64,000 nucleotides of DNA, from assembly GCF_000519325.1 (NCBI RefSeq), contig NZ_KI912613.1, positions 2,905,432 through 2,969,431 of the forward strand, given 5' to 3'. Of the stretch, positions 1 to 64,000 are shown piece after piece. The stretch's first letter is position 1. Each line of letters begins with the position of its first letter. Both the position numbers and the translations under genes were made by a program. Source of the DNA: Patulibacter minatonensis DSM 18081. Lineage in GTDB: Bacteria; Actinomycetota; Thermoleophilia; Solirubrobacterales; Solirubrobacteraceae. The notes beneath the pieces are model-generated. The model did no database searches. It was not told the origin of the DNA and saw only the letters and a list, made by a program, of their open reading frames with translations.

Positions 1-2
1 AG

Positions 3-536
3 GCCCCGCCCGCGTCGTCGGCCCCTGCCTCTCCCACGCACGAGCCGCCGCCGGCGGCCCCGCAGGCCCCTGTCCCGCCGACGCCCGCGGCGCCCCAGCC
101 CCCGCCGGCCCCCGTCGGCATCACCCCCGCCGACGTCGACGAGCAGCTGCCCGGCATCGGCGAGCACCTGGGCGGCGCCGTCCGCCACGCGCTCTCGCAG
201 GCCCGAGCGGTGTCGATCACCGGGGTCGACCTCGTGCTCGGCCTGCCGGCCGGCCAGCAACGCGCGGCCAACGCGCTCAACCGCGACGAGACCCGCGAGC
301 GGATCGCCGCCGACCTCGAGGAGCTCCTCGGCGTCCGCTACGTCATCCGCGCCGAGGAGCAGGCGGGCGTCGCGGCGCCCGAGGAGCCGCTCCTGCCGGA
401 GGACGAGGTCGTCCGCCGCCTCGTCAGCGAGTTCGAGGCCGAGGAGGTCGACGGCGGTGCGTCCGCCGCCGCGGGCCCCGGAGCCGGCGATCCCACGTCC
501 GCAGAGACCACCACCAGCACCAACGGAGACTCCTGA
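3..536 (+). CDS. dnaX: DNA polymerase III subunit gamma/tau, C-terminal part (partial at left edge)
   Basis: Only the last 177 residues are visible; the reading frame is open through the left edge. The visible part is a Pro/Ala-rich linker followed by a compact alpha/beta tail ending in an acidic, Ala/Thr-rich segment. That is how the C-terminal region of bacterial tau looks, but it carries no catalytic motif. The assignment rests mainly on position: the stop codon overlaps the start of a YbaB-family gene (TGATG at 534-538), which is followed by recR, the well-conserved dnaX-ybaB-recR order. Tau ties together the clamp loader and polymerase cores at the replication fork. The AAA+ ATPase domain lies outside the window. 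Confidence 0.8.
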   Translation, partial: APPASSAPASPTHEPPPAAPQAPVPPTPAAPQPPPAPVGITPADVDEQLPGIGEHLGGAVRHALSQARAVSITGVDLVLGLPAGQQRAANALNRDETRERIAADLEELLGVRYVIRAEEQAGVAAPEEPLLPEDEVVRRLVSEFEAEEVDGGASAAAGPGAGDPTSAETTTSTNGDS

Positions 537-874
537 TGGCCCGTCAGCCGAACATGCAGCAGATGATGAAGCAGGTCCAGAAGATGCAGGCCGACATGGC
601 GGCCGCGCAGGAGGCCCTGCAGACCGAGGAGCTCGACGTCACCGCCGGCGGCGGGATGGTCACCGTGAAGATCACGGGCGGCCTCGAGATCAAGTCCGTG
701 ACGATCGACCCCGACGCGATCGACCCGGAGGACGCCGAGCTCCTCCAGGACACCGTGACCGCGGCGGTCAACGAGGCGATCCGTCAGGCGCAGGAGCTCG
801 CCGAGAAGCGCATGGGCGGCCTCACCGGCGGCCTGGACCTCGGCTCGATGGGCCTCGGCGGCCTCGGCCTCTAG
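536..874 (+). CDS. ybaB: YbaB/EbfC family nucleoid-associated protein
   Basis: This 112-residue protein is of the usual length for the YbaB/EbfC family, small dimeric DNA-binding proteins that coat the nucleoid. It opens with a Met/Gln-rich helix (MQQMMKQVQKMQADMAAAQ) followed by the typical beta hairpin with G-G-G-M-V-T-V-K and the I-D-P-D-A-I-D-P-E-D stretch, and ends in a Gly/Leu tail. The start ATG overlaps the dnaX stop by one base, so translation is probably coupled. recR follows 24 bp downstream. Family membership is clear; the exact role in this organism is not established, although genetic linkage to recR suggests a part in DNA recombination or repair. Confidence 0.93.
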   Translation: MARQPNMQQMMKQVQKMQADMAAAQEALQTEELDVTAGGGMVTVKITGGLEIKSVTIDPDAIDPEDAELLQDTVTAAVNEAIRQAQELAEKRMGGLTGGLDLGSMGLGGLGL

Positions 875-898
875 TCCGCGAGGGCGGGCACCGGACCC

Positions 899-1567
899 AT
901 GCAGCCCGCCCCGATCGAGCGCCTCGTCGCGGCCTTCTCCCGCCTGCCGGGCGTCGGGCCGCGCACCGCGCAGCGCCTCACGTACCACGTGCTGTCGCGG
1001 CCGGACGAGGACGCCCGCGCGCTCGCGACGGCCCTGATCGAGGTCAAGGAGCTGATCGGCGAGTGCCGGATCTGCTTCAACCTCGCGGAGGGCGAGCGCT
1101 GCGTGATCTGCGAGGACCCCCGCCGCGACCCGACGCTGCTCTGCGTCGTCGAGACCCCCGCGGACGTCCTGCCGGTCGAGCGCACCCACGAGTACCGCGG
1201 CCGGTACCACGTGCTCGGCGGCGCGCTGTCGCCGGTCGACGGCGTCGGCCCGCGCGACCTGCGGCTGGAGGAGCTCTACCGCCGGGTGCTCGAGGGCGAC
1301 CCCGACGACCCCGCCCGCGGGAGCGGCCCGCTGGTCGACGACGGCACGACGAGCTCCGGCGGCCCGACCGTCACCGAGGTCGTGGTGGCCACGAACCCGA
1401 CGACGTCCGGCGAGGCCACCGCGCTCCACATCGGCGCCGAGCTGCGGGAGCGCTCGCCGCAGGTGCGCGTCAGTCGCCTCGCCTCCGGCCTGCCGGTCGG
1501 CGCGGACCTCGAGCACGCCGACGAGGTCACCCTCGGTCGCGCGTTCGCGGGCCGGCGGACGATCTGA
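899..1567 (+). CDS. recR: Recombination mediator protein RecR
   Basis: RecR works with RecO/RecF to load RecA on gapped DNA. The 222-residue product shows the family's order: an N-terminal helix-hairpin-helix (LPGVGPRTAQRL, residues 16-27), a Cys4 zinc finger (C56, C59, C68, C71), and a Toprim domain starting at LCVVETPADV and closing with GEATALHIG and the DLEHADEVTLGRA end motif. An acidic/Gly-Ser insert of about 25 residues (DPARGSGPLVDDGTTSSGG) sits before EVVVATNP. Most RecR proteins (about 200 residues) lack it, which explains the greater length. It is third in the dnaX-ybaB-recR operon. Confidence 0.95.
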   Translation: MQPAPIERLVAAFSRLPGVGPRTAQRLTYHVLSRPDEDARALATALIEVKELIGECRICFNLAEGERCVICEDPRRDPTLLCVVETPADVLPVERTHEYRGRYHVLGGALSPVDGVGPRDLRLEELYRRVLEGDPDDPARGSGPLVDDGTTSSGGPTVTEVVVATNPTTSGEATALHIGAELRERSPQVRVSRLASGLPVGADLEHADEVTLGRAFAGRRTI

Positions 1568-1578
1568 CCGGCCGGGTC

Positions 1579-3279
1579 GTGCGCCGCGCCCGGCTCGTCG
1601 CGAACCGCCGCGCGCAGCGCTCGCCGAGCCGCTCACCGGCGCTCCGGGGGGCGGTCACGGGCGGGGCCGCGGTCCCCCTCGCGCTGCTCGCGATGTCCGG
1701 GTGCGGAGGAGGGGACGATCCCGCGCCGTCCGCGCCCGGCGCGCGGACCCCCACCACCGGCCCCGCGGCGCCGGAGGGGACCGGCGACCGCGCGGCCCCC
1801 GACGGCACCGGCGACCGCCCGCGCCCCCTGACGCGCGCCGACGCGCTCCGCGTCGCGGACGGCCCGGACGGCGCGAAGGTGCTGCGGACGCGCGACGGGC
1901 GCGACGTCCGCCTCCGGGGCGCGAACGTCAACGCCCTGGTCGACTACGCGGGCGTCAAGCGGACGGTCCCGGTCACCGCCGAGGACGCCGACCAGTTCCG
2001 GGCGCTCGGGTTCTCCGTCGTGCGCCTGGCGGTCTCGTGGTCGCGGATCGCGCCGGCACCCGGCCGGTTCGACGGCGCGTACCTCCGGACGATCGAGCGG
2101 ACGGCACGGCGCTTCGCCGACCGCGGGATCTACGTGCTGCTCGATCTGCACCAGGACCGCTTCGGCGCCGGCCTGGCGGCGGGAGCCGACGAGACCGACG
2201 GCGCTCCCGCGTGGGCGGCGGTGACCGGTGGCGCATCGACGGCCGCGGACACCGGCGACGGGCACCCGTACTACCGCTCCGCGGCGGCCCGGGCGGCGGC
2301 CACGGCGTTCTTCCGCGACCGCCGGGTCGCCGGCGCCCCGCTGCAGGAGCACTACGCCGACGCCCTCGCCCGGCTCGCGCGGGTCGGGTGGCGGCTCGGT
2401 CCGGCGCTCGCCGGCATCGAGCTCTACAACGAGCCGATCGACCCCGAGCACACCGACGCCTCGGGACCGGACCGCTTCTCCCGCAGCCGGCTGCAGCCCT
2501 TCTACCGCCGCCTGGTGGCGCGGCTCCGCGGGCCCGACGGGACCGGGCCGGGCGCGGGACCGTACGACGGGCCGATCTGGTTCGAGCCGCAGGCCACCCG
2601 GACCCAGACCGACCGCGACGCCGCGGCGGCCCGCTTCTCCGGCGACGACGGCCTGGTCTACGGCCCGCACGTCTACACCGACGTCTTCGGCGGCACGCAC
2701 GACGCGGGCACGCCCGCCCGGATCGCGGCGAGCTTCCGCGCCGCCGCCGACGAGGCCCGCACGTACGGTGCGGCCCTCGCACCGACCGAGCTGCCCGGTG
2801 CGTCGGGCGGGCGGTTCGAGACCGACCGCCGCGCGACCCTCGACCAGCTCGACGCCCTCGGGGTCGGCGGCATGGTCTGGGTCTGGAAGCAGGACCCCTC
2901 GGCGAGCTACGGCTGGGGCGTCCTCAACGCCGACGGGACCCAGCGCGACGACTCGGCGATCGCGGCCGACTACGGCCGGGCCCGGGTGGTGGCGGCCGGC
3001 CCGCGCGTGCTCCGCGAGCGGTGGCGCGACGGGACGCTCACGGTGACGACGACCGGCGCCGGCGTGCTCGACCTCTGGGACGGCGCCGCGTTCGCCGCCA
3101 CCGCGCCGGTGCGGGGCGCCTCCCCGCGGCTCACCGTCGACGGCGCGGCCCCCGACGCGCGCACCGTGCGGACCTCGCGCGCGACCGCGAGGCTCGGATC
3201 GGCCGACGCGTGGGCGGGCGGACGGCGGATCCGCCTGACGCTCCCCGCGGGCCGGCACGAGGTCGTGCTCGGGAGGTAG
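1579..3279 (+). CDS. Secreted GH5 glycoside hydrolase lipoprotein, endoglycoceramidase-like
   Basis: The GTG start 11 bp after recR gives a 566-residue protein with an Arg-rich n-region, a hydrophobic stretch and a lipobox-like LLAMSGC (Cys42), so it is probably lipid-anchored outside the cell. The catalytic (beta/alpha)8 domain has the GH5 hallmarks: VRLAVSWSRIAP, LLDLHQDRFG, the acid/base Glu285 in IELYNEP, and the probable nucleophile Glu404 in APTELPG. A beta-sandwich of about 95 residues follows. The LDLHQDRFG/NEP pattern and C-terminal sandwich resemble the endoglycosylceramidase branch of GH5, which cuts glycans from glycosphingolipids. Substrate is an inference; other beta-glucosidase or beta-galactosidase activities are possible. 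A start further upstream would run into recR. Confidence 0.82.
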   Translation: MRRARLVANRRAQRSPSRSPALRGAVTGGAAVPLALLAMSGCGGGDDPAPSAPGARTPTTGPAAPEGTGDRAAPDGTGDRPRPLTRADALRVADGPDGAKVLRTRDGRDVRLRGANVNALVDYAGVKRTVPVTAEDADQFRALGFSVVRLAVSWSRIAPAPGRFDGAYLRTIERTARRFADRGIYVLLDLHQDRFGAGLAAGADETDGAPAWAAVTGGASTAADTGDGHPYYRSAAARAAATAFFRDRRVAGAPLQEHYADALARLARVGWRLGPALAGIELYNEPIDPEHTDASGPDRFSRSRLQPFYRRLVARLRGPDGTGPGAGPYDGPIWFEPQATRTQTDRDAAAARFSGDDGLVYGPHVYTDVFGGTHDAGTPARIAASFRAAADEARTYGAALAPTELPGASGGRFETDRRATLDQLDALGVGGMVWVWKQDPSASYGWGVLNADGTQRDDSAIAADYGRARVVAAGPRVLRERWRDGTLTVTTTGAGVLDLWDGAAFAATAPVRGASPRLTVDGAAPDARTVRTSRATARLGSADAWAGGRRIRLTLPAGRHEVVLGR

Positions 3280-3379
3280 CGGGCCCCGGCGGGTGGGCGG
3301 CGCCCGGCTCCGCCGCGTGCGCCGTGGCGTGTTGCCGCTCGCCGCCCGGGCCGTCCGCGCGCCGGTCCCTTCGGAGCCG

Positions 3380-3385
3380 TAGGCT
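3380..3385 (+). promoter_or_regulatory. Leaderless-type -10 box (TAGGCT) for the serine hydrolase
   Basis: TAGGCT ends six bases before the GTG at 3392, so transcription would start at or next to the initiation codon. No Shine-Dalgarno sequence or consensus -35 box is seen. Confidence 0.55.
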
Positions 3386-3391
3386 GCGCGC

Positions 3392-4720
3392 GTGCCGCTG
3401 CGCTCGAAGCTCCCCGCCGTCCGCCTGCCCCGGCCGCCGCACGTGCCGGATCCGCTGCGCCGCATCAAGGTGCCGAAGGACCTGACGCCGCTGGTCACGC
3501 GCGCGTCGCACGAGCTCCCCGCCGACGAGGGCGGCATGACGCAGGACGGGGTCGAGCGGATCTGGGCCGCGACCGAGCGCCTGTACCGGCACGGCGTCCA
3601 CCCGGCGATCGGCCTGACGATCCGGCGCCGCGGCGTCGTCGTCCTCGACCGCACGATCGGCTGGTCGCACGGCGCGATGGCCGACGGTCCGGTCGTCCCC
3701 CACGAGGGCGATCCGGTCCTCGCCACGCCCGACACGCCGTTCTGCCTGTTCAGCGCGTCGAAGGCGATCACCGCGACGGTGATCCACATGCTCGACGAGC
3801 GCGGCCTGCTCCACATCGGCGACCGCGTCGCCGAGTACGTCCCCGAGTTCGCGGGCGCCGGCAAGCACCGGATCACGATCGACCACGTGCTCTCGCACCG
3901 CGCCGGGATCCCGAACATCCCGGGCTCCGCGATCGACATGGACCGCATCCGGGACCACGACTTCGTGATGGGGCATCTGAACGAGGCCCTGATCCGGACG
4001 CGGCCCGGCACCCGGCTCTCCTACCACGCGATCTCGGGCGGGTTCGTCCTCGCGGCGGTCGTCCGCGCGGTCACGGGCAAGGAGCTCAAGGACGTCCTCC
4101 GCGAGGAGATCCTCGACCCCCTCGGCTTCCGGTGGATGGGCTACGGGGTCGCCGAGGAGGACCTCCCGCTCGTCGGCACGGCCCATCCGACGGGTCCGAA
4201 GCCGGTCCCGCCGCTGTCCACCGCCCTGACCCGCGCGTTCGGGATGCCCCTGGACGCCGTGACGCGGGTCTCGAACGACCCGCGCTTCCTGACGGCGGAG
4301 ATCCCGTCCGCCAACGCGGTCTCGACCCCGTTCGAGCTGTCGCGGTTCATGGAGCTCCTCCGCCGCGGCGGCACCCTCGACGGCGTGCAGGTGATGGAGC
4401 CGCGCACGATCCGCCGCGCGATCATCGAGCGCTCGCACCACGAGGTCGACCTGACCCTCGGCGCGCCCCTCCGGCACGCGTCCGGGTACATGCTCGGCGC
4501 GAAGGCCCTCGGCCTCTACGGTCCCGACACCGAGAGCGCGTTCGGGCACCTCGGCTTCACGAACATCCTCGGTTGGGCCGACCCGCGCCGCGAGCTCTCG
4601 GTCGCCCTGGTCACGAGCGGCAAGCCCGCCCTGGCCCCGCACCTCCCGGACTTCTGGAACCTCACCCGCCGGATCGGCCTCGAGGCCCCGAAGGTCGACC
4701 GGCCCGAGCTCTTCGGCTGA
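3392..4720 (+). CDS. Serine hydrolase, beta-lactamase/EstB family (class C fold)
   Basis: This 442-residue protein has the active-site S-x-x-K as Ser121-Ala-Ser-Lys124 in a FSASKAIT context, and the second catalytic Tyr211 in LSYHAISGG. Those are the signatures of the class C beta-lactamase/esterase/DD-peptidase superfamily. The start GTG is chosen because a -10-like TAGGCT lies six bases upstream. No signal peptide is evident, so it is probably cytoplasmic and more likely an esterase or carboxyl hydrolase than a periplasmic beta-lactamase. The third motif (HxG/KTG) may be the FGHLGFT segment near residue 387. Natural substrate unknown. Confidence 0.85.
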   Translation: MPLRSKLPAVRLPRPPHVPDPLRRIKVPKDLTPLVTRASHELPADEGGMTQDGVERIWAATERLYRHGVHPAIGLTIRRRGVVVLDRTIGWSHGAMADGPVVPHEGDPVLATPDTPFCLFSASKAITATVIHMLDERGLLHIGDRVAEYVPEFAGAGKHRITIDHVLSHRAGIPNIPGSAIDMDRIRDHDFVMGHLNEALIRTRPGTRLSYHAISGGFVLAAVVRAVTGKELKDVLREEILDPLGFRWMGYGVAEEDLPLVGTAHPTGPKPVPPLSTALTRAFGMPLDAVTRVSNDPRFLTAEIPSANAVSTPFELSRFMELLRRGGTLDGVQVMEPRTIRRAIIERSHHEVDLTLGAPLRHASGYMLGAKALGLYGPDTESAFGHLGFTNILGWADPRRELSVALVTSGKPALAPHLPDFWNLTRRIGLEAPKVDRPELFG

Positions 4721-4803
4721 CCCGATACCGGCCGCGATCCAGGTTCACCCCGGGTGCGCCCAAGATCACCCCGGCCCGCTCGTTCCGGAGCCCCGGAGCG
4801 GCC

Positions 4804-4809
4804 TACGGT
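4804..4809 (+). promoter_or_regulatory. Leaderless-type -10 box (TACGGT) for the Kelch protein
   Basis: TACGGT ends six bases before the ATG at 4816; no ribosome binding site is present in the short gap. Confidence 0.55.
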
Positions 4810-4815
4810 GGGCGC

Positions 4816-6957
4816 ATGGAACGCGAAGTCCGTTCATCCGTCGCGGTGGTGGTCGTGGCGCTGCTCGCCGCCGCCGCCGGAGCTCCGCCGGCTCTCGCCG
4901 CCTCGGGATGGGCGCCCGTCGCCGCTCCGCTGACCCAGCGGTACGGCGGCATGACGACGGTGCTCGCCGACGGGCGGGTGCTGACCACGGGCGGGATCAA
5001 CGATCGTCAGGGCATCGCGCGGTCCGCCGAGATCTACGACCCCGCCTCGGGGCGCTGGTCCGTGGAGGAGTCCGACGACGCGAACGGTCGCGCGCCGGAG
5101 CGCTCGCGCATCCACGGCACCCTCACCACCCTGCGGGACGGGCGCGTGCTCCTGGTCGGGGGCTTCTCGAGCTGGGACGTCGATCCCATCGAGCGCACGG
5201 TCGAGGTCTTCGATCCGGCGACCGGCCGCTGGACGTACGCGGCCCCCCTGGCCCGTGCGCGTCAGGGGCACGTCGCCGCGCTGCTGCCGGACGGTCGGCT
5301 GCTCGTCGCCGGCGGGGTCGATACCCGGGGCGCCCCCGTGGCCGAGGCCGAGATCTTCGATCCCGCGACCGGGACCTGGTCCAGCGGCGGCACGATGGCC
5401 CAGGCCGGATACGGGAGCCAGTCGGTCGTCCTGGCGGACGGCCGCGTCCTGGTCGCCGGCGGATCGACGACGGCCGCGGGCCCGCGCGACCCCCTCGACC
5501 GGGCGGACATCTCGCGGACCGAGATCTTCGACCCGGCGACCACGACCTGGTCCTCGGCCTTCTCGCTGGGCCGCCCGCGGGCGCAGGCCGGTGCGGCCCT
5601 GCTCGGGAGCGGCGGCGTCCTCGTCGCCGGCGGCGTCGGTGACACCGGGACGCTGGGGACGGCGATGCGGTTCGACCCGGCGCCGGAGACGTCCTTCTGG
5701 ACGACCCGCCTCGACCCACCGGTGACCGGCGCCCTCGCGTCCCTCACGGCGCTCCGCGACGACCGGGTGCTGATGATCGCCGAGGGCCAGCGGACCACGC
5801 CGCTCTACGACGAGGGCCTCGACTCGTGGTCCTCGTCCTACGCCATGGCGAGCCGTCGGTCGCAGTCGCAGCACGCGCAGCTGCAGGACGGCCGCGTCCT
5901 CGCGTTCGGCGGGACCGAGACCACGACCGCCGAGCGCTTCACGCAGCCGACGACCCGCGCGGCCGACGACGCCGACCTCGGGGAGACCGCGGTCGGCCGC
6001 ACGGCCGAGCGCGACGTCGTGGTGCGCAACACCGGGACGGAGCCGCTCTTCACGATCGGGGTCTCGACGACGGGGGCGGGCGCCTCCGCGTTCACCGTCG
6101 TCGCCGACGGCTGCTCCCGGACCCCGGTGCCGGTCGGGGGCTCGTGCGTCGTCCGGGTCCGCTTCGCGCCCTCGGGTGTCGGCCCGCGCGAGGCCACCCT
6201 CGCGTTCGACGACAACGCCGAGTCGTCGCCGTCGTCGGCGTTGCGGGCGGTCGGCACGGCGCGGGTGGTCGACCCGACGCCGACGGACCCGACGCCGACC
6301 GCTCCGACGGGTCCCGCGGACCCGGGTCCCGCGGCGCCGACCGGCTCCGCGCCGCCGGTCGGCGGCGGGCCCGCCCCGGTGGCTCCGCGGCCGGTCCCGG
6401 TCCCGTGCTCGGTCCGCTCCGTCGTGCTGTTCGGCGTCGCGCCGAGCGCGACGACGTCGCGACCCCGTGTGCGGCTGTCCGGGGTCGCGTCGGGACTGCC
6501 GGCCGGGACGGTCGTCCGGATCCGTCGCGACGGCGCGCAGATCGGGAGCACGGCGGTCCGGGACGACGGCACCGTCTCCGCGACGGTGGCCGCGCCCGGC
6601 ACCCGGCGCGCTCGACTTGCCGCGCGGTACCGGCTCGTCCCGAGCGTCGGCAGGCGTTCCGCAGCGCTGAAGGCGACCCGCCTGGCGACGATCGGCGCGG
6701 CCGGCCCGGTCTCGGGCGGCGACGTGCGGGTGAACGGCCGGGTGGCGGGCGTCCGGCGTGCGACGCGGCTGCGGATCGAGCGGACCTCGGCGTGCGGGCC
6801 GGCGACGGTCGTCGTGGGCACGGCCACGACCGACGCCCGCGGCGGCTTCCGCACCCTGCTCGCGGCGCCGGCGGTGGGCGAGGGCGCCTGGATCTACCGG
6901 ATCCGGCAGGGCCGGCGGACGGTCACCCTGCCGATCGTCGTCGGCGCGCGGCGGTAG
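4816..6957 (+). CDS. Secreted Kelch-repeat protein with a choice-of-anchor domain
   Basis: The 713-residue product begins with a Sec signal peptide (hydrophobic VAVVVVALLAAAAG, cleavage near ALA-A). Residues about 35-380 hold at least six Kelch blades, each with a DGRVL(V/L)(A/V)GG strand and a (V/I)F/YDPATG.W turn, forming a beta-propeller. Next is an ASPM-SPD2-Hydin/choice-of-anchor-D type Ig domain (VVVRNTGTEPL ... CVVRVRFAPSGVG), then a Pro/Thr linker and a beta-rich domain of about 180 residues with no family I recognise. I do not see the full copper-ligand set of galactose oxidase and make no claim of oxidase activity. It is probably a surface binding or adhesion protein. Confidence 0.8.
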   Translation: MEREVRSSVAVVVVALLAAAAGAPPALAASGWAPVAAPLTQRYGGMTTVLADGRVLTTGGINDRQGIARSAEIYDPASGRWSVEESDDANGRAPERSRIHGTLTTLRDGRVLLVGGFSSWDVDPIERTVEVFDPATGRWTYAAPLARARQGHVAALLPDGRLLVAGGVDTRGAPVAEAEIFDPATGTWSSGGTMAQAGYGSQSVVLADGRVLVAGGSTTAAGPRDPLDRADISRTEIFDPATTTWSSAFSLGRPRAQAGAALLGSGGVLVAGGVGDTGTLGTAMRFDPAPETSFWTTRLDPPVTGALASLTALRDDRVLMIAEGQRTTPLYDEGLDSWSSSYAMASRRSQSQHAQLQDGRVLAFGGTETTTAERFTQPTTRAADDADLGETAVGRTAERDVVVRNTGTEPLFTIGVSTTGAGASAFTVVADGCSRTPVPVGGSCVVRVRFAPSGVGPREATLAFDDNAESSPSSALRAVGTARVVDPTPTDPTPTAPTGPADPGPAAPTGSAPPVGGGPAPVAPRPVPVPCSVRSVVLFGVAPSATTSRPRVRLSGVASGLPAGTVVRIRRDGAQIGSTAVRDDGTVSATVAAPGTRRARLAARYRLVPSVGRRSAALKATRLATIGAAGPVSGGDVRVNGRVAGVRRATRLRIERTSACGPATVVVGTATTDARGGFRTLLAAPAVGEGAWIYRIRQGRRTVTLPIVVGARR

Positions 6958-7065
6958 CGCGCGGACTCGCGGTGGGCACGGGGCTCGCCGCGAGCACCGG
7001 CGGCCCGGCGCCGATCGCTGCGACGGCTCGCGGGCGTGCGGCCGCAGTGCCCTCCGGACGGTGCC

Positions 7066-7210
7066 GATCCGGGAAGCGCAGGTTCCCACGGATTCCCGGA
7101 CGGACGGCCCGGGGAGGCCCGATCCGGGAATGCGCAGGTTCCGGTGGATTCCCGGACGGGCGCCCACGCGGGGGTGATCTGGGAATGCGCAGGTTCCGGT
7201 CGATTCCCGC
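7066..7210. repeat. Tandem array of three palindromic units, exact 55-bp period
   Basis: Units start at 7066, 7121 and 7176. Each runs from GATCCGGGAA through a conserved GCGCAGGTTCC core to GATTCCCG, so the ends form an inverted repeat of 10-12 bp around a loop of about 15-20 nt. Spacers are about 19-20 bp and differ in sequence. Unit 1 lacks the T in GGGAATGCG; unit 3 ends in CATCGG instead of GACGG. A related two-unit array with the same 55-bp period lies at 15061-15157. Confidence 0.85.
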
Positions 7211-7247
7211 ATCGGCCCCCGCGCAGCCCGTGTCCTCGCGGTCCCCG

Positions 7248-7253
7248 TAGGAT
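7248..7253 (+). promoter_or_regulatory. -10 box (TAGGAT) for lysC
   Basis: TAGGAT ends 11 bases before the lysC ATG, predicting a transcript with a leader of only about 3-5 nt. It lies 37 bp after the last 55-bp repeat unit. Confidence 0.5.
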
Positions 7254-7264
7254 CCGACGCGCGC

Positions 7265-8593
7265 ATGAGCCCCCTGATCGACACCGGAACCGGCAGCGAC
7301 ACCGTCGTCATGAAGTTCGGCGGCACGTCCGTCGCCGACGCGGAGCGCATCAAGCGCGCCGCGGCCCGGATCGTGAAGAAGCGCGAGGCCGGCCAGCGCG
7401 TCGTCGTCGTGCTGTCGGCCCGCGGCAAGGAGACCGACCGGCTGATCGCCGACGCGCTGGAGATCTCGGAGCGGCCCGCGCCGCGCGAGATGGACATGCT
7501 CCTGTCGACCGGCGAGCGCGTCTCGTGTGCGCTGGCGGCGATGGCGATCAACGACCTCGGGCACGAGGCGATCTCGCTGACGGGCTCGCAGGCGGGCATC
7601 GTCACCGACACGTCGCACACGAAGGCCCGGATCCTCGACGTCCGCGCCGACCGGATCCTCGAGGCGCTCGACCAGGACCGCATCGTGCTGGTCGCCGGCT
7701 TCCAGGGCGTGTCGACGGCGAAGGACGTCACGACGCTCGGCCGCGGCGGCTCGGACACGACCGCCGTCGCGCTGGCCGCCGCCGTCGGCGCCGACGTCTG
7801 CGAGATCTACACCGACGTGCCCGGCGTCTTCAGCGCCGACCCGCGCGTCGAGCCGCACGCGAAGAAGCTCGACGTCGTGTCCTTCGAGGAGATGCTCGAG
7901 ATGTCGAGCTCCGGCGCCGGGGTGCTCCAGCTGCGCTCCGTCGAGTACGCCCGCACCCACGGGGTCCGCATCCACTGCCGCTCGAGCTTCGAGGACGGCG
8001 AGGGCACGTGGGTGGTTTCCGAGGCCGAGGCCGCGACCGCCCTACAGCAGCAGAACGAGGAGAACACCGTGGAGAACCCGCTGATCACCGCCGTGACGCA
8101 CTCGACGGTCGAGGCGCGGATCACCCTGTCCGGCGTGCCGGACACCCCCGGCGCCGCCGGCCGCATCGCGACGGCGCTGGCCGAGGCCGGCGTGAACGTC
8201 GACATGATCATCCAGAACGAGCCGCCGGAGCCCGGCGCGCGCGCCGACATGAGCTTCACGGTCCCCCGCGAGGACCTGCTCGCCGCGCAGGACGCCCTGA
8301 AGCCGGTCATCACCGACCTCGGCGTCACGGCCGTGCGGACCGAGGCCGAGATGGGCAAGGTCTCGATCGTCGGCGCCGGCATGAAGACGCACCCCGGCGT
8401 CGCCGCCAAGGTCTTCACGGTCCTCGGCGAGAAGGGGATCAACATCGAGATGATCTCCACCTCGCCGATCAAGATCTCGTGCGTCGTCCCGGGCGACCAG
8501 GTCCCCGACGCGGTGCAGGCCCTGCACGGCGCGTTCGGCCTCTCGGGCGAGGACACGATCCGCCCCGAGCAGCCGTTCGGGCAGTTCTCCTAG
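7265..8593 (+). CDS. lysC: Aspartate kinase (alpha/beta type)
   Basis: Catalyses ATP-dependent phosphorylation of L-aspartate, the first step to lysine, threonine, methionine and diaminopimelate. The 442-residue protein has the kinase signature [16 protein letters not shown] (residues 15-30), the GFQGVS and [16 protein letters not shown] loops, then two ACT domains from about residue 270 ([36 protein letters not shown]) that usually bind inhibitory lysine and/or threonine. An internal GTG at 8069 probably starts a separate beta subunit. The gene ends convergently with a LysR gene, the two TAG stops sharing CTAG at 8590-8593. A palindromic repeat array lies just upstream. Confidence 0.96.
8069..8593 (+). 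CDS. Internal in-frame start: aspartate kinase beta (regulatory) subunit
   Basis: The GTG at 8069 (codon 269 of lysC) is preceded by AGGAG at 8058-8062 with 6-nt spacing, one of the few strong ribosome binding sites near it. The product (174 residues, starting [12 protein letters not shown]) would be just the two ACT domains. Actinobacterial aspartokinases such as the Corynebacterium enzyme are known to be made as alpha and beta subunits from overlapping frames with the beta start at this place, so this is a well-supported inference. Expression is not shown by sequence alone. Confidence 0.6.
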
Positions 8594-9534
8594 GCGGCGG
8601 ACTCCCGCACCGGCGCGAGGGTCCGCGGGTCCTCCAGCCAGCCCTCGTCCTCGGCGACCTCGCCCGCGACGGCCGCGAGCGTGGCCACGCCCGGAGCGGC
8701 GTCGACCGTCGGGGTCAGGAGGACGACGTCGAGGACGAGCGCCGGGGCCAGGGGGCGCCAGACGAGGCCGTCGGCCGGACCCTGCGCGGGCTCGCTGACG
8801 ATCGTCACCCCGACGCCGTCGAGGACCGCCTGATGGGCGGGGTCGAAGGCGACGATCGGCGGGCGCAGCCGCGGCTCGAAGCCCGCGGCGCGGCACGCCT
8901 CGAGGATCGCGTCGTAGCGGCCCGGGTTCGCGTCGCGACGGTGGATCACGAGCGGGACGTCGCGCAGCGCGGTGAGGGCGACGACCTCGCGGGCCGCGAA
9001 CGGGTGGTCGGCGGGGGCCAGCACGCCCTGGAGCTCCCGCCGCACGAGCCGGCGAGTCAGGCCGTCGGTCGCCGGCGGGCAGCGCAGCAGCGCGGCGTCC
9101 ATCGTGCCGGCGCGGAGGGAGTCCAGAGCGTCGGCGACGCAGGCGACGTGCGCCTGGACGTCGATCTCCGGCGCGCGGCGCCCGAGGGCGGTGAGGACGC
9201 GGACGGCGGTCTCGTACCCGGCGCTCGCGGCGTAGCCGATGCGGATCGCGCCGCCCTCGCGCGCGCCGTCGCCGAGCCGCAGGACGTCCTCGCGCAGGAC
9301 CTCGAGGTCCGCCAGCAGCGCCGGGGCCCGGTCGATCAGGAGCTGCCCGGCCGGTGTGGGGACGACGCCGTCCGGACCTCCCCGGACGAGGAGCGGCGTC
9401 CCGAGCTCCTCCTCCAGGAGCCGCACCTGGCGGCTCACCGCGGGCTGGGCCAGGTGGAGCCGCTCGCTGGCGCGGGTGAAGCTCCGCTCGGACGCGACGG
9501 CGAGGAACGAGCTCAGGCGACGGAGGTCGAGCAC
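8590..9534 (-). CDS. LysR family transcriptional regulator
   Basis: The GTG start gives 314 residues beginning [21 protein letters not shown], with the LysR winged helix-turn-helix ([27 protein letters not shown]) in the first 60 residues and a periplasmic-binding-like effector domain after about residue 90. It overlaps the end of the upstream MFS gene by 22 bp and is probably cotranscribed with it, so it may control the exporter. The effector is unknown. Its stop codon overlaps that of lysC on the other strand. Confidence 0.9.
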
Positions 9535-11099
9535 GCCTCCGACGATACGCGCTCGGCCCCGGCGCTCCGCGACGGGCGGCGCGTGCGGAGCAGGACGGCG
9601 GTCGCCGCGAGCGCCAGGACGACGATCGCGACGAGGACCCACAGCGTCGCGTGGGTCGCGTCGACGTAGGCGCCCTGGGTCGCGTGCACGAGGCGGTCGG
9701 CGGGCGCGCCGGCCGATGCGCCGCCGCGGACCGCGTCGAGGTCGCCCTGCGTCACGGAGCCCGCCAGCCGGGCGGTGTCGGCGCCCGCGGGCACGCCGCC
9801 GCGGCCGCCCAGCCCGCTCGACGTCCAGCTCACCAGCAGCGAGGCGGCGACCGCGATCGCCAGGGTCTCGGCGCCGAGCCGCATCGTGTTGAAGAGCCCC
9901 GCGGCCATCCCGGCCCGGGCGGGCGGCACGACGGAGACCGCGGCGCCGTCGAGGATGCCGTTGGCGATCCCGACGCCCGTCCCGGCGACGACGAGCGGGA
10001 GCGCGACCGCGCCCAGCGCGCCGGCCGGCGGGGCGAGGGCCAGCCACGCGACGCCGAGGGCCTCGAGCGTCAGGCCGGCCCAGACGAGCGTCCGGACGTC
10101 GACCCGGGACTTCAGGCTGCCCGCGAGGACCGGGACGAGGAGGGTGGGCAGCGTCAGGAACAGCAAGAGCGCACCGGCGGTGCTCGCGTCGACGCCGCGC
10201 AGCGTCGTGAACAGCGTCGGCAGGTTGACGAGCAGCGGGACGAACGCGACGACGATCGCCATCGCGGCGACGCAGAGGCCGAGGAACCGGCGGTCGGCGA
10301 GCAGCGCGAGGTCGAGCATCGGGCGCTCCTGCCGCCGCTCCACGACGACGAAGAGCACGAACAGGGCGATGCCCAGGACGACGAGGACGATCGTCCGGGT
10401 CGCCAGCCAGCCGTGGTCGGGGGCGCCGACGATGGCCAGGATCAGGACGGCGAGGCCCGCGGTGAACGTCACGGTCCCGGCTCGGTCGACGCGCGAGGCG
10501 TCCGGATCGCGGGATTCGTCGAGCCAGACGCGGGAGAGCGCGCACGAGGCTGCGCCGATCACGGCGAGGAGGACGAGGATGCCGCGCCACCCGGCGGTGT
10601 CCGCGATCACGCCGCCGAGGACGGGACCGAGCGCGAGGCCCGCGCCGAGGGTCGCGCCGAAGAGGCCGAACGCCCGGGCGCGCTCGGCGCCCTCGAAGCG
10701 GGCGGCGAGCAGCGCGCTGGCGGCGGGCAGGGCCGCCGCGGCCCCGACGCCGGCGACGACGCGGCCGGCGTCGAGGACGAGGATCGACGGGGCGGCCGCG
10801 GCGACGAGCTGCCCGGCCGCGAACAGGCCGGTGCCGACCGTGAACATGCGCCGGCGGCCGACGAGGTCGGCGAGCGCCCCGCACGCGAGCATCAGGCTGG
10901 CGAAGGCGACGTTGTAGCCGGTCACGGCCCACGTCTGCGCGGCGGCGCCGGCGTGCAGGTCGCGGCCGATGTCGGGCAGCGCGACGCTGACGCTCGTGAG
11001 CGACATCGGCGCGCCGATCAGGGCGAGGAGGACGACCGCGAGGGTCCGGGAGCCCGGACGGGGTGGGGCCGCGGCGAGGGGGATCGAGGGGGAGCTCAT
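9513..11099 (-). CDS. MFS transporter, DHA2-type (14 TM) multidrug exporter
   Basis: This 528-residue integral membrane protein opens with a short cytoplasmic tail and TM1 (LAVVLLALIGAPMSLTSVSVALP). It contains the motif A loop GALADLVGRRRMF between TM2 and TM3 and the antiporter motif C-like GLALGPVLGGVIAD in TM5. Length and the number of hydrophobic segments fit the 14-helix drug:H+ antiporter DHA2 family (EmrB/QacA-like). ATG at 11099 is chosen over the longer frame because a -10-like TACCGT lies 10 nt upstream. The LysR gene overlaps its 3' end, a common exporter/regulator pairing. Confidence 0.88.
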   Translation of the reverse strand: MSSPSIPLAAAPPRPGSRTLAVVLLALIGAPMSLTSVSVALPDIGRDLHAGAAAQTWAVTGYNVAFASLMLACGALADLVGRRRMFTVGTGLFAAGQLVAAAAPSILVLDAGRVVAGVGAAAALPAASALLAARFEGAERARAFGLFGATLGAGLALGPVLGGVIADTAGWRGILVLLAVIGAASCALSRVWLDESRDPDASRVDRAGTVTFTAGLAVLILAIVGAPDHGWLATRTIVLVVLGIALFVLFVVVERRQERPMLDLALLADRRFLGLCVAAMAIVVAFVPLLVNLPTLFTTLRGVDASTAGALLLFLTLPTLLVPVLAGSLKSRVDVRTLVWAGLTLEALGVAWLALAPPAGALGAVALPLVVAGTGVGIANGILDGAAVSVVPPARAGMAAGLFNTMRLGAETLAIAVAASLLVSWTSSGLGGRGGVPAGADTARLAGSVTQGDLDAVRGGASAGAPADRLVHATQGAYVDATHATLWVLVAIVVLALAATAVLLRTRRPSRSAGAERVSSEACSTSVA

Positions 11100-11109
11100 G
11101 GCCCCATCG

Positions 11110-11115
11110 ACGGTA
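11110..11115 (-). promoter_or_regulatory. -10 box (TACCGT, minus strand) for the MFS gene
   Basis: TACCGT read on the minus strand ends 10 bases before the ATG at 11099, predicting a very short leader of about 3-4 nt. Confidence 0.4.
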
Positions 11116-11253
11116 GGAACGATCCTCCGGCCCGTCCAAGACCGGTTCGCGCTGGGGTCATCGACGATCGGCATGGCCGGTGGCCCGGGCGTCGCCGGAC
11201 CCCCGGCGACCGGGTGCGACGTCTCGATCCGCTGACATGCCGTCTCGCACCGC

Positions 11254-11259
11254 TAGTCT
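11254..11259 (+). promoter_or_regulatory. Leaderless-type -10 box (TAGTCT) for the SUKH gene
   Basis: TAGTCT ends seven bases before the GTG at 11267, and this decides the start over an in-frame start further upstream. Confidence 0.55.
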
Positions 11260-11266
11260 CGCCCCG

Positions 11267-12007
11267 GTGCAGCCCGACCTGAGTCCCGAGGACGCCGAGC
11301 GACTGGACCAGCTGCTGCGGGCGGTCGAGCTCCTGGACCCGGACGCCGAGCTCCCGGGTGGCGCGGACGACGCGACGATCGAGGAGGCCGAGCGGAAGCT
11401 GGGCCGGCCGCTGCCCGCGCAGCTGCGCGAGTGGTCGCGGACGGTTGGAGGCGGGGCGGCGATGCTCGGGGGCAACCTGCGCCCGTACGCGCTGGTGAAG
11501 ACGCGCCACGTGATCGGGCCGTACGTCGCGACGGCGCGCAACGCCCTGCGGTCACGCGAGTGGTTCGTGCCGGAGGAGGTCGTCCCGTTCGGGTCCGACG
11601 CCGGCGGCGACGTGTTCGGCATCTGGGCCCCGCGGGACGAGCCGGCCCGTCCGCTCGTCGTCCTGATCGGTGCGGGCGACGGCGACGAGGACGTCGCGTC
11701 GTGCGCGGTCGTGGGGGAGGACCTCTACGCGTTCCTGCAGGGCTGGATCGCGCACTACGTGTGGGCGCTCGAGGACGCGGAGCCGGGCGGGCAGGAGCTG
11801 ATCGACGAGGTGCAGGAGGAGCTCGGGCTGCCGCTCGACCTCCAGGGCGTCCCGGAGGAGATGGCGCGCAGCGCGGGCGAGCACCTGCAGAAGGTCCTGC
11901 GCTGGTCGAGCCCGACGATCGAGCCGATCGTCTACGACCCCGACAAGGGCTGGCCGCTCAGCATCTCCGACGTCCGCGAGCAGGCCGAGGCGCAGCCCGA
12001 CTGGTGA
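11267..12007 (+). CDS. SMI1/KNR4 (SUKH) family protein
   Basis: A 246-residue soluble acidic protein. The segment IEEAERKLGRPLPAQLREWSRTVGG followed by GDVFGIWAP... and EDLYAFLQGWI has the pattern of the SMI1/KNR4 superfamily (E-x-x-LG-x-x-LP-x-x-Y/LR-x-x-x-x-x-NGG). In bacteria such proteins are often immunity proteins of contact-dependent or polymorphic toxins, but no toxin gene is adjacent here, so a stand-alone housekeeping or regulatory role is equally possible. Start chosen by the upstream -10 box. Confidence 0.65.
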   Translation: MQPDLSPEDAERLDQLLRAVELLDPDAELPGGADDATIEEAERKLGRPLPAQLREWSRTVGGGAAMLGGNLRPYALVKTRHVIGPYVATARNALRSREWFVPEEVVPFGSDAGGDVFGIWAPRDEPARPLVVLIGAGDGDEDVASCAVVGEDLYAFLQGWIAHYVWALEDAEPGGQELIDEVQEELGLPLDLQGVPEEMARSAGEHLQKVLRWSSPTIEPIVYDPDKGWPLSISDVREQAEAQPDW

Positions 12008-12078
12008 GCGTCCGACGACTCCGCCGTTCAGCCAGGAGGTCGTGACGGCGTACGCGACCTGTGGCAGGGTCCCGGTGG

Positions 12079-13578
12079 ATGTCGTCCGACGACCGCTTCC
12101 GCCGTCCCGAGGACCCCGCCCGCCCGAGCGGGACCGGCGACGCCCGGTCGGACGGCCTGGACCCGTTCGGCCGCCCGGTCCGTGAGGGGTCGCTCTGGCC
12201 CGCCGACCCGGTGGACCGTCGCGACCCGCGCGACGGCCCCGATCGCACGCGCCGCGACCGGTCGGACACCGATCCGTCGCGCCCCGTCGCGCCGCCGCCG
12301 TCGGGCGCGCCCCTCACCGCCGCCTCGCGGACGCCCGGTCCGTGGCCGCCGCCCGGCGGCACCGCTCCCGGGACCTCCGCCCCGCGTCGCCGCCGGCGCG
12401 CGTGGGCGGCGGTGGCGGCCTGCGTGGTCCTCGGTGCCGGCTGCGCCACCTACGCGGTCGTCCAGCTCGGCGGATCGTCGGACGACGACGCGGGTCCCGT
12501 CGCGGCGAACCCCGCCCCGGCGCAGCCGACCGCGACCACGCCGACGGCGACCGCCCCGAGCGTCCCGCCGACCCCGACGCTCCCGACACCCGCCCCGACC
12601 GGCACGGCACCAGCGGTCGATCCCCGGTCCCCGGGCAGCGTCCCCGGGAGCCGACGGGCGATGGAGCGCCTGCGCCGAGCGGTCCGCGACGACGAGCGGG
12701 TGGCCGAGATCGATCTCGACGACGACGAGCTCACCGCCCAGCTCGTGCGCCCCTCGGGGACCCCCGCCGGCGAGCTCACGATCAGCCGTCGCGGGCGGGT
12801 GACCCGGGAGGGCCGAAGCACGCTGGACGGGCCGACGCCCGGCCTGCGGGCCGCCGACCTGGACGTCGCGGGCCCGGGGCGCATCATCGCGTCGGCGCTG
12901 CGCGGCCTCGGCCCGGACGTCCCGGGGCGCGTCGACTTCGCCGCCGCCGACCGCACCGACGACGGACGGGGACCGCTCCGGTGGCGCGTGTTCCTCGACG
13001 ACACCGCCGACGTCGACGGCGTGTGGCGCGGCGACGGGCACGGCCGGCACGTGGTCCGGTCCCGCGACGACGCGCCGGCACCGCCGCCCGGCGGGCGCGG
13101 CCCGGTGTCCGCACCGGTGGCGCTCTCGTCGCGGTCGCTGCTGCGCGGCGAGAACATGTCCCGGGCGCTCGACGCGGTCCGCAGCGCGATGGGTGGCGAC
13201 TACCGGGTGATGACCCTCTACGTCACCCCCGAGCGGCTCTCCGTCCTCGCGCAGCGCGGCTCGCGATTGCGCAGCTACGACGTCGACCCCACCTTCCTCG
13301 CGGAGCGCGGCGAGGCCTACCCGGGGTACGGCGAGGGACTCGCATCGGCGCGGTTCCGGGGGACCGGGCCCGAACGCGCGGTGCGGACGTTGCGGGACCG
13401 GTCCGACCCGGTCGCGACCACGCCGATCCGGTCGGCGCTCCTGAACGTCGCCTCCGGGACGCGCCCCGCGGGGTGGACGTTGACCTTCGGGACGTCGCCC
13501 GCGGCTGCGGGGCCGACGCTGAGCGCGACCCTCGACGGGCGCCGGGTCGGGCCGCTCGGCGTCGACCTCGGCGGGTAG
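12079..13578 (+). CDS. Membrane-anchored protein of unknown function, first paralogue of a tandem pair
   Basis: The 499-residue product has a disordered Pro/Arg/Asp-rich cytoplasmic N-terminus containing LDPFGRPVREGS, one TM helix (about residues 108-130, WAAVAACVVLGAGCATYAVV), a Thr/Pro-rich linker, and two extracytoplasmic repeats beginning at MERLRRAVR and MSRALDAVR. These repeats share the order 'R-A-V-R ... dissimilar beta strands ... PERAVRTL/GRIIASALRG ... W.VFL/W.LTF ... LDG'. It is about one third larger than the next gene, with which it shares the F-G-R-P-(V/I)-R-x-G-S motif, single TM and double repeat. A CAGGGT box eight bases before ATG 12079 may be its -10. Function not recognised. 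Confidence 0.75.
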   Translation: MSSDDRFRRPEDPARPSGTGDARSDGLDPFGRPVREGSLWPADPVDRRDPRDGPDRTRRDRSDTDPSRPVAPPPSGAPLTAASRTPGPWPPPGGTAPGTSAPRRRRRAWAAVAACVVLGAGCATYAVVQLGGSSDDDAGPVAANPAPAQPTATTPTATAPSVPPTPTLPTPAPTGTAPAVDPRSPGSVPGSRRAMERLRRAVRDDERVAEIDLDDDELTAQLVRPSGTPAGELTISRRGRVTREGRSTLDGPTPGLRAADLDVAGPGRIIASALRGLGPDVPGRVDFAAADRTDDGRGPLRWRVFLDDTADVDGVWRGDGHGRHVVRSRDDAPAPPPGGRGPVSAPVALSSRSLLRGENMSRALDAVRSAMGGDYRVMTLYVTPERLSVLAQRGSRLRSYDVDPTFLAERGEAYPGYGEGLASARFRGTGPERAVRTLRDRSDPVATTPIRSALLNVASGTRPAGWTLTFGTSPAAAGPTLSATLDGRRVGPLGVDLGG

Positions 13579-13650
13579 CGCTCGCGGGGGACCGAACCGG
13601 GACCTCCCCCGATGGCGGGGCGCACCGCGGACTGCGAGGCTTCGCCGACC

Positions 13651-14970
13651 ATGAGCCCCGAGTACGACGCCTTCGGGCGCCCGATCCGCGGAGGATCCTC
13701 CGGCGACGGCGCGGCCCCGAGGTCCGCCGAGCCGGCGTCCCACCCGGGCTGGAGCCCCGCGCCTCAGGGCGACGGTCGATCATCGTCCGGCGATGCGCGC
13801 GCGGAGGCCCGCGCGGAGGCGGAGCGTCGTTCCCGGGCCCGCCGATCGGGCGGCGGCAGGGAGCCCTCGCGGTCCGGGAACGGCTCGGGCTGCGTCGGCC
13901 CGTTCATCGGCGTCGTCGTCACGATCGCGGTCGGCCTGGGCCCGGTCATCGCGATCTTCAGCGACGGCGACGACAGCTCCAGCGGCACGCGGTTCGCGAC
14001 ACCGGGCAAGGCGCTGACGTCGAAGGACTCCCTCGTCTCCCCGACCGGGCTGCGCGACGGCATGCGCCGCCTGAAGGCCGAGCTGCGTCCCGGTGAGCGC
14101 ATCAGCACCCTGTCGATCCGGGCGGAGTACCTGAGCGCGACGGTCGCCACGGGCGTCGACGCGCCCCGGCGGTTCATCACGATCCGCGGCGGCGACGACG
14201 TCTTCACCAGCTCGTCGGGTACGAGCACCGAGCGCGGCGTGTCGTTCGAGGCCCTCGATCCCGAGGCGCCGTCCCGGCTGATCGCCGCGGCCCTGCGGGG
14301 GACGAGCGGCAGCGGCTTCGGCTCCTCGGACTACGTCGTCCTCTCGACCGGCCGCGATCCGGGCGATCCCGTCACGTGGGCCGTCTACCTCCAGGGCCGC
14401 GAGCGGTGGACGAGCGACGCGAAGGGCGCCCACGTGATCCGGCCCGAGGACGGCGCGCCCGCCCCGGCGGTCGGCGAGCGCGGGCCCGCGAAGGCGCCGA
14501 CGGGGATCACGGGCACGTCGATGGTCCGGTCGGCGAACCTCCGGCGCGCGATCGCGGCCGTCCGCCCGCGCGTGCCGGCGAACTCCCTGGTCACGGGCGT
14601 CGACGTCCGCCCGGCGAGCGTCACGGTCACCGTGCGGCGCAGCTTCCACGAGCGGCGCTGGGCGGTCGACGCGGCGTTCGGCGTCACGCCCCAGTCGGAG
14701 TCCGAGACGACGCAGAGGAACGGCATCCCGTTCGGGGCGGTCGACGCGATGGGCCCCGAGCGGGCGGTCCGGCGGATCGAGAGCCGGGCGAAGAACCGGG
14801 CGTCGAGTCGCGTGGACTACGTCGTCCTCAGCCTCCGTCAGCCGGTGTTCGCGGACTCGCGGACGACGTGGGGCGTGTTCCTCAAGGACGGCAGTCCGGC
14901 CCGCCGCTACTGGCGCGCGTCGCTGGACGGACGCCGGGTCGGCGAGCCGGGGAAGCCCGGCTCGCCGTAG
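13651..14970 (+). CDS. Membrane-anchored protein of unknown function, second paralogue of the tandem pair
   Basis: Organised like its upstream neighbour: N-terminal MSPEYDAFGRPIRGGS, a Ser/Arg/Ala-rich cytoplasmic segment, one TM helix (about residues 80-105, GPFIGVVVTIAVGLGPVIAIF), then two extracytoplasmic repeats (GLRDGMRRLKAEL... and NLRRAIAAVRPRV...). Each repeat contains a YVVLS(T/L) strand and an (S)RLIAAALRG or ERAVRRIES helix, and ends with a TWAVYL/TWGVFL strand. 439 residues. Starts 72 bp after the first paralogue and is probably cotranscribed. A 'FGRP' N-terminus is seen on other actinobacterial membrane proteins; I cannot assign a function. Confidence 0.78.
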   Translation: MSPEYDAFGRPIRGGSSGDGAAPRSAEPASHPGWSPAPQGDGRSSSGDARAEARAEAERRSRARRSGGGREPSRSGNGSGCVGPFIGVVVTIAVGLGPVIAIFSDGDDSSSGTRFATPGKALTSKDSLVSPTGLRDGMRRLKAELRPGERISTLSIRAEYLSATVATGVDAPRRFITIRGGDDVFTSSSGTSTERGVSFEALDPEAPSRLIAAALRGTSGSGFGSSDYVVLSTGRDPGDPVTWAVYLQGRERWTSDAKGAHVIRPEDGAPAPAVGERGPAKAPTGITGTSMVRSANLRRAIAAVRPRVPANSLVTGVDVRPASVTVTVRRSFHERRWAVDAAFGVTPQSESETTQRNGIPFGAVDAMGPERAVRRIESRAKNRASSRVDYVVLSLRQPVFADSRTTWGVFLKDGSPARRYWRASLDGRRVGEPGKPGSP

Positions 14971-15060
14971 GTCACGGCGCGGGAGCGACGGACGGGGCGC
15001 GGACGGTCACCCGGGGGCGGCAGGACACGCACGGCCGCAGGACGTCGGCCGTCGCGGGGC

Positions 15061-15157
15061 CCGTCGGGGAATGCGCAGGATCCGCGTCGTTTCCCGGATC
15101 GGTCGTGGTGGGGGGCCGTCGGGGAATGCGCAGGATCTGCGTCGATTCCCGGATCGG
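15061..15157. repeat. Tandem pair of palindromic units, same family and period as 7066-7210
   Basis: Two nearly identical 42-bp units start at 15061 and 15116 (period 55 bp). Each has CCGTCGGGGAATGCGCAGGA, then TC(C/T)GCGTCG, then (A/T)TTCCCGGATCGG, giving inverted ends GGGAA...TTCCC. The 13-bp intervening sequence is unique. The GGGAATGCGCAGG core is shared exactly with units 2 and 3 of the array before lysC. Confidence 0.85.
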
Positions 15158-15318
15158 TCCGACCACGCTGGTGGTCCCCGGTCGCTCAGGCACCGGATCC
15201 CGGCGATCGACGAGCCGGCGCGCCGCGGGGCCGTCCGCGGACCGCCCGGGCCGGCTCGAACCCGCGGTCCCACGCGCCTCCGGGGACCCCCGGAACCTGG
15301 CGCGGCACCGTTTCCTCG

Positions 15319-15324
15319 TACCCT
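15319..15324 (+). promoter_or_regulatory. Leaderless-type -10 box (TACCCT) for asd
   Basis: TACCCT ends six bases before the asd ATG at 15331; no ribosome binding site is present. Confidence 0.55.
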
Positions 15325-15330
15325 TGACCC

Positions 15331-16434
15331 ATGAGCAGCGAGGGGTACCGCATCGCCGTCGTCGGCGCCACGGGGCAGGTCGGGGGCGTCCTCCTGGACG
15401 AGCTGGGCGTGCCGAACGACGGGACGCGGGTCGGCGCGGCGACGAAGGCGCCGAACGCCGGTGATCCGGTCGGCGCGGCGCTCCCCGTGCGCGAGATCGT
15501 CCCGTTCGCCTCGTCCCGCTCCGCCGGCACGCAGCTGCGCGGCATGACGGTCCAGCCGATCACCGACGAGACGATCCAGGGCTTCGACATCGCGGTCTTC
15601 TCCGCGGGCGGCAGCACCTCGAAGGAGTGGGCGCCGAAGTTCGCGGCCGCCGGCGCGGTCGTCGTCGACAACAGCTCGGCGTGGCGGATGCACGACGGGG
15701 TGCCGCTCGTCGTCTCCGAGGTCAACCCGGAGGCGCTGGACGACCACAAGGGCATCGTCGCCAACCCCAACTGCTCGACGATGCAGCTGATGGTCGCGCT
15801 GCGGCCGATCCAGCAGGCCGCCGGGATCGAGCGGCTCGTCGTCTCGACCTACCAGGCGGTCTCCGGCACCGGCAAGGCCGCGGTCGACGAGCTGTTCGAG
15901 GAGTCCCGCGCGATCCTCGACGGGACCGACGTCCCCGCGCCGCGGAGCTACGCCCACCAGATCGCGTTCAACGCGCTGCCGCACGCGGGGAACTTCGTCG
16001 ACGACCACACCGACGAGGAGCTGAAGCTCATCAACGAGACGCGGAAGATCCTCGGCGACGACACGATCCGCATCTCCGCCACCTGCGTCCGCGTCCCCGT
16101 CATCAATGGGCACTCCGAGACCTGCAACGTCGAGACCCGCGAGGACCTGTCGCCCGAGCGCGCCCGCGAGATCCTGGAGGCCGCCCCCGGCCTCGAGGTC
16201 CGCGACGACCCGGCGGCGAACGTCTACCCGATGGCCGTCGACGCCGACGGGCGCAGCGACGTCCTCGTCGGCCGCATCCGCCGCGACCGCGGCAACGAGA
16301 AGGCGCTCGACCTCTTCGTCGTCGGCGACAACCTCCGCAAGGGTGCCGCGACGAACACGATCCAGCTGGCCGTCGTGCTGCACGAGCGCGGCCTGGTCCG
16401 CCCGACCCCGGCCGCCGAGGTCCCGGCGCTGTAG
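15331..16434 (+). CDS. asd: Aspartate-semialdehyde dehydrogenase
   Basis: Reduces aspartyl phosphate to aspartate semialdehyde with NADPH, the step after aspartate kinase. The 367-residue product has the nucleotide-binding VVGATGQVGG (residues 10-19), PFASSRSAG, VVDNSSAWRM, and the catalytic Cys148 in NPNCST; the acid/base His is probably in the NGHSE segment. Compared with common Asd proteins there is an insertion of about 25 residues (NDGTRVGAATKAPNAGDPVG) between the first helix and the second strand, so the protein is longer than usual (about 340). def follows 26 bp downstream. Confidence 0.95.
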   Translation: MSSEGYRIAVVGATGQVGGVLLDELGVPNDGTRVGAATKAPNAGDPVGAALPVREIVPFASSRSAGTQLRGMTVQPITDETIQGFDIAVFSAGGSTSKEWAPKFAAAGAVVVDNSSAWRMHDGVPLVVSEVNPEALDDHKGIVANPNCSTMQLMVALRPIQQAAGIERLVVSTYQAVSGTGKAAVDELFEESRAILDGTDVPAPRSYAHQIAFNALPHAGNFVDDHTDEELKLINETRKILGDDTIRISATCVRVPVINGHSETCNVETREDLSPERAREILEAAPGLEVRDDPAANVYPMAVDADGRSDVLVGRIRRDRGNEKALDLFVVGDNLRKGAATNTIQLAVVLHERGLVRPTPAAEVPAL

Positions 16435-16447
16435 CGGGCGGCGCCGC

Positions 16448-16453
16448 TACGGT
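16448..16453 (+). promoter_or_regulatory. Leaderless-type -10 box (TACGGT) for def
   Basis: TACGGT ends seven bases before the def ATG at 16461. It suggests def has its own promoter despite lying 26 bp after asd. Confidence 0.5.
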
Positions 16454-16460
16454 TCCGCGC

Positions 16461-17048
16461 ATGGCCAGCCCCGACGCCTTCACCCCGGAAGTCCTGCAGC
16501 GCCGCAAGGAGGCGCTCCAGCAGGTCCGCCAGTGGGGCGATCCGGCGCTGAAGACCGTCGCGCGGCCCGTCGACGCCGTGGACGCCGACCTCGTGGGCGA
16601 GGCCCGGCGCCTGATCACGATCATGGACGCCGCCCTGGGTGCCGGCCTGGCCGCCACGCAGGTCGGGATCATGCGCCGGTACTTCGTCTACCGAGAGGGC
16701 GAGGAGGAGCTCGGCGCCGCCACGGCCCTGGTCAACCCGGTGATCGAGTGGTCCTCCGAGGAGACCGACGTCCGACACGAGGGCTGCCTCTCCCTCGGCG
16801 GCGTCTGGGTCCCCGTCGAGCGCCCGACGAGCATCCGCATCACCGGCCTCGACCTCTCCGGTCGCGAGCAGCGGATCGAGGCCCACGGCGCCCTCGCCCG
16901 CCGGCTCCAGCACGAGACCGACCACCTCGACGGCATCCTGATGCTGGACCGGACGACGAAGGACCAGCGGAAGGCCGCGCTGCGCGCCCTGCGCGAGGGC
17001 GTCTCGATGGACCCGCCGGACGACGACGTGCAGCTCGAGATCGACTGA
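16461..17048 (+). CDS. def: Peptide deformylase
   Basis: Removes the formyl group from the N-terminal methionine of new proteins, using a metal ion (usually Fe2+). All three family motifs are visible in the 195-residue product: GAGLAATQ (60-67), EGCLS (107-111, metal ligand Cys109) and HETDH (151-155, two His ligands and catalytic Glu). Start chosen from the ATG with a -10 box just upstream; the longer frame is an asd shadow. Confidence 0.96.
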   Translation: MASPDAFTPEVLQRRKEALQQVRQWGDPALKTVARPVDAVDADLVGEARRLITIMDAALGAGLAATQVGIMRRYFVYREGEEELGAATALVNPVIEWSSEETDVRHEGCLSLGGVWVPVERPTSIRITGLDLSGREQRIEAHGALARRLQHETDHLDGILMLDRTTKDQRKAALRALREGVSMDPPDDDVQLEID

Positions 17049-17107
17049 GGACGGCGGGGGCCGGAGAGGTCTCACGGTCGCCTCACGATCCGTCCGCGCC
17101 CGTCGGC

Positions 17108-17113
17108 TACCGT
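17108..17113 (+). promoter_or_regulatory. Leaderless-type -10 box (TACCGT) for the small secreted protein
   Basis: TACCGT ends six bases before the GTG at 17120. Confidence 0.5.
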
Positions 17114-17119
17114 CGTCGG

Positions 17120-17560
17120 GTGCTCGCTCCCACGATCCGCCGCACCGCCTGCGGCGCCGCCCTCGCCGCCGTGCTGTCGACCCCGATCCTGGCGGCACCC
17201 GCCGGCGCGGCCGCGCCCTTCCGCGCGACGAACGTGCAGGTCCACGTCGTCGCCGACGGCAAGCGGTACGGCGGCGGCGACGGCCGGGTCTGCCAGGACG
17301 TGGACGTCACCATCACGGCGCGCTTCAACACCGGGGTGGCCTACGCCGAGGTCGCGACGAAGGGGTTCGTGCCGACCGAGGGCATGCGCGCCGTGTCCGG
17401 CCGCACCGTCTTCCGGCTCACCAGCCGCTATGGCCGGATCGTCTGCGTCGCGCGCCGCGGCCAGACCGGCGAGGCGCTGCGCAAGACGCTGAAGGCCCGC
17501 AGCGCCTCGGGGCAGACGCTGACGAAGGTGCTCCCGCGCATCCGCTGGATCGTGCGCTGA
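17120..17560 (+). CDS. Small secreted protein of unknown function
   Basis: 146 residues with a clear Sec signal peptide (CGAALAAVLSTPILAAPAGAAA) and a mature part of about 115 residues, rich in beta-strand and Arg/Thr, with two Cys (in RVCQDVDV and RIVCVAR) that may form a disulfide. The GTG start is supported by the -10 box. It ends 15 bp before the convergent acyltransferase gene. I do not recognise the family. Confidence 0.7.
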   Translation: MLAPTIRRTACGAALAAVLSTPILAAPAGAAAPFRATNVQVHVVADGKRYGGGDGRVCQDVDVTITARFNTGVAYAEVATKGFVPTEGMRAVSGRTVFRLTSRYGRIVCVARRGQTGEALRKTLKARSASGQTLTKVLPRIRWIVR

Positions 17561-17575
17561 CGTCGGCGCCCGGCG

Positions 17576-19375
17576 TCAGGCCGGCACCGGCACCGGCGGC
17601 AGCGGCGCGGCCTCCGGTCCGTCGTCCGCCAGCGCCTCGAGGCCGCGGCGGACCAGGCGGTGCGGGTCCTCGTCACGGGCCACGCCGACGACGGTGCCCG
17701 AGGGGTCGATCGCGACCAGCGCGATCTCCGGCTGCTGGTGGCCGCCGGCCGTTCGCACGACGAGCAGCCCGAGGGCCGAGGCGATCGCGGCCTTCGGGTC
17801 CTGGAGGTGGACCACGGCGTCGTCGAGCGGCTCGTCGACCGGGTGGGGCGGAGCCCCGGAATCCTCCTCCGCCGGCACGCGTGGGGACAGCGCCGCCATC
17901 CGGATCCCGAAGCCGGCCGCCGCGGACTGGGACGAGTCGAACGCCCGCAGCGCCCCGCTCGACCCCTGCAGCGCAGGGTGGCCGCTCGGCACGGGGTCGG
18001 AGGGGTGTACGAGGAGCAGGAGGCCGCCCGGTCCGGTGAGCTGGCGGACGGTCCGTGCACGCCCCTCGGCGTCGGTCACCGGGACCTCCGGGAGGACCGT
18101 GCCCGCGGCCAGCGTCGGGGCGCTGACCTTCGTGATCTTCAGCTCGCGGTCGAGCTTCGGCTGCAGGAGCGTGTCGAGCCCCGACAGCGGCTGCTCGATG
18201 TACCGGAACGCGAGCACGCCGAGCGGGACGACGATGAGGATCAGCGCGAGGGCGGAGAACGGCCACAGCGCGGGGACGTCCATCGGCAGGATGTTCCGGA
18301 CGTTCAGCGAGCGCAGGATCGGCGCGTGGATCAGGTAGGTCGAGAACGACGCGGCGGCCAGGAGCTGGGCCACCGGGCTGCGCAGCAGGCGCCGCATCCA
18401 GCCGTCCGGGTCGGCGGTCAGGGCGCCGAGGATCCAGGAGAGCGGCGCCAGGAACGACAGCTCGAAGAACCACTGCGAGACGAACACGGACGAGCCCAGG
18501 CGCGCGGACGAGAGCCACACGAGCCACGAGGTGCCGGCCACGACGATCAGGGTCGGGTAGGGCTTCGGCAGCCGCCACTTGTCGGGACGGTGCAGGAGCA
18601 GCGCGACGCCGAGCAGCATCCCCATCCCGTACAGGTACGCCCACGACGGCGGCGCGAACCACGAGCCGAACTCGCTCCCCGGCACGCCGCGGGAGATCAG
18701 CGAGCTCTTCCACCAGATCGTGATGCCGATGAAGATCAGGGGCGGCAGGAGCATCCCGAGCAGCCGGCTGCGCATCGGCCACCGCGCGATCGTCCGCATC
18801 CACGGGAGCAGGACGAACGCGACGACGATCGAGAACTGCCACTCGACGCTCAGGTACCAGCCCGGGTCGATGGTCCGGAAGATGTGCTCGGTGCTCCAGG
18901 TCTGCAGCAGCGACAGGCCCCAGAAGACGTCCCACCACTGGGCGCTGCCGCCGCCGTAGCGCCAGACCCACACGACGAGGAAGACCACGACGTAGACCGG
19001 CAGCAGGCGCAGCCCGCGCTTGAAGAGGAAGTCTCGACTGCCGGGGAGCCGCTTGCCGAGCAACACCGCACCGCCGAAGCCGTAGTACGTCGCGAAGCCG
19101 GAGAGCAGGAAGAACAGCGGCAGCAGGCCGTCGATCCCGCCGAAGACGACGCCGGGCGTCGAGTAGTCCCGGAACGCGTGCAGCGAGTAGTCCCCGACCG
19201 ACGCCTGGTAGGCGTGGAAGAGGACGACGATGAACATCAGCGCGCGCAGCCCGTCGAGCTCGCGCAGCCGGTTCCCGCCGCCGGGCCGGCGCGCCTTCGG
19301 CTTCGCGCCGCCGGACGGACCGCCCGCGGGCGGCGCCGTTCTCACCGCACCGGGATCAGGAGCGGCCGTCGCCAT
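17576..19375 (-). CDS. Acyltransferase 3 family protein fused to a degenerate peroxiredoxin-like domain
   Basis: Residues about 35-410 form an OafA/YrhL-type acyltransferase: NRLRELDGLRALMFIVVLFHAYQ (with the catalytic-type His), FFLLSGF, PGWYLSVEWQFS and about ten TM helices ending at LAFRYIEQPLSG. Such enzymes pass acyl groups across the membrane to sugars. The last 175 or so residues (from GTVLPEVPVTDAEGRARTV) look like an AhpC/TSA thioredoxin fold: LLLLVHPSDPVPSGHP aligns with the peroxidatic loop, but the Cys is absent. It is the last gene of an overlapping operon (20-bp overlap with the BcsB-like gene) and probably decorates the polysaccharide made by the upstream synthase. Confidence 0.83.
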   Translation of the reverse strand: MATAAPDPGAVRTAPPAGGPSGGAKPKARRPGGGNRLRELDGLRALMFIVVLFHAYQASVGDYSLHAFRDYSTPGVVFGGIDGLLPLFFLLSGFATYYGFGGAVLLGKRLPGSRDFLFKRGLRLLPVYVVVFLVVWVWRYGGGSAQWWDVFWGLSLLQTWSTEHIFRTIDPGWYLSVEWQFSIVVAFVLLPWMRTIARWPMRSRLLGMLLPPLIFIGITIWWKSSLISRGVPGSEFGSWFAPPSWAYLYGMGMLLGVALLLHRPDKWRLPKPYPTLIVVAGTSWLVWLSSARLGSSVFVSQWFFELSFLAPLSWILGALTADPDGWMRRLLRSPVAQLLAAASFSTYLIHAPILRSLNVRNILPMDVPALWPFSALALILIVVPLGVLAFRYIEQPLSGLDTLLQPKLDRELKITKVSAPTLAAGTVLPEVPVTDAEGRARTVRQLTGPGGLLLLVHPSDPVPSGHPALQGSSGALRAFDSSQSAAAGFGIRMAALSPRVPAEEDSGAPPHPVDEPLDDAVVHLQDPKAAIASALGLLVVRTAGGHQQPEIALVAIDPSGTVVGVARDEDPHRLVRRGLEALADDGPEAAPLPPVPVPA

Positions 19376-21311
19376 CGGACCCGTCGGTCGGGGGCGCGGC
19401 GCCCGCGGTGCGCCGGCGCAGGCGGCGGCCGGTGCTGCGGAGCGCCAGGGCGGCGAACGCGAGGATCGCCACGCCGATCACGATCAGCGGCCAGCGCCAC
19501 GGGACGGGCCCGCTCTGGACGCCCGTGACGAGCGCGCGGTCCGGCACCCGGACCGCCACGCGGTCCGCGCTCAGGGCCTCGACCGTCCGGCCCTGGATCT
19601 TGCCGACGCCGTAGCCGTCGGTCAGCGGCAACAGCGCCTTCGGGCCGATCGCCAAGACGCGGACGGCGTCGCCGTCGCGCGTGACGTTCAGGACGCCCTC
19701 GCCGCGGCCGCCGGGGATGCCCTTGGCGAGGGCGTCCGGGACCCGGCCGGGGCGGGCGAGGACGAGCGCGGTGCCGTCGGGCGTGTCGCCGCCGAGCTGG
19801 ACCGCGGGCAGCACGAGCTCGCGGCTGACGCGCCGCGCCTCCGCGAGCGTGCCGATCACGGCGGCGACCTCGCGCTCGGTCGGGGACGCCGGCAGCTGGA
19901 CCGTCGTGCCCTCCCAGCCGGGGTTCCGGTTCAGCGGGAACGGCAGCAGCGACAGCGTCGCGGTCGGCTTGCGCGCGCGGGTCTGCAGGGTGACCGACCC
20001 GGCGTCCTGCACGTTCAGGCCGCCGGCGTCGAAGCCGTCGGGGGCGCAGCCGAGGTCGCGCGGGCGGTTGATCCGGGTCCGGATCGTCACGGTGTTGTCG
20101 CCTGCGCGCAGGTCGCCACGGAACAGCGACGGCCCGCGCGGGGCCAGGGCCTCCTCGACCGCGAACCGCGACGGCCCGCGGACGTCGAGCGGCTCGCCGA
20201 CGAGGTTGCGGCCGTTGATCGCCACGACCGCGCGACCGCCGGCCGGGGCGTCGTACGTGGCGGCCAGGCGCAGGCGGGACCCGCGCAGGACCTCGCGCCA
20301 CTCCGGGATGCGGAAGCCGAGCGACAGGTCGTTCGTGCCGACCCCGGTGACCTGCCCGGTCGGGAGGCGCACGCGGCGGGGCATCGTGCCGCGGCGGACG
20401 GTCACCGCCGGCAGCGCCCGGCCGGACGCGGACGAGCCGGAGAGCCGGCGCGCCACGGTCGGGCGCAGCGCCCCTGCGGCGCGGAGCAGGCCCTCGCCAC
20501 GACCGGAGAGGACGACGAGCGTGGCGCGGTCCATCCCGATCAGCGACGTGCGGACGTTCGGGGTCGCGACGCCGTCGGAGATCGCGACGACCGACTCGCC
20601 GGTGCGCCGGCGCGTGCTGGAGCCCGCGACCGCGACCCGCACGGCCACGCCGTCGCCCCCGGCGCGGGCGGCGATCTCGCCCACGGCCAGCGACGCGGCG
20701 CGGATCGCGTCCGGCGTCGGCCGGGAGGCGAACCGGACGAGGATCTTGCCGCGACGACGCCCGACGCCGTTGACGAGGGCGCCCGGTAGGTCCTTCAGCC
20801 GCGGGGCGGCGCGCGGGTCGGTGCCGGCGACGGTGACGCCGGAGGAGCGGTCGAGCTCGAGCCAGGCCGACGGGTCGTCCGGCGTCGGGCACTGCGCCCG
20901 CGCGGTCGACAGGCGCGTCTCGATCGACACCGGGACGGTGCGGTCCGTCCCGCGCAGGGCCGTGCGGGGGATCGGGAACGACGCGGAGCCGGACCCGGGC
21001 CCGAGGTTCGTGCTGCCGACGATCGTGTCGCCAACGCGCACCTGGAGCCCCGAGCTGCCCGCGAGCTGCTGCGACGCCCGCCAGCGCAGGCGGACCGACC
21101 CGCCGACCGACGTCCAGCGGACAGGGACGGGGATCCCGCCCGCGAAGCGGTCGAGCCCGCCGCCGAACCGCACCGCCGGGTCGTCCGGGCCCGTCAGCGG
21201 CACCGTCGACGACGCCGCGGAGGCGGCCGACGGTGCGACGAGCCCCAGCAGCCCGGCCGTCGTCAGGGCGACGAGGGTGCGGGACGACGGGGTCGGGGCG
21301 ACTGCGGTCAT
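19356..21311 (-). CDS. BcsB-like cellulose synthase subunit/regulator
   Basis: The 651-residue protein has a signal peptide (TTAGLLGLVAPSAASA), two tandem jelly-roll/flavodoxin-like units and one C-terminal TM helix (WPLIVIGVAILAFAALAL) followed by a basic tail, the layout of BcsB. BcsB-like features are the CPTPDDPSAWLELDRSSGV segment, LSLGFRIPEWREVLRGSRLRL and AVVAINGRNLVGE. BcsB binds the synthase TM region outside the membrane and guides the nascent glucan. Its start overlaps the stop of the glycosyltransferase gene by ATGA (21308-21311), so the two are probably translated together. The exact polymer is unknown. Confidence 0.78.
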   Translation of the reverse strand: MTAVAPTPSSRTLVALTTAGLLGLVAPSAASAASSTVPLTGPDDPAVRFGGGLDRFAGGIPVPVRWTSVGGSVRLRWRASQQLAGSSGLQVRVGDTIVGSTNLGPGSGSASFPIPRTALRGTDRTVPVSIETRLSTARAQCPTPDDPSAWLELDRSSGVTVAGTDPRAAPRLKDLPGALVNGVGRRRGKILVRFASRPTPDAIRAASLAVGEIAARAGGDGVAVRVAVAGSSTRRRTGESVVAISDGVATPNVRTSLIGMDRATLVVLSGRGEGLLRAAGALRPTVARRLSGSSASGRALPAVTVRRGTMPRRVRLPTGQVTGVGTNDLSLGFRIPEWREVLRGSRLRLAATYDAPAGGRAVVAINGRNLVGEPLDVRGPSRFAVEEALAPRGPSLFRGDLRAGDNTVTIRTRINRPRDLGCAPDGFDAGGLNVQDAGSVTLQTRARKPTATLSLLPFPLNRNPGWEGTTVQLPASPTEREVAAVIGTLAEARRVSRELVLPAVQLGGDTPDGTALVLARPGRVPDALAKGIPGGRGEGVLNVTRDGDAVRVLAIGPKALLPLTDGYGVGKIQGRTVEALSADRVAVRVPDRALVTGVQSGPVPWRWPLIVIGVAILAFAALALRSTGRRLRRRTAGAAPPTDGSDGDGRS

Positions 21312-22843
21312 GCGGACTCGATCGTTCGGGTCGGGGCGGGGGACGGCTGGCCGGGACCGGGCGCGGGGGAGCCCGGTCCGCCGAGGACGGTGCGCGGGGG
21401 CGTCCGGGGCCCCTCGCGGCGCGTGACCATCCAGCGGCGGTCGCCGACGATCTCGCGCACCATCGCGGCCTGCGCGACGGCGTTCTTCAGCACGGTGTAG
21501 GGCAGCGCGAGCACGCAGTAGACGACGAACCACTGCAGGCCCAGCGCGCGACGGGACTCGTCGGTCGCCGTCCGGTACGACGCCAGGCCGAGGACGACGC
21601 CGGTCAGCAGCGTGATGATCGTCGTGGCGATCAGGAACGGGTCGCGCAGCAGGTGGAACGGCAGCCCGGCGATCGCCTGGGCCGCGAGCACCGTGAAGAT
21701 CTGCAGCGAGATGATCGGGAACATCTCGCGCCAGACGAGCATCACGAGCCAGTAGAACCGCACCCAGGGCCCGAGGACGCGGGACCGGCGCACATCCGGC
21801 GTGTGGCGGATCGTGACCTGGAACCAGCCCTGTGCCCACCGGGTGCGCTGCTTCCACCAGCCGCGGAACGTCGCGGGCGCCAGCTCGGTCGACACGACGG
21901 CCCGCTCGTGGACGATGCGGTAGCCCGACAGGAGCGCGCGCATCGAGACGTCGATGTCCTCGGTGAGCATGCGGTGGTCGACGCCCAGGCGGCGCAGGAC
22001 GTCCGTGCGCCACCAGCCGTTGGCGCCGCCGAAGATCGCGGTGTCGGTGAGGAGCGACCGGCCGGAGTGGGCGATCCCGTAGATCCCCTCGAACTCGGCC
22101 CCGATGACCTTCGTCAGGACGTTGCGATCGGTGTTGCGGATGATGCAGCGGCCCTGGACGACGTCGTAGCCCTGGTCGATCCAGCGCAGCGCGATCTGGG
22201 CGGCGTCGCGGCGCAGGTGGTGGTCGGCGTCGAGGATCGCGGTGACCTCGCCACGGACGTGCGGCAGGGCGCCCATGATGTTCTCGGCCTTCGAGACGCT
22301 GCCGGGCACGCACAGGACGTCGATCTCCGGCACGCGCTCGGCGAGGTCGCGGAGGTCCTGCTCGAGCGGCATCCGGCGGTCCGTGTTGTACGCCAGCAGC
22401 ACCTGCAGCCGGCCCTCGGGCACGTCGACCTCGCGGCACAGGTGCAGCAGGGTCTCCTCGATGATGTCCACCTCGTTGGGCAGGTACGCGACGACGATCA
22501 GCGTGACCGTCGGGTCCCAGCCGTCGGACGCCGGCGGCGGCAGCGCGCGGGCGGACCGCCGGACGGCGAGGTTGGCCTCGGCCAGCATCAGGAGGCAGGT
22601 CAGGAGGTACGCGACGGCGACCCCGTAGAGGACCCATCCGAGCACGGGCTGCACGAGCTCGGTGACGGCGGCCAGGAGGATCGCGGGCGCGACGAAGCAG
22701 ACGAGCAGCGACAGCGTCAGCTGCAGGCCGACCTGGCTGCGGGCGCGCTCGAGGATCGCGACGAAGGGCCGCAGCGCCACGCGCGGGGCGGGTCCGACGG
22801 GGCGGACCTCCGGCTCGGTGGGCTCGGGGGGCCGGAAGGTCAT
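21308..22843 (-). CDS. Processive family 2 glycosyltransferase (cellulose/chitin synthase-like)
   Basis: 511 residues: two N-terminal TM helices, a GT2 domain with TLIVVAYLPNE, the DxD at 205-207 (DADHH), TEDID (294-298, catalytic base region) and Q-x-x-R-W as QRTRW (332-336), the mark of processive beta-glycan synthases, then four to five TM helices. No C-terminal PilZ domain is present, so c-di-GMP control as in BcsA is unlikely. The adjacent BcsB-like protein supports polymer synthesis coupled to export. Sugar (glucose or GlcNAc) cannot be told from sequence. The stop overlaps the start of the BcsB-like gene, and its own start overlaps the stop of the SGNH gene. Confidence 0.87.
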   Translation of the reverse strand: MTFRPPEPTEPEVRPVGPAPRVALRPFVAILERARSQVGLQLTLSLLVCFVAPAILLAAVTELVQPVLGWVLYGVAVAYLLTCLLMLAEANLAVRRSARALPPPASDGWDPTVTLIVVAYLPNEVDIIEETLLHLCREVDVPEGRLQVLLAYNTDRRMPLEQDLRDLAERVPEIDVLCVPGSVSKAENIMGALPHVRGEVTAILDADHHLRRDAAQIALRWIDQGYDVVQGRCIIRNTDRNVLTKVIGAEFEGIYGIAHSGRSLLTDTAIFGGANGWWRTDVLRRLGVDHRMLTEDIDVSMRALLSGYRIVHERAVVSTELAPATFRGWWKQRTRWAQGWFQVTIRHTPDVRRSRVLGPWVRFYWLVMLVWREMFPIISLQIFTVLAAQAIAGLPFHLLRDPFLIATTIITLLTGVVLGLASYRTATDESRRALGLQWFVVYCVLALPYTVLKNAVAQAAMVREIVGDRRWMVTRREGPRTPPRTVLGGPGSPAPGPGQPSPAPTRTIESA

Positions 22844-23781
22844 CCGGACCTCGGCAGGCGGGGGCGCAGGGCGGACGTCGCGACGCGCGCGGCCAGGTCG
22901 TAGCCGTCCTTGCGCAGGTGGATGTCCGGCGTCCGGGGGGCGGAGACGCACATCCAGGTGTATCGGCAGACCGCTGTCACGGCTCGCGGACGGATGTTTG
23001 ATCCCGGATCCAGGGGCGCGGACTGGTCCATCGCACCCGCCAGGTCGACGAGCGTGGCGTCGTGCCGGCGGGCCGCGCGGGCGATCGTGCCGTTGACCTG
23101 CGTGAGGAACGTCCGGTGCTCGCGGGCCAGCAGCGGACGCGAGGCCGGCTGGTCGTCCCAGAGCCCGAGCAGCGGGTCGTACAGGGAGAGCACGCCGATC
23201 GGGACGTCGCGGTCGACCTCGCGCAGCCGGGAGAGCAGCTCGGACAGGTTCGTGCGCAGCGCGGCGCCCGCCTTCGCGATGCAGCCCGGCAGCACGCGGC
23301 CGGCGGAATAGCACGAGCCGACGTCGTTGCCGCCGATGTCGACCAGGACGACGCGGGGCCTCCCGCGCGTCGACGACAACAGCCCCTCCGCCCAGGTGGC
23401 CTGGGACGTCGAGGGGTCCTCGTTGCGGTACGGCGTGTCGCGGTCCGGAGCGCATCTCCGGCCGCCGGAGAGCACCGACCCGGAGGTCGCGCCGCCGCAG
23501 CCGAGCTCGATCAGGCGGACGCCGCGGCCCTCGTCGCGGAGGTCGGCGGCGAACCTGCGGGGGTAGCCCTGACGGGTCTCCTGGCCGCCACCGAGGAGCT
23601 TCGGCTGGACGCCCACGGCGAGCGAGTCGCCGAGCGAGATCACCTGCAGGGCGTCCGGTCCCGCATCGTCGCCGCACCCGCCGAGCGCGCCCGACGCGGC
23701 CGCGGTGGCGACGACGGCGACGAGCGCCGCGAGGCGTGGTCGGAGGCCGCGGCCGGAGGCCGAGAGGATGTCGGGGCGCAC
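22840..23781 (-). CDS. SGNH/GDSL hydrolase lipoprotein
   Basis: From the GTG at 23781 the protein has 313 residues with a lipoprotein signal (LAALVAVVATAAASGALGGC, Cys36), the catalytic Ser53 in SLGDSL, the GGND block (VDIGGNDVG), and a C-terminal DIHLRKDGY that supplies the Asp/His pair. An ATG at 23865 is also possible but would put 28 residues ahead of the signal sequence. Extracellular SGNH enzymes commonly add or remove acetyl groups on polysaccharides. It is the first gene of the exopolysaccharide operon, overlapping the glycosyltransferase by ATGA. Its closest relative in the window is the protein at 25045-25986. Confidence 0.82.
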   Translation of the reverse strand: MRPDILSASGRGLRPRLAALVAVVATAAASGALGGCGDDAGPDALQVISLGDSLAVGVQPKLLGGGQETRQGYPRRFAADLRDEGRGVRLIELGCGGATSGSVLSGGRRCAPDRDTPYRNEDPSTSQATWAEGLLSSTRGRPRVVLVDIGGNDVGSCYSAGRVLPGCIAKAGAALRTNLSELLSRLREVDRDVPIGVLSLYDPLLGLWDDQPASRPLLAREHRTFLTQVNGTIARAARRHDATLVDLAGAMDQSAPLDPGSNIRPRAVTAVCRYTWMCVSAPRTPDIHLRKDGYDLAARVATSALRPRLPRSG

Positions 23782-23853
23782 GTCGATCGCTGACGAGCGC
23801 TGCGGGGAGTTGCAGGGGACAGCGACGCCGTACCCCACCTCGCTCGGGGGCCC

Positions 23854-23859
23854 AGGGTA
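23854..23859 (-). promoter_or_regulatory. Possible -10 box (TACCCT, minus strand) for the exopolysaccharide operon
   Basis: TACCCT on the minus strand would start transcription near 23847, giving a leader of about 65 nt before GTG 23781. If correct it excludes the alternative ATG at 23865. No consensus -35. Confidence 0.3.
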
Positions 23860-23932
23860 GTTCATGCGTCGACCGCCGTGCGCACCGTGGTTCCGGCGGT
23901 CCGTCCACCCCGGTGGGCGTGCGGCTCCGCGG

Positions 23933-23938
23933 TAGGCT
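23933..23938 (+). promoter_or_regulatory. Leaderless-type -10 box (TAGGCT) for the membrane protein
   Basis: TAGGCT ends eight bases before the GTG at 23947. Confidence 0.45.
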
Positions 23939-23946
23939 CCCCGCCG

Positions 23947-24840
23947 GTGTCCGCCCCGTCCTCCGCCTCCTCGGCCGCGCCGTCGGTCGCCTTCGGGCTG
24001 ACGCAGCCGCTGCTGGCGGGCCTGCACCGCATCCGCCGCCGGCCGGGGGCCGCGCTGCTGCCGACGCTCGTGCTCCTGCTGCCCCTGGTCCCCGTCGTCC
24101 TGGCGATCCGCGGGGTGCTCCGGGCGGGTGCCGACGTGGCCCTCACGGAGCTCATCGCCGGTGCGCCGCGAGGCGCGGAGGGGGCCGTGATCGTCCGGCC
24201 CGACGGGTTCGGCGTCCGCCTGCTCGTGCTGCTGGCCCTGCTGCTCGTCGTCGGCGTCGCGGTGATCGTCGCGGCGGGCCTCGTCGTCGGCGCGGCCACC
24301 GCCGGGTCCCGGAGCGCGGGGGAGGGCCTGCGCCGCGCGTGGGCCGCGTGGCCGCTCGTCGCGCTCTGGACGGTCGTGATCGCCCTCGCGGTCGCGGTCG
24401 TGGCCGGTGCGGTGATCGCCGTCGCGGTGCTCGCGGGGAGGGTGCGCTTCCAGCTGACGTCGGTGGTGCTCGTCCTCGGGCTCGGCGCGATCGCCGTGGT
24501 GCTGATGCGCCTCTCGCTGTGGCCCGCGCTCGCGCTCGAGCGGGACGTCCCGCTGCGGGCGGCGGTCGCGCGCTCGTGGCGGTCGACGCGCGGCAACGCC
24601 GTCCGGCTCGTCCTGGCCGCGCTGGTCGCGCTCGCCGCCGTGGCCCTGCCCACGTACCTGGTGGGCCTCCTGATCGGCTTCGTGCTCGACCGTCTCGCCG
24701 ACGCCGAGGTGCTGGCCCTGTCGCCGGTCGCCATCGGCCTCTGGTCGCTGGTCCTCGTGCCCGTCGCCGTGGTGGTCGGCGCCGTGGTGTGGGGCGCGGG
24801 TGCCAGGGCCGTCGCGCTCGCGGTCGATGAACCGGGCTGA
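23947..24840 (+). CDS. Multi-pass membrane protein, GPDPase-membrane-domain-like
   Basis: 297 residues, about six hydrophobic helices rich in Val/Ala/Leu. The segment LWPALALERDVPLRAAVARSWRSTRGNAVRLV (near residues 195-225) matches the pattern of the glycerophosphodiester phosphodiesterase membrane domain and related DUF proteins that lack a catalytic part. No enzymatic motif is seen. Transcribed divergently from the SGNH/exopolysaccharide operon (about 165 bp between starts). Function unknown. Confidence 0.72.
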   Translation: MSAPSSASSAAPSVAFGLTQPLLAGLHRIRRRPGAALLPTLVLLLPLVPVVLAIRGVLRAGADVALTELIAGAPRGAEGAVIVRPDGFGVRLLVLLALLLVVGVAVIVAAGLVVGAATAGSRSAGEGLRRAWAAWPLVALWTVVIALAVAVVAGAVIAVAVLAGRVRFQLTSVVLVLGLGAIAVVLMRLSLWPALALERDVPLRAAVARSWRSTRGNAVRLVLAALVALAAVALPTYLVGLLIGFVLDRLADAEVLALSPVAIGLWSLVLVPVAVVVGAVVWGAGARAVALAVDEPG

Positions 24841-25044
24841 GCCGCGGCGTCCCCCGTCGGCGGGGTGGAGCGGCCGGGGAGGTCGGGACAGGGATTCGGG
24901 TCGGGTGGTCACCGATGGTCGGTCTTCGACCACGAGTGACCGCGGTCGGACGGGCGCCACACCGCGGGGTCACGGATGGTCGGTATCCGACCGCGAATGA
25001 CCGCGGACCGGCGGGGGTCGGTCCGGACGGCGCCGGGGAGCCCG
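24841..25044. other. Convergent intergenic region with two palindromic repeats
   Basis: About 200 bp between convergent genes. It contains no gene that I can support and holds the 24907-25006 palindrome pair, which may act as bidirectional terminators. Confidence 0.6.
24907..25006. repeat. Pair of nested palindromic repeats, 61-bp period
   Basis: Units begin at 24907 and 24968. Each has outer arms GGTCAC ... GTGACC (ATGACC in unit 2) and inner arms GGTCGG(T)...(C)CGACC separated by a short loop, followed by GCGG. The paired positions suggest a bulged hairpin in RNA or a dyad in DNA. Sequence between the units is not conserved. Confidence 0.75.
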
Positions 25045-25986
25045 TCAGCCGAGCGCGCCGTCGACCGCGGCGCGGGACGCCCGGTCGAAGAGCCGCGCCG
25101 CCCGCGCGTAGCCCCGGTCGTTCAGGTGCACGTCGTTCAGGGCGCACATCCAGGTGTAGGCGCAGGCGGCTCGGACGGCCCGCGGGTCCTTCCCGGTGAG
25201 CGGCGCGTTGCCGCCGAGCGCGCGGCCGAGCTCCGCGACCTCCCAGCCCTCGGCGCGCAGCACGCGGGACAGGCGGGGGTTCACGCGGTCGCGGATCGTC
25301 CGGTGCAGCGCGAGCACGGCCCCGCGCGGCGCGCCGCCGACCCGCAGCAGACCGACGTAGGGGTCGTAGACCGTCGCGCCGACGAGGACGGTCCGCGAGC
25401 CCGCGGCGGCCTTCAGCCGGCGCGTGATCGTCCGCGTCCGTCGCAGCAGCCCGGGCTCCGCGGCGGCGAGGCAGCGCGACAGCCTGGCGCGGTCGGCGTT
25501 CAAGCACGGGAGGAGGTCGTTGCCGCCGACGTCGAGGGTGACGAGCGTCGGCGCGTCCCCGCGCTCGCGCAGCCGGCGGGCGGCCCAGGTGACCTGCGAG
25601 GTGGACGGCCCGTCGTTCGCGTAGGGCACGGCCGCGCGCGGGGCGCAGCGACCGCCGCGGAGCAGGGTGTCGGTGTCGGCGTCGGGGCAGCCGGCCTCGA
25701 CGAGCCGGACCTCGCCGTGCCGCGCGCGCAGCGCCGCCGCCAGCCGGGGCGCATAGCCCCGGTCGGTGGTCCGCAGTCCCCCGCCCGCGGCGAGCGGCTG
25801 GACCCCGCGGCTCAGCGAGTCGCCGAGCGAGACGACCTCGAGCGCGGGCGGGGCGATCCGCGGGGCGTGCTCCTCGTGCCGCGGCAGGGCGAGGCCGACG
25901 ACCGCGAGGGTGGCGCCGAGGACGACGAGGACGACGAGCGCCAGCGACCGCGACGGGCCGGAGGTCCAGCGGGGCGCGCCGCTCAC
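25045..25986 (-). CDS. SGNH/GDSL hydrolase, membrane-anchored paralogue
   Basis: 313 residues from GTG 25986. One N-terminal TM anchor (LALVVLVVLGATLAVVGLAL), catalytic Ser57 in SLGDSL, LDVGGNDLL, and C-terminal NDVHLNDRGY. It shares with the 22840-23781 protein the blocks [27 protein letters not shown](V/A)TWA and C-x-YTWMC, so the two are paralogues. Its GTG start overlaps the stop of the upstream LysR gene (GTGA), so it is probably cotranscribed with that regulator. Acyl esterase/transferase activity is inferred from the fold only. Confidence 0.82.
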   Translation of the reverse strand: MSGAPRWTSGPSRSLALVVLVVLGATLAVVGLALPRHEEHAPRIAPPALEVVSLGDSLSRGVQPLAAGGGLRTTDRGYAPRLAAALRARHGEVRLVEAGCPDADTDTLLRGGRCAPRAAVPYANDGPSTSQVTWAARRLRERGDAPTLVTLDVGGNDLLPCLNADRARLSRCLAAAEPGLLRRTRTITRRLKAAAGSRTVLVGATVYDPYVGLLRVGGAPRGAVLALHRTIRDRVNPRLSRVLRAEGWEVAELGRALGGNAPLTGKDPRAVRAACAYTWMCALNDVHLNDRGYARAARLFDRASRAAVDGALG

Positions 25987-26852
25987 GTCGTGGTCACGAG
26001 CGGTCCGAACGACGCCCGGAAGCGCTCTGCGGCGTCGAGGAGCCGGAGGACCCCGTCGGTCGCGGCGTCGGGCACCCATCCGATGGCGGCGGTGAGGTCG
26101 GGGGCGTCCGCGACGGGGACCGTCTCGAGGTCCGCGGGCAGCTGCGACCGGGCCGATCGGGGCACGACGACGCACGCGCGGCCGAGGGCGACGAGCTGCC
26201 CGGCGCCGACGAGGTCGGTCAGCGCCGCCCGCGGGTCGCCGGCGACGGTGGCCGCATCGTCGTGACCGAGCAGCGGCAGGCCGGGAATCGCGGCCACGTC
26301 GGCGAGCCGCACCGCGTCCCGCGCGCCCAAGGGATGGCCCTCCGGCAGCACCGCCACCTGCGGCTCCGTGCAGAACGCCTGCGTCCGCAGGCCGTCCGGA
26401 TCGTCGAACGGCAGGTGCAGCACGGCGACGTCGGCACGGCCGTCGCGCACCATCGAGGCCTGCCGTCCCGTCCGGTCGAGCAGCACCTCGACGGGCAGCG
26501 CGTCGGGGTCCGCCGCGTAGGCGTCGAGCACCCCGGCGAGGAACGCGGGCTTCTGTCCGCTGCGCGCCGCGACGACCATGTGGCGCCGCACCGCCCCCGC
26601 CCGCACGGTGCGACGCTCCGCCGCCTCGACGGCCGTCAGCGCGCCCCGGGCCTCGCGGACGAGGACCTCGCCGGCCGGGGTCGGCCGGACGCCGTCGCGT
26701 CGCCGCTCGAACAGCGTGGTGCCGAGCCGGCGCTCGAGCTGCGCGATGGCGCGCGACAGCGGCGGCTGCGAGATCCGCAGTCGTTCCGCCGCCCGGCCGA
26801 AGTGTCCCTCGTCCGCGACCGCCACCACGTAGCGGAGCTCGCGCGTCTCCAT
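25983..26852 (-). CDS. LysR family transcriptional regulator
   Basis: 289 residues: METRELRYVVAVADEGHFGRAAERL and SQPPLSRAIAQLERRLGTTLFERR form the LysR winged HTH; the effector domain follows. It is divergent from a short-chain dehydrogenase gene (96-bp gap) and probably controls it and itself through the dyad at 26892-26908. Its last codons overlap the SGNH hydrolase gene. Confidence 0.9.
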   Translation of the reverse strand: METRELRYVVAVADEGHFGRAAERLRISQPPLSRAIAQLERRLGTTLFERRRDGVRPTPAGEVLVREARGALTAVEAAERRTVRAGAVRRHMVVAARSGQKPAFLAGVLDAYAADPDALPVEVLLDRTGRQASMVRDGRADVAVLHLPFDDPDGLRTQAFCTEPQVAVLPEGHPLGARDAVRLADVAAIPGLPLLGHDDAATVAGDPRAALTDLVGAGQLVALGRACVVVPRSARSQLPADLETVPVADAPDLTAAIGWVPDAATDGVLRLLDAAERFRASFGPLVTTT

Positions 26853-26862
26853 CGTCGCTGGG

Positions 26863-26868
26863 ACGGTA
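26863..26868 (-). promoter_or_regulatory. -10 box (TACCGT, minus strand) for the LysR gene
   Basis: TACCGT on the minus strand ends 10 bases before ATG 26852, the same spacing as the MFS gene promoter. Confidence 0.45.
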
Positions 26869-26891
26869 ACTGACCACGATGCCCGGCCGGT

Positions 26892-26908
26892 ATCGGACCG
26901 TGCCCGAT
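26892..26908. promoter_or_regulatory. Candidate LysR operator dyad
   Basis: ATCGG-N7-CCGAT (26892-26896 and 26904-26908) lies midway between the divergent LysR and SDR genes. An interrupted dyad with an ATC...GAT frame is the usual form of a LysR binding site. It sits about 24 bp upstream of the LysR -10 box. Confidence 0.5.
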
Positions 26909-26949
26909 CGGTCTTGGACGCCCGGTCCGCCGCGTCGCACACTGCTCCC

Positions 26950-27672
26950 ATGACGACCACGGGGACCGCACTGGTGACGGGCGCGAACAAGGGCATCGGC
27001 CTCGCCGTGGCCACGGAGCTCGGACGGCGGGGGTTCGCGGTGGGGGTCGGTGCGCGGGACGCCGGCCGGCGCGACGACGCCGTGCGCCGGCTGCGGGACG
27101 GGGGGATCGAGGCCTTCGCCGTGCCGCTCGACGTGACCGACGACGCGAGCGTCGGGTCGGCGGCCGGGCTGCTCGAGCAGCGGGGCGGGCTCGACGTCCT
27201 CGTCAACAACGCCGGCGTCTCCGGCGGCCTTCCGCAGGACCCCGGCGAGGCGGGGGCCGAGGTCCTGCGGTCGGTGTTCGAGACGAACGTCCTGGGCCTG
27301 GTGCGGGTCACGGATGCGGTCCTCCCGCTGCTGCGCGCCTCGTCCCGCGCCCGCATCGTGAACGTCTCGAGCACCATGGGATCGATCGCCGCGATGGCCC
27401 ACGCCGGGGAGCGGATGCCGGTGATGGTGGCCTACTCGCCGTCGAAGGCGGCCGTCAACGCGCTCACGGTGCTTTACGCGCAGCAGCTCCGCGAGGCCGC
27501 CGTCCTCGTCAACGCCGCGTGCCCCGGGTACGTCGCCACGGACTTCACCGGCCACCCCGCCGGTGCGCGCACGCCGGAGCAGGGCGCCGCGGTCGTGGTG
27601 CGCCTGGCGACGCTGCCGGACGACGGCCCGACGGGGACCTTCACGGACGACGACGGACCCATCGCCTGGTAG
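26950..27672 (+). CDS. Short-chain dehydrogenase/reductase (SDR)
   Basis: 240 residues, classical SDR: TGANKGIG (nucleotide-binding TGxxxGIG), NNAG, catalytic Ser in NVSSTMGS and the Y-x-x-x-K as YSPSK. The sequence resembles the carbonyl-reductase-like SDRs (LVTGANKGIGLAVATEL) and likely uses NADP(H). A CACACT box six bases before the ATG may be its -10 for a leaderless mRNA. The divergent LysR gene is its probable regulator. Substrate unknown. Confidence 0.92.
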   Translation: MTTTGTALVTGANKGIGLAVATELGRRGFAVGVGARDAGRRDDAVRRLRDGGIEAFAVPLDVTDDASVGSAAGLLEQRGGLDVLVNNAGVSGGLPQDPGEAGAEVLRSVFETNVLGLVRVTDAVLPLLRASSRARIVNVSSTMGSIAAMAHAGERMPVMVAYSPSKAAVNALTVLYAQQLREAAVLVNAACPGYVATDFTGHPAGARTPEQGAAVVVRLATLPDDGPTGTFTDDDGPIAW

Positions 27673-27745
27673 ACCTCGGAGGGACGGCGTACACCCGCGC
27701 GGTGCGGCGCGCGAGGCAGCGGCGCGGAACACCGCCGCCCCGAAT

Positions 27746-27752
27746 GTTCACC
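27746..27752 (+). promoter_or_regulatory. Single PHO-box-like half-site (GTTCACC) before phoD
   Basis: GTTCACC matches the core of the direct repeat bound by PhoP in Streptomyces. It lies 90 bp before the chosen PhoD start, but no second unit 11 bp away is present, so the match is weak. Confidence 0.25.
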
Positions 27753-27841
27753 ACCCGATCGTCGGGATGGGGGACGATGACACCGACCCGTGCGCGCGCC
27801 CTCACGCCGCGCGGTCCCCGTCACCGACCCGCCCCGAGGCC

Positions 27842-29548
27842 GTGTCCCGCATATCCATCACCCGTCGTGAGCTCGTCGTCGCCGGCTCCTCCCTCGCCGC
27901 CGGCCTGGCCCTGACGACCGACGCCCACGCCCGCCTGCTGCCCACGACCCGCGGCGTCGGCCGCGGGCGGTTCCTCGACGGCGTCGCCTCCGGCGAGCCC
28001 ACGCCCGACGCGGTCACCTTCTGGGGTCGCCTGACGACGGACCAGCCCCGCAGCGCCGCGCGGCTGATCGTCGCGGCCGACCCCGGCCTGAACCAGGTCG
28101 TCGCGAACGTCGTCGTCCCGACGTCGTCGGGCGTCGACCACACGCTGAAGGCCCGCGTCGGCGGCCTGAAGCCGTCGGCGCACTACTGGTACGTCTGGCA
28201 GTCGCAGACCGAGACCTCGCCGGTGGGCCGCACGAAGACCGCGCCGCCCGCCGACAGCGACGTGCCCGTCTCGATCGCCTACTCGAGCTGCCAGAACTAC
28301 GGCGCCGGGTACTTCTCCGCCCACAGCGACGCCGCGGTCCGCGACGACCTCGACCTCGTGGCGTTCCTCGGCGACTACACGTACGAGTACAGCTACGGCG
28401 AGTACGGCGGCAAGGGCCGCGGCCCGAACGCGATCGACCCCGCGTCGACCGACCTCACGAGCTACCGCAACAAGCTGCGGCTCTACCGCGCCGACGCGCC
28501 GCTGCGCGAGCTGCACCGCCTCCACCCGGTGGTCCACGTCTGGGACGACCACGAGGTCGCCGACAACTACACCGACGGCGCGCCGTCGCCGTCGGACCTC
28601 CAGCGCAACGCCGGCTACCGGGCGTCGTTCGAGTGGCTCCCGCGGCTGGCGTTCCAGAACGACCGCTTCCGGCTCTACCGCTCGCTGCGCTACGGCAGGA
28701 ACGCCGAGGTCTTCATCACCGACCAGCGCCAGTACCGCACGACCGGCGACCCCGGCACGGCGTTCCTCGGCCGCACCCAGATGGACTGGCTGAAGAAGGG
28801 GCTGAAGGGCAGCGACGCGACCTTCAAGCTCGTCGGCAACCCGGACATGATCGCCCCGCTCGGCCTCTCGCCCCTCGGCGCGACCCTGGCGACCGTCAAC
28901 AGCGACCAGTGGGACGGCTACCCGCAGGAGCGGGCCGAGCTGCTGGGCCACATCGCGACGCAGGGCATCTCCGACGTCGTCTTCCTGACCGGCGACATCC
29001 ACCTGTACATGGCCAACGACCTCCTGTTCGACGGCCGCTCGGTCGCCACCGAGTACATCGGCGGCTCGGTCACCTCGCCCGGCTTCCCCGACCTCGTCAA
29101 CGCCCTGGGGACGCCGGCGATCCGGGCGCTGAACACGCACATCAAGTACTTCGAGGGCGCGCAGCACGGGTACGCGCTCGCCAAGGTCACGAAGGACGCG
29201 CTGAGCATCGACTTCCGCGTCAACGACATCACGAAGAAGGACGCGCCGTCGCGGACGCTCGCGTCGTTCGTGCAGCCGCGCGGCACCAACGCGATCCCGC
29301 AGCAGTCGGCCGTCGCGACCACCGCGTCCCGGACGAGCGCGCGGGAGACCGTCGTGGACGGCCCCGACGGGCGACGGGTCGACCCGGTGCCGGCCGCCGC
29401 CCCGAAGGGCACCGCGCTGGCACAGCGGCAGCGCCGCCTGGCCACCGTGGCCGACCGCGACCTGCAGCGCCGCGAGCGGATCGCCGAGCAGGCGGCGAAG
29501 CGGCGTACGCGTCGACACGCCCTGACGACGCGGAGGGCGGGCCGATGA
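27842..29548 (+). CDS. phoD: PhoD-family alkaline phosphatase/phosphodiesterase, Tat-exported
   Basis: 568 residues from GTG 27842. The N-terminus SITRRELVVAGSSLAAGLAL is a twin-arginine signal. The body has PhoD features: RFLDGVASGEPTPDAVTFWGRL, YSSCQN, FLGDYTYEYS (metal-binding Asp), WDDHEVADNY (metal-binding Asp/His) and FLTGDIHLY near the C-terminus. PhoD enzymes release phosphate from phosphomono- and diesters with Ca2+/Fe3+. An Arg-rich tail of about 70 residues is extra. ATG 27767 would add 25 residues before the Tat motif. First gene of a three-gene overlapping operon (ATGA at 29545). Confidence 0.9.
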   Translation: MSRISITRRELVVAGSSLAAGLALTTDAHARLLPTTRGVGRGRFLDGVASGEPTPDAVTFWGRLTTDQPRSAARLIVAADPGLNQVVANVVVPTSSGVDHTLKARVGGLKPSAHYWYVWQSQTETSPVGRTKTAPPADSDVPVSIAYSSCQNYGAGYFSAHSDAAVRDDLDLVAFLGDYTYEYSYGEYGGKGRGPNAIDPASTDLTSYRNKLRLYRADAPLRELHRLHPVVHVWDDHEVADNYTDGAPSPSDLQRNAGYRASFEWLPRLAFQNDRFRLYRSLRYGRNAEVFITDQRQYRTTGDPGTAFLGRTQMDWLKKGLKGSDATFKLVGNPDMIAPLGLSPLGATLATVNSDQWDGYPQERAELLGHIATQGISDVVFLTGDIHLYMANDLLFDGRSVATEYIGGSVTSPGFPDLVNALGTPAIRALNTHIKYFEGAQHGYALAKVTKDALSIDFRVNDITKKDAPSRTLASFVQPRGTNAIPQQSAVATTASRTSARETVVDGPDGRRVDPVPAAAPKGTALAQRQRRLATVADRDLQRRERIAEQAAKRRTRRHALTTRRAGR

Positions 29549-30963
29549 GCGCGCGCCTCCTCCGTGCCGCGCTCGCCACCGCGTGCGGCCTGGCCCTCGT
29601 GCCGACGCTCCCGGCCGTCGCCTCCGCCGCGGTCCCGGGCGACAGCCCGTCCGGTGCGCTCCCGTTCCTGCCGGCCGACGCCGAGAACGGCCCGGTCACC
29701 GACCTGCAGCGCACGCTCGTCCTCGACGGCGCCGGTCCCGACGCCGCCGCGCCGCGGTGCTTCGGCGGCTCGTCGTTCGAGCGCACCGCCTGGCTCACGA
29801 TCGAGTCGTCGACCAAGCCGCGCCGCCTCTCGATCGAGGCCGCCGCGAAGGACGGCAGCACGGCCACGCCCGACCTCGCCGCCTACGTGCAGCCCGGCGC
29901 GTCGGGCATCGACGTCCACGAGCCGCAGTCCTGCTCCGGCCGCGAGACCGCCGGCGACGCCGCGCGCGGCGACCTCGGCGCGTCGACGGTGATCGTCGTC
30001 CCGGCCGGGTCCTCGGTCCTGGTCCAGGTCGGCTGGCGCGCCGGTGACGCCCCCGTCCCGGTCGTCGCCTCGCTCGCCGCCACGAGCCTGCCTGCACTCC
30101 CCGCACCCGAGGGCCAGGCCTTCCGGACCGCGCCGTTCGCGTTCGCCGGCCCCGGCCAGGTCGTCGGTCTGACCGGTGCGACGACGACGTTCGGCGACCC
30201 GGCCCAGCCGCGCTGCGCCTCGGAGGCCGGCGTCTGGCGGCGCGTCCGCATCGCGAAGAAGGGCGTCTACGCGACCGCGGTCGCCGGCGCGACCGCCGGG
30301 TCGATCACCGCCTTCTCGACCACGCCGTCGGGGAGCACCGCGGTCGCGTGCGCCGACGACGGCCTCGTGCGTGCGGGCTCGCCGATCCTGACCACGGTCT
30401 TCCGCGCGAAGCGCACCGGCACGTACTGGCTGCGGATCGGCGCGGACACGCCGGAGAAGACGGCGAGGGCCGGGCTGTCGATCATCGGGCCCTACGCGAC
30501 CGCGAAGGCCGGCCGGGCCGCCGGACCCGCCGCGTCGGACCGCGCGAACCGCGCCCTGGACCCGCAGGCGCCGTGCACCGACCGCCGATCCCCGCGACCG
30601 TCGATCGACACCACGGTCGCCCGCACCCTGCGCCGCGGCGGGCGGGTCGTCACCGGCGACAACGACGGCGCGCGGTGCGTGAACGGCCGCTCGACGGTCG
30701 GCCGCATCACCGTCGCCGTCGCCCGGGTCCGCGGCGGTCGCTGCGCCTGGCGCACCGGCCGCACGTTCGGCGCGCCGCGCTCGTGCTCCTCGCCGCGGGG
30801 CGCGCGCGCCACGGCGCTGCGCGCGGACCAGACCTGGAGGACCACCCTGCCGGCCGCGCTGCCCCGCGGCGAGCGGTACCGCGTCGTCGTCCGTGCCCGC
30901 GTCCGGGTCTCCGGCAAGCTCCGCGACCGCGGCCCGCGCGTCGTGCTGAACGTCGCCCGATGA
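29545..30963 (+). CDS. Secreted protein of unknown function between phoD and a PhoX-like gene
   Basis: 472 residues with a Sec signal peptide (AALATACGLALVPTLPAVASA) and two beta-rich units resembling bacterial pre-peptidase C-terminal (PPC)-type sandwiches: SFERTAWLTIE...AGSSVLVQVGW and GVWRRVRIAKKGVYAT...RTGTYWLRIG. A third Arg/Thr-rich C-terminal part carries four Cys. Both ends overlap neighbours (ATGA), so it is translated in step with the two phosphatases. It may bind substrate or the cell wall. No catalytic motif seen. Confidence 0.72.
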   Translation: MSARLLRAALATACGLALVPTLPAVASAAVPGDSPSGALPFLPADAENGPVTDLQRTLVLDGAGPDAAAPRCFGGSSFERTAWLTIESSTKPRRLSIEAAAKDGSTATPDLAAYVQPGASGIDVHEPQSCSGRETAGDAARGDLGASTVIVVPAGSSVLVQVGWRAGDAPVPVVASLAATSLPALPAPEGQAFRTAPFAFAGPGQVVGLTGATTTFGDPAQPRCASEAGVWRRVRIAKKGVYATAVAGATAGSITAFSTTPSGSTAVACADDGLVRAGSPILTTVFRAKRTGTYWLRIGADTPEKTARAGLSIIGPYATAKAGRAAGPAASDRANRALDPQAPCTDRRSPRPSIDTTVARTLRRGGRVVTGDNDGARCVNGRSTVGRITVAVARVRGGRCAWRTGRTFGAPRSCSSPRGARATALRADQTWRTTLPAALPRGERYRVVVRARVRVSGKLRDRGPRVVLNVAR

Positions 30964-32624
30964 GCGCGGAGCAGCGCGTCGGCGGGCCGGGCGGCCCGGC
31001 GGTCGGTCGTGCCGGAGGACCGGCCTTCGGGCGCCGCAGCCTGCTGAAGGGCGCCGCGGCCGCCGCGCTGGCCGCCGGCTTCGGCCCGGCCTTCTGGCGC
31101 ACCCAGACCGCCGCGGCCGCCGCGGTCACGAAGGCCGTCACCGGCCCCTACGGGCCGCTCGGCGCGCCCGACGCGAACGGCCTGCGCCTGCCCGCCGGGT
31201 TCCGCTCCCGCGTCGTCGCCCGGGCGGGCGTCCCGATCGGCGGCACGCTCTACGCCCTGCCGATCTTCCCCGACGGCTCGGCGACGTTCCCGGCCTCCGA
31301 CGGCGGCTGGATCCAGGTCATCAACTCCGAGGTGCCGGCCGCCGGCGGTGCGTCCGCGATCCGCTACGCGAAGGACGGCACGATCACGGACGCCTACCGG
31401 ATCCTCGAGGGCACCTCGACGAACTGCGCGGGCGGCCCGACGCCGTGGGGCACGTGGCTGTCCTGCGAGGAGACCGAGGGAGGCCGCATCTGGGAGTGCG
31501 ACCCGACCGGCAGGACCCCGGCGGTCGTGCACCCGGCGATGGGCGTGTTCAAGCACGAGGCCGCGTGCGTCGAACCGGTCGGCGAGCGGATCTACCTGAC
31601 GGAGGACCTCTCCGACGGGTGCTTCTACCGCTTCACCCCGAAGGACTATCCGTCGCTCGACGCCGGGCTGCTCGAGGTCGCGACCGTGGCCGGCGACGGC
31701 GCGGTGACCTGGCGCGCCGTGCCCGACCCGTCCGCCGCGACGACCCCGACCCGCGAGCAGGTGGCCGGGGCGACGCGCTTCAAGCGGGCCGAGGGGATCT
31801 GGTTCGACGACGGCTCCGTCTACTTCGCCACCACCGGCGACGAGACGATCCGGGCGCTGCGCATCGCGGCCGGTCGGATCGAGACGGTCTACGCGGCGAA
31901 GGACGTCCCCGGGACCCCGCTGCAGGGCGTCGACAACATCACCGTGTCGCGCTCGGGCGACCTCTTCGTCTGCGAGGACAGCTACGACAACGACCCCGAC
32001 GCGATGGACGTCTGCATGATCACGCGGGAGGGCGAGGTCGCCCGGTTCGCGAAGTTCACGGGCCCCGAGCATTTCCTCCCGAGCGAGCTGGAGAGCGAGA
32101 TCACCGGGGTGGCGTTCAGCCCGGACGGCTCGCGGATGTACGCGGCGTCGCAACGTGCCGGGGGCGTCGGGGCGGTCTACGAGATCACCGGGCCGTTCCG
32201 CACCGATCGTCCGGTCGCCACGGCGCCGCCGACCGCGGGAGCCGTGCTCGGCCTGGCGGCACGGTCGAGGATCTCCGCGACCGGACTCCTCGACGGCGGC
32301 CTGCGGGTGGCGCTGACGACCGACCGTGCGGTGGCGGTCCGGGTCCGCCTGCGCGCGCGGGTCCGTCGCGGCACCCGCCTGCGCACCGTGACGCTCGGCG
32401 CGACCGACGCGCGGCTGGCGGCCGGGACCCGCACGGTGTCGGTCCGCGTGCGGTCGAAGGCCGCCCGGGGCGTCGTCCGCGGGCTGTCCGCACCGGTGGT
32501 CGCCACGCTGGAGGTCGCCGTGCGCGGCGGTGCGGGCGCGGCAGCGGTGCGGCGCCGGAGCGTCCGGGTCACGGCAACGCGCCGGGCGACGCCGACCCGT
32601 CGGCGCGCGACGACGCGCCGCTAG
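30960..32624 (+). CDS. PhoX-like (DUF839) phosphatase, Tat-exported, with an Arg-rich C-terminal extension
   Basis: 554 residues. N-terminal FGRRSLLKGAAAAALAAG is a twin-arginine signal. The beta-propeller body shows DUF839/PhoX landmarks: GGPTPWGTWLSCEET, MGVFKHEAACVEP, YLTEDLSDGCFYRFTP, GVDNITVSRSGDLFVCED and GVAFSPDGSRMY. PhoX enzymes are Ca/Fe-dependent alkaline phosphatases. The last 130 or so residues form an Arg-rich beta-sandwich-like tail not found in typical PhoX. Third gene of the phoD operon. Some DUF839 proteins have no demonstrated phosphatase activity, so the enzyme call is an inference. Confidence 0.8.
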   Translation: MSAEQRVGGPGGPAVGRAGGPAFGRRSLLKGAAAAALAAGFGPAFWRTQTAAAAAVTKAVTGPYGPLGAPDANGLRLPAGFRSRVVARAGVPIGGTLYALPIFPDGSATFPASDGGWIQVINSEVPAAGGASAIRYAKDGTITDAYRILEGTSTNCAGGPTPWGTWLSCEETEGGRIWECDPTGRTPAVVHPAMGVFKHEAACVEPVGERIYLTEDLSDGCFYRFTPKDYPSLDAGLLEVATVAGDGAVTWRAVPDPSAATTPTREQVAGATRFKRAEGIWFDDGSVYFATTGDETIRALRIAAGRIETVYAAKDVPGTPLQGVDNITVSRSGDLFVCEDSYDNDPDAMDVCMITREGEVARFAKFTGPEHFLPSELESEITGVAFSPDGSRMYAASQRAGGVGAVYEITGPFRTDRPVATAPPTAGAVLGLAARSRISATGLLDGGLRVALTTDRAVAVRVRLRARVRRGTRLRTVTLGATDARLAAGTRTVSVRVRSKAARGVVRGLSAPVVATLEVAVRGGAGAAAVRRRSVRVTATRRATPTRRRATTRR

Positions 32625-32659
32625 ACGGACACGGGGGAGGCGGCCCGGCCGCCGGCCCT

Positions 32660-32702
32660 GTCGCCCGCGGCGACGCAGCGGTCCGCGCCGCCCGCGGGCG
32701 AC
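32660..32702 (+). terminator. Possible terminator hairpin after the phosphatase operon
   Basis: GTCGCCCGCGG (32660-32670) pairs with CCGCGGGCGAC (32692-32702): an 11-bp stem with a 21-nt loop. No U-tract follows. It lies between convergent genes. Confidence 0.4.
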
Positions 32703-32707
32703 GGGCG

Positions 32708-33694
32708 TCAGCGCACGTCCAGCACGACCTTGCCGACGGCGCGCCGCTGGTCGAGCGTGAGGAGCGCGTCGGCCGCCTGCGCGAACGGGAACCGCGGGCC
32801 GACGATCGGGCGCACGGCCCCGGACGCCAGGAGCGGCGCGATCGCGTCGCCGATCTCCAGGTTCAGCGCGGGGTCCGACAGCGCGGCCTCGCCCCAGCCC
32901 GCGCCGACGACCTCGGTGTTCTTGAGCAGCAGCCGGTTGACCTTCACCGTCGGGATGCTGCCGCCGGTGAAGCCGACCACGACGACGCGGCCGCCGCGGC
33001 GCAGCGAGCGCAGGCTGTCGGTGAAGCGGTCGCCGCCGACGGGGTCGATGACGATGTCGACGCCGCCGCCGGAGAGCTCGACGGCCTCGTCCTTCCAGCT
33101 CCCGTCGGACCGCACGACCTCGTCCGCCCCGGCGCCGCGCGCGACCTGCTCCTTCTCGTCCGACGACACGACCGCGATCGTCCTCGCGCCGAGCCCCTTG
33201 GCGACCTGCAGCACGGCGGTCCCGACGCCGCCGGCCGCGCCGTGGACGAGCACGGTCTCGCCGGCCTTCAGCCGCCCGCGGGTCACGAGGCAGAAGTAGG
33301 CGGTGTGGTAGTTCAGGACCAGCCCGGCGCCCTGCGCGAAGTCGACGTCGTCCGGCAGCTTGAACGTGAAGAAGGAGGGGGCGACGGCGACCTCGGCCCA
33401 CCCGCCGAGGAGGCAGAAGCCGGCGACGCGATCGCCGGCGACGACGCTCGCGCCGGCCGGGGCGCTGCGCACGACGCCGCCGACCTCGCTGCCCGGCACG
33501 AACGGCAGCGGCGGCTTCATCTGGTACTCGCCGCGGGTCTGCAGGAGCTCGGGGTACGACACGCCGGCGGCGTGGACGTCGATGACGACGCCCTCGCCGG
33601 GGGTCAGCATGTGCGAGGCCTCCGGCTCGGGCAGCTCGACGAGCTCGAGTGCCGTCTCGGGGCCGGTCGTGTCCGTGATGTGGAGCGCCTTCAT
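32708..33694 (-). CDS. NADPH:quinone oxidoreductase (zinc-free MDR family)
   Basis: 328 residues of the medium-chain dehydrogenase/reductase family: MKALHITDTTGPE start, LPFVPGSEVGGVV, and the nucleotide-binding VLVHGAAGGVGTAVLQVAKGLGA. It lacks the structural-zinc Cys cluster of alcohol dehydrogenases, as quinone oxidoreductases do. A -10 box and a 16-bp perfect palindrome sit directly upstream, suggesting tight control by a repressor. Confidence 0.92.
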   Translation of the reverse strand: MKALHITDTTGPETALELVELPEPEASHMLTPGEGVVIDVHAAGVSYPELLQTRGEYQMKPPLPFVPGSEVGGVVRSAPAGASVVAGDRVAGFCLLGGWAEVAVAPSFFTFKLPDDVDFAQGAGLVLNYHTAYFCLVTRGRLKAGETVLVHGAAGGVGTAVLQVAKGLGARTIAVVSSDEKEQVARGAGADEVVRSDGSWKDEAVELSGGGVDIVIDPVGGDRFTDSLRSLRRGGRVVVVGFTGGSIPTVKVNRLLLKNTEVVGAGWGEAALSDPALNLEIGDAIAPLLASGAVRPIVGPRFPFAQAADALLTLDQRRAVGKVVLDVR

Positions 33695-33701
33695 GGGGAC
33701 G

Positions 33702-33707
33702 ACGCTA
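33702..33707 (-). promoter_or_regulatory. Leaderless-type -10 box (TAGCGT, minus strand) for the quinone oxidoreductase
   Basis: TAGCGT on the minus strand ends seven bases before ATG 33694 and overlaps the palindrome 33704-33719. Confidence 0.55.
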
Positions 33708-33719
33708 CCGGCCGGTAGC
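33704..33719. promoter_or_regulatory. 16-bp perfect palindrome overlapping the promoter (candidate operator)
   Basis: GCTACCGGCCGGTAGC is a perfect inverted repeat covering the -10 region of the oxidoreductase gene. A TetR/MarR-type repressor bound here would block RNA polymerase. No regulator gene is adjacent. Confidence 0.6.
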
Positions 33720-33853
33720 GCCCGGGTGGACCCCGCGGGCGGTCCGCCGTGCGTCCGGCGACGCGGTGCCGGTGTACGCGTCCCTGGACCGCTGCACCAC
33801 GCGGGGCGCGCGGCGTTCTCCCTCGGGCCCTTGGCGCGCCCCCGGAGCGGGCC

Positions 33854-33859
33854 TAGGCT
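33854..33859 (+). promoter_or_regulatory. Leaderless-type -10 box (TAGGCT) for the class-A-like serine hydrolase
   Basis: TAGGCT ends seven bases before GTG 33867. Confidence 0.55.
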
Positions 33860-33866
33860 GCGCAGG

Positions 33867-34904
33867 GTGTCCCGTCCCGCTCACCCCTCCGGCGCCCCTC
33901 GCCCGGGAACGCGCCCCCGGCGGGCGCTCGTGCTCGCGGGGGTCCTCGTCGCATCCGCCGCGAGCACCCCGGCGGCGACCGCCGCCACGGTCGGGGACCC
34001 GATCCCCGTCCTCGCCTCCCTGGCCCGGCCCGCGACGATGCGTACCGCGGGCGTGGCACCGACGTCCACGCCGTTCGCGCCGGCGTCGACCACCACCACC
34101 GCCGCTGCGGCGACGACCGCCGACCGGTCGGCGACCGCCCCCGCGGACCCGTTCCTCGCGGCCGGGCTGCCGTCTCGCAAGGCGTGGACCCGCGCGGTGC
34201 GCCGGACCAGGTCGTGGGCGGCGTCGAAGGGCGCGCGTTTGCGCTTCTCTCTGCGGGTCGAGAAGCGGACCTGGTCGTTCCGGGGCAGCGAGACCACGAA
34301 CTCCAACAGCCTCATCAAGGCCACGGTCCTCGTGGCCTACGTGCGCCGCGCGAGCGTCCGCCGACGCGCGCTGACGCGGCAGGAGAAGGCGCTCCTGTCG
34401 CCGATGATCCGCCGCTCCGCGAACGAGCCGGTCAACCCGCTGCTCTCGCGGATGGGCGGCGTCGGGCCGCTCCGGGCCGTCGGCCGCCTGGTCGGTATGA
34501 CGCACTTCCGTCCACGGGCCGGGCTGTGGGGCGCCTCGCGGATCAGCGCCCTGGACGAGGTCCGGCTCTTCCACCGCCTGTGGCGGATCATCCCGCCGCG
34601 CCACCGCACGTACGCGCTCGGCCTGCTGCGGTCGATCGTCCCGTCGCAGCGGTGGGGCATGCCGCGGTCGGCGCCACGCGGCTGGCGCGTGACGTTCAAG
34701 AGCGGCTGGAACGGCAGCGGGCGCGTGAACCAGGCGATCCGCCTGAACTGCAAGGGCCGCGTGATCACGGCCTCGGTGCTCGTGGACGGCTCGAGCCACG
34801 GCGGCTCGATCGGCCTGGTCGAGGGCGCGGGGCGCCGGCTCTTCGCCCCTCTGCGTGCCCGCGGGGCGAAGGCCTGCTCGTCGGTCGTGCGGACCGCGGA
34901 CTGA
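33867..34904 (+). CDS. Secreted serine hydrolase, class A beta-lactamase/PBP-like
   Basis: 345 residues with a signal peptide (ALVLAGVLVASAASTPAATAA), a Thr/Ala linker, then motifs of the penicillin-recognising fold in the right order and spacing: S-L-I-K (Ser148-Lys151), S-A-N (184-186, the SxN loop) and K-S-G in FKSGWNG. The family includes class A beta-lactamases and murein-active enzymes. The ExxLN omega-loop of true class A beta-lactamases is not evident, so a peptidoglycan-related role is as likely as antibiotic resistance. Confidence 0.75.
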   Translation: MSRPAHPSGAPRPGTRPRRALVLAGVLVASAASTPAATAATVGDPIPVLASLARPATMRTAGVAPTSTPFAPASTTTTAAAATTADRSATAPADPFLAAGLPSRKAWTRAVRRTRSWAASKGARLRFSLRVEKRTWSFRGSETTNSNSLIKATVLVAYVRRASVRRRALTRQEKALLSPMIRRSANEPVNPLLSRMGGVGPLRAVGRLVGMTHFRPRAGLWGASRISALDEVRLFHRLWRIIPPRHRTYALGLLRSIVPSQRWGMPRSAPRGWRVTFKSGWNGSGRVNQAIRLNCKGRVITASVLVDGSSHGGSIGLVEGAGRRLFAPLRARGAKACSSVVRTAD

Positions 34905-36524
34905 CTACCGCTTCCGCTTGATGGTCGTGCTGAACCCCGTCGAGAACGTCTTGCCGACCTTCGGGTCGTGCACGACGCGGACGATCATGACGCCGGAGCG
35001 CACCGCGCGGAGGCGCTTCCGGCCGGTCGCGCCCAGCCGGATCCGGTAGCGCTGCGTCGCGGTCGACCTCGTCTTCACCGTCGTCCGCGCGAACAGCTTC
35101 CCGCGCGTGTTCCGCAGGCGCAGCTCGAGCGTCGTGCGGCCGGCGGACGGGCCGCCGATCCGGAACGAGACGTAGCGGCCGGCCTCCAGCCGCCGTCGCC
35201 CGAGCGACCGCGTGGCGTTGCGGAACCTGAGGCCCAGCGCCCGGGTCCGCGTCCGGACCTTCAGGGCCTCGGCCGCGGCGTCCGGCGTCCCCGTCGCCGG
35301 CGGCGTCGCCGCGTCGCTGCCGCCCGGCGTCGGGTCGCTCAGGGGCAGGCGGAAGATCTTCGCCTCGGTCCCGCTGTCCTGGACGACGAGGAGGTCCTTG
35401 CCGCGCGGGACCGCGAGCCGCAGGCGGCCGAGGTTCGTGAGGTGCTGGCCCTGGTCGTAGACGGTGCCGTTCCGCACGTCGAAGCGGTGCAGCTGCATCC
35501 CCGCGAGGAACGGCGCGTAGAGCGACCCGTCGGCCCCGACGGCCAGGCCACCCGGGGCCCAGGCCGGCGCATCCCCGGCGACGGCCTTCGGCGGCAGGAG
35601 GTCGGTGCGCGCCGGGCTCAGGTCGGCGCCCGTCATCGGCCCGGAGACGAGCGGCCACCCGTAGTTGCCGCCCTTCACGACGAGGTTCAGCTCGTCCCGG
35701 CCGGTCTTGTCGTTGCCGCCCGGGTACTGCGCGCCGTGCTGCTCGCCGGTCGGGCCGTGCTCGGTCTCCCACAGCCGGCCGGCGGCGTCGAACGCCAGGC
35801 CCTGCGGGTGCCGGTGCCCGATCGACCAGACGTACTTCGCGCCGCCGCCCTGCGAGGCGAACGGGTTGTCCGCGGGGGCGGTCAGGTCACCCGTCGCGGG
35901 GGCGCCGAGGCGCAGGATCTTGCCGTTGAGGTTCGTCGGGTCCTGCGGGCGGGTCGGCTGGTGGATGTCGCCGGTCGTGACGTAGAGGTCCTTGTCGGGG
36001 CCGAAGACCATCCGGCCGCCGTCGTGGTTGCCGTCGGAGTCGATGCCGCCGAAGACCTTCCCCAGCACCTCGAGCTTGCCGCCCGTCGCCTTCAGGCGCC
36101 AGATGCCGTTCTGCCCGGTCGCGGGACCGGCGCCGTCGGGGTCCTGGTCCTGCGCGACGTAGAGGTACGCCAGGCCGCTCTGGGCGAAATCGGGCGCGAG
36201 GGCGAAGCCGAGGAGCTTGCGGACGTTCGGGATGGCGGTCCGCGCGAGCGCCGGCGCCGCCTGCAGCTTGTCCTGGGCGTCGAGGTAGACGACGTCGCCG
36301 TCGCGCTCGACGACGAACGAGCCGCCGCCCGGGACGACCGCGAGCTCCCACGGCGTCTTCGTCACGGTGGCGATCTGGACGGGGTCGCCGGTCGGCACGG
36401 CCTCCGCGCCGGGCACCAGCAGGGCGGCCCCGGCCCCTGCGGCGAGGACGAGGGCGGCGGCCCCGGTCACCGCCCGGCGGGAGCGGGGGAACGAGGACGG
36501 GGGACGGTGGGGATCACGCGGCAT
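34905..36524 (-). CDS. PQQ-type glucose/sorbosone dehydrogenase family protein, secreted
   Basis: 539 residues. N-terminal SRRAVTGAAALVLAAGAGAALLVPGAEA is a signal (with a twin Arg, possibly Tat). The beta-propeller matches soluble PQQ sugar dehydrogenases: WELAVVPGG, LLGFALAPDF, YLYVAQDQD, NHDGGRMVFGPD, YVTTGDIHQPTRPQDP..NGKILRL, IGHRHPQGLAFD, WETEHGPTG..DELN and GGNYGWPLVSG. These enzymes oxidise sugars extracellularly and pass electrons onwards. An Arg/Thr-rich C-terminal domain of about 105 residues is extra. ATG 36524 chosen as the first Met giving a short n-region. It faces the class-A-like gene end to end with no gap. Confidence 0.87.
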   Translation of the reverse strand: MPRDPHRPPSSFPRSRRAVTGAAALVLAAGAGAALLVPGAEAVPTGDPVQIATVTKTPWELAVVPGGGSFVVERDGDVVYLDAQDKLQAAPALARTAIPNVRKLLGFALAPDFAQSGLAYLYVAQDQDPDGAGPATGQNGIWRLKATGGKLEVLGKVFGGIDSDGNHDGGRMVFGPDKDLYVTTGDIHQPTRPQDPTNLNGKILRLGAPATGDLTAPADNPFASQGGGAKYVWSIGHRHPQGLAFDAAGRLWETEHGPTGEQHGAQYPGGNDKTGRDELNLVVKGGNYGWPLVSGPMTGADLSPARTDLLPPKAVAGDAPAWAPGGLAVGADGSLYAPFLAGMQLHRFDVRNGTVYDQGQHLTNLGRLRLAVPRGKDLLVVQDSGTEAKIFRLPLSDPTPGGSDAATPPATGTPDAAAEALKVRTRTRALGLRFRNATRSLGRRRLEAGRYVSFRIGGPSAGRTTLELRLRNTRGKLFARTTVKTRSTATQRYRIRLGATGRKRLRAVRSGVMIVRVVHDPKVGKTFSTGFSTTIKRKR

Positions 36525-36719
36525 GCCCCATCGTCCCACGCGGACCCGTGGCCGCGGGACGGTTCGGCCGACGGGCCCGCAGACGGACCGGCCGCACGGG
36601 GATCGCGACCGGCAGGGCGCGTCCCACCGGAGGCCGCAGCCGACCCGTGACATCGGTCATGCCGAGGACCTGACCGGCGGCTCTACCGGCGGACGGGCCC
36701 GGGGCGCAGAGTGACGTCC

Positions 36720-37661
36720 ATGAGCCCCACGTCCCCCGATCCCTCCCTCCTCCTCGACCTCCGCGGCGTCACCCAGCGCTACGGACGGACCACCGTCCTG
36801 CACGGCATCGACCTGCGCGTCGCCCCCGGAGAGGCCGTCGCCCTGCTCGGCCCCAACGGCGCCGGCAAGTCCACCGCTGTCTCCGTGCTGCTCGGCCTGT
36901 CCCGTCCCGCCGAGGGCACCGTCAGCGTCTGCGGCCGGACCCCCGACCACGCGGTCGCCGCCGGCTGCGTCGGCGCGATGCTGCAGGACGCCGGGCTGCC
37001 CGACAACACGAAGGTCGGCCAGCTCGTCTCGCTCTTCGCCGCGATCTACCCGGACCCGATGGACCCGCGGCGCGCGCTGGAGCTCGCCGACGCCGCCGAC
37101 CTCTGGGACCGCGGGTCCCACGAGCTCTCGGGCGGCCAGGCCCAGCGGGTCCGGCTGGCGCTGGCGCTCGTCGCCGACCCCGAGCTCCTGATCCTCGACG
37201 AGCCGACCGCCGCGATGGACCCGCAGGTGCGCCGCACCTTCTGGGACGCCCTGCGCGGCCAGATCGGCGGCGACCGCGGCCTGCTGTTCGCCACCCACCA
37301 CCTCGACGAGGCGCAGGCGGTCGCCGACCGCGTGGTCGTCCTGGCCGGGGGCCGGATCGTCGCCGACGGCACCCCGGCGGAGGTCGCCGCCCGCGCCGGC
37401 GGGACGCTGCTCCGGGTCCGCACCGAGGCCGTCGCCGCCGAGCTCGCCGCGCTGCCGGGCGTCCGCACCGCCGTGGACGAGCCGGACGGCCGCGCCGCCC
37501 TGACCTGCAGCGACTCCGACCGCGCGCTCCGCGTCCTGCTGGAGACCTACCCCGACGCCCGCGAGATCGAGGTCCGCCCCGCCGACCTCGAGGACGCGTT
37601 CCTGACGATGGCCGCCGAGGGCTGGAGCGCCACGCCCGCGACGACCGCCCCGGAGGCCTGA
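36720..37661 (+). CDS. ABC transporter ATP-binding protein (DrrA/drug-export type)
   Basis: 313 residues with Walker A GPNGAGKST (44-52), signature LSGGQAQRVRLAL, Walker B LLILDEPTAAMDP and the H-loop ATHHLDEA, followed by a C-terminal domain of about 80 residues typical of ABC-2 exporters. A GTG at 36711 is an alternative start; a CAGAGT box seven bases before ATG 36720 supports the ATG. Its permease starts 1 bp after the stop. Confidence 0.92.
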   Translation: MSPTSPDPSLLLDLRGVTQRYGRTTVLHGIDLRVAPGEAVALLGPNGAGKSTAVSVLLGLSRPAEGTVSVCGRTPDHAVAAGCVGAMLQDAGLPDNTKVGQLVSLFAAIYPDPMDPRRALELADAADLWDRGSHELSGGQAQRVRLALALVADPELLILDEPTAAMDPQVRRTFWDALRGQIGGDRGLLFATHHLDEAQAVADRVVVLAGGRIVADGTPAEVAARAGGTLLRVRTEAVAAELAALPGVRTAVDEPDGRAALTCSDSDRALRVLLETYPDAREIEVRPADLEDAFLTMAAEGWSATPATTAPEA

Positions 37662-37662
37662 G

Positions 37663-38493
37663 ATGACCACCGACCTGCGCCCCGCACCGACGACCTCCGG
37701 GACCACCCCCATGAGCACCACCGCCCCCACGGCAGCCACCGCCCGCTCGACCCGCGCCCCGCGCCGGCCGCTGACCCCGACCCTCGCCTACGTCCGCCTG
37801 GAGCTCAGCCGGACGGTCCGCAACCCGCGGGCCATCCTCTTCACCGTGATGGTCCCGATCCTCATGCTGCTCGTCTTCTCGGGCGGCGGGGACGCCGACG
37901 ACAAGAAGGCGCTGCTCGCGAGCATGGCCGCGTACGGCGCGATCGGTGGCGGCCTCTTCGCCACCGGCCCGCGCCTGACGGCCGAGCGCGTCTCCGGCTG
38001 GCTCCGCCAGCTGCGCGCCACCCCGCTGTCCCCGACCGCGGCCATCGTCGGCAAGGGCGCCGCCGGCCTGCTGCTCGCGCTGACCTCCGCGTTCATCGTC
38101 GGCGCCGTCGGCCGCTTCGGCGGCACGGACATCTCGACCACCGCCTGGATCGGGCTCTGCGTCGCGCTGCCGCTCTGCGCGACCGTCACGGTCGGCCTGG
38201 GGCTCCTCGTCGGCGCGTCGTTCCGTTCGCCCGAGACCGCGCAGGGCGCCACGATGCTCTCCTACATCGGCCTCTCGGCCCTCGGTGGCCTGTGGGTCCC
38301 GCCCGACCAGTTCCCGACCTGGCTGCAGGACGTCGCGCACGTGCTCCCGACCTTCCACATCGGCGAGGTCGCCCGGGCGATCACCACCGGCGGTACCGTC
38401 GGGCTCGGCCACTGCGCCATCATCGCCCTGTGGGCCGTCGTCCTCGGCGGCGCCGCGACCGTCGCCTGGCGCCGCGGCACCACCGTCCGCTGA
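37663..38493 (+). CDS. ABC-2 type transporter permease
   Basis: 276 residues, six TM helices: FTVMVPILMLLVFS, then AYGAIGGGLFATGPRLTAERVSGWLRQLRATPLSP, the usual ABC-2 amphipathic/catalytic-coupling region, and LSALGGLWVPPDQFP near the end. Partner of the ATP-binding protein just upstream. The sensor kinase and response regulator that follow in the same direction probably control it, as in BceRS- or DesKR-linked exporters. Substrate (lipid or antibiotic) unknown. Confidence 0.9.
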   Translation: MTTDLRPAPTTSGTTPMSTTAPTAATARSTRAPRRPLTPTLAYVRLELSRTVRNPRAILFTVMVPILMLLVFSGGGDADDKKALLASMAAYGAIGGGLFATGPRLTAERVSGWLRQLRATPLSPTAAIVGKGAAGLLLALTSAFIVGAVGRFGGTDISTTAWIGLCVALPLCATVTVGLGLLVGASFRSPETAQGATMLSYIGLSALGGLWVPPDQFPTWLQDVAHVLPTFHIGEVARAITTGGTVGLGHCAIIALWAVVLGGAATVAWRRGTTVR

Positions 38494-38519
38494 GGTCCGG
38501 CGTCCCACGTCCCCGCCCG

Positions 38520-39914
38520 ATGCCGTCGACCCCTCCCACCGAGACCGGACCGCGCCCCGCCGAGGGCGCGTCCGCCGTCGTCGGCGCGTCGACGGCGACC
38601 GGCGCTCCGACCGGGTCCGGGCCGGACGGGAGCGCCACGTCTCCCGTCGGCGGGTCGCCCCGGCGCCGCCGGCAGCCGTGGATCACCGCGCTCGTGGGCC
38701 CGGAGCGCGACGCGACGGACGGCCGCCGCTTCGGGATGCTCGTCGGCGGGATCTGGCTCGTCTACCTCGCCCCGGCGGCCGACCAGGTCGTCGCCGGCGA
38801 CTGGCCGACGTGGCAGCGGGTGCTCGGCGGGCTGCTCCTCGTCGTCTTCGTGGCCGCCTACCTGACGACGCTGATCGTCGTCGTCCCGGCACGCCGCGCC
38901 CGCAGCGAGCGGCAGCGCGGCCTCGAGCCGCGACACGCCGCCGTCGGCGACCGGGAGATGTGGGCGCGGGTGGCGCTGTTGCTCGTCGTCGCGGTCGCCA
39001 CCTCGATCGGCTTCGGCGGGGAGTGGCTGAGCACGATCGCGTTCTCCACCGCGATCCTCGCCGTGTGGCTCGACCAGCCGTGGCCGCCGCGCGCGATCGT
39101 CGGGATGGCCGTCGGGTGCGAGGCCCTGCTGCTCGTCCGCGGCACCGACGGCGACTCGTCGGCGTACTTCTGGCTCGGCTTCGCGGTCCTCGTCGCCGGA
39201 TTCGTGAGCTACGCGGCGCGCCGCCGCGGCGAGCTCGAGGGCGAGCTCGACCGCGTCCGCGAGCAGAACGCCCGGCTCGCCGTCGTCGAGGAGCGGGGCC
39301 GCATCGCCCGCGACCTCCACGACCTGCTCGGCCACAGCCTGAGCGTCATCGCCGTCAAGAGCCAGCTCGCCGAGCGGCTCCTCGAACGCGACGATGCCGA
39401 GCGCGCCGCCGCGGAGATCCGCGAGGTCCGCGGCGTGGCCCGCGACGCCCTGCGCGAGGTCCGGCACGTCGTCGACGGCTACCGCCGCCGGCCGATCGCC
39501 GCGGAGGTCGCGTCGTCCGCCGCGGCGCTCCGCTCGGCGGACCTCGACGTCGCCTCCGAGCTGCCGGAGCACCCGATCCCGCCGGACGTCGAGGACGTCC
39601 TCTCGTTCGTCGTCCGCGAGGGGACGACGAACGTCCTGCGCCACAGCGGCGCCTCCCGGTGCACGCTCGCCGTGCGGGCCGCCGCCGACCGCGTGACCGC
39701 CACCGTCGCCGACGACGGGCCCGCGTCGGTCGCGCACCGCGTCGTCTCCACCGACCCGCGGGCCGCCCGGCCGGGGTCGGGCGACGGGTCCGGCCTGGTC
39801 GGGCTCGCCGAGCGCCTGGACGCGGTCGGCGGGACGCTCGAGCTCGGACCGGGGGAGGGCGGCGGCACCGTCCTGCGGGCCACGGTCCCGCTGCGATCCG
39901 AGGGCCGCTCGTGA
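38520..39914 (+). CDS. Sensor histidine kinase (DesK/NarL-partner, HisKA_3 type)
   Basis: 464 residues: a long cytoplasmic Pro/Ser tail, about five TM helices, the phospho-acceptor helix ERGRIARDLHDLLGHSLSVIAVKSQLA with His in DLHDLLGH, and an HATPase with the N box TTNVLRHSGA and a G box VGLAERLDAVGG. That resembles DesK, which senses membrane state. Its stop overlaps the GTG of the response regulator (GTGA at 39911), so the two are translationally coupled. Probable role: control of the ABC exporter upstream. Confidence 0.92.
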   Translation: MPSTPPTETGPRPAEGASAVVGASTATGAPTGSGPDGSATSPVGGSPRRRRQPWITALVGPERDATDGRRFGMLVGGIWLVYLAPAADQVVAGDWPTWQRVLGGLLLVVFVAAYLTTLIVVVPARRARSERQRGLEPRHAAVGDREMWARVALLLVVAVATSIGFGGEWLSTIAFSTAILAVWLDQPWPPRAIVGMAVGCEALLLVRGTDGDSSAYFWLGFAVLVAGFVSYAARRRGELEGELDRVREQNARLAVVEERGRIARDLHDLLGHSLSVIAVKSQLAERLLERDDAERAAAEIREVRGVARDALREVRHVVDGYRRRPIAAEVASSAAALRSADLDVASELPEHPIPPDVEDVLSFVVREGTTNVLRHSGASRCTLAVRAAADRVTATVADDGPASVAHRVVSTDPRAARPGSGDGSGLVGLAERLDAVGGTLELGPGEGGGTVLRATVPLRSEGRS

Positions 39915-40516
39915 TCCGTCTGCTGGTGGCCGAGGACCAGGGGATGGTCCGCGGGGCACTCGTCGCGCTCCTCGACCTGGAGCACGACCTCGAGGTCGTC
40001 GCCCAGGTCGCGCGCGGCGACGAGGTCGTCGACGCCGCCCGCGGCGCGCAGCCCGACGTCGCGCTGCTCGACATCGAGATGCCGGGTCTCGACGGTATCG
40101 CCGCCACCGCGGCGCTCCGCGAGGCCCTGCCGTCGTGCCGCGTCGTGATCCTCACCACGTACGGCCGCCCCGGCTACCTCCGCCGCGCGATGGCCGCGGG
40201 CGCCTCGGGCTTCCTCGTGAAGGACGGCGACGCCGACGAGCTCGCCGCCGCCGTCCGCCGCGTCGCCGCGGGTGGCCGGAGCGTCGATCCGGAGCTCGCG
40301 GCCGAGGCGCTGCAGGCGGGGGAGAGCCCGCTGACCCCGCGCGAGCGCGAGGTCCTCGCCGCCGCCGAGCACGGCGACGCGATCGCGAAGGTCGCCCGCA
40401 CCCTCCACCTCTCGGAGGGCACGGTGCGCAACTACCTCTCGCAGGCGATCGGCAAGACCGGTGCGGTCAACCGGGTCGAGGCCGCGCGCACCGCGCGCGA
40501 CCGCGGCTGGCTGTAG
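39911..40516 (+). CDS. LuxR/NarL-family response regulator (DesR-like)
   Basis: 201 residues: receiver domain with Asp8-Asp9 (in AEDQG), phospho-acceptor Asp54 (ALLDIEMPG), Lys in FLVKDGD, and a C-terminal LuxR HTH (LTPREREVLAAAEHGDAIAKVARTLHLSEGTVRNYLSQAIGKTG). Coupled to the sensor kinase by GTGA overlap. Confidence 0.93.
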   Translation: MIRLLVAEDQGMVRGALVALLDLEHDLEVVAQVARGDEVVDAARGAQPDVALLDIEMPGLDGIAATAALREALPSCRVVILTTYGRPGYLRRAMAAGASGFLVKDGDADELAAAVRRVAAGGRSVDPELAAEALQAGESPLTPREREVLAAAEHGDAIAKVARTLHLSEGTVRNYLSQAIGKTGAVNRVEAARTARDRGWL

Positions 40517-40544
40517 GCCGGGACGCCCCGAGGGCCGCCACGGC

Positions 40545-40582
40545 CGGACGGGGCACCGCCCGGCCGGACGGTGCCCCGTCCG
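40545..40582. terminator. Bidirectional terminator hairpin
   Basis: CGGACGGGGCACCG (40545-40558) pairs perfectly with CGGTGCCCCGTCCG (40569-40582): a 14-bp stem with a 10-nt loop, between convergent genes that end at 40516 (+) and 40584 (-). Confidence 0.7.
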
Positions 40583-40583
40583 C

Positions 40584-40922
40584 TCAGCCGCCGCCGAGCC
40601 CGCCGGGGACGGTGATCGCCGTCGGCAGCGCCGACAGCTTCTGCGCCAGGTCCGCCGCCTGGTCGTGCGGGAGGCCGAGCGTCTCGAGCAGCGCCTCGAG
40701 GCTGCCCTGGCCGGGCAGGCCGAGCAGGCGGGTGATCAGGGTGGCGGGGTCCGAGGCGAGGGAGCCGGCGTCGCGGGTCGTGGCGAGCTGCTTCACCGCC
40801 GCGGTCGCCTCGGCGGCGCTCGGGGCGGGGGCGCTGCTCGACGCCGAGGCGGGGCCGGCGGCGAAGGCGAGGGCGGCGGTGGCCAGCGCCGCCGGGATCA
40901 GGGTGGTGCGAGAACGGATCAT
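40584..40922 (-). CDS. Small secreted protein of unknown function
   Basis: 112 residues: signal peptide (LIPAALATAALAFAAGPASA) and a helical mature part of about 90 residues (EATAAVKQLATTRDAG...LLGLPGQGSLEALLETLGLPHDQAADLAQKL) ending in a Gly tail. ATG 40922 gives the shortest plausible n-region. It sits between two two-component systems and could be an extracytoplasmic signal or chaperone; that is speculation. Confidence 0.7.
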   Translation of the reverse strand: MIRSRTTLIPAALATAALAFAAGPASASSSAPAPSAAEATAAVKQLATTRDAGSLASDPATLITRLLGLPGQGSLEALLETLGLPHDQAADLAQKLSALPTAITVPGGLGGG

Positions 40923-40971
40923 GGGACCTCGGGGTTGGGGGACGGGCTCCCGGAGGGTGAGAGCACCACGC

Positions 40972-41130
40972 AATTCTTAGCAAGTCGGATCGCAGTTCAC
41001 GTATTTCGGGGCGGACGCGTCCCGCGAGGGCGCGGTCGGGCCGCGCGGGCGGCCGGGGTGGGGTTGTCCCCACCCCGCGTCGGAAGGTCCCCGCATGGTC
41101 GGGGCGTGGGACGATCGACACGATCACGGC
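40972..41130. other. Divergent promoter region between the small secreted protein and the second two-component system
   Basis: Contains an AT-rich stretch AATTCTTAG (40972-40980), a possible minus-strand -10 for the secreted protein, and CACGAT (41119-41124) six bases before ATG 41131, a possible leaderless -10 for the kinase. Confidence 0.35.
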
Positions 41131-42420
41131 ATGAGCTCGAGTTCGTCCCCCACCGTCGGCGCAGCGCCCCCCGACGCTCCCGCATCGATCCGCCCCCGGG
41201 CCCGCGCGGCAGCCGTTCGCGGGTGGAACGACGCGCTCTACCTCGTCCTGGGCGGCGTCACGGGCACGGCGATCTTCTCGCTCGGCATCACCCTGATCGC
41301 GACGACCACGCCGCTCCTGGTGCTCATCGTCGGGATCCCGCTGGCGGTGGTGACCTCGACGATCCTCCGCTGGTGCGCCGAGCTCGAGCGCCGTCGCGCG
41401 CTCCTGGTCGACGACGTCCCGATCCGCGGCGACTACCGTCCGCTCGAGGGGTCCCTGCTCGGCCAGGCGGCAACGATGGCGCGTGATCCGCGACGGTGGG
41501 CCGACGCGCTCTGGTCCGTGGTCCAGTTCCCGTTCACGCTCGCCGGCTTCGTCGTCGCGGTCTCGGCGTGGGGGACGGCGCTCGGGTTCATCACGCTGCC
41601 CGCGTGGTACGCGGCGGTCCCCGACACGGACGTCGTGGTCGGGCTGTTCGACGTCGACACGCTCCCGGCGGCCCTCCTCGTCGCGCTGCTGGGCGTCGTC
41701 CTCGTCCCCGTCGCGTGGTGGCTCACCCGCGCCGCGACGATCGTGAACCTCTACGTGGTGCGGCTGCTCCTCGGCGACGACCTGAAGGCCCGCGTCGCGC
41801 ACCTCGAGGAGACCCGCGCGGGCGCCGTCGACGCCGCGTCGACCGAGCTCCGCCGCATCGAGCGCGACCTCCACGACGGCGCGCAGGCGCGGATGGTGGC
41901 GGTGGCGATGGACCTCGGGATGGCGGAGGAGCGGATCGAGCGCGACCCCGAGGGCGCCCGCGAGCTGGTCCGCGGGGCCCGCGACGAGGCGCGCCGCGCC
42001 CTCACCGAGATGCGCGATCTCGTCCGCGGCATCGCGCCGTCGGTGCTCCAGGACCGGGGGCTGGAGGCCGCGCTCTCGTCGCTCGCCGCCCGGGCGCCCG
42101 TGCCGGTCACGGTCGACGTCGACCTCCCCGGGCGGCCGCCCGCCAGCGCCGAGACCGGCGCCTACTTCGTCGTCGCGGAGGCCCTCGTCAACGTCGCGCG
42201 CCACTCCGGCGCGTCGGCGGCCACGGTCGAGGTCCGCCGCGAGCTCGGGGAGCTCGTGGCCCGGGTCCGCGACGACGGGCGCGGCGGGGCGTCGGCCGTC
42301 CCCGGCGGTGGGCTCGCGGGCCTGCGCGACCGCGTCGCCGCGCTGGACGGGATCCTGCGCGTGACCAGTCCCGAGGGCGGACCGACCACGATCGAGGCCC
42401 GGATCCCGTGCGCGTCCTGA
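41131..42420 (+). CDS. Sensor histidine kinase with putative sensor domain (HisKA_3)
   Basis: 429 residues: four TM helices in a 'putative sensor' domain (WNDALYLVLGGVTGTAIFSLGITLI..., LPAWYAAVPDT...), the phospho-acceptor helix RRIERDLHDGAQARMVAVAMDLGMAEE, N box ALVNVARHSGAS and a G box GGGLAGLRDRVAAL. Start chosen at the ATG with a CACGAT box six bases upstream. It overlaps the downstream response regulator by 13 bp. Stimulus unknown. Confidence 0.92.
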   Translation: MSSSSSPTVGAAPPDAPASIRPRARAAAVRGWNDALYLVLGGVTGTAIFSLGITLIATTTPLLVLIVGIPLAVVTSTILRWCAELERRRALLVDDVPIRGDYRPLEGSLLGQAATMARDPRRWADALWSVVQFPFTLAGFVVAVSAWGTALGFITLPAWYAAVPDTDVVVGLFDVDTLPAALLVALLGVVLVPVAWWLTRAATIVNLYVVRLLLGDDLKARVAHLEETRAGAVDAASTELRRIERDLHDGAQARMVAVAMDLGMAEERIERDPEGARELVRGARDEARRALTEMRDLVRGIAPSVLQDRGLEAALSSLAARAPVPVTVDVDLPGRPPASAETGAYFVVAEALVNVARHSGASAATVEVRRELGELVARVRDDGRGGASAVPGGGLAGLRDRVAALDGILRVTSPEGGPTTIEARIPCAS

Positions 42421-43067
42421 TCGCCGAGGACCACGCGCTGTTGCGGGACGGCCTCACCCGGCTGTTCCGCGACCATGGCCACGAGGTCGTGGCCGCCGTC
42501 GACGCCCCCGACGACGTCGTGCGCCGCGGGAAGGCCCTGAAGCCCGACCTGGCGCTGCTCGACGTGCGCCTCCCACCCACGTTCACCGACGAGGGGATCC
42601 GCGCGGCGCTCGAGCTCCGCGCCGCGATTCCCGGCCAGGCGGTGCTCGTGCTCTCGCAGTACGTCGAGCGCACGTACGCCCGCGAGCTCCTCGCCGACGG
42701 GGACGGCGGCGTCGGCTACCTCCTGAAGGACCGCGTCGCGGAGCCCACGGAGTTCGTCCGGGCGTGCGAGCGCGTGGCGGCGGGCGGCACCGCGCTGGAC
42801 TCCGAGGTCGTCGCCCAGCTCCTCGTCCGCGGCCGGGCCGGGGACGAGCGCCTGGGCCGCCTGAGCCCCCGCGAGCACGACACCCTGGCGCTGATGGCCG
42901 AGGGCCGCTCGAACCGCGGGATCGCGGCCGAGCTGACCGTCACCGAGGGCGCGGTCGAGAAACACGTCACGAGCATCCTCCAGAAGCTCGACCTGCCGTC
43001 GGCCCCGCAGCACCACCGCCGGGTCCTGGCGGTCCTCGCCCTGCTGCGCGCCGCCGAGCAGGACTGA
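42408..43067 (+). CDS. LuxR/NarL-family response regulator
   Basis: 219 residues: receiver domain with Asp52 (ALLDVRLPPTF), YLLKDRV containing the conserved Lys, and C-terminal LuxR HTH (LSPREHDTLALMAEGRSNRGIAAELTVTEGAVEKHVTSILQKL). Pairs with the kinase it overlaps. No obvious target gene is adjacent, unlike the first two-component pair. Confidence 0.93.
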   Translation: MRVLIAEDHALLRDGLTRLFRDHGHEVVAAVDAPDDVVRRGKALKPDLALLDVRLPPTFTDEGIRAALELRAAIPGQAVLVLSQYVERTYARELLADGDGGVGYLLKDRVAEPTEFVRACERVAAGGTALDSEVVAQLLVRGRAGDERLGRLSPREHDTLALMAEGRSNRGIAAELTVTEGAVEKHVTSILQKLDLPSAPQHHRRVLAVLALLRAAEQD

Positions 43068-43117
43068 CGCGCCACCGCCGCCCCCGGGCCGGCCGTCTTC
43101 CGGCATCCTCCTGACCA

Positions 43118-44074
43118 GTGCCTGCCCTCGGATCCCGCCCCGCCCGCCGCTCCGTCGCGCTCGTCGCGGCGCTCCTGCTGCTGGCCGCCGTCGCCGTCCT
43201 CCTCGCACGTCCCGGGGGCGGCAGCGCCGCGACCACCGACGCGGCCAAGGACACCGAGCGCTTCGCCGACGACAGCTGCGCGAAGGTCGCCGTCCGCTTC
43301 GGCGTCGTCCTCCCCGCAGACGACGAGGCCGGCCGGGCGGCCGCCGACCGGCTGACGGCGGACCTCGCCGAGGGCCTCGGCTGCCGTGCGATCGCCGTCC
43401 CCTACGCCACGCAGGCGCGCCTGGTGACCGCGCTGGCGACCCACGACGTCGACGTCGCCGAGCTGGACCCGGCGGCGATGGTCGTCGCGGATCGGATCGC
43501 CGGCGCCGTCCCGGCCGGCGCCTACGCGATCAACGCGGACACGCCCGCCCGCACGGCGCCGACCGAGCTGTGGGTCCGGAAGAACTCGCGGATCCGCACC
43601 CTCGCCGACCTGAAGGACCGCGCCGTCGCGTTCGGCCCGCGCACGACGGCCGGGGGCGACATCGGCCCGCGCGCCGCGCTGCTGGCCGCCGGCGTCCGCC
43701 GCGGCGCCCCCGGCGACCGCCTGGCGAGCTGGACCGACAGCGACGCCGCGGCGCTGCGCTCGCTCGGCGACCTCACGGTCGACGCGGCCGTCACCCGCCA
43801 CGCGCCGTCGACGTCGGAGACCCGCGACTACCGCCGGATCTGGACGACCACCGGCTCCCTCGCCGACGTCCTCGCGCTCCGGCCGGGCCTCCCGCGCACC
43901 GTCCGCCGGCTGATCCAGGTCGCCGTCCGCGGTCTGCCCGGCGCCGCGCTGGCCCCGCTCGCCGGCCGCCAGGGCATCACCGACCCGGCCCCCCTGACGG
44001 CCGTCCCGCTCGACCTCTACGCGCCGGTCGCGGCCCGCCTCGACGAGCTCGTCGCCGCAGGCCTCCGCCCCTGA
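43118..44074 (+). CDS. PhnD/TRAP-TAXI-like periplasmic binding protein
   Basis: 318 residues. An uncleaved-looking N-terminal anchor (RSVALVAALLLLAAVAVLLA) and a type 2 periplasmic-binding fold: VRFGVVLPADDEAGRAAADRLTADLAEGLGC, ATHDVDVAELDPAAMVVAD, TELWVRKNSRIRTLADLKDRAVAFGPRTTAGG. This resembles PhnD phosphate/phosphonate-binding proteins, but no transporter genes are adjacent, so it may be a stand-alone sensor or orphan binder. A terminator hairpin follows. Confidence 0.75.
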   Translation: MPALGSRPARRSVALVAALLLLAAVAVLLARPGGGSAATTDAAKDTERFADDSCAKVAVRFGVVLPADDEAGRAAADRLTADLAEGLGCRAIAVPYATQARLVTALATHDVDVAELDPAAMVVADRIAGAVPAGAYAINADTPARTAPTELWVRKNSRIRTLADLKDRAVAFGPRTTAGGDIGPRAALLAAGVRRGAPGDRLASWTDSDAAALRSLGDLTVDAAVTRHAPSTSETRDYRRIWTTTGSLADVLALRPGLPRTVRRLIQVAVRGLPGAALAPLAGRQGITDPAPLTAVPLDLYAPVAARLDELVAAGLRP

Positions 44075-44077
44075 TCC

Positions 44078-44121
44078 GGAACGACGAAGGGCCGGCGAGA
44101 TCGCCGGCCCTCCGTCGTTCC
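44078..44121. terminator. Strong terminator hairpin, near-identical to 55268-55310
   Basis: GGAACGACGAAGGGCCGGCGA and TCGCCGGCCCTCCGTCGTTCC, each 21 bases, form a stem with one mismatch and a 2-nt unpaired centre (effective loop larger in RNA). No T-tract. It lies between convergent genes ending at 44074 (+) and 44143 (-). Confidence 0.75.
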
Positions 44122-44142
44122 CGGCGCCCGGGGGCGCGTGCC

Positions 44143-45060
44143 TCAGGCGGCGGCGGGGAGCGCGCCGACCACCGAGGTCGACCAGTCGATGACCGCCGTC
44201 GGCTTGACGACGTGCCGACCGAGGCCGAGCGACTTCGGGTCCATGCCGAGCGCCAGGCCGACCATCTGCGGGAGGTGCAGGACCGGCATCTGGAGGTCGC
44301 GGCCGACGGTCTTGCTGACCCGCGGCTGCTGCATGTCCAGGTTCAGGTGGCACAGCGGGCACGGGGTGACCAGGCAGTCGGCCTGGGCGTCCTTCGCGTC
44401 GCCGAGGTGCCGGCCGGCCTGCTTGAACGACGTCTCCGCGTTCATCAGCGCGACGGGGAAGCCGCAGCACTTCTGCGAGCCCGCGTAGTCGACGACGGTG
44501 CCGCCGAGCGCCTCGATGACCTTCTCGAGGTACGTGTCGCGCGGGTTCTGGTCGTCGATCCCGATGCGGTCGGTCGGACGCACGATGTAGCAGCCGTAGA
44601 ACGGGCCGACCCGGAGGTCGGTCAGCGGCCGCTTCACGAGCTTCGTCAGCTCATCCAGCCCGAGCTCCTCGACGAGGACCCACAGGAAGTTCTTGTTGAC
44701 GATCCCCGCGGCGTACTCCAGGCCCTCCGGGGTGAGGTGCTTGTTGACCTCGTCCCGGTACTCGGCGCTGGCGTCCAGCCGCTGCTGGCACTCGCTCTGC
44801 GCGCCCTGGCAGGTCGAGCAGATGTTCATCATGAGGTCCGCGCCCTGCGAGATCTCCTTCTGCGCGAGCGCGAAGGTGCGGGCGTTCAGGGTGTCGGCGA
44901 GCTCCTGGCTGTGCTCGGCGATGACGCCGGCGCCGCAGCAGTTCGCGCGGTTGAGCTCGACGAGCTCGATGCCGAGCTTCGGGGCCACCTGCGCCATGGC
45001 GCCGTGGAGCTCGGGGGTGAAGCCGCGGCTGACGCAGCCGGGCCAGTAGGCGACCTTCAT
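44143..45060 (-). CDS. CCG-domain subunit of a type E succinate:quinone oxidoreductase (HdrB-like)
   Basis: 305 residues with two cysteine-rich CCG domains: MKVAYWPGCVSRG, NCCGAG, CSTCQGA; then GCYI, QKCCGFP, CPLCHLN. This is the heterodisulfide-reductase-B/SdhE fold that replaces the haem-b anchor in type E SQR complexes and is thought to carry a [4Fe-4S]/[2Fe-2S] cluster and touch the quinone pool. It is the third gene after sdhA and sdhB on the minus strand, 2 bp after sdhB. No TM helix is present, so membrane binding would be peripheral. Confidence 0.87.
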   Translation of the reverse strand: MKVAYWPGCVSRGFTPELHGAMAQVAPKLGIELVELNRANCCGAGVIAEHSQELADTLNARTFALAQKEISQGADLMMNICSTCQGAQSECQQRLDASAEYRDEVNKHLTPEGLEYAAGIVNKNFLWVLVEELGLDELTKLVKRPLTDLRVGPFYGCYIVRPTDRIGIDDQNPRDTYLEKVIEALGGTVVDYAGSQKCCGFPVALMNAETSFKQAGRHLGDAKDAQADCLVTPCPLCHLNLDMQQPRVSKTVGRDLQMPVLHLPQMVGLALGMDPKSLGLGRHVVKPTAVIDWSTSVVGALPAAA

Positions 45061-45062
45061 GG

Positions 45063-46259
45063 CTACGCCTCCCTGTTCGTGACGGGCTTGTTCACGGCGG
45101 ACTGGTCGCCCGTCGTCTTGACCTGGGCCTCGTGCGACGCGTCCTGGTCGTCCGGGGCCTCCGGCTCGTCGGGCTGCGTGATGTACAGGTTCAGCTCGAG
45201 CCGCTCCTCGCGGGCGCCGATCTCCTGGTAGATCCGCTTGATCTCCGACTGGTTCGGGTTCTTGTGGTGGATCAGCGCCGACTTCGGCGTGACCTTCCGG
45301 CGCAGCAGGGCGGTCGCGATGACCGACAGCGAGGCGACCATCTCCTTCGCGGTCCGCGGGTGGAACTTGCCGCCCTTGGAGTCCGGGACGAGCTGGGCCT
45401 CGTTCAGCGTGCCCCACTTCTTGACGTGGTTGACCAGCGCGTGCTCGTGGCGCGAGCCGTCGTTGACGTCCTCGATCGAGTGGTCCGCGGACGCGATGCG
45501 CCGCAGCCGCATGATCTGGTTCATCGGCGCCACGCCCTTCGGGCAGGCCTCGATGCACTTGAAGCAGTGGGTGCAGTCGTAGATGCCGTGCGGGTCGTTC
45601 GCCAGGTCGTCGAGGCGCTGCGCGTGCTTGTCGTCGCGCGGGTCGCCGACGAAGCGGTAGGCCTTCGCGAGGGCGGCCGGACCGATGAAGAGCGGGTCGA
45701 CCTCCATCGAGAGGCAGTCCGACACGCAGGCGCCGCACTGGATGCACGCCATCGACTGCGTGACGTCGACCATCGCCTCGCGGGGGACGATGTGCTCCTT
45801 CTCGGGGAGCGGCTCGGCCGGCAGCAGCCACGGGGTGACCCGCTGCTGCTTCTTCCAGTGGACCGCGTCCATGTCGACGATCAGGTCCTTGATGACGGGC
45901 ATGTTGCCCATCGGCTCGACCGTGATCTTGCCGTCCTTGGACCGGGCGAGCGCGTCGCTGAGGTGCGTGTGGCACGCCAGGCCGGGCTTGTCGTTGATCC
46001 GCGTGCCGCAGGAGCCGCAGATCGCCGCGCGGCACGAGCAGCGGATGCCGATCGAGCCGTCCTCGTCGTTCTTCGCGGTCAGGATCGCGTCGAGGACGGA
46101 GCGGTGGGGCTCCATCTCGACGACGAACTCCTCGAAGTACGGCGCCTTGCCGGACTCCGGGTCGTAGCGCCGCAGACGCAGCGTGAAGGACTCGAGGCCC
46201 TCGGCACCGCCGTGCCAGGGCTCCTCGGTCGTGTTCGGCGTGCTCTCGGTGGTCGACAT
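45063..46259 (-). CDS. sdhB: Succinate dehydrogenase iron-sulfur subunit (type E complex), extended
   Basis: 398 residues. N-terminal [2Fe-2S] domain: CSCRAAICGSCGTRIND...LAC; C-terminal ferredoxin part: CIQCGACVSDC and CTHCFKCIEACPKGVAPM. The last 120 or so residues (charged, helical, after about residue 280) exceed the usual SdhB length of about 240-330 and may contact the CCG subunit. The start overlaps the sdhA stop (TGATG), so it is translationally coupled. Confidence 0.92.
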   Translation of the reverse strand: MSTTESTPNTTEEPWHGGAEGLESFTLRLRRYDPESGKAPYFEEFVVEMEPHRSVLDAILTAKNDEDGSIGIRCSCRAAICGSCGTRINDKPGLACHTHLSDALARSKDGKITVEPMGNMPVIKDLIVDMDAVHWKKQQRVTPWLLPAEPLPEKEHIVPREAMVDVTQSMACIQCGACVSDCLSMEVDPLFIGPAALAKAYRFVGDPRDDKHAQRLDDLANDPHGIYDCTHCFKCIEACPKGVAPMNQIMRLRRIASADHSIEDVNDGSRHEHALVNHVKKWGTLNEAQLVPDSKGGKFHPRTAKEMVASLSVIATALLRRKVTPKSALIHHKNPNQSEIKRIYQEIGAREERLELNLYITQPDEPEAPDDQDASHEAQVKTTGDQSAVNKPVTNREA

Positions 46260-47962
46260 CAGTACGTGCGCTCCATCGGCTCCCACTGGGTGAACGTGAT
46301 CGGCGCCTTGTCCAGCTTCGCCGGGGCGTCTGCTCCTTCACCGTCCTGGGAGACGGTCAGGTGGAAGAGCCAGTCCTCGTCGTTGCGCTCGGTGTAGTCC
46401 GTGCGGGAGTGCGCACCGCGCGACTCCTTGCGCTCGAGCGCCGCGGTCACGATGGCCTCGGAGCAGTCGAGCATGAAGCCGAGCTCCAGGGCCCCGAGGA
46501 CGTCCTGGTTGAAGACCGTCCCGGCGTCGTCGATGTACGCCGTCTTGGCCTCCTCCTGCAGGCGGGTGACGATCTCCTTGCCCTTCGTCATCCCCTCCTC
46601 GTCGCGGAAGACGGCGCAGTACTGGTTCATCGAGACGCCGAGCTCCTCCTTGATCTCGGAGATGCGGCGACCGGTCTTCGGGCGGTTGATGATGTCCTGG
46701 ATGTGGCGCGTGTCGTCGCGGAGCTGCGCGTCGGACACCTTCGGCATCTGCATCTCGCCGGCGACCGCGGCGGCGTGCTGGCCGGAGCGCTTGCCGAAGA
46801 TCAGCGTGTCCAGCAGCGAGTTGGCGCCGAGGCGGTTGCCGCCGTGGACCGACACGCAGGCGACCTCGCCCGCGGCGTAGAGGCCCGGGACGTCGGTCTC
46901 GCCGTTGACGTCGGTCTTGACGCCGCCCATCGTGTAGTGCTGCCCCGGGCGGACCGGGATCGGCTCCTTCGTGATGTCGATCCCGGCGAAGTCGCGGCCG
47001 AGGTTGACGATCTCGCGGAGCGCCTCGAGCACGCGGTTCTTCGGGACGACCGTGACGTCCAGGAGGACCGAGTCCTTCAGGGGGCCGGTGCCCCGGCCCT
47101 CGTTGATCTCGCGCTGCTCGGCGCGGGAGACGACGTCGCGGGAGGCGAGCTCCATCTTGTTCGGCGCGTCCTTCTCCATGAAGCGCTCGCCCGCGGCGTT
47201 CAGGAGGTGCGCGCCCTCACCGCGGGCACCCTCGGTGATGAGGAAGCCGTTGGCCGTCATCGTCGTCGGGTGGTACTGGATCATCTCCATGTCCATGAGC
47301 CGCGCGCCGGCGCGGTAGGCCAGGGACATGCCGTCGCCCGTACAGATCAGGCCGTTGGTCGTCGGCTTGAACGCCTGACCCACGCCGCCCGTGGCGAGGA
47401 TCGTGGACTTCGCGTTGAAGGTCCGCATCTCGCCCGTGCGGATGTTCCGGGCGACGCAGCCGACGCAGCGGCCGGAGTCGTCCTTCAGGAGCGAGGTGTT
47501 GAACCACTCCTCGTACCGGTCGACCCGGTCCGAGTACTTCATGAGCTGCTCGTACAGCACGTGCAGGATCGCCTGGCCCGTGATGTCGGCGACGTAGGCC
47601 GTGCGCTTCATCGATGCGCCGCCGAAGGCACGCAGGTCGAGGTGGCCGGTGTCGTTGCGATGGAACGTGACCCCGATGTGCTCGAGGTGCATGATCTCCC
47701 CGGGCGCCTCCGAGCACATGATCTCGATCGCGTCCTGGTCGCCCAGGTAGTCGGACCCCTTGACGGTGTCGAACGCGTGGGAGCGCCAGTCGTCGTCGGG
47801 GTTGATCGCCGCGTTGATCCCGCCGGCGGCCGCGACCGAGTGCGAACGGACCGGGTGGACCTTGCTGAGGATCGCGACTGAGGCGCCGGCGTCGGCAGCG
47901 GCGAGCGCCGCGCGCTGACCGGCCAATCCGGCCCCGATGATCAGGACGTCGTGTGCAGGCAT
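46259..47962 (-). CDS. sdhA: Succinate dehydrogenase flavoprotein subunit (type E complex)
   Basis: 567 residues: dinucleotide fold (LIIGAGLAGQRAALAAADAG), covalent FAD His41 in HSVAAAGGINAA, dicarboxylate/FAD motifs YHPTT, TEGARGEGAHLLNAAGERF, HYTMGGVKTD and GGNRLGANSLLD. A GAGGAGG ribosome binding site precedes the ATG. It oxidises succinate to fumarate. First gene of a minus-strand sdhA-sdhB-CCG operon, divergent from a second complete SQR operon. Confidence 0.95.
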   Translation of the reverse strand: MPAHDVLIIGAGLAGQRAALAAADAGASVAILSKVHPVRSHSVAAAGGINAAINPDDDWRSHAFDTVKGSDYLGDQDAIEIMCSEAPGEIMHLEHIGVTFHRNDTGHLDLRAFGGASMKRTAYVADITGQAILHVLYEQLMKYSDRVDRYEEWFNTSLLKDDSGRCVGCVARNIRTGEMRTFNAKSTILATGGVGQAFKPTTNGLICTGDGMSLAYRAGARLMDMEMIQYHPTTMTANGFLITEGARGEGAHLLNAAGERFMEKDAPNKMELASRDVVSRAEQREINEGRGTGPLKDSVLLDVTVVPKNRVLEALREIVNLGRDFAGIDITKEPIPVRPGQHYTMGGVKTDVNGETDVPGLYAAGEVACVSVHGGNRLGANSLLDTLIFGKRSGQHAAAVAGEMQMPKVSDAQLRDDTRHIQDIINRPKTGRRISEIKEELGVSMNQYCAVFRDEEGMTKGKEIVTRLQEEAKTAYIDDAGTVFNQDVLGALELGFMLDCSEAIVTAALERKESRGAHSRTDYTERNDEDWLFHLTVSQDGEGADAPAKLDKAPITFTQWEPMERTY

Positions 47963-47997
47963 GGGCCTCCTCGGGCCTACTGGGATACCGGGGTCGG

Positions 47998-48003
47998 ATC
48001 CTA
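47998..48003 (-). promoter_or_regulatory. -10 box (TAGGAT, minus strand) for the type E sdh operon
   Basis: TAGGAT on the minus strand would start RNA near 47991, giving a leader of about 29 nt that contains the GAGGAGG ribosome binding site of sdhA. Confidence 0.5.
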
Positions 48004-48029
48004 CACACGGTGCTCGAAATCCGGGTGCT

Positions 48030-48037
48030 GGTATACC
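48030..48037. promoter_or_regulatory. Palindrome GGTATACC upstream of sdhA
   Basis: An 8-bp perfect palindrome about 30 bp upstream of the sdhA -10 box; possible operator half of a larger site with 48058-48069. Confidence 0.3.
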
Positions 48038-48057
48038 GCCCCGAAACGGTCGGACTT

Positions 48058-48069
48058 CCGAAATTTCGG
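48058..48069. promoter_or_regulatory. 12-bp perfect palindrome CCGAAATTTCGG
   Basis: A perfect AT-centred palindrome in a very GC-rich background, about 55 bp upstream of the sdhA -10 box. CCGAAA also occurs as CCCGAAACGG at 48040-48049. Likely binding site for a dimeric regulator. Confidence 0.5.
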
Positions 48070-48677
48070 GTGCCCTACCGACTGCGGTCTGGATGGGGTG
48101 GTGCGGGGCGTTCGGGCGTCGTCCGACGGCCGTCGCGGCGACCCGTCGGCGAGGGCCGAGGACCCGCTCCGGACGGCGGTACGCGCGAAAGACGGCTCCC
48201 GGATGCCGCCGTGCGGTCGGTCGTCGTGCCTCCCGCCCGGTGGTGCGTGGTGTGGGTGGGTTTCAGCGGTCGGCGGCCGCGGTGGTTCATGTGTGGTCCA
48301 GCGCATCATGCGTACTGGTGAACGGCGGTGGTCTGAGAGGAGACCCAAAGGTGATCGTCGAAGGGTCTTCCGTATTAGTGTTTGTCGTAAGCCGTCGTCC
48401 GCGATGCTCGTTCCCGGAGTCCGCCTGCGGGGCCGGCATGCACGGCGCGTCCCGGAACGCCGTGATCGCCCGCACAGAAGCCGATCGCGTCCTCGTCTGC
48501 GTTCATCGCGTGCGGCCGTCGTCCCCGTACGCGGATGCGTCACGACGAAATGGCGGAACACCTAATTGCGGAGGCCCGGGAGTCGGCGGCTCGCGGTTGA
48601 GCCCGCCCTTATGTGACTGCAGGCACGGATTGTGGGCAGGGGGACCACCCATAACCAGGGACGGGCGTAACATCGCC

Positions 48678-49465
48678 ATGAACGTGGCGACCCAAGAGCT
48701 GAGACGACGGAGAAGGACCTGGATCGGGGAGACCTGGGACAGCAACGTCGGCAAGAAGTCGATCGTCGCCGTGACGGGACTCGTGCTCGTCGGCTACGTG
48801 GTCCTCCACATGATCGGCAACCTCACCGCGATGCTCGGGGCGAGCGGCGACGAGGGGCACGCCCAGATCGACTCCTACGGCCACTGGCTGCGGGAGTTCG
48901 GCACGCCGCTGCTGCCCTACGAGTTCTTCCTCTGGGTGATCCGGGTCTTCCTGCTCGGATCGCTGGTGGTGCACGTCGTCGGCGTCTACCAGCTGACGAT
49001 GCGCGCCCGCGCGGCCCGGCCGGCCGGGTTCCCCGCCAAGCGCATCGGGCGCTCCTGGGCGGCGCGGACGATGCGCCTCTCCGGGCCGCTGCTCCTGGCG
49101 TTCATCGTCTTCCACATCCTCCACTTCACGATCCTGGCCGTCGACGTGACGCCGCTGGCGGAGGGCGAGATCTACTCGAACGTCTACGGGGCGTTCCAGA
49201 AGTGGTACTTCGTCGTGCTGTACCTCGCCGCGATCGCGTCGCTCGGGTACCACCTGCGCCACGGCGTGTGGAGCCTCTTCCAGACGCTCGGGATCGACAC
49301 GCCGGCGCGCAACGCGTCCCTGCGCCACGGCGCGACCGCGCTCACGGTCGTCGTCGTCGTCGGGTTCGCGATGGTGCCGATCAGCTTCGCCACCGGCGCG
49401 CTGCCCGAGCCCGTCACCGGACCCAACGCCGCGACGGCGGCCCACACCCCGACGGAGGTCGCGAA

Positions 49466-49469
<4 letters not shown>
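48678..49469 (+). CDS. sdhC: Succinate dehydrogenase/fumarate reductase cytochrome b subunit (type B)
   Basis: 263 residues, five TM helices with haem-ligand His in [34 protein letters not shown] and [11 protein letters not shown], as in the di-haem b558 subunit of Bacillus/Wolinella type B complexes. A TAACAT box lies only four bases before ATG 48678; a GTG at 48684 is an alternative start. Overlaps the flavoprotein gene by GTGA. It anchors the complex and exchanges electrons with quinone. Confidence 0.93.
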
Positions 49470-51384
<1,915 letters not shown>

Positions 51385-51388
<4 letters not shown>

Positions 51389-52158
51389 ACTTCCAGCTCG
51401 AGATCTGGCGGCAGGACTCCCGGGACCAGCCGGGGCGCTTCGAGACGAAGCACGTGCAGGACGTCGACGGCGAGGCCTCGTTCCTCGAGATGCTCGACAC
51501 CCTGAACGAGGACCTCGTCGGGAAGGGCAGCCGCTCGGTCGCGTTCGACAGCGACTGTCGCGAGGGCATCTGCGGGATGTGCTCGCTCGTCATCAACGGG
51601 ATGCCGCACGGCCCCAACCAGGTGACGACCTGCCAGACGTACATGCGCGACTTCGAGGACGGCTCGACGATCTACGTCGAGCCGTTCCGCAACAACGCGT
51701 TCCCGGTCGTCCGCGACCTCGCCGTCGACCGCTCCGCGTTCGACCGCATCATCGAGTCCGGCGGCTACGTCTCCGTCACGACCGGGCCGCAGCCGGACCC
51801 CAACAGCCAGCCGGTGACCCCCGAGGTCCACCAGACGGTCATGGACGCCGCGATCTGCATCGGCTGCGGCGCCTGCGTGGCGGCCTGCCCGAACGGCGCG
51901 GCGATGCTCTTCACCGGGGCGAAGATCACGCACCTGAACAACCTCCCGCAGGGCCAGCCGGAGCGCGACGAGCGCGCCCGCAACATGGTCCACCAGATGG
52001 ACGAGGAGGGCTTCGGCGGCTGCACGAACTTCGGCGAGTGCTCGCGCGTCTGCCCGCAGGAGATCGGCATCGACGTCATCGGGATGCTGAACCGCGAGTA
52101 CCGCCGGGCCTCCCGCACGAAGAAGCCGTCGCACCCGAAGAAGATGGTCGCCCAGTAG
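51385..52158 (+). CDS. sdhB: Succinate dehydrogenase/fumarate reductase iron-sulfur subunit (type B)
   Basis: 257 residues: [2Fe-2S] site [15 protein letters not shown]...TCQ, [4Fe-4S]/[3Fe-4S] sites [18 protein letters not shown] and [17 protein letters not shown]. The GTG start overlaps the flavoprotein stop (GTGA). Third gene of the operon. Confidence 0.95.
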
Positions 52159-55254
<3,096 letters not shown>

Positions 55255-55267
55255 GCGGGCGGCACCG

Positions 55268-55310
55268 GGAACGACGAAGGGCCGGCGAGATCGCCGGCCC
55301 TTCGTCGTTC
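55268..55310. terminator. Strong terminator hairpin after mdh, near-identical to 44078-44121
   Basis: GAACGACGAAGGGCCGGCGA (55269-55288) and TCGCCGGCCCTTCGTCGTTC (55291-55310) pair perfectly over 20 bp with a GA centre. No U-tract follows. Confidence 0.8.
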
Positions 55311-55454
55311 AGAGATCGAATCCCGATGCCCGCGGGTGCGCTGAGGTGGTCGTAGGCCTCGCAGGTCGGTGCGCGGAAAGCGAGAGCTGTGCACCGCACT
55401 GCCGAGCGCCCGCGTGCCGAGATGCGTCGGCATACGGCCGCCTCAGCGTGACCG

Positions 55455-55823
55455 CTAGGCGGCGTCCTTCGGGTACCAGAGGCGCTCCTTCTTCTCGACG
55501 AGCCCCTGCTCCTCGAGGCCCGGGAGGATCCGGTACGCGTAGTTGGGGTGCACGCCGATGCGGCGGGCGACCTCGGCGGCGCCGAGGCCGGGCTCCTGGC
55601 GCAGGAGCGCCAGCGCCTGCCGTGAACGCTCGCCGCTGCCGCGCGGGCGCCCGGCGCCACGGGAGCCGGACTTCTCGGACGACCGGTTGGACGTGCCGGA
55701 GCTGTCGACGCCGTCGAGGGCGTCGAGCGCGCGCTGCAGGCGGTCGTGCTCGGCGATCAGCGGCGCGAGCTCGTCCAGACGCGCCTGGATCTCGTCGCGC
55801 TTCTCGGTGAGGAAGTCGGACAT
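55455..55823 (-). CDS. Small winged-HTH protein with coiled-coil and AT-hook-like linker
   Basis: 122 residues: N-terminal coiled coil (MSDFLTEKRDEIQARLDELAPLIAEHDRLQRALDALDG), a Ser/Gly/Arg linker with GAGRPRGSGERSRQ, and a winged HTH (ALLRQEPGLGAAEVARRIGVHPNYAYRILPGLEEQGLVEKKERLWYP). Probably a DNA-binding regulator; dimer through the coiled coil. ATG 55823 has GAGGT at proper distance. GTG 55886, nine bases after TAGGCT (55896-55901), would add 21 residues. Confidence 0.78.
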   Translation of the reverse strand: MSDFLTEKRDEIQARLDELAPLIAEHDRLQRALDALDGVDSSGTSNRSSEKSGSRGAGRPRGSGERSRQALALLRQEPGLGAAEVARRIGVHPNYAYRILPGLEEQGLVEKKERLWYPKDAA

Positions 55824-56139
55824 GTCGGGGACCTCTTCGGGTGGTGTGTGGAGTGTCGTGGCCGCACGGTCGGCGACCAGCACCACGGCGCGAGCAGCCT
55901 ACCCGACCCGTCGGATGACGCGTCGTTGGGGTGGGGACGGTCGACCGGGTGTGGTGACTGGGGGCATCTGTGTGGGGCCCGTGGGGCCTCGCGGTGGACC
56001 GTCGCGGGCACCGTTGTATCGCGGGGCCACCGACCCGCGGCCCTCGAGGTCCGTGGTCGTGTGGCGCGCGGTCGCGTGACCGTCCCACCCGACGTGGTGT
56101 GGTCCGTGCGGCCCGCCGGACCTGCGGCGTGCGTGGTGC
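55824..56139. other. Intergenic region, 316 bp
   Basis: Holds the TAGGCT box of the HTH gene. The rest is a (GT)-rich stretch (for example GGTGTGTGGAGTGTCGTGG) with no supported gene. Confidence 0.5.
55896..55901 (-). promoter_or_regulatory. -10 box (TAGGCT, minus strand) for the winged-HTH gene
   Basis: Predicts a start near 55889: either a leaderless mRNA from GTG 55886 or a 66-nt leader to ATG 55823. Confidence 0.45.
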
Positions 56140-56586
56140 TCAGTCCCCGGCCAGGAGCGCACGCAGGCGCTCGAGCGACGCGCCCGCCTCGCGATCCGGC
56201 ACGCCACCCATCAGGGCCCGCGACGCCACACGCCCCAGCAGTCCCATGGGCGGGGTGAAGGAGTTGGTGTAGTGGAACCGGGTGCCTTTCGGGATCTCCT
56301 CGAGCACGTACTCGATGAAGGCGGACGCGCGGGCGGGTCCCCTGCCCTGCCAGGTGGCCCGGTGCGGTGGGGAGAACTCGTCGAGCTCCCAGGTGACGGT
56401 GACCGGTGCCCCACGGATGGACATCTTCTGTTCCATGTGGAACCCCGGACGGGGTGCACCGTCGTCCGCGGCGAGGAGGTCGCGGTGGATCGTCACCCAC
56501 CGCTCCAGCTGGTGGGGATCCATGATCAGGTCCCACACCCGCTGTGGGGGCGCGGGGAGATCGATCTGTGCCTCGACGGCGCTCAT
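56140..56586 (-). CDS. SRPBCC family protein (polyketide cyclase/START-like)
   Basis: 148 residues with the SRPBCC pattern: AQIDLPAPPQRVWDLIMDPHQLERW at the N-terminus, EFSPPHRATWQGRG..., and the C-terminal helix with GASLERLRALLAG. Such proteins form a helix-grip pocket for hydrophobic ligands. The start is supported by TAGGGT six bases upstream. Ligand unknown. Confidence 0.87.
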   Translation of the reverse strand: MSAVEAQIDLPAPPQRVWDLIMDPHQLERWVTIHRDLLAADDGAPRPGFHMEQKMSIRGAPVTVTWELDEFSPPHRATWQGRGPARASAFIEYVLEEIPKGTRFHYTNSFTPPMGLLGRVASRALMGGVPDREAGASLERLRALLAGD

Positions 56587-56592
56587 GGGTCC

Positions 56593-56598
56593 ACCCTA
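56593..56598 (-). promoter_or_regulatory. Leaderless-type -10 box (TAGGGT, minus strand) for the SRPBCC gene
   Basis: TAGGGT on the minus strand ends six bases before ATG 56586. Confidence 0.6.
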
Positions 56599-56684
56599 GT
56601 GCCCGGCCCCCGATCGCCCGGGTGCCGGTCCGCCGCCGCCCGCGGGGTCGCGCCCGGCCGCGTCCCCGCGCAGGTGCCCGTGGC

Positions 56685-57605
56685 TCAGCGGGCGCGGAGC
56701 GGTTCCTCGCGCTCCCATTGCAGGAGCGCGTGGTTGACCGCCCGGTCGAACCCGTGCGGCCGGACGCCGAGGGTCCGCGCCCACGAGTCGTCGCGGACGA
56801 GGAGGTCGCCGGAGAGCCCGCCCATCAGCGGCAGGATCAGCTCGGGGGACTCCCCGGCGAGCACCGACGCGACGCGACCGAAGATCGGCGTGGAGCTGAA
56901 CGGGATCCCGATGCTCGGGCGGCGCAGCATCATCAGGTCACGGATCCGCTCGAGGATCTCGCCGTAGCTGAGGACGTCCGGTCCGGCGATGTCCAGGGAC
57001 AGGCGCGCCCCGTCGGCGGCATCCGTGGTCGCGGCCGAGACCAGGGCGGCGGTGACGTCCCGCTCGTCGATCGGTTGCGTCCGGTGGGTCCGCCAAGGCG
57101 GCAGCGGGAGCACCGGCACCCGCTCGACGAGCCGGACGAGGAAGCGGAACGAGCGGGACCCCGGCCCGATCGCGATCGACGCCCGCAGGGCGACGGCCTC
57201 CGGGGTCGCGGCGACGACCGACCGCTCCACCGCGAGCCGGCTGCGGAGGTGCGACGAGAGCGGCCGGGTCTCGTCGACCATCACGCCGAGATAGACCGTC
57301 CGCCGGACGTCGGCCGCCCGCGCGGCCTCCGCGAAGTGCTCCGCGGAGCGCCGCTCGCGCTCCTCGAACGGCAGGCCGTCGGTGGACGCCTCCATCGAGT
57401 GGACGAGGTAGTAGGCCACGTCGACGCCGTCGAGCGCCGCATCCAGGCCCTCCCCGGTCAGGACGTCCCCACGGAAGGCGGGGACGTCGTGCGCGACCCG
57501 GGAGGGGTCGCGGGCGAACGCGCGCACGTCGTGGCCGGCGGCGACCAGTGGGGGGACGAGCGCCGACCCCGCGAACCCGGTGGCGCCGGTGACGAGGGTG
57601 CGCAT
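56685..57605 (-). CDS. NAD(P)-binding protein, NmrA/SDR-extended family
   Basis: 306 residues: TLVTGATGFAGSALVPPLVAAGHDVRAFARDP is an atypical-SDR nucleotide-binding start; VDVAYYLVHSMEAS and RRTVYLGVMVDE resemble NmrA-like/ycf39-type proteins related to complex I 39-kDa subunit. The classical Y-x-x-x-K is missing. GTG 57608 is an alternative start one codon upstream. Function unknown. Confidence 0.85.
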   Translation of the reverse strand: MRTLVTGATGFAGSALVPPLVAAGHDVRAFARDPSRVAHDVPAFRGDVLTGEGLDAALDGVDVAYYLVHSMEASTDGLPFEERERRSAEHFAEAARAADVRRTVYLGVMVDETRPLSSHLRSRLAVERSVVAATPEAVALRASIAIGPGSRSFRFLVRLVERVPVLPLPPWRTHRTQPIDERDVTAALVSAATTDAADGARLSLDIAGPDVLSYGEILERIRDLMMLRRPSIGIPFSSTPIFGRVASVLAGESPELILPLMGGLSGDLLVRDDSWARTLGVRPHGFDRAVNHALLQWEREEPLRAR

Positions 57606-58018
57606 CACGGCCCATCATGGCGGACCGGTCCCGGTGGGGCGGCCCACCGGCGCCGGACCCGATCCGCCGGGCGGACCGCGCAGCACGACGCGGGGTCCGC
57701 GTCAACCGGGACGGACGGACGTTCGTGCGCGACCGGGGCCGACCCTGCACGTTCGCCGCCCCCCGTGCCGGTCCTGCAACGGGCTGTGAACGAAAAGTGA
57801 CCAACTAGCGGGAACAAGGGTCGCGCTGGGGTGGCGGGTGTGGTTCTATGGCCCTCGTGCCGCAGGACGCGTGTCCTGCAGCACGGAGCAGTACCCACCT
57901 CGGCGTCCGTCGAAACCGCGATGCGGTTCGGCAACGCCTCATGCACCCCGACGTCCGGACCCGCAAGGGGACCGTGCGCGGCCCTGCCCGTACCCGACCC
58001 AGCACTCGGACCCATTAC
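57606..58018. other. Intergenic region, 413 bp
   Basis: Lower-GC stretch around 57785-57815 (TGAACGAAAAGTGACCAACTAG), and an 18-nt hairpin GCAGGAC-GCGT-GTCCTGC at 57862-57879. Open frames run through but have no support before about 57941. Confidence 0.5.
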
Positions 58019-58273
58019 GTGACCCCTCGTCCAGACGCCCGCACCCGCTCGCGCAGCACCGCCGCAGCCCCCAGCTGCGACGACTGCTTCTTCCGTCGCC
58101 ACATGCTGTGCGCGCTGGATCGCTCCGAGCCGTGTGCGACGTACCGTCCGGACCGGGACCAGGGGCTGCACCCGCCGCGGCAGATGACGTTCGCGTTCCG
58201 TCCCGAGCGCATCACGGGAACGCCCTTCGCGTTCCCGACGGCCGCCGAGCAGGCGCGCCGGTACGCCGCCTGA
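58019..58273 (+). CDS. Small Cys-rich protein (CxxC...C...C), actinobacterial type
   Basis: 84 residues from GTG 58019. The core [25 protein letters not shown] has four Cys in a C-x2-C-x7-C-x7-C pattern suggesting a metal site, followed by [14 protein letters not shown] and [12 protein letters not shown] recall similar small proteins in high-GC actinobacteria but cannot name a function. In-frame starts at 57941 (ATG) and 57848 (ATG) would lengthen the N-terminus with low-complexity sequence; the start is uncertain. A hairpin follows. Confidence 0.6.
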
Positions 58274-58324
58274 CCCCGCTCGTCGGGCCGCCCCGCGCGG
58301 CCTCGCGTGTGTGAAAGCCTGGGC

Positions 58325-58347
58325 TCGCCGTCCGACCCGGACGGCGA
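58325..58347 (+). terminator. Terminator hairpin after the small Cys-rich protein
   Basis: TCGCCGTCCG (58325-58334) pairs perfectly with CGGACGGCGA (58338-58347) around a 3-nt loop. Confidence 0.65.
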
Positions 58348-58489
58348 ACCTGATGTCCCGATCGAGGGGGAGGCCGGCCGACGCCGCCGTGCCCCGGATG
58401 GGCGTACGCGCACCGGCCAGCATGGGCGTCCCGGGTACCGCCGTGGTCGGGCTCGCCCGCCCGGTCCGTGGGTTGGCCAGCCAGCCAGG

Positions 58490-58495
58490 TAGTAT
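58490..58495 (+). promoter_or_regulatory. -10 box (TAGTAT) for the thiolase/FadJ operon
   Basis: TAGTAT with an extended GG upstream; it predicts a leader of about 97 nt. The leader ends with AGGAG before the thiolase ATG. Confidence 0.5.
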
Positions 58496-58598
58496 CCGGT
58501 CCGCCACCGCCGGGACGCCCGGTGGCCGCATCGCGGACGACGGGGACCCGTACGGGGCCCGGGTGGCAGTCGAGCACAGGCGAGCACAGGAGTTCCAC

Positions 58599-59819
58599 AT
58601 GGGCAGCACCGAGGCGCTGGTCTTCGAGGCCATTCGCACCCCCCGCGGCAAGGGCAAGAGCAACGGGTCCCTGCACGGGACCAAGCCGGTCGACCTCGTC
58701 GTCGGGCTGATCCACGAGACGCTGGGCCGCAACGCGCAGCTCGACCCGACGCAGATCGACGACGTCGTCCTCGGCGTCGTCTCCCCGGTCGGCGACCAGG
58801 GCGCGGACATCGCCAAGACGGCGGCGCTGAAGGCCGGCCTGCCGAACACGGTCGCGGGCGTCCAGCTCAACCGCTTCTGCGCGTCCGGCCTCGAGGCCGT
58901 GAACACCGCGGCGCAGAAGGTCGCGTCCGGCATCGGCGACGATCTGATCCTGGCCGGCGGCGTCGAGTCGATGTCGCGCGTCCCGATGGGCTCCGACGGC
59001 GGCGCCTGGGCGATGGACCCGGAGACGAACTACGACACCCAGTTCGTCCCGCAGGGCATCGGCGCCGACCTCATCGCGACCGTCGAGGGCTGGACCCGCG
59101 AGGACGTCGACGCGTTCGCCGCCCGCTCGCAGGAGCGCGCCGCCGCGGCCGAGGACGCCGGGTACTTCAAGGACTCCGTCGTCGCGGTCAAGGACCTCAA
59201 CGATCAGGTCGTGCTCGACCACGACGAGTTCATCCGTCGTGGCACCACCGTCGACAGCCTGGGCAAGCTCAAGCCGTCGTTCCAGATGATGGGCGAGATG
59301 GGCGGCTTCGACGCCGTCGCGCTGCAGAAGTACCACTGGATCGAGGAGATCGACCACGTCCACCACGCCGGCAACAGCTCCGGCATCGTCGACGGCGCCT
59401 CGCTGCTGGCGATCGGCAACGCCGAGGTCGGCGAGCGCAACGGCCTGAAGCCGAAGGCGCGCATCCTCTCGACCGCCGTCTCCGGTGCGGACCCGACGAT
59501 CATGCTGACGGCCCCCGGCCCGGCGTCGAAGAAGGCGCTGGCGAAGGCCGGCCTCAAGGCGTCGGACATGGACCTGATCGAGATCAACGAGGCCTTCGCG
59601 GCCGTCGCCCTGCGCCTGATCAAGGACCTCGACATCGACCCCGAGATCACGAACGTCAACGGTGGCTCGATCGCCATGGGCCACCCGCTCGGCGCGACCG
59701 GCGGCATGATCCTCGGCACCCTGATCGACGAGCTGCACCGCCGCGGCAAGCGCTACGGCCTGGCGACGCTCTGCGTCGGCGGCGGCATGGGCATCGCGAC
59801 CGTGATCGAGGCGATCTGA
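58599..59819 (+). CDS. Acetyl-CoA C-acyltransferase (thiolase, FadA/FadI-like)
   Basis: 406 residues with the full thiolase catalytic set: acyl-accepting Cys94 in NRFCASG, His362 in [15 protein letters not shown], Cys392 in LCVGGGMG, plus [12 protein letters not shown] and INEAFAAVA. Cleaves 3-ketoacyl-CoA with CoA in beta-oxidation. AGGAG ribosome binding site 8 nt before ATG 58599. The FadJ-like gene follows 43 bp downstream and completes the trifunctional pathway. Confidence 0.95.
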
Positions 59820-59862
59820 GTCCCGGCTCGGATCCGACGAACCCCGTAGCGAGGAACACCGC

Positions 59863-62082
59863 ATGAGCTTCACGAACACGATCCGCTGGGAGGACGCCGG
59901 CGACGGCGTCGTCAACCTCGTCCTCGACGACCCGAACCAGTCCGCGAACACGATGAACGCGGACTACGTCCAGTCGATGATCGCGGCCGTCGACCGTCTC
60001 GAGTCCGAGAAGGAGCAGATCAAGGGCGTCGTCATCACGTCCGCGAAGAAGACCTTCTTCGCGGGTGGCGACCTCAACGACCTGCTGAAGGCGACGAAGG
60101 CCGACGCCCCCGCGATCGCCCAGAACCTGAAGGACGTCAAGGGCACGCTGCGCCGTCTGGAGCGGCTCGGCCGCCCGGTCGTCGCGGCGATCAACGGCGC
60201 CGCCCTCGGCGGCGGCCTCGAGATCGCGCTCGCCACGCATCACCGCGTCGTCGTCGACAGCCCGAAGATCCAGATCGGCCTGCCCGAGGTCTCCCTCGGT
60301 CTGCTGCCCGGCGGCGGCGGACTGACCCGCGTGATCCGCATGCTCGGCATCGCCAACGGCCTGATGCAGGTCCTGCTCCAGGGCCAGCGGATGAAGCCGG
60401 GCAAGGCGCTCGAGGTCGGCGTGATCTCCGAGCTGGTCGCCACGCCGGACGACCTCCTCCCTGCCGCGAAGAAGTTCATCTCCGAGAACCCCGAGGCCGT
60501 GCAGCCGTGGGACGTCAAGGGCTACAAGATCCCGGGCGGCACCCCGAGCAACCCGAAGCTCGCGGCCAACCTCCCGGCGTTCCCCTCGAACCTGCGCAAG
60601 CAGCTCAAGGGCGCGAACATGCCGGCGCCGAAGAACATCATGTCGGCGGCCGTCGAGGGCGCCCAGGTCGACTTCGACACCGCCATCGAGATCGAGGGCC
60701 GCTACTTCGTGGACCTCGTCACCGGCCAGGTGGCGAAGAACATGATCCAGGCGTTCTTCTTCGACCTCCAGGCCGTGAACGGCTCGCGCGGCCGGGCCAA
60801 GGACCGCGAGCACGCCTCCTTCTCCAAGGTCGTCGTCCTCGGCGCGGGCATGATGGGCGCCGGCATCGCGTACCAGTGCGCGAAGTCCGGCATCGAGGTC
60901 GTGCTGAAGGACGTCTCGCAGGAGGCCGCGGACCGCGGCAAGGGCTACTCCGAGAAGCTCGTCGCCAAGGGCATCGAGAAGGGCAAGGTCACGCAGGAGA
61001 AGGGCGACGCCCTTCTCGGTCGCATCACCGCGACGGACGATCCGGCCAAGGCGCAGGACGCGGACCTCGTCATCGAGGCCGTCTTCGAGGATCCGAAGGT
61101 CAAGGCGCAGGTCTTCGCCGAGATCGAGCCGTTCCTGAAGCCCGACGCCCTGTTGGGCTCGAACACGTCGACGCTGCCGATCACGGAGCTCGCCGAGGGC
61201 GTGTCCCGCCCGGAGGACTTCGTCGGCGTCCACTTCTTCTCGCCCGTCGACAAGATGCCGCTCGTCGAGCTCATCAAGGGCGAGAAGACGAGCGACGAGA
61301 CGACGTCGCGTGCGCTGGACCTCGTGAAGCAGATCGGCAAGACGCCGATCGTCGTCAACGACTCGCGCGGCTTCTTCACCTCGCGCGTCATCGGCACCTT
61401 CATCAACGAGGGCATCGCGCTGCTCAAGGAGGGCGTGCCCGCCCGCACCATCGAGCAGGCCAGCCTGCAGGCCGGCTACCCGGCCCCGGTGCTCCAGCTG
61501 TCGGACGAGCTGAACCTCAATCTGATGGCCAAGATCCGCAAGGCGTCGAAGGAGGCCGCCGGCGACGCCTGGGAGCACCACCCGGCGTTCGACGTGATCG
61601 ACGACATGATCGCCGCCGAGCGCTCGGGCCGGCTCGCGGGCGCCGGGTTCTACGACTACGAGGACGGCAAGCGCGTCGGTCTCTGGTCGGGCCTGAAGGA
61701 CAAGTACGGCGCGAAGGACATCGCCGGCGACACGGACCCGGCGACGCTGTCGCTCGTCGACTACGAGGAGCGCATGCTCTTCGCCGAGGCGCTCGAGACC
61801 GTCAAGTGCGTGGACGAGGGCGTCCTCGAGACGGTCTCCGACGCCAACATCGGCTCGATCTTCGGCATCGGGTTCCCGGCCTGGACCGGTGGCGTGCTGC
61901 AGTACATCAACGGCTACACGCCGGCCGGCGCGAAGGAGGCGACCGGCGTGGCCGGCTTCGTCGCCCGCGCGAACGAGCTCGCCGAGCAGTACGGCGAGCG
62001 CTTCACCCCGCCGGCGTCGCTGGTCGCGAAGGCCGAGGCCGGCGAGACGTACTCGGACGAGTCCGTCCTGGCGAAGGCGTAA
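59863..62082 (+). CDS. Multifunctional 3-hydroxyacyl-CoA dehydrogenase/enoyl-CoA hydratase (FadJ/FadB-like)
   Basis: 739 residues. Residues about 1-200 are a crotonase: FFAGGDLNDLLKA (oxyanion hole), GGGLEIALATHHR, IGLPEVSLGLLPGGGG. From about residue 322 (VVVLGAGMMGAGIAYQCAKSG) an NAD-binding 3-hydroxyacyl-CoA dehydrogenase with GVHFFSPVDKMPLVELI (catalytic His/Glu) and NDSRGFFTSRV, then the C-terminal dehydrogenase domain(s). Catalyses the hydration and oxidation steps of fatty acid beta-oxidation with the thiolase upstream. A strong terminator follows. Confidence 0.95.
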   Translation: MSFTNTIRWEDAGDGVVNLVLDDPNQSANTMNADYVQSMIAAVDRLESEKEQIKGVVITSAKKTFFAGGDLNDLLKATKADAPAIAQNLKDVKGTLRRLERLGRPVVAAINGAALGGGLEIALATHHRVVVDSPKIQIGLPEVSLGLLPGGGGLTRVIRMLGIANGLMQVLLQGQRMKPGKALEVGVISELVATPDDLLPAAKKFISENPEAVQPWDVKGYKIPGGTPSNPKLAANLPAFPSNLRKQLKGANMPAPKNIMSAAVEGAQVDFDTAIEIEGRYFVDLVTGQVAKNMIQAFFFDLQAVNGSRGRAKDREHASFSKVVVLGAGMMGAGIAYQCAKSGIEVVLKDVSQEAADRGKGYSEKLVAKGIEKGKVTQEKGDALLGRITATDDPAKAQDADLVIEAVFEDPKVKAQVFAEIEPFLKPDALLGSNTSTLPITELAEGVSRPEDFVGVHFFSPVDKMPLVELIKGEKTSDETTSRALDLVKQIGKTPIVVNDSRGFFTSRVIGTFINEGIALLKEGVPARTIEQASLQAGYPAPVLQLSDELNLNLMAKIRKASKEAAGDAWEHHPAFDVIDDMIAAERSGRLAGAGFYDYEDGKRVGLWSGLKDKYGAKDIAGDTDPATLSLVDYEERMLFAEALETVKCVDEGVLETVSDANIGSIFGIGFPAWTGGVLQYINGYTPAGAKEATGVAGFVARANELAEQYGERFTPPASLVAKAEAGETYSDESVLAKA

Positions 62083-62117
62083 CCCGCTCGGCGCTCGCGC
62101 GCCGGCCCGCAGGACCA

Positions 62118-62145
62118 CGACGGCCCGCCTCCCGGCGGGCCGTCG
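62118..62145 (+). terminator. Terminator hairpin after the beta-oxidation operon
   Basis: CGACGGCCCGCC (62118-62129) pairs perfectly with GGCGGGCCGTCG (62134-62145): 12-bp stem, 4-nt loop. Confidence 0.75.
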
Positions 62146-62222
62146 GCGTTCCGGGGCGCTCCCGTTCGACACCGCGTCAACGGTCGTTCCCTGCCGCAAC
62201 GCCTCGTGAACCGCGGCGTCCC

Positions 62223-62228
62223 TAGACT
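62223..62228 (+). promoter_or_regulatory. -10 box (TAGACT) for the metallo-hydrolase gene
   Basis: TAGACT predicts a start near 62235 and a leader of about 20 nt that includes GAAGG seven bases before GTG 62255. Confidence 0.45.
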
Positions 62229-62254
62229 GGACAGATCGTGGCGAAGGGTCTCAT

Positions 62255-63051
62255 GTGCGGGTGAGGATTCTCGGGAAGTCGCCCGCGTGGCAGGACGTCG
62301 ACGGCGCCTGCAGCGGCTACCTCGTCGAGGAGGACGGCTACACGCTGCTGCTCGACTGCGGCAACGGCGTGTTCGGGAAGCTCCGCGCCCACATGGACTA
62401 CGTCGACCTGGACGCGTGCGTGATCTCGCACTGCCACGCCGACCACACGCTCGACCTCGTCCCGTACAGCTACGCGCTGTCGTTCGCCCCACGCCAGCAG
62501 CCCGTCCCGGTGCCCCGTGGCCGGGCACCGACCACCCGGCGCGACCGCAGCTCCACCTCCCGCCCGGGGGCGAGAAGGTCATGCGCACGATCATGACCGC
62601 CTGGGGGATGCCGGCGCTCGTCGAGCAGGCCTTCGCGTCCAGCGAGTACGACCCCGAGGGCACGCTGCGGCTCGGGCCGCTGGAGGTCCGCTTCCGTGCG
62701 GTGCCGCACTTCGTCCCCGCCTACGCGGTCGAGATCCGCTCGACCGTCACGGGCGGCCGGTTCGTCTTCGGGTCCGACTGCGCGCCGAACGAGGACCTCG
62801 TCGAGTTCGCCACCGGTGCCGACCTCTTCTTCGTCGAGGCCACGCTCCCGCGTCCCGAGCGCGCCGGCCCCCGAGGGCATCTGACGGCCGCGGAGGCCGG
62901 GGACGCCGCGCGCCGCGCCGGCGTCGCGCACGCCGTGCTGACGCACATCTCCGACGAGGAGGACCCCGTCGTCGCGCTGGAGCGCGCCGTCGAGGCCGCA
63001 GGGGACGTCCCGGTCGAGATGGCGGTCCTCGGCGCCACCTACGACCTCTGA
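62255..63051 (+). pseudogene. Metallo-beta-lactamase-fold hydrolase, interrupted by a one-base frameshift
   Basis: The N-terminal part (GTG 62255) reads LLLDCGNGVFGKLR and ISHCHADHTLDL (the H-x-H-x-D-H zinc motif) and runs off frame after PVPV. The remainder continues in the next frame as PWPGTDHPARPQLHLPPGG, GSDCAPNEDLVEF, FFVEATL and AVLTHISDE to 63051. The two halves fit together if one C is added to CCCC at 62513-62516. So either the gene is broken or the base was lost in sequencing. The intact form would be about 265 residues, a cyclic nucleotide phosphodiesterase/RNase Z-like family member. Confidence 0.78.
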
Positions 63052-63059
63052 CGCAGGGG

Positions 63060-63065
63060 TAGATT
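63060..63065 (+). promoter_or_regulatory. Leaderless-type -10 box (TAGATT) for hsp20
   Basis: TAGATT ends six bases before ATG 63072. Confidence 0.55.
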
Positions 63066-63071
63066 CCTCGC

Positions 63072-63560
63072 ATGCGTTCTCGCGAGGGCGACCTGTTCGC
63101 CAACTTCGAGCGCGTGCGGCGCGAGATGGACGAGCTCTTCGGGGGCGTGCTCGACCGCGGGCTGCACGGGCGCAGCACCCGCTCGGGCTTCGAGCCGGCC
63201 GTCGACGTCTTCATCGAGACCCCCGACGACGGGGACCCACGGGTCGTCGTCCACGCCGAGCTCGCCGGGATCGACCCGGACCGCGTCGCGCTCGAGGTCC
63301 GTGGACGCGAGCTCGTCGTCGCGGGCTGCCGGGAGGCGGGGGAGGCCGAGGGCCGCGCCTACCAGCAGGTGGAGATCGGCACCGGCGTGTTCCGCCGGAC
63401 GGTGGCCCTCGGGGCGGAGGTCCACGCCGACCGCGCCCGCGCCACGTACCGCGACGGCATCCTGCGCGTCGAGCTGCCGCTCCGCGCCGACGACGACGCA
63501 GCCACCACCGGGGCCGCGACGGACGACGCCCCGGCACCGCGTGGCGAGGACGACGCGTGA
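63072..63560 (+). CDS. Small heat shock protein (Hsp20/alpha-crystallin)
   Basis: 162 residues: N-terminal amphipathic region (LFANFERVRREMDELFGG), an alpha-crystallin domain from about residue 38 (FEPAVDVFIETPDD) to the signature (YRDGILRVELPL), and a short acidic tail. Holds unfolding proteins until refolded. Its stop overlaps the GTG of lon, linking a chaperone to a protease in one heat-responsive unit. No HspR/CIRCE-type operator is seen. Confidence 0.92.
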   Translation: MRSREGDLFANFERVRREMDELFGGVLDRGLHGRSTRSGFEPAVDVFIETPDDGDPRVVVHAELAGIDPDRVALEVRGRELVVAGCREAGEAEGRAYQQVEIGTGVFRRTVALGAEVHADRARATYRDGILRVELPLRADDDAATTGAATDDAPAPRGEDDA

Positions 63561-64000
63561 TCGAGATCGTCGCCGACCCGACCGCGGCGCAGGAGGTCGT
63601 GATCCAGGGTGAGGGCGAGGCCGCCGTCGAGGGGCCGCTGCCCGTCCTGCCGCTCCGCGACGTCGTCGCGGTCCCCGACACGATGCTGCCGCTCGCAGTG
63701 GGGCAGGAGCGTTCGGTGAAGCTCGTCGACGACGTGCTCGCCGGCGACCGCCGTCTGGTGCTCGCGACGTCCCGGGACGCGGCCGTCGAGGCTCCGGGCC
63801 CGGAGGGCGTCCACGACGTCGGCGTGATCGGGCACATCGTCCGCATGCTCAAGGTCCCCGACGGCACGCTCCGGCTGCTCGTCCAGGGCACCCAGCGGGT
63901 CCGCCTGACGCGCTTCACCTCGACCGAGCCCTACCTCGTGGCCGAGGTCGAGGAGCTCCCCGACGTCCTCGGCGACGATCCGACCGCCGAGCCGACCGCC
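63557..64000 (+). CDS. lon: Lon protease, N-terminal substrate-binding domain (partial, runs off right edge)
   Basis: 148 codons visible from GTG 63557 (GTGA overlap with hsp20). PLPVLPLRDVVAVPDTMLPLAVGQERSVKLVDDVL and HDVGVIGHIVRMLKVPDGTLRLLVQGTQRVRL are the LON substrate-binding (PUA-like) fold. The AAA+ and Ser-Lys protease domains lie beyond the window, so a stand-alone LON-domain protein cannot be excluded. Confidence 0.85.
   Translation, partial: MIEIVADPTAAQEVVIQGEGEAAVEGPLPVLPLRDVVAVPDTMLPLAVGQERSVKLVDDVLAGDRRLVLATSRDAAVEAPGPEGVHDVGVIGHIVRMLKVPDGTLRLLVQGTQRVRLTRFTSTEPYLVAEVEELPDVLGDDPTAEPTA

Follow-up and report, generated by a model that had tools for sequence, protein, structure and literature searches.

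The three evenly spaced palindromes in front of lysC in Patulibacter minatonensis DSM 18081 raise the question of whether they form a switch dedicated to this gene or are copies of a repeat that occurs elsewhere as well. The first-pass annotation of the window, a stretch of 64,000 nucleotides (genome positions 2905432-2969431; positions of less than seven digits with lysC and asd refer to the window, all others to the genome unless stated otherwise), had described palindromic copies starting at 7066, 7121 and 7176 with an exact 55-bp period upstream of lysC, all of which is plainly seen in the sequence, and had offered two readings: either the copies are binding sites in phase, or a small palindromic element was duplicated.

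Materials and Methods

The genome searched comprised 5.52 Mb in a single contig. A covariance model, R1, was built on 12 hand-collected, aligned copies of the repeat and covers 44 positions at 1.249 bits per position. Genes were called by a codon-usage script and named by Pfam and NCBIfam; the name lysC was adopted as given in the first-pass annotation.

Results

In the lysC array the motif GATC(C/T)GGGAA starts at 7066, 7121 and 7176, so that the period of 55 bp is kept exactly, twice. The starts read GATCCGGGAA at 7066 and 7121 and GATCTGGGAA at 7176, and each is followed by GCGCAGGTTCC and then GATTCCC. A repeat search returned one family with three copies, which is this array, and GGGAATGCGCAGGTTCCNNNNGATTCCC, allowing up to three mismatches, matched in the window only the three units and gave no match in 100 dinucleotide shuffles. 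Measured from GGGAA to TTCCC, the units are 27, 28 and 28 nt long and the spacers 28 and 27 nt, the sums staying at 55. R1 matched all three on the forward strand: unit 1 (7061-7103; genome 2912492-2912534) with 51.3 bits and a one-base deletion in the left arm, where a T is missing (GGGAA-GCGC); unit 2 (7116-7159), the best-folding copy of the array (DNA fold z -4.96), with 66.7 bits; and unit 3 (7171-7214), whose flanking arm is decayed and whose hairpin lies at shuffle level (z -0.08), with 60.6 bits.

The array is preceded by a gene for a Kelch-repeat protein (4951-6957, forward strand; Pfam Kelch) and followed, 50 bp 3' of unit 3, by lysC itself (7265-8593, forward strand), an open reading frame for an aspartate kinase of 442 aa with orthologues in seven congeners that are 86-96% identical. 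Congener sequences upstream of lysC point to a probable -10 element, TAGGAT (7248-7253, forward strand), which reads TAGGAT in five of the seven and TAGAGT in the other two, and the ATG follows 11 bases after it; the lysC transcript is thus probably leaderless. Similar elements about 10 bp before the ATG are kept across congeners in front of both lysC (TAGGAT, start 7265) and asd (TACCCT, start 15331), which suggests leaderless transcripts for both genes. With about 33 bp between the end of unit 3 and the probable -10 element, the array may influence lysC expression; placed immediately 5' of the core promoter, it may modulate that promoter as a by-product. The array itself was found upstream of lysC in none of the seven congeners, and in G002, G004, G005 and G006 no Kelch gene stands before lysC, which is directly preceded by a hydrolase gene instead. 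The lysC array is probably not an ancestral lysC operator, and lysC needs no special operator unless bench data reveal one.

Searching the entire genome with R1 yielded 15 units at ten loci, comprising four head-to-tail arrays and six single units (316918, 1993382, 2447495, 2874981, 3501473 and 3887744); as 12 of the 15 units had been used to build the model, their scores are circular, whereas 2447495, 2874981 and 3887744 stood outside it. Besides the lysC array with three units at a period of 55 bp, there are three arrays of two units. One of them lies in the window upstream of asd (15057-15156), its units (15057-15101 with 63.4 bits and 15112-15156 with 64.1 bits, forward strand, both of a 29-nt subtype) being 55 bp apart; the others lie at 2.902 Mb (2902406-2902503, period 54 bp) and at 2.889 Mb (2889729-2889828, period 55 bp). 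The first-pass annotation had held that hundreds of randomly spaced copies, or lack of the 55-bp period at other loci, would speak against its reading; instead, 15 units were found genome-wide and a period of 54-55 bp recurs at three other loci. All four arrays are contained within 31 kb, and five of the ten loci within 46 kb, a degree of clustering reached in 1 of 200,000 random draws. An association with the origin or terminus was rejected, as the cluster at 2.9 Mb is neither adjacent nor opposite to dnaA, which is placed at 1.25 Mb. Beside the arrays (2891083-2901116) four large genes of the amidase family (PF01425) share one strand and are interspersed with two genes of 219 codons, a group which is itself a locally repeated gene cluster.

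The unit is an imperfect palindrome of about 44 bp (consensus about CCCGTCGGGGAATGCGCAGGATCCGGTCGATTCCCCGATCGG) with the core GGGAAT-GCGCAGG...GTCG-ATTCCC. Conservation comprises the two hexamers and some 10 bp beyond each of them; GGGAAT and ATTCCC are nearly invariant among units, and the remaining positions differ by about 20-35%. The gap between the hexamers is 16 nt in the lysC and 2.902-Mb arrays and 17 nt in the asd and 2.889-Mb arrays. Unit and spacer lengths compensate each other (27+28, 28+27, 28+26, 29+26 and 29+26), giving periods of 55, 55, 54, 55 and 55 bp, and together with the near-invariant hexamers this near-constant period hints at selection. The spacers were thought to be unrelated, which does not hold throughout: apart from the outward conservation, the spacer of the 2.889-Mb array is repeated almost exactly (z 9.5), and the lysC and 2.902-Mb spacers are alike (z about 3.5), the two arrays aligning over 100 bp with the spacer included. 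Nor do the units lie on the same face of the DNA, as had been supposed, because 55 bp at 10.5 bp per turn correspond to 5.24 turns and rotate successive units by about 86 degrees. The strength of the DNA hairpin ranges from z -7.8 (copy 316918) to shuffle level, and since four of ten copies fold no better than shuffles, the hairpin, unlike the two hexamers, is not uniformly maintained. R1 holds 1.249 bits at 44 positions, i.e., 55 bits, whereas about 20 bits would mark 15 sites in 5.5 Mb, which points to units copied by descent and not to convergent binding sites.

With regard to position, nine of the ten loci are outside predicted coding sequence. The tenth, the 2.902-Mb array, is located inside an open reading frame of 607 codons on the minus strand just upstream of the window (genome 2901348-2903171; L038:15917-17740), whose codon-position signature runs on at both sides of the array. 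It is in frame, its period of 54 bp equalling 18 codons, and encodes a hydrophilic stretch at about residues 205-267 between hydrophobic segments; third-position GC is 0.84 in the array versus 0.95 in the rest of the gene (Fisher p 0.002). In the polytopic membrane protein of 607 aa the two units read GRSGNAQLSVDSPTAPAT and GRSGNAQDPVDSRTGSAT. This protein gave no significant Pfam match, homologues were found neither in plasmids nor in PDB nor in the congener DNA sampled, and its single-sequence fold was poor (pLDDT 46) and was given no weight. Because the family is scattered and one pair lies inside a protein gene, REP-like repeat DNA is favoured over a dedicated lysC switch.

The genes beside the loci are lysC, asd, rod genes of the flgF/flgG type, MOSC/MrpA, an M48 peptidase, two methyltransferases, PDH E1-alpha with ArsR, and LysR with HlyD, which share no common pathway. 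For all nine noncoding loci the nearest predicted start follows at a distance of 45-174 bp, as it does for 31% of the placeable intergenic positions; as this interval was set post hoc and on predicted starts, the placement is suggestive only. At least four loci other than lysC lie between divergent genes; the loci showed no significant preference for divergent, co-directional or convergent gaps (P = 0.39 for the absence of convergent sites).

Among 80 relatives, the seven congeners included, R1 found no match at E 0.01, a search which copies as diverged as that of congener G002 would escape. In G002 a diverged palindrome, GGGAATCGCATCGATCCGGTGGATTTCCC, is present 51 bp before the ATG of asd (L148, about 2643-2690) on the strand opposite to asd (20.4 bits, E 0.016 in 67 kb). 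Its position differs from that of the asd array, which ends 174 bp 5' of asd (aspartate-semialdehyde dehydrogenase, 15331-16434, forward strand; NCBIfam asd_B and PRK14874 above cut-off); it is the sole match in 490 kb of G002 sampled, where control patterns also give one to seven, and its homology to the family is possible. The asd array was absent in the other congeners compared. A short perfect palindrome, CGGGGAATGGCGATTCCCCG, was observed in congener G001 (L218:16793-16825) and is possibly a simpler relative. When 84,980 species genomes were scanned for the exact pattern, ten scattered, chance-like matches appeared in unrelated phyla; phages and plasmids gave weak partial matches only, viral contigs none, and the open-access papers searched describe no repeat family of this sort for the bacterial group. 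Judged by the genomes compared, the family is species-specific or lineage-specific.

Discussion

The array in front of lysC probably belongs to a dispersed palindromic repeat which is specific to its lineage, low in copy number, REP/RPE-like, noncoding and non-autonomous, and which was locally multiplied in tandem. The DNA itself would have been copied to new places, a unit of about 55 bp (the repeat and its short flanks) would have been multiplied by local tandem duplication, and arrays would have spread within one neighbourhood of 31 kb. Copies which broke genes or core promoters would then have been purged, so that the remaining ones are found close in front of promoters or in a protein loop that tolerates them. 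Of the two readings originally proposed, the duplicated small palindromic element is the one supported, by 15 units at ten loci, an in-frame array, mixed neighbours and seven congeners without the lysC array, and phased sites stay a conjecture. The information content of the unit, the clustering of loci, the almost exactly repeated 2.889-Mb spacer and a flgF-flgG gap that exceeds that of three congeners by about 115-130 bp speak for the repeat as well, and evenly spaced tandem REP arrays (PMC3116915) and in-frame REPs (PMC3733652) have been described. A few points are at odds with a repeat: a match to Y1_Tnp (RAYT) is missing from the genome and no clean target duplication could be defined, 15 copies are very few for a REP, the noncoding loci are upstream of starts unlike REPs near 3' ends, hairpin potential is at shuffle level in four of ten copies, and the near-invariant hexamers and the compensated period hint at selection. 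Spacing and promoter-side location also make a regulatory role conceivable.

Such a role was considered in the form of a phased operator, in which each unit would be a putative site of two half-sites (TCnGGGAAT...ATTCCCnGA) for a dimeric or tetrameric protein and the lysC and asd arrays would co-regulate the aspartate pathway, cooperatively at 55-bp steps. It would account for arrays preceding both lysC and asd, for unit 3 ending about 33 bp before the kept lysC -10, for nine of nine noncoding loci upstream of a start, for periods of 55, 55, 55, 55 and 54 bp held by compensating lengths, and for the G002 palindrome before asd as the sole match in its sample. However, related neighbour genes and conservation in relatives, by which an operator of a transcription factor was tested for, were not seen: the other loci adjoin flgG, MOSC/Mrp, an M48 protease, methyltransferases and PDH E1/ArsR, one array is within coding sequence, the lysC site is empty in seven of seven congeners and the asd array is missing in the others. 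Moreover, 55 bp do not make up whole helical turns of 10.5 bp, and the information content of the unit is far above that of an operator, which leaves this explanation rather unlikely. It is likewise doubtful, with a slim chance at most, that the repeat was recruited in one lineage as a multi-site operator of fixed spacing just in front of the promoters of lysC and asd, where selection would keep 54-55 bp and the spacers would drift.

The units might further represent the ends or core of a non-autonomous transposon of about 100-130 bp (a MITE or insertion-sequence remnant) moved by an ordinary transposase in trans. The longer gap between flgF and flgG (by about 115-130 bp relative to three congeners), where additional hairpins adjoin the copy, would fit this, as would the MOSC-MrpA gap, which is longer than in G007. 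Yet the latter varies among congeners too, conservation ends some 10 bp beyond the palindrome, so that a common element of 100-130 bp is lacking, and neither shared terminal repeats nor a clean target duplication were found, which renders this origin improbable. An RNA element, attenuator or terminator in the lysC leader is very improbable. The 166-nt array does fold as RNA somewhat better than shuffles (z -2.45), but the kept -10 with the ATG 11 bases later would put the transcription start 3' of the array, no Rfam family scored above threshold in the lysC upstream region, and the genes flanking at least four of the other loci are divergent. On anatomy, terminator and leader attenuator were rejected. 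A CRISPR array was rejected as well, with at most three diverged units per array and partly homologous spacers.

The preferred reading, a repeat, has to be compared with known repeat families. Mycobacterial interspersed repetitive units (MIRUs) resemble it as repeats of tens of base pairs that form short head-to-tail arrays, scattered between the genes of an actinobacterium; they are not known to be palindromic in build and occupy more loci than the repeat described here. Like REPs and REPINs of Pseudomonas and E. coli, which are associated with RAYT transposases, the present repeat is a short, dispersed, mostly extragenic palindrome (nine of ten loci noncoding), and evenly spaced tandem REP arrays occur in P. 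fluorescens SBW25 (PMC3116915). Unlike these it numbers 15 copies instead of hundreds, forms head-to-tail pairs instead of inverted doublets, lacks an unpaired terminal GTAG at the unit ends of the aligned copies, and lies on the promoter side of genes, whereas REPs cluster near 3' ends (PMC3733652). A search of the source genome for RAYT (Y1_Tnp, PF01797) gave no match, while the positive controls were detected.

In sequence motifs the repeat resembles CGTC-tagged REPs, among them the Neisseria dRS3 element, ATTCCC(N8)GGGAAT (PMC3898611): the hexamer pair is identical, GCGCAGG adjoins one of the arms, and a dedicated transposase is lacking. However, the polarity of dRS3 is reversed here (GGGAAT left, ATTCCC right), units are head-to-tail and not head-to-head, and the inter-hexamer gap is 16-17 nt, as against a loop of 4-5 nt in a stem of 8-9 bp, with a short CCA-like tail, in CGTC-REPs; the CGTC motif that tags the latter is seen at many unit ends here, though at some left ends only. 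In 504 kb of the source genome the pattern ATTCCC-N8-GGGAAT yielded no family, and with any gap of 4-14 three mutually dissimilar one-mismatch matches. Palindromes in frame within protein genes as well as between genes also characterise the Rickettsia palindromic elements (RPEs), and intragenic REPs are known besides (PMC3733652); here, a single locus is in frame and the sequence is unrelated as far as known. The repeat is hence REP-like and not a member of the REPs, from which it departs in RAYT, tag, loop, copy number and dimer orientation. As a real and apparently undescribed family, ordinary in kind, it provides an example of a low-copy, lineage-specific palindromic repeat that is locally clustered, partly tandem, once in frame and otherwise beside promoters, and can help to address how repeats of this type arise and if they turn into regulatory sites.

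What the first reader, a model, noticed from the sequence alone, without database searches (positions are those of the whole stretch)
33702..33719. 16-bp perfect palindrome over a leaderless promoter of a quinone oxidoreductase gene
GCTACCGGCCGGTAGC overlaps the TAGCGT -10 box, which ends seven bases before the start codon. The geometry is that of a strong repressor site in a stress-induced quinone reductase gene, yet no regulator is next door, so the regulator acts in trans.
Basis: partly seen in the sequence, partly recalled or inferred. Interest (0 to 1): 0.5.

Follow-up and report, generated by a model that had tools for sequence, protein, structure and literature searches.

The report
Probable repressor site on leaderless promoter
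A perfect DNA palindrome sits on the promoter of an oxidoreductase gene in a Patulibacter-like bacterium; it is probably the docking site of a distant repressor of fatty-acid-type genes rather than of a quinone-stress sensor, which makes it a plausible but ordinary kind of gene switch.

Summary
The palindrome is real: 18 bp perfect (33703-33720), overlapping a TAGCGT -10 box that ends 7 nt before the ATG of a leaderless MDR ("quinone oxidoreductase-like") gene. Palindromes this long are not rare in the window at large, but among 110 leaderless promoters sampled it is the outlier (next 12 bp). It is not conserved base by base: the 89%-identical orthologue lacks it. Yet the core TACCGNNCGGTA recurs at the promoters of two congeneric orthologues (one exact, one with 1 mismatch). 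In one it is a perfect GGTACCNNNNGGTACC, a site also found at a TetR gene and at acyl-CoA dehydrogenase, kinase and wax-ester-synthase genes. That TetR is encoded in this genome, 1.27 Mb away, with the site at its own promoter; a kinase gene of another congener has the identical site/-10/ATG geometry. "Repressor acting in trans" is therefore supported and a candidate named; "quinone stress" is not. Weak points: this copy reads GCTACC/GGTAGC, one mismatch per half-site, scores weakly on the operator matrix, and in this genome the pattern is not enriched over its control (2 against 2). No binding or expression data. New member of a known kind.

The parts
33703..33720 (.). 18-bp perfect palindrome CGCTACCGGCCGGTAGCG; proposed TetR operator GCTACC-N4-GGTAGC at 33704-33719
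   Evidence: outlier among 110 leaderless promoters; core shared with congeneric orthologues
33702..33707 (-). -10 box TAGCGT, ending 7 nt before the ATG; its first four bases are the end of the operator
32708..33694 (-). target gene: 328-aa MDR protein (ADH_N, ADH_zinc_N), quinone-oxidoreductase-like, leaderless, start codon at 33694
33867..34904 (+). divergent neighbour, beta-lactamase-like protein (PF13354), leaderless box TAGGCT ending 7 nt before GTG, no palindrome of the same kind; shown for contrast

Best explanation
The palindrome is an operator for a TetR-family repressor encoded 1.27 Mb away (G000:C1, about 4210115-4210756, + strand), divergent from an acyl-CoA dehydrogenase gene that is followed by an APH-type phosphotransferase gene. 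The repressor dimer is proposed to recognise GGTACC-N4-GGTACC sites; here the site is the variant GCTACCGGCCGGTAGC, whose end also forms the -10 box TAGCGT. A bound dimer would cover the -10 box just upstream of the start of a leaderless transcript and block RNA polymerase; an acyl-type ligand would release it. Shown here: palindrome, leaderless promoter architecture, the TetR gene with related sites at its own promoter, recurrence of the core at two congeneric orthologues. Inferred: binding by this TetR, repression, the ligand.
For: (1) The core TACCGNNCGGTA is exact upstream of the G005 orthologue and within 1 mismatch upstream of the G003 orthologue, 2 or more mismatches in the other 31 of 34 upstream regions; simulated probability of one exact plus a second within 1 mismatch: 5e-6 for the 5 congeners (1 of 200,000 simulations) and 3e-4 for all 33 non-self regions. 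(2) The G005 copy is a perfect GGTACCGAGCGGTACC, one of 4 such sites in that genome (control 0), the others at a TetR/hydrolase pair, a wax-ester synthase/acyl-CoA dehydrogenase pair and an acyl-CoA dehydrogenase. (3) The TetR has clear orthologues in 5 of 8 genus genomes (209.6-481.7 bits; next best 107.8), G000 among them, each with a site of this type at its own promoter. (4) Pattern GSTACCNNNNGGTASC: 16 sites against 2 control matches in the 5 genomes with the TetR, 2 against 2 in the 3 without a clear orthologue. (5) The G001 kinase gene has the same geometry as here: site -25..-10, box at -13, no Shine-Dalgarno-like motif. (6) In 7 of 17 sites the outer half-site forms a TANNNT box, among them the TetR promoter of this genome on both strands. 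(7) The palindrome is the outlier of 110 leaderless promoters.
Against: This copy departs from the consensus at position 2 of both half-sites; matrix score 12.4 bits against 15.6-24.4 for the 15 training sites, and 5 places in 464 kb (itself included) score as high. In this genome the degenerate pattern is at control level, 2 against 2. The proposed recognition helix is identical in the five TetR proteins, so nothing explains a shifted preference. G001 has the TetR but no site at this gene; the G000 orthologue of the G001 kinase gene has no site. The closest orthologue, G007, lacks the mirror half, though G007 also lacks the TetR. The -10 consensus supplies GGTA on its own in many promoters (GG precedes TANNNT in 33 of 110), so the simulated probabilities are optimistic, and this core was one of several patterns tried.
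Confidence: 0.5

Rival explanations
1. Chance: in 74% GC DNA a -10 box preceded by GG happens to be mirrored by the bases upstream; no protein reads the palindrome.
For: Window-wide palindromes are at the expected level; no enrichment of near copies or of the exact 14-mer in the family (3 of 146 genomes, reversed control in 10); not in the 89%-identical orthologue; weak matrix score.
Against: Outlier among 110 leaderless promoters; same core at two congeneric orthologues.
Confidence: 0.28
2. It is an operator, but of another repressor with a GCTACC-N4-GGTAGC preference.
For: Perfect symmetry over 9 bp per half, including the bases in which it departs from the TetR consensus; the genome encodes many candidates (96 TetR and 42 MarR matches).
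Against: No other GCTACCNNNNGGTAGC exists in the genome, so such a regulator would not carry its own exact site; one 2-mismatch near copy lies 278 nt upstream of a TetR HTH, about what chance would give.
Confidence: 0.17
3. Quinone- or redox-sensing repressor (HxlR/QorR or MarR type) controlling a detoxifying quinone reductase.
For: The enzyme resembles quinone oxidoreductases.
Against: Below the curated cut-off; genes with the related sites are acyl-chain genes; none of 8 HxlR genes lies within 1.5 kb of any of the 36 near copies.
Confidence: 0.05

Closest known systems
TetR-family repressors of lipid catabolism in actinobacteria (KstR, KstR2, Mce3R, FasR, MftR)
   Same: TetR fold regulator next to acyl-CoA dehydrogenase genes, palindromic sites at its own and distant promoters; sequence matches to Mce3R, KstR2 (PDB chains) and to FasR, MftR, KstR models. 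Their biology is recalled, apart from MftR, seen in a listing (PMC8728441).
   Different: All matches are far below family cut-offs (best FasR 39.6 against 330 bits), so it is none of these; the site GGTACC-N4-GGTACC was not found in the paper listings.
Leaderless promoters with TANNNT -10 motif of Mycobacterium tuberculosis (PMC3898074, passages)
   Same: TANNNT box placed so that the start codon is the transcript's first codon; 67 such cases in 464 kb here.
   Different: Different class (Patulibacter-like, from relatives named); start sites here are inferred, not mapped.
LvaA/LvaC and ACAD10/ACAD11 4-hydroxyacyl-CoA pathway (PMC11342911, passages)
   Same: Kinase (APH type) and acyl-CoA dehydrogenase encoded together; in this genome they follow each other beside the TetR gene.
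   Different: Activity not tested; no orthology test against LvaA or LvaC was run; a role for the MDR gene is guesswork.
QorR (HxlR/DUF24 family) of Corynebacterium glutamicum (recalled; listing only)
   Same: Repressor of a quinone oxidoreductase-type gene.
   Different: Different regulator family; no HxlR gene near any near copy of the palindrome.

Membership tests
Regulon of the GGTACC-N4-GGTACC TetR | TetR orthologue present in the genome | tested here: met
   209.6 bits, 57% identity, next best in genome 107.8 bits
Regulon of the GGTACC-N4-GGTACC TetR | TetR gene has a perfect site at its own promoter in this genome | tested here: met
   GGTACCACGTGGTACC and weaker GGTACTGGCAAGTACC
Regulon of the GGTACC-N4-GGTACC TetR | perfect consensus site at the target gene in this genome | tested here: not met
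   GCTACCGGCCGGTAGC, one mismatch per half-site; 12.4 bits against 15.6-24.4
Regulon of the GGTACC-N4-GGTACC TetR | site at the orthologous gene in relatives that have the TetR | tested here: inconclusive
   G005 perfect, G003 one mismatch, G001 none; no clear orthologue of the gene in G006
Regulon of the GGTACC-N4-GGTACC TetR | binding and derepression | not testable with these tools
   needs gel shift and mutant
Leaderless TANNNT promoter | TANNNT ending 6-9 nt before the start codon, no Shine-Dalgarno-like motif | tested here: met
   7 nt, none found
PIG3 quinone oxidoreductase (TIGR02824) | score over the curated cut-off | tested here: not met
   221.1 against 296.8 bits
Quinone-sensing HxlR (QorR/YodB) regulation | HxlR gene within 1.5 kb of the site or of a near copy | tested here: not met
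   0 of 8 HxlR genes

The most novel reading that the evidence does not exclude
In the genus Patulibacter one TetR repressor controls acyl-chain genes through operators whose outer half-site can itself be the -10 box of the promoter (GG[TACCGT], GG[TACCAT], here GG[TAGCGT]). When a target promoter shifts between leadered and leaderless positions the operator re-forms beside the new -10 box, so that the regulatory link is kept by turnover of sites and not by conserved bases.
Probability: 0.3. Interest if true: 0.45.

Novelty: new member of a known kind. Interest (0 to 1): 0.33.

Why it matters
If right, it gives an unstudied bacterial group a repressor, its operator and a short list of target genes that gel shifts could test directly, and it moves an enzyme annotated as a quinone reductase towards acyl-chain metabolism. 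It would also be a case in which a regulatory link persists while both the promoter position and the operator bases change, so that a plain conservation test calls it chance.

Tried and rejected
Led nowhere or rejected. (a) Near copies as a regulon: 36 sites with up to 2 mismatches against 46 control; of the 35 contexts looked at, my crude gene predictor placed 26 inside genes. (b) The exact 14-mer in the family: 3 of 146 genomes, reversed control in 10; for the two outside hits only short stretches were printed, one of them off the site. (c) A 1-mismatch site at a short-chain dehydrogenase gene (L002): absent upstream of the 83%-identical G007 gene. (d) One-base spacing TACCG-N-CGGTA: 19 against 3 control in this genome, a different motif, left aside. 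(e) RNA hairpin or attenuator: rejected by reasoning, because a transcript that starts at the ATG does not contain the palindrome. (f) Papers on this site or on a Patulibacter TetR: nothing relevant in the listings. (g) A gene-neighbourhood link between this gene and acyl-CoA dehydrogenases: only 3 of 39 loci with short flanks have a match (L047 and L020 same strand, L061 opposite strand), so weak.

Rows dropped before counts. Of the 30 loci listed for the gene, L030 and L043 were left out of the upstream tables because the N-terminus was missing from the match; lower-ranked matches without a locus were not read. L046 and L051 are the same contigs as L017 and L019 and were left out; L054-L081 (other lineages or lower identity) were not used for the probabilities. 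The operator matrix left out the G002 site and the three sites at this gene. Gene calls come from a crude codon-GC script that mis-called some genes (for example at L195). The near copies were 35 of 36, one of them (2940447, inside the window) not being looked at.

Full report
Observation. The minus strand reads GGGC GCTACCGGCCGGTAGC GTCGTCCCC ATG AAG. The palindrome is 16 bp at 33704-33719 and extends to a perfect 18 bp at 33703-33720; TAGCGT at 33702-33707 ends 7 nt before the ATG at 33694. The gene encodes a 328-aa MDR protein (Pfam ADH_N, ADH_zinc_N) that resembles the PIG3 quinone oxidoreductase model but does not reach its cut-off (221.1 against 296.8 bits). The divergent neighbour at 33867 encodes a beta-lactamase-like protein with its own leaderless box TAGGCT. 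The genome is a single contig of 5.52 Mb; a genus member, G007, has the contig length and coordinates of a Patulibacter sp. record, so the organism is Patulibacter or close to it.

Leaderless? TANNNT ending 6, 7, 8 and 9 nt before a possible start occurs 30, 21, 6 and 10 times in 464 kb, against 0-4 at each other distance from 0 to 29 (1330 candidate starts, 327 predicted genes). Of 28 orthologue rows, own included, 19 have TANNNT within 20 nt of the start and 9 do not. The promoter is therefore typical, as in M. tuberculosis (PMC3898074, passages).

More than chance? In the window as a whole, no: 6 perfect palindromes of >=16 bp against 7.4 +- 2.9. At leaderless promoters, yes: of 110 boxes in 860 kb one carries 18 bp (this one) and the next 12; of 545 shifted control boxes one carries 16 bp and none 18.

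Conserved? Not base by base. The 89%-identical G007 orthologue has the TAGCGT box but no mirror half, and G004 and G001 have none either. The exact 14-mer is in 3 of 146 family genomes, its reversed control in 10, and near copies are not enriched in this genome (36 against 46). Up to here the finding looked like chance.

What changed the picture. A search for the core TACCGNNCGGTA in 40 relatives and this genome returned G005:C250:4182, which is 67 nt upstream of G005's orthologue of this gene. In all 34 upstream regions the best match is exact in G000 and G005, 1 mismatch in G003 and 2 or more in the other 31. In simulations one exact match plus a second within 1 mismatch has P = 5e-6 for the five congeners (1 of 200,000) and 3e-4 for all 33 non-self regions. 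These figures are optimistic: the -10 consensus supplies GGTA by itself (GG precedes TANNNT in 33 of 110 boxes), and several patterns had been tried.

The regulator. In G005 and G006 the extended site GGTACCNNNNGGTACC lies between a TetR gene and a divergent hydrolase gene, the latter named by eye. The segment VSKRTFYEHF, the likely recognition helix (recalled), is identical in all five. Each has a site of this type at its own promoter; G000 has GGTACCACGTGGTACC and a weaker GGTACTGGCAAGTACC. Pattern GSTACCNNNNGGTASC gives 16 sites against 2 control matches in the five genomes with the TetR (G000 2/2, G001 3/0, G003 3/0, G005 4/0, G006 4/0) and 2 against 2 in the three without a clear orthologue (G002, only 75% complete, has one perfect site). 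In G000 the two sites are the TetR promoter and this palindrome, but its control is also 2. Genes with sites, by Pfam: acyl-CoA dehydrogenase in G000 and G005, APH-type kinase in G001, wax-ester synthase in G005, an MDR gene in G003; by eye or by similarity: further acyl-CoA dehydrogenases in G001, G003, G005 and G006 and a short-chain dehydrogenase in G002. One G001 site (L222) appears to lie inside a gene. In this genome an APH-type gene follows the acyl-CoA dehydrogenase gene beside the TetR, as in LvaA/LvaC pathways (PMC11342911, passages).

Geometry. Relative to the start codon: G000 site -25..-10 with box at -13; G001 kinase gene site -25..-10 with box at -13; G005 site -69..-54 with box at -88; G003 site -91..-76 with box at -69. 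G000 and G001 are identical; the G005 and G003 promoters have leaders with Shine-Dalgarno-like motifs. In all four the site lies where RNA polymerase would bind or start. In 7 of 17 sites, this one included, the outer half-site itself forms a TANNNT box.

Against. This copy differs from the consensus at position 2 of both half-sites. A matrix from 15 sites gives it 12.4 bits; training sites have 15.6-24.4, the G005 and G003 copies at this gene, held out, 23.6 and 16.9; 5 places in 464 kb, itself included, reach 12.4. G001 has the TetR but no site at this gene, and the G000 orthologue of the G001 kinase gene has no site. The link may be weak, ancestral or lost in this very genome.

Verdict. A repressor in trans is supported and has a named candidate; quinone stress is not supported. 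That it works like a TetR-type operator on a -10 box, whichever regulator: about 0.67. That it belongs to this TetR's regulon: 0.5, because the strict consensus was tested and not met.

Noticed in passing
G000 whole genome, e.g. L124, L126, L127, L128, L132, L137, L138, L156: Palindrome TACCG-N-CGGTA (one-base spacer) occurs 19 times against 3 control in this genome, with no comparable excess in the 40 relatives searched (next G007, 7 against 3). Many sites precede thiolase-, dehydrogenase- or reductase-like genes (by eye) and one overlaps the -10 box of a TetR gene (L137); others are inside genes. Looks like a separate lipid-type regulon.
   Followed up: partly
G000:C1:2295778-2298391: Five TetR_N matches in tandem within 2.6 kb, an unusual run of TetR genes.
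   Followed up: no
L022 (G036) and L049 (Conexibacter MAG), just upstream of the -10 box of the orthologous gene: Other palindromes at the same gene in other genera: ACTTGAA-N6-TTCAAGT in G036 (MerR-like spacing, recalled) and TGAATCCGGATTCA in L049 (read by eye). The gene may be rewired to different regulators.
   Followed up: no
L002, around 1501-1514 (G000:C1:2202544-2202557): Near-palindrome CCCTACCGGCCAGTAGGG just downstream of a TAGCAT box of a short-chain dehydrogenase gene; not present upstream of the 83%-identical G007 gene.
   Followed up: yes
G021, G038, G039, G042, G045, G048 (places): TACCGATCGGTA occurs once in each of six genomes of three families of the order; a possible conserved operator.
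   Followed up: no
L185 (G007) and L186 (G002), around position 1501: ATACCGNNCGGTAT sites just upstream of a cytochrome P450-like gene beside a flavin-monooxygenase-like gene (names by eye): a different operator with the same core.
   Followed up: no
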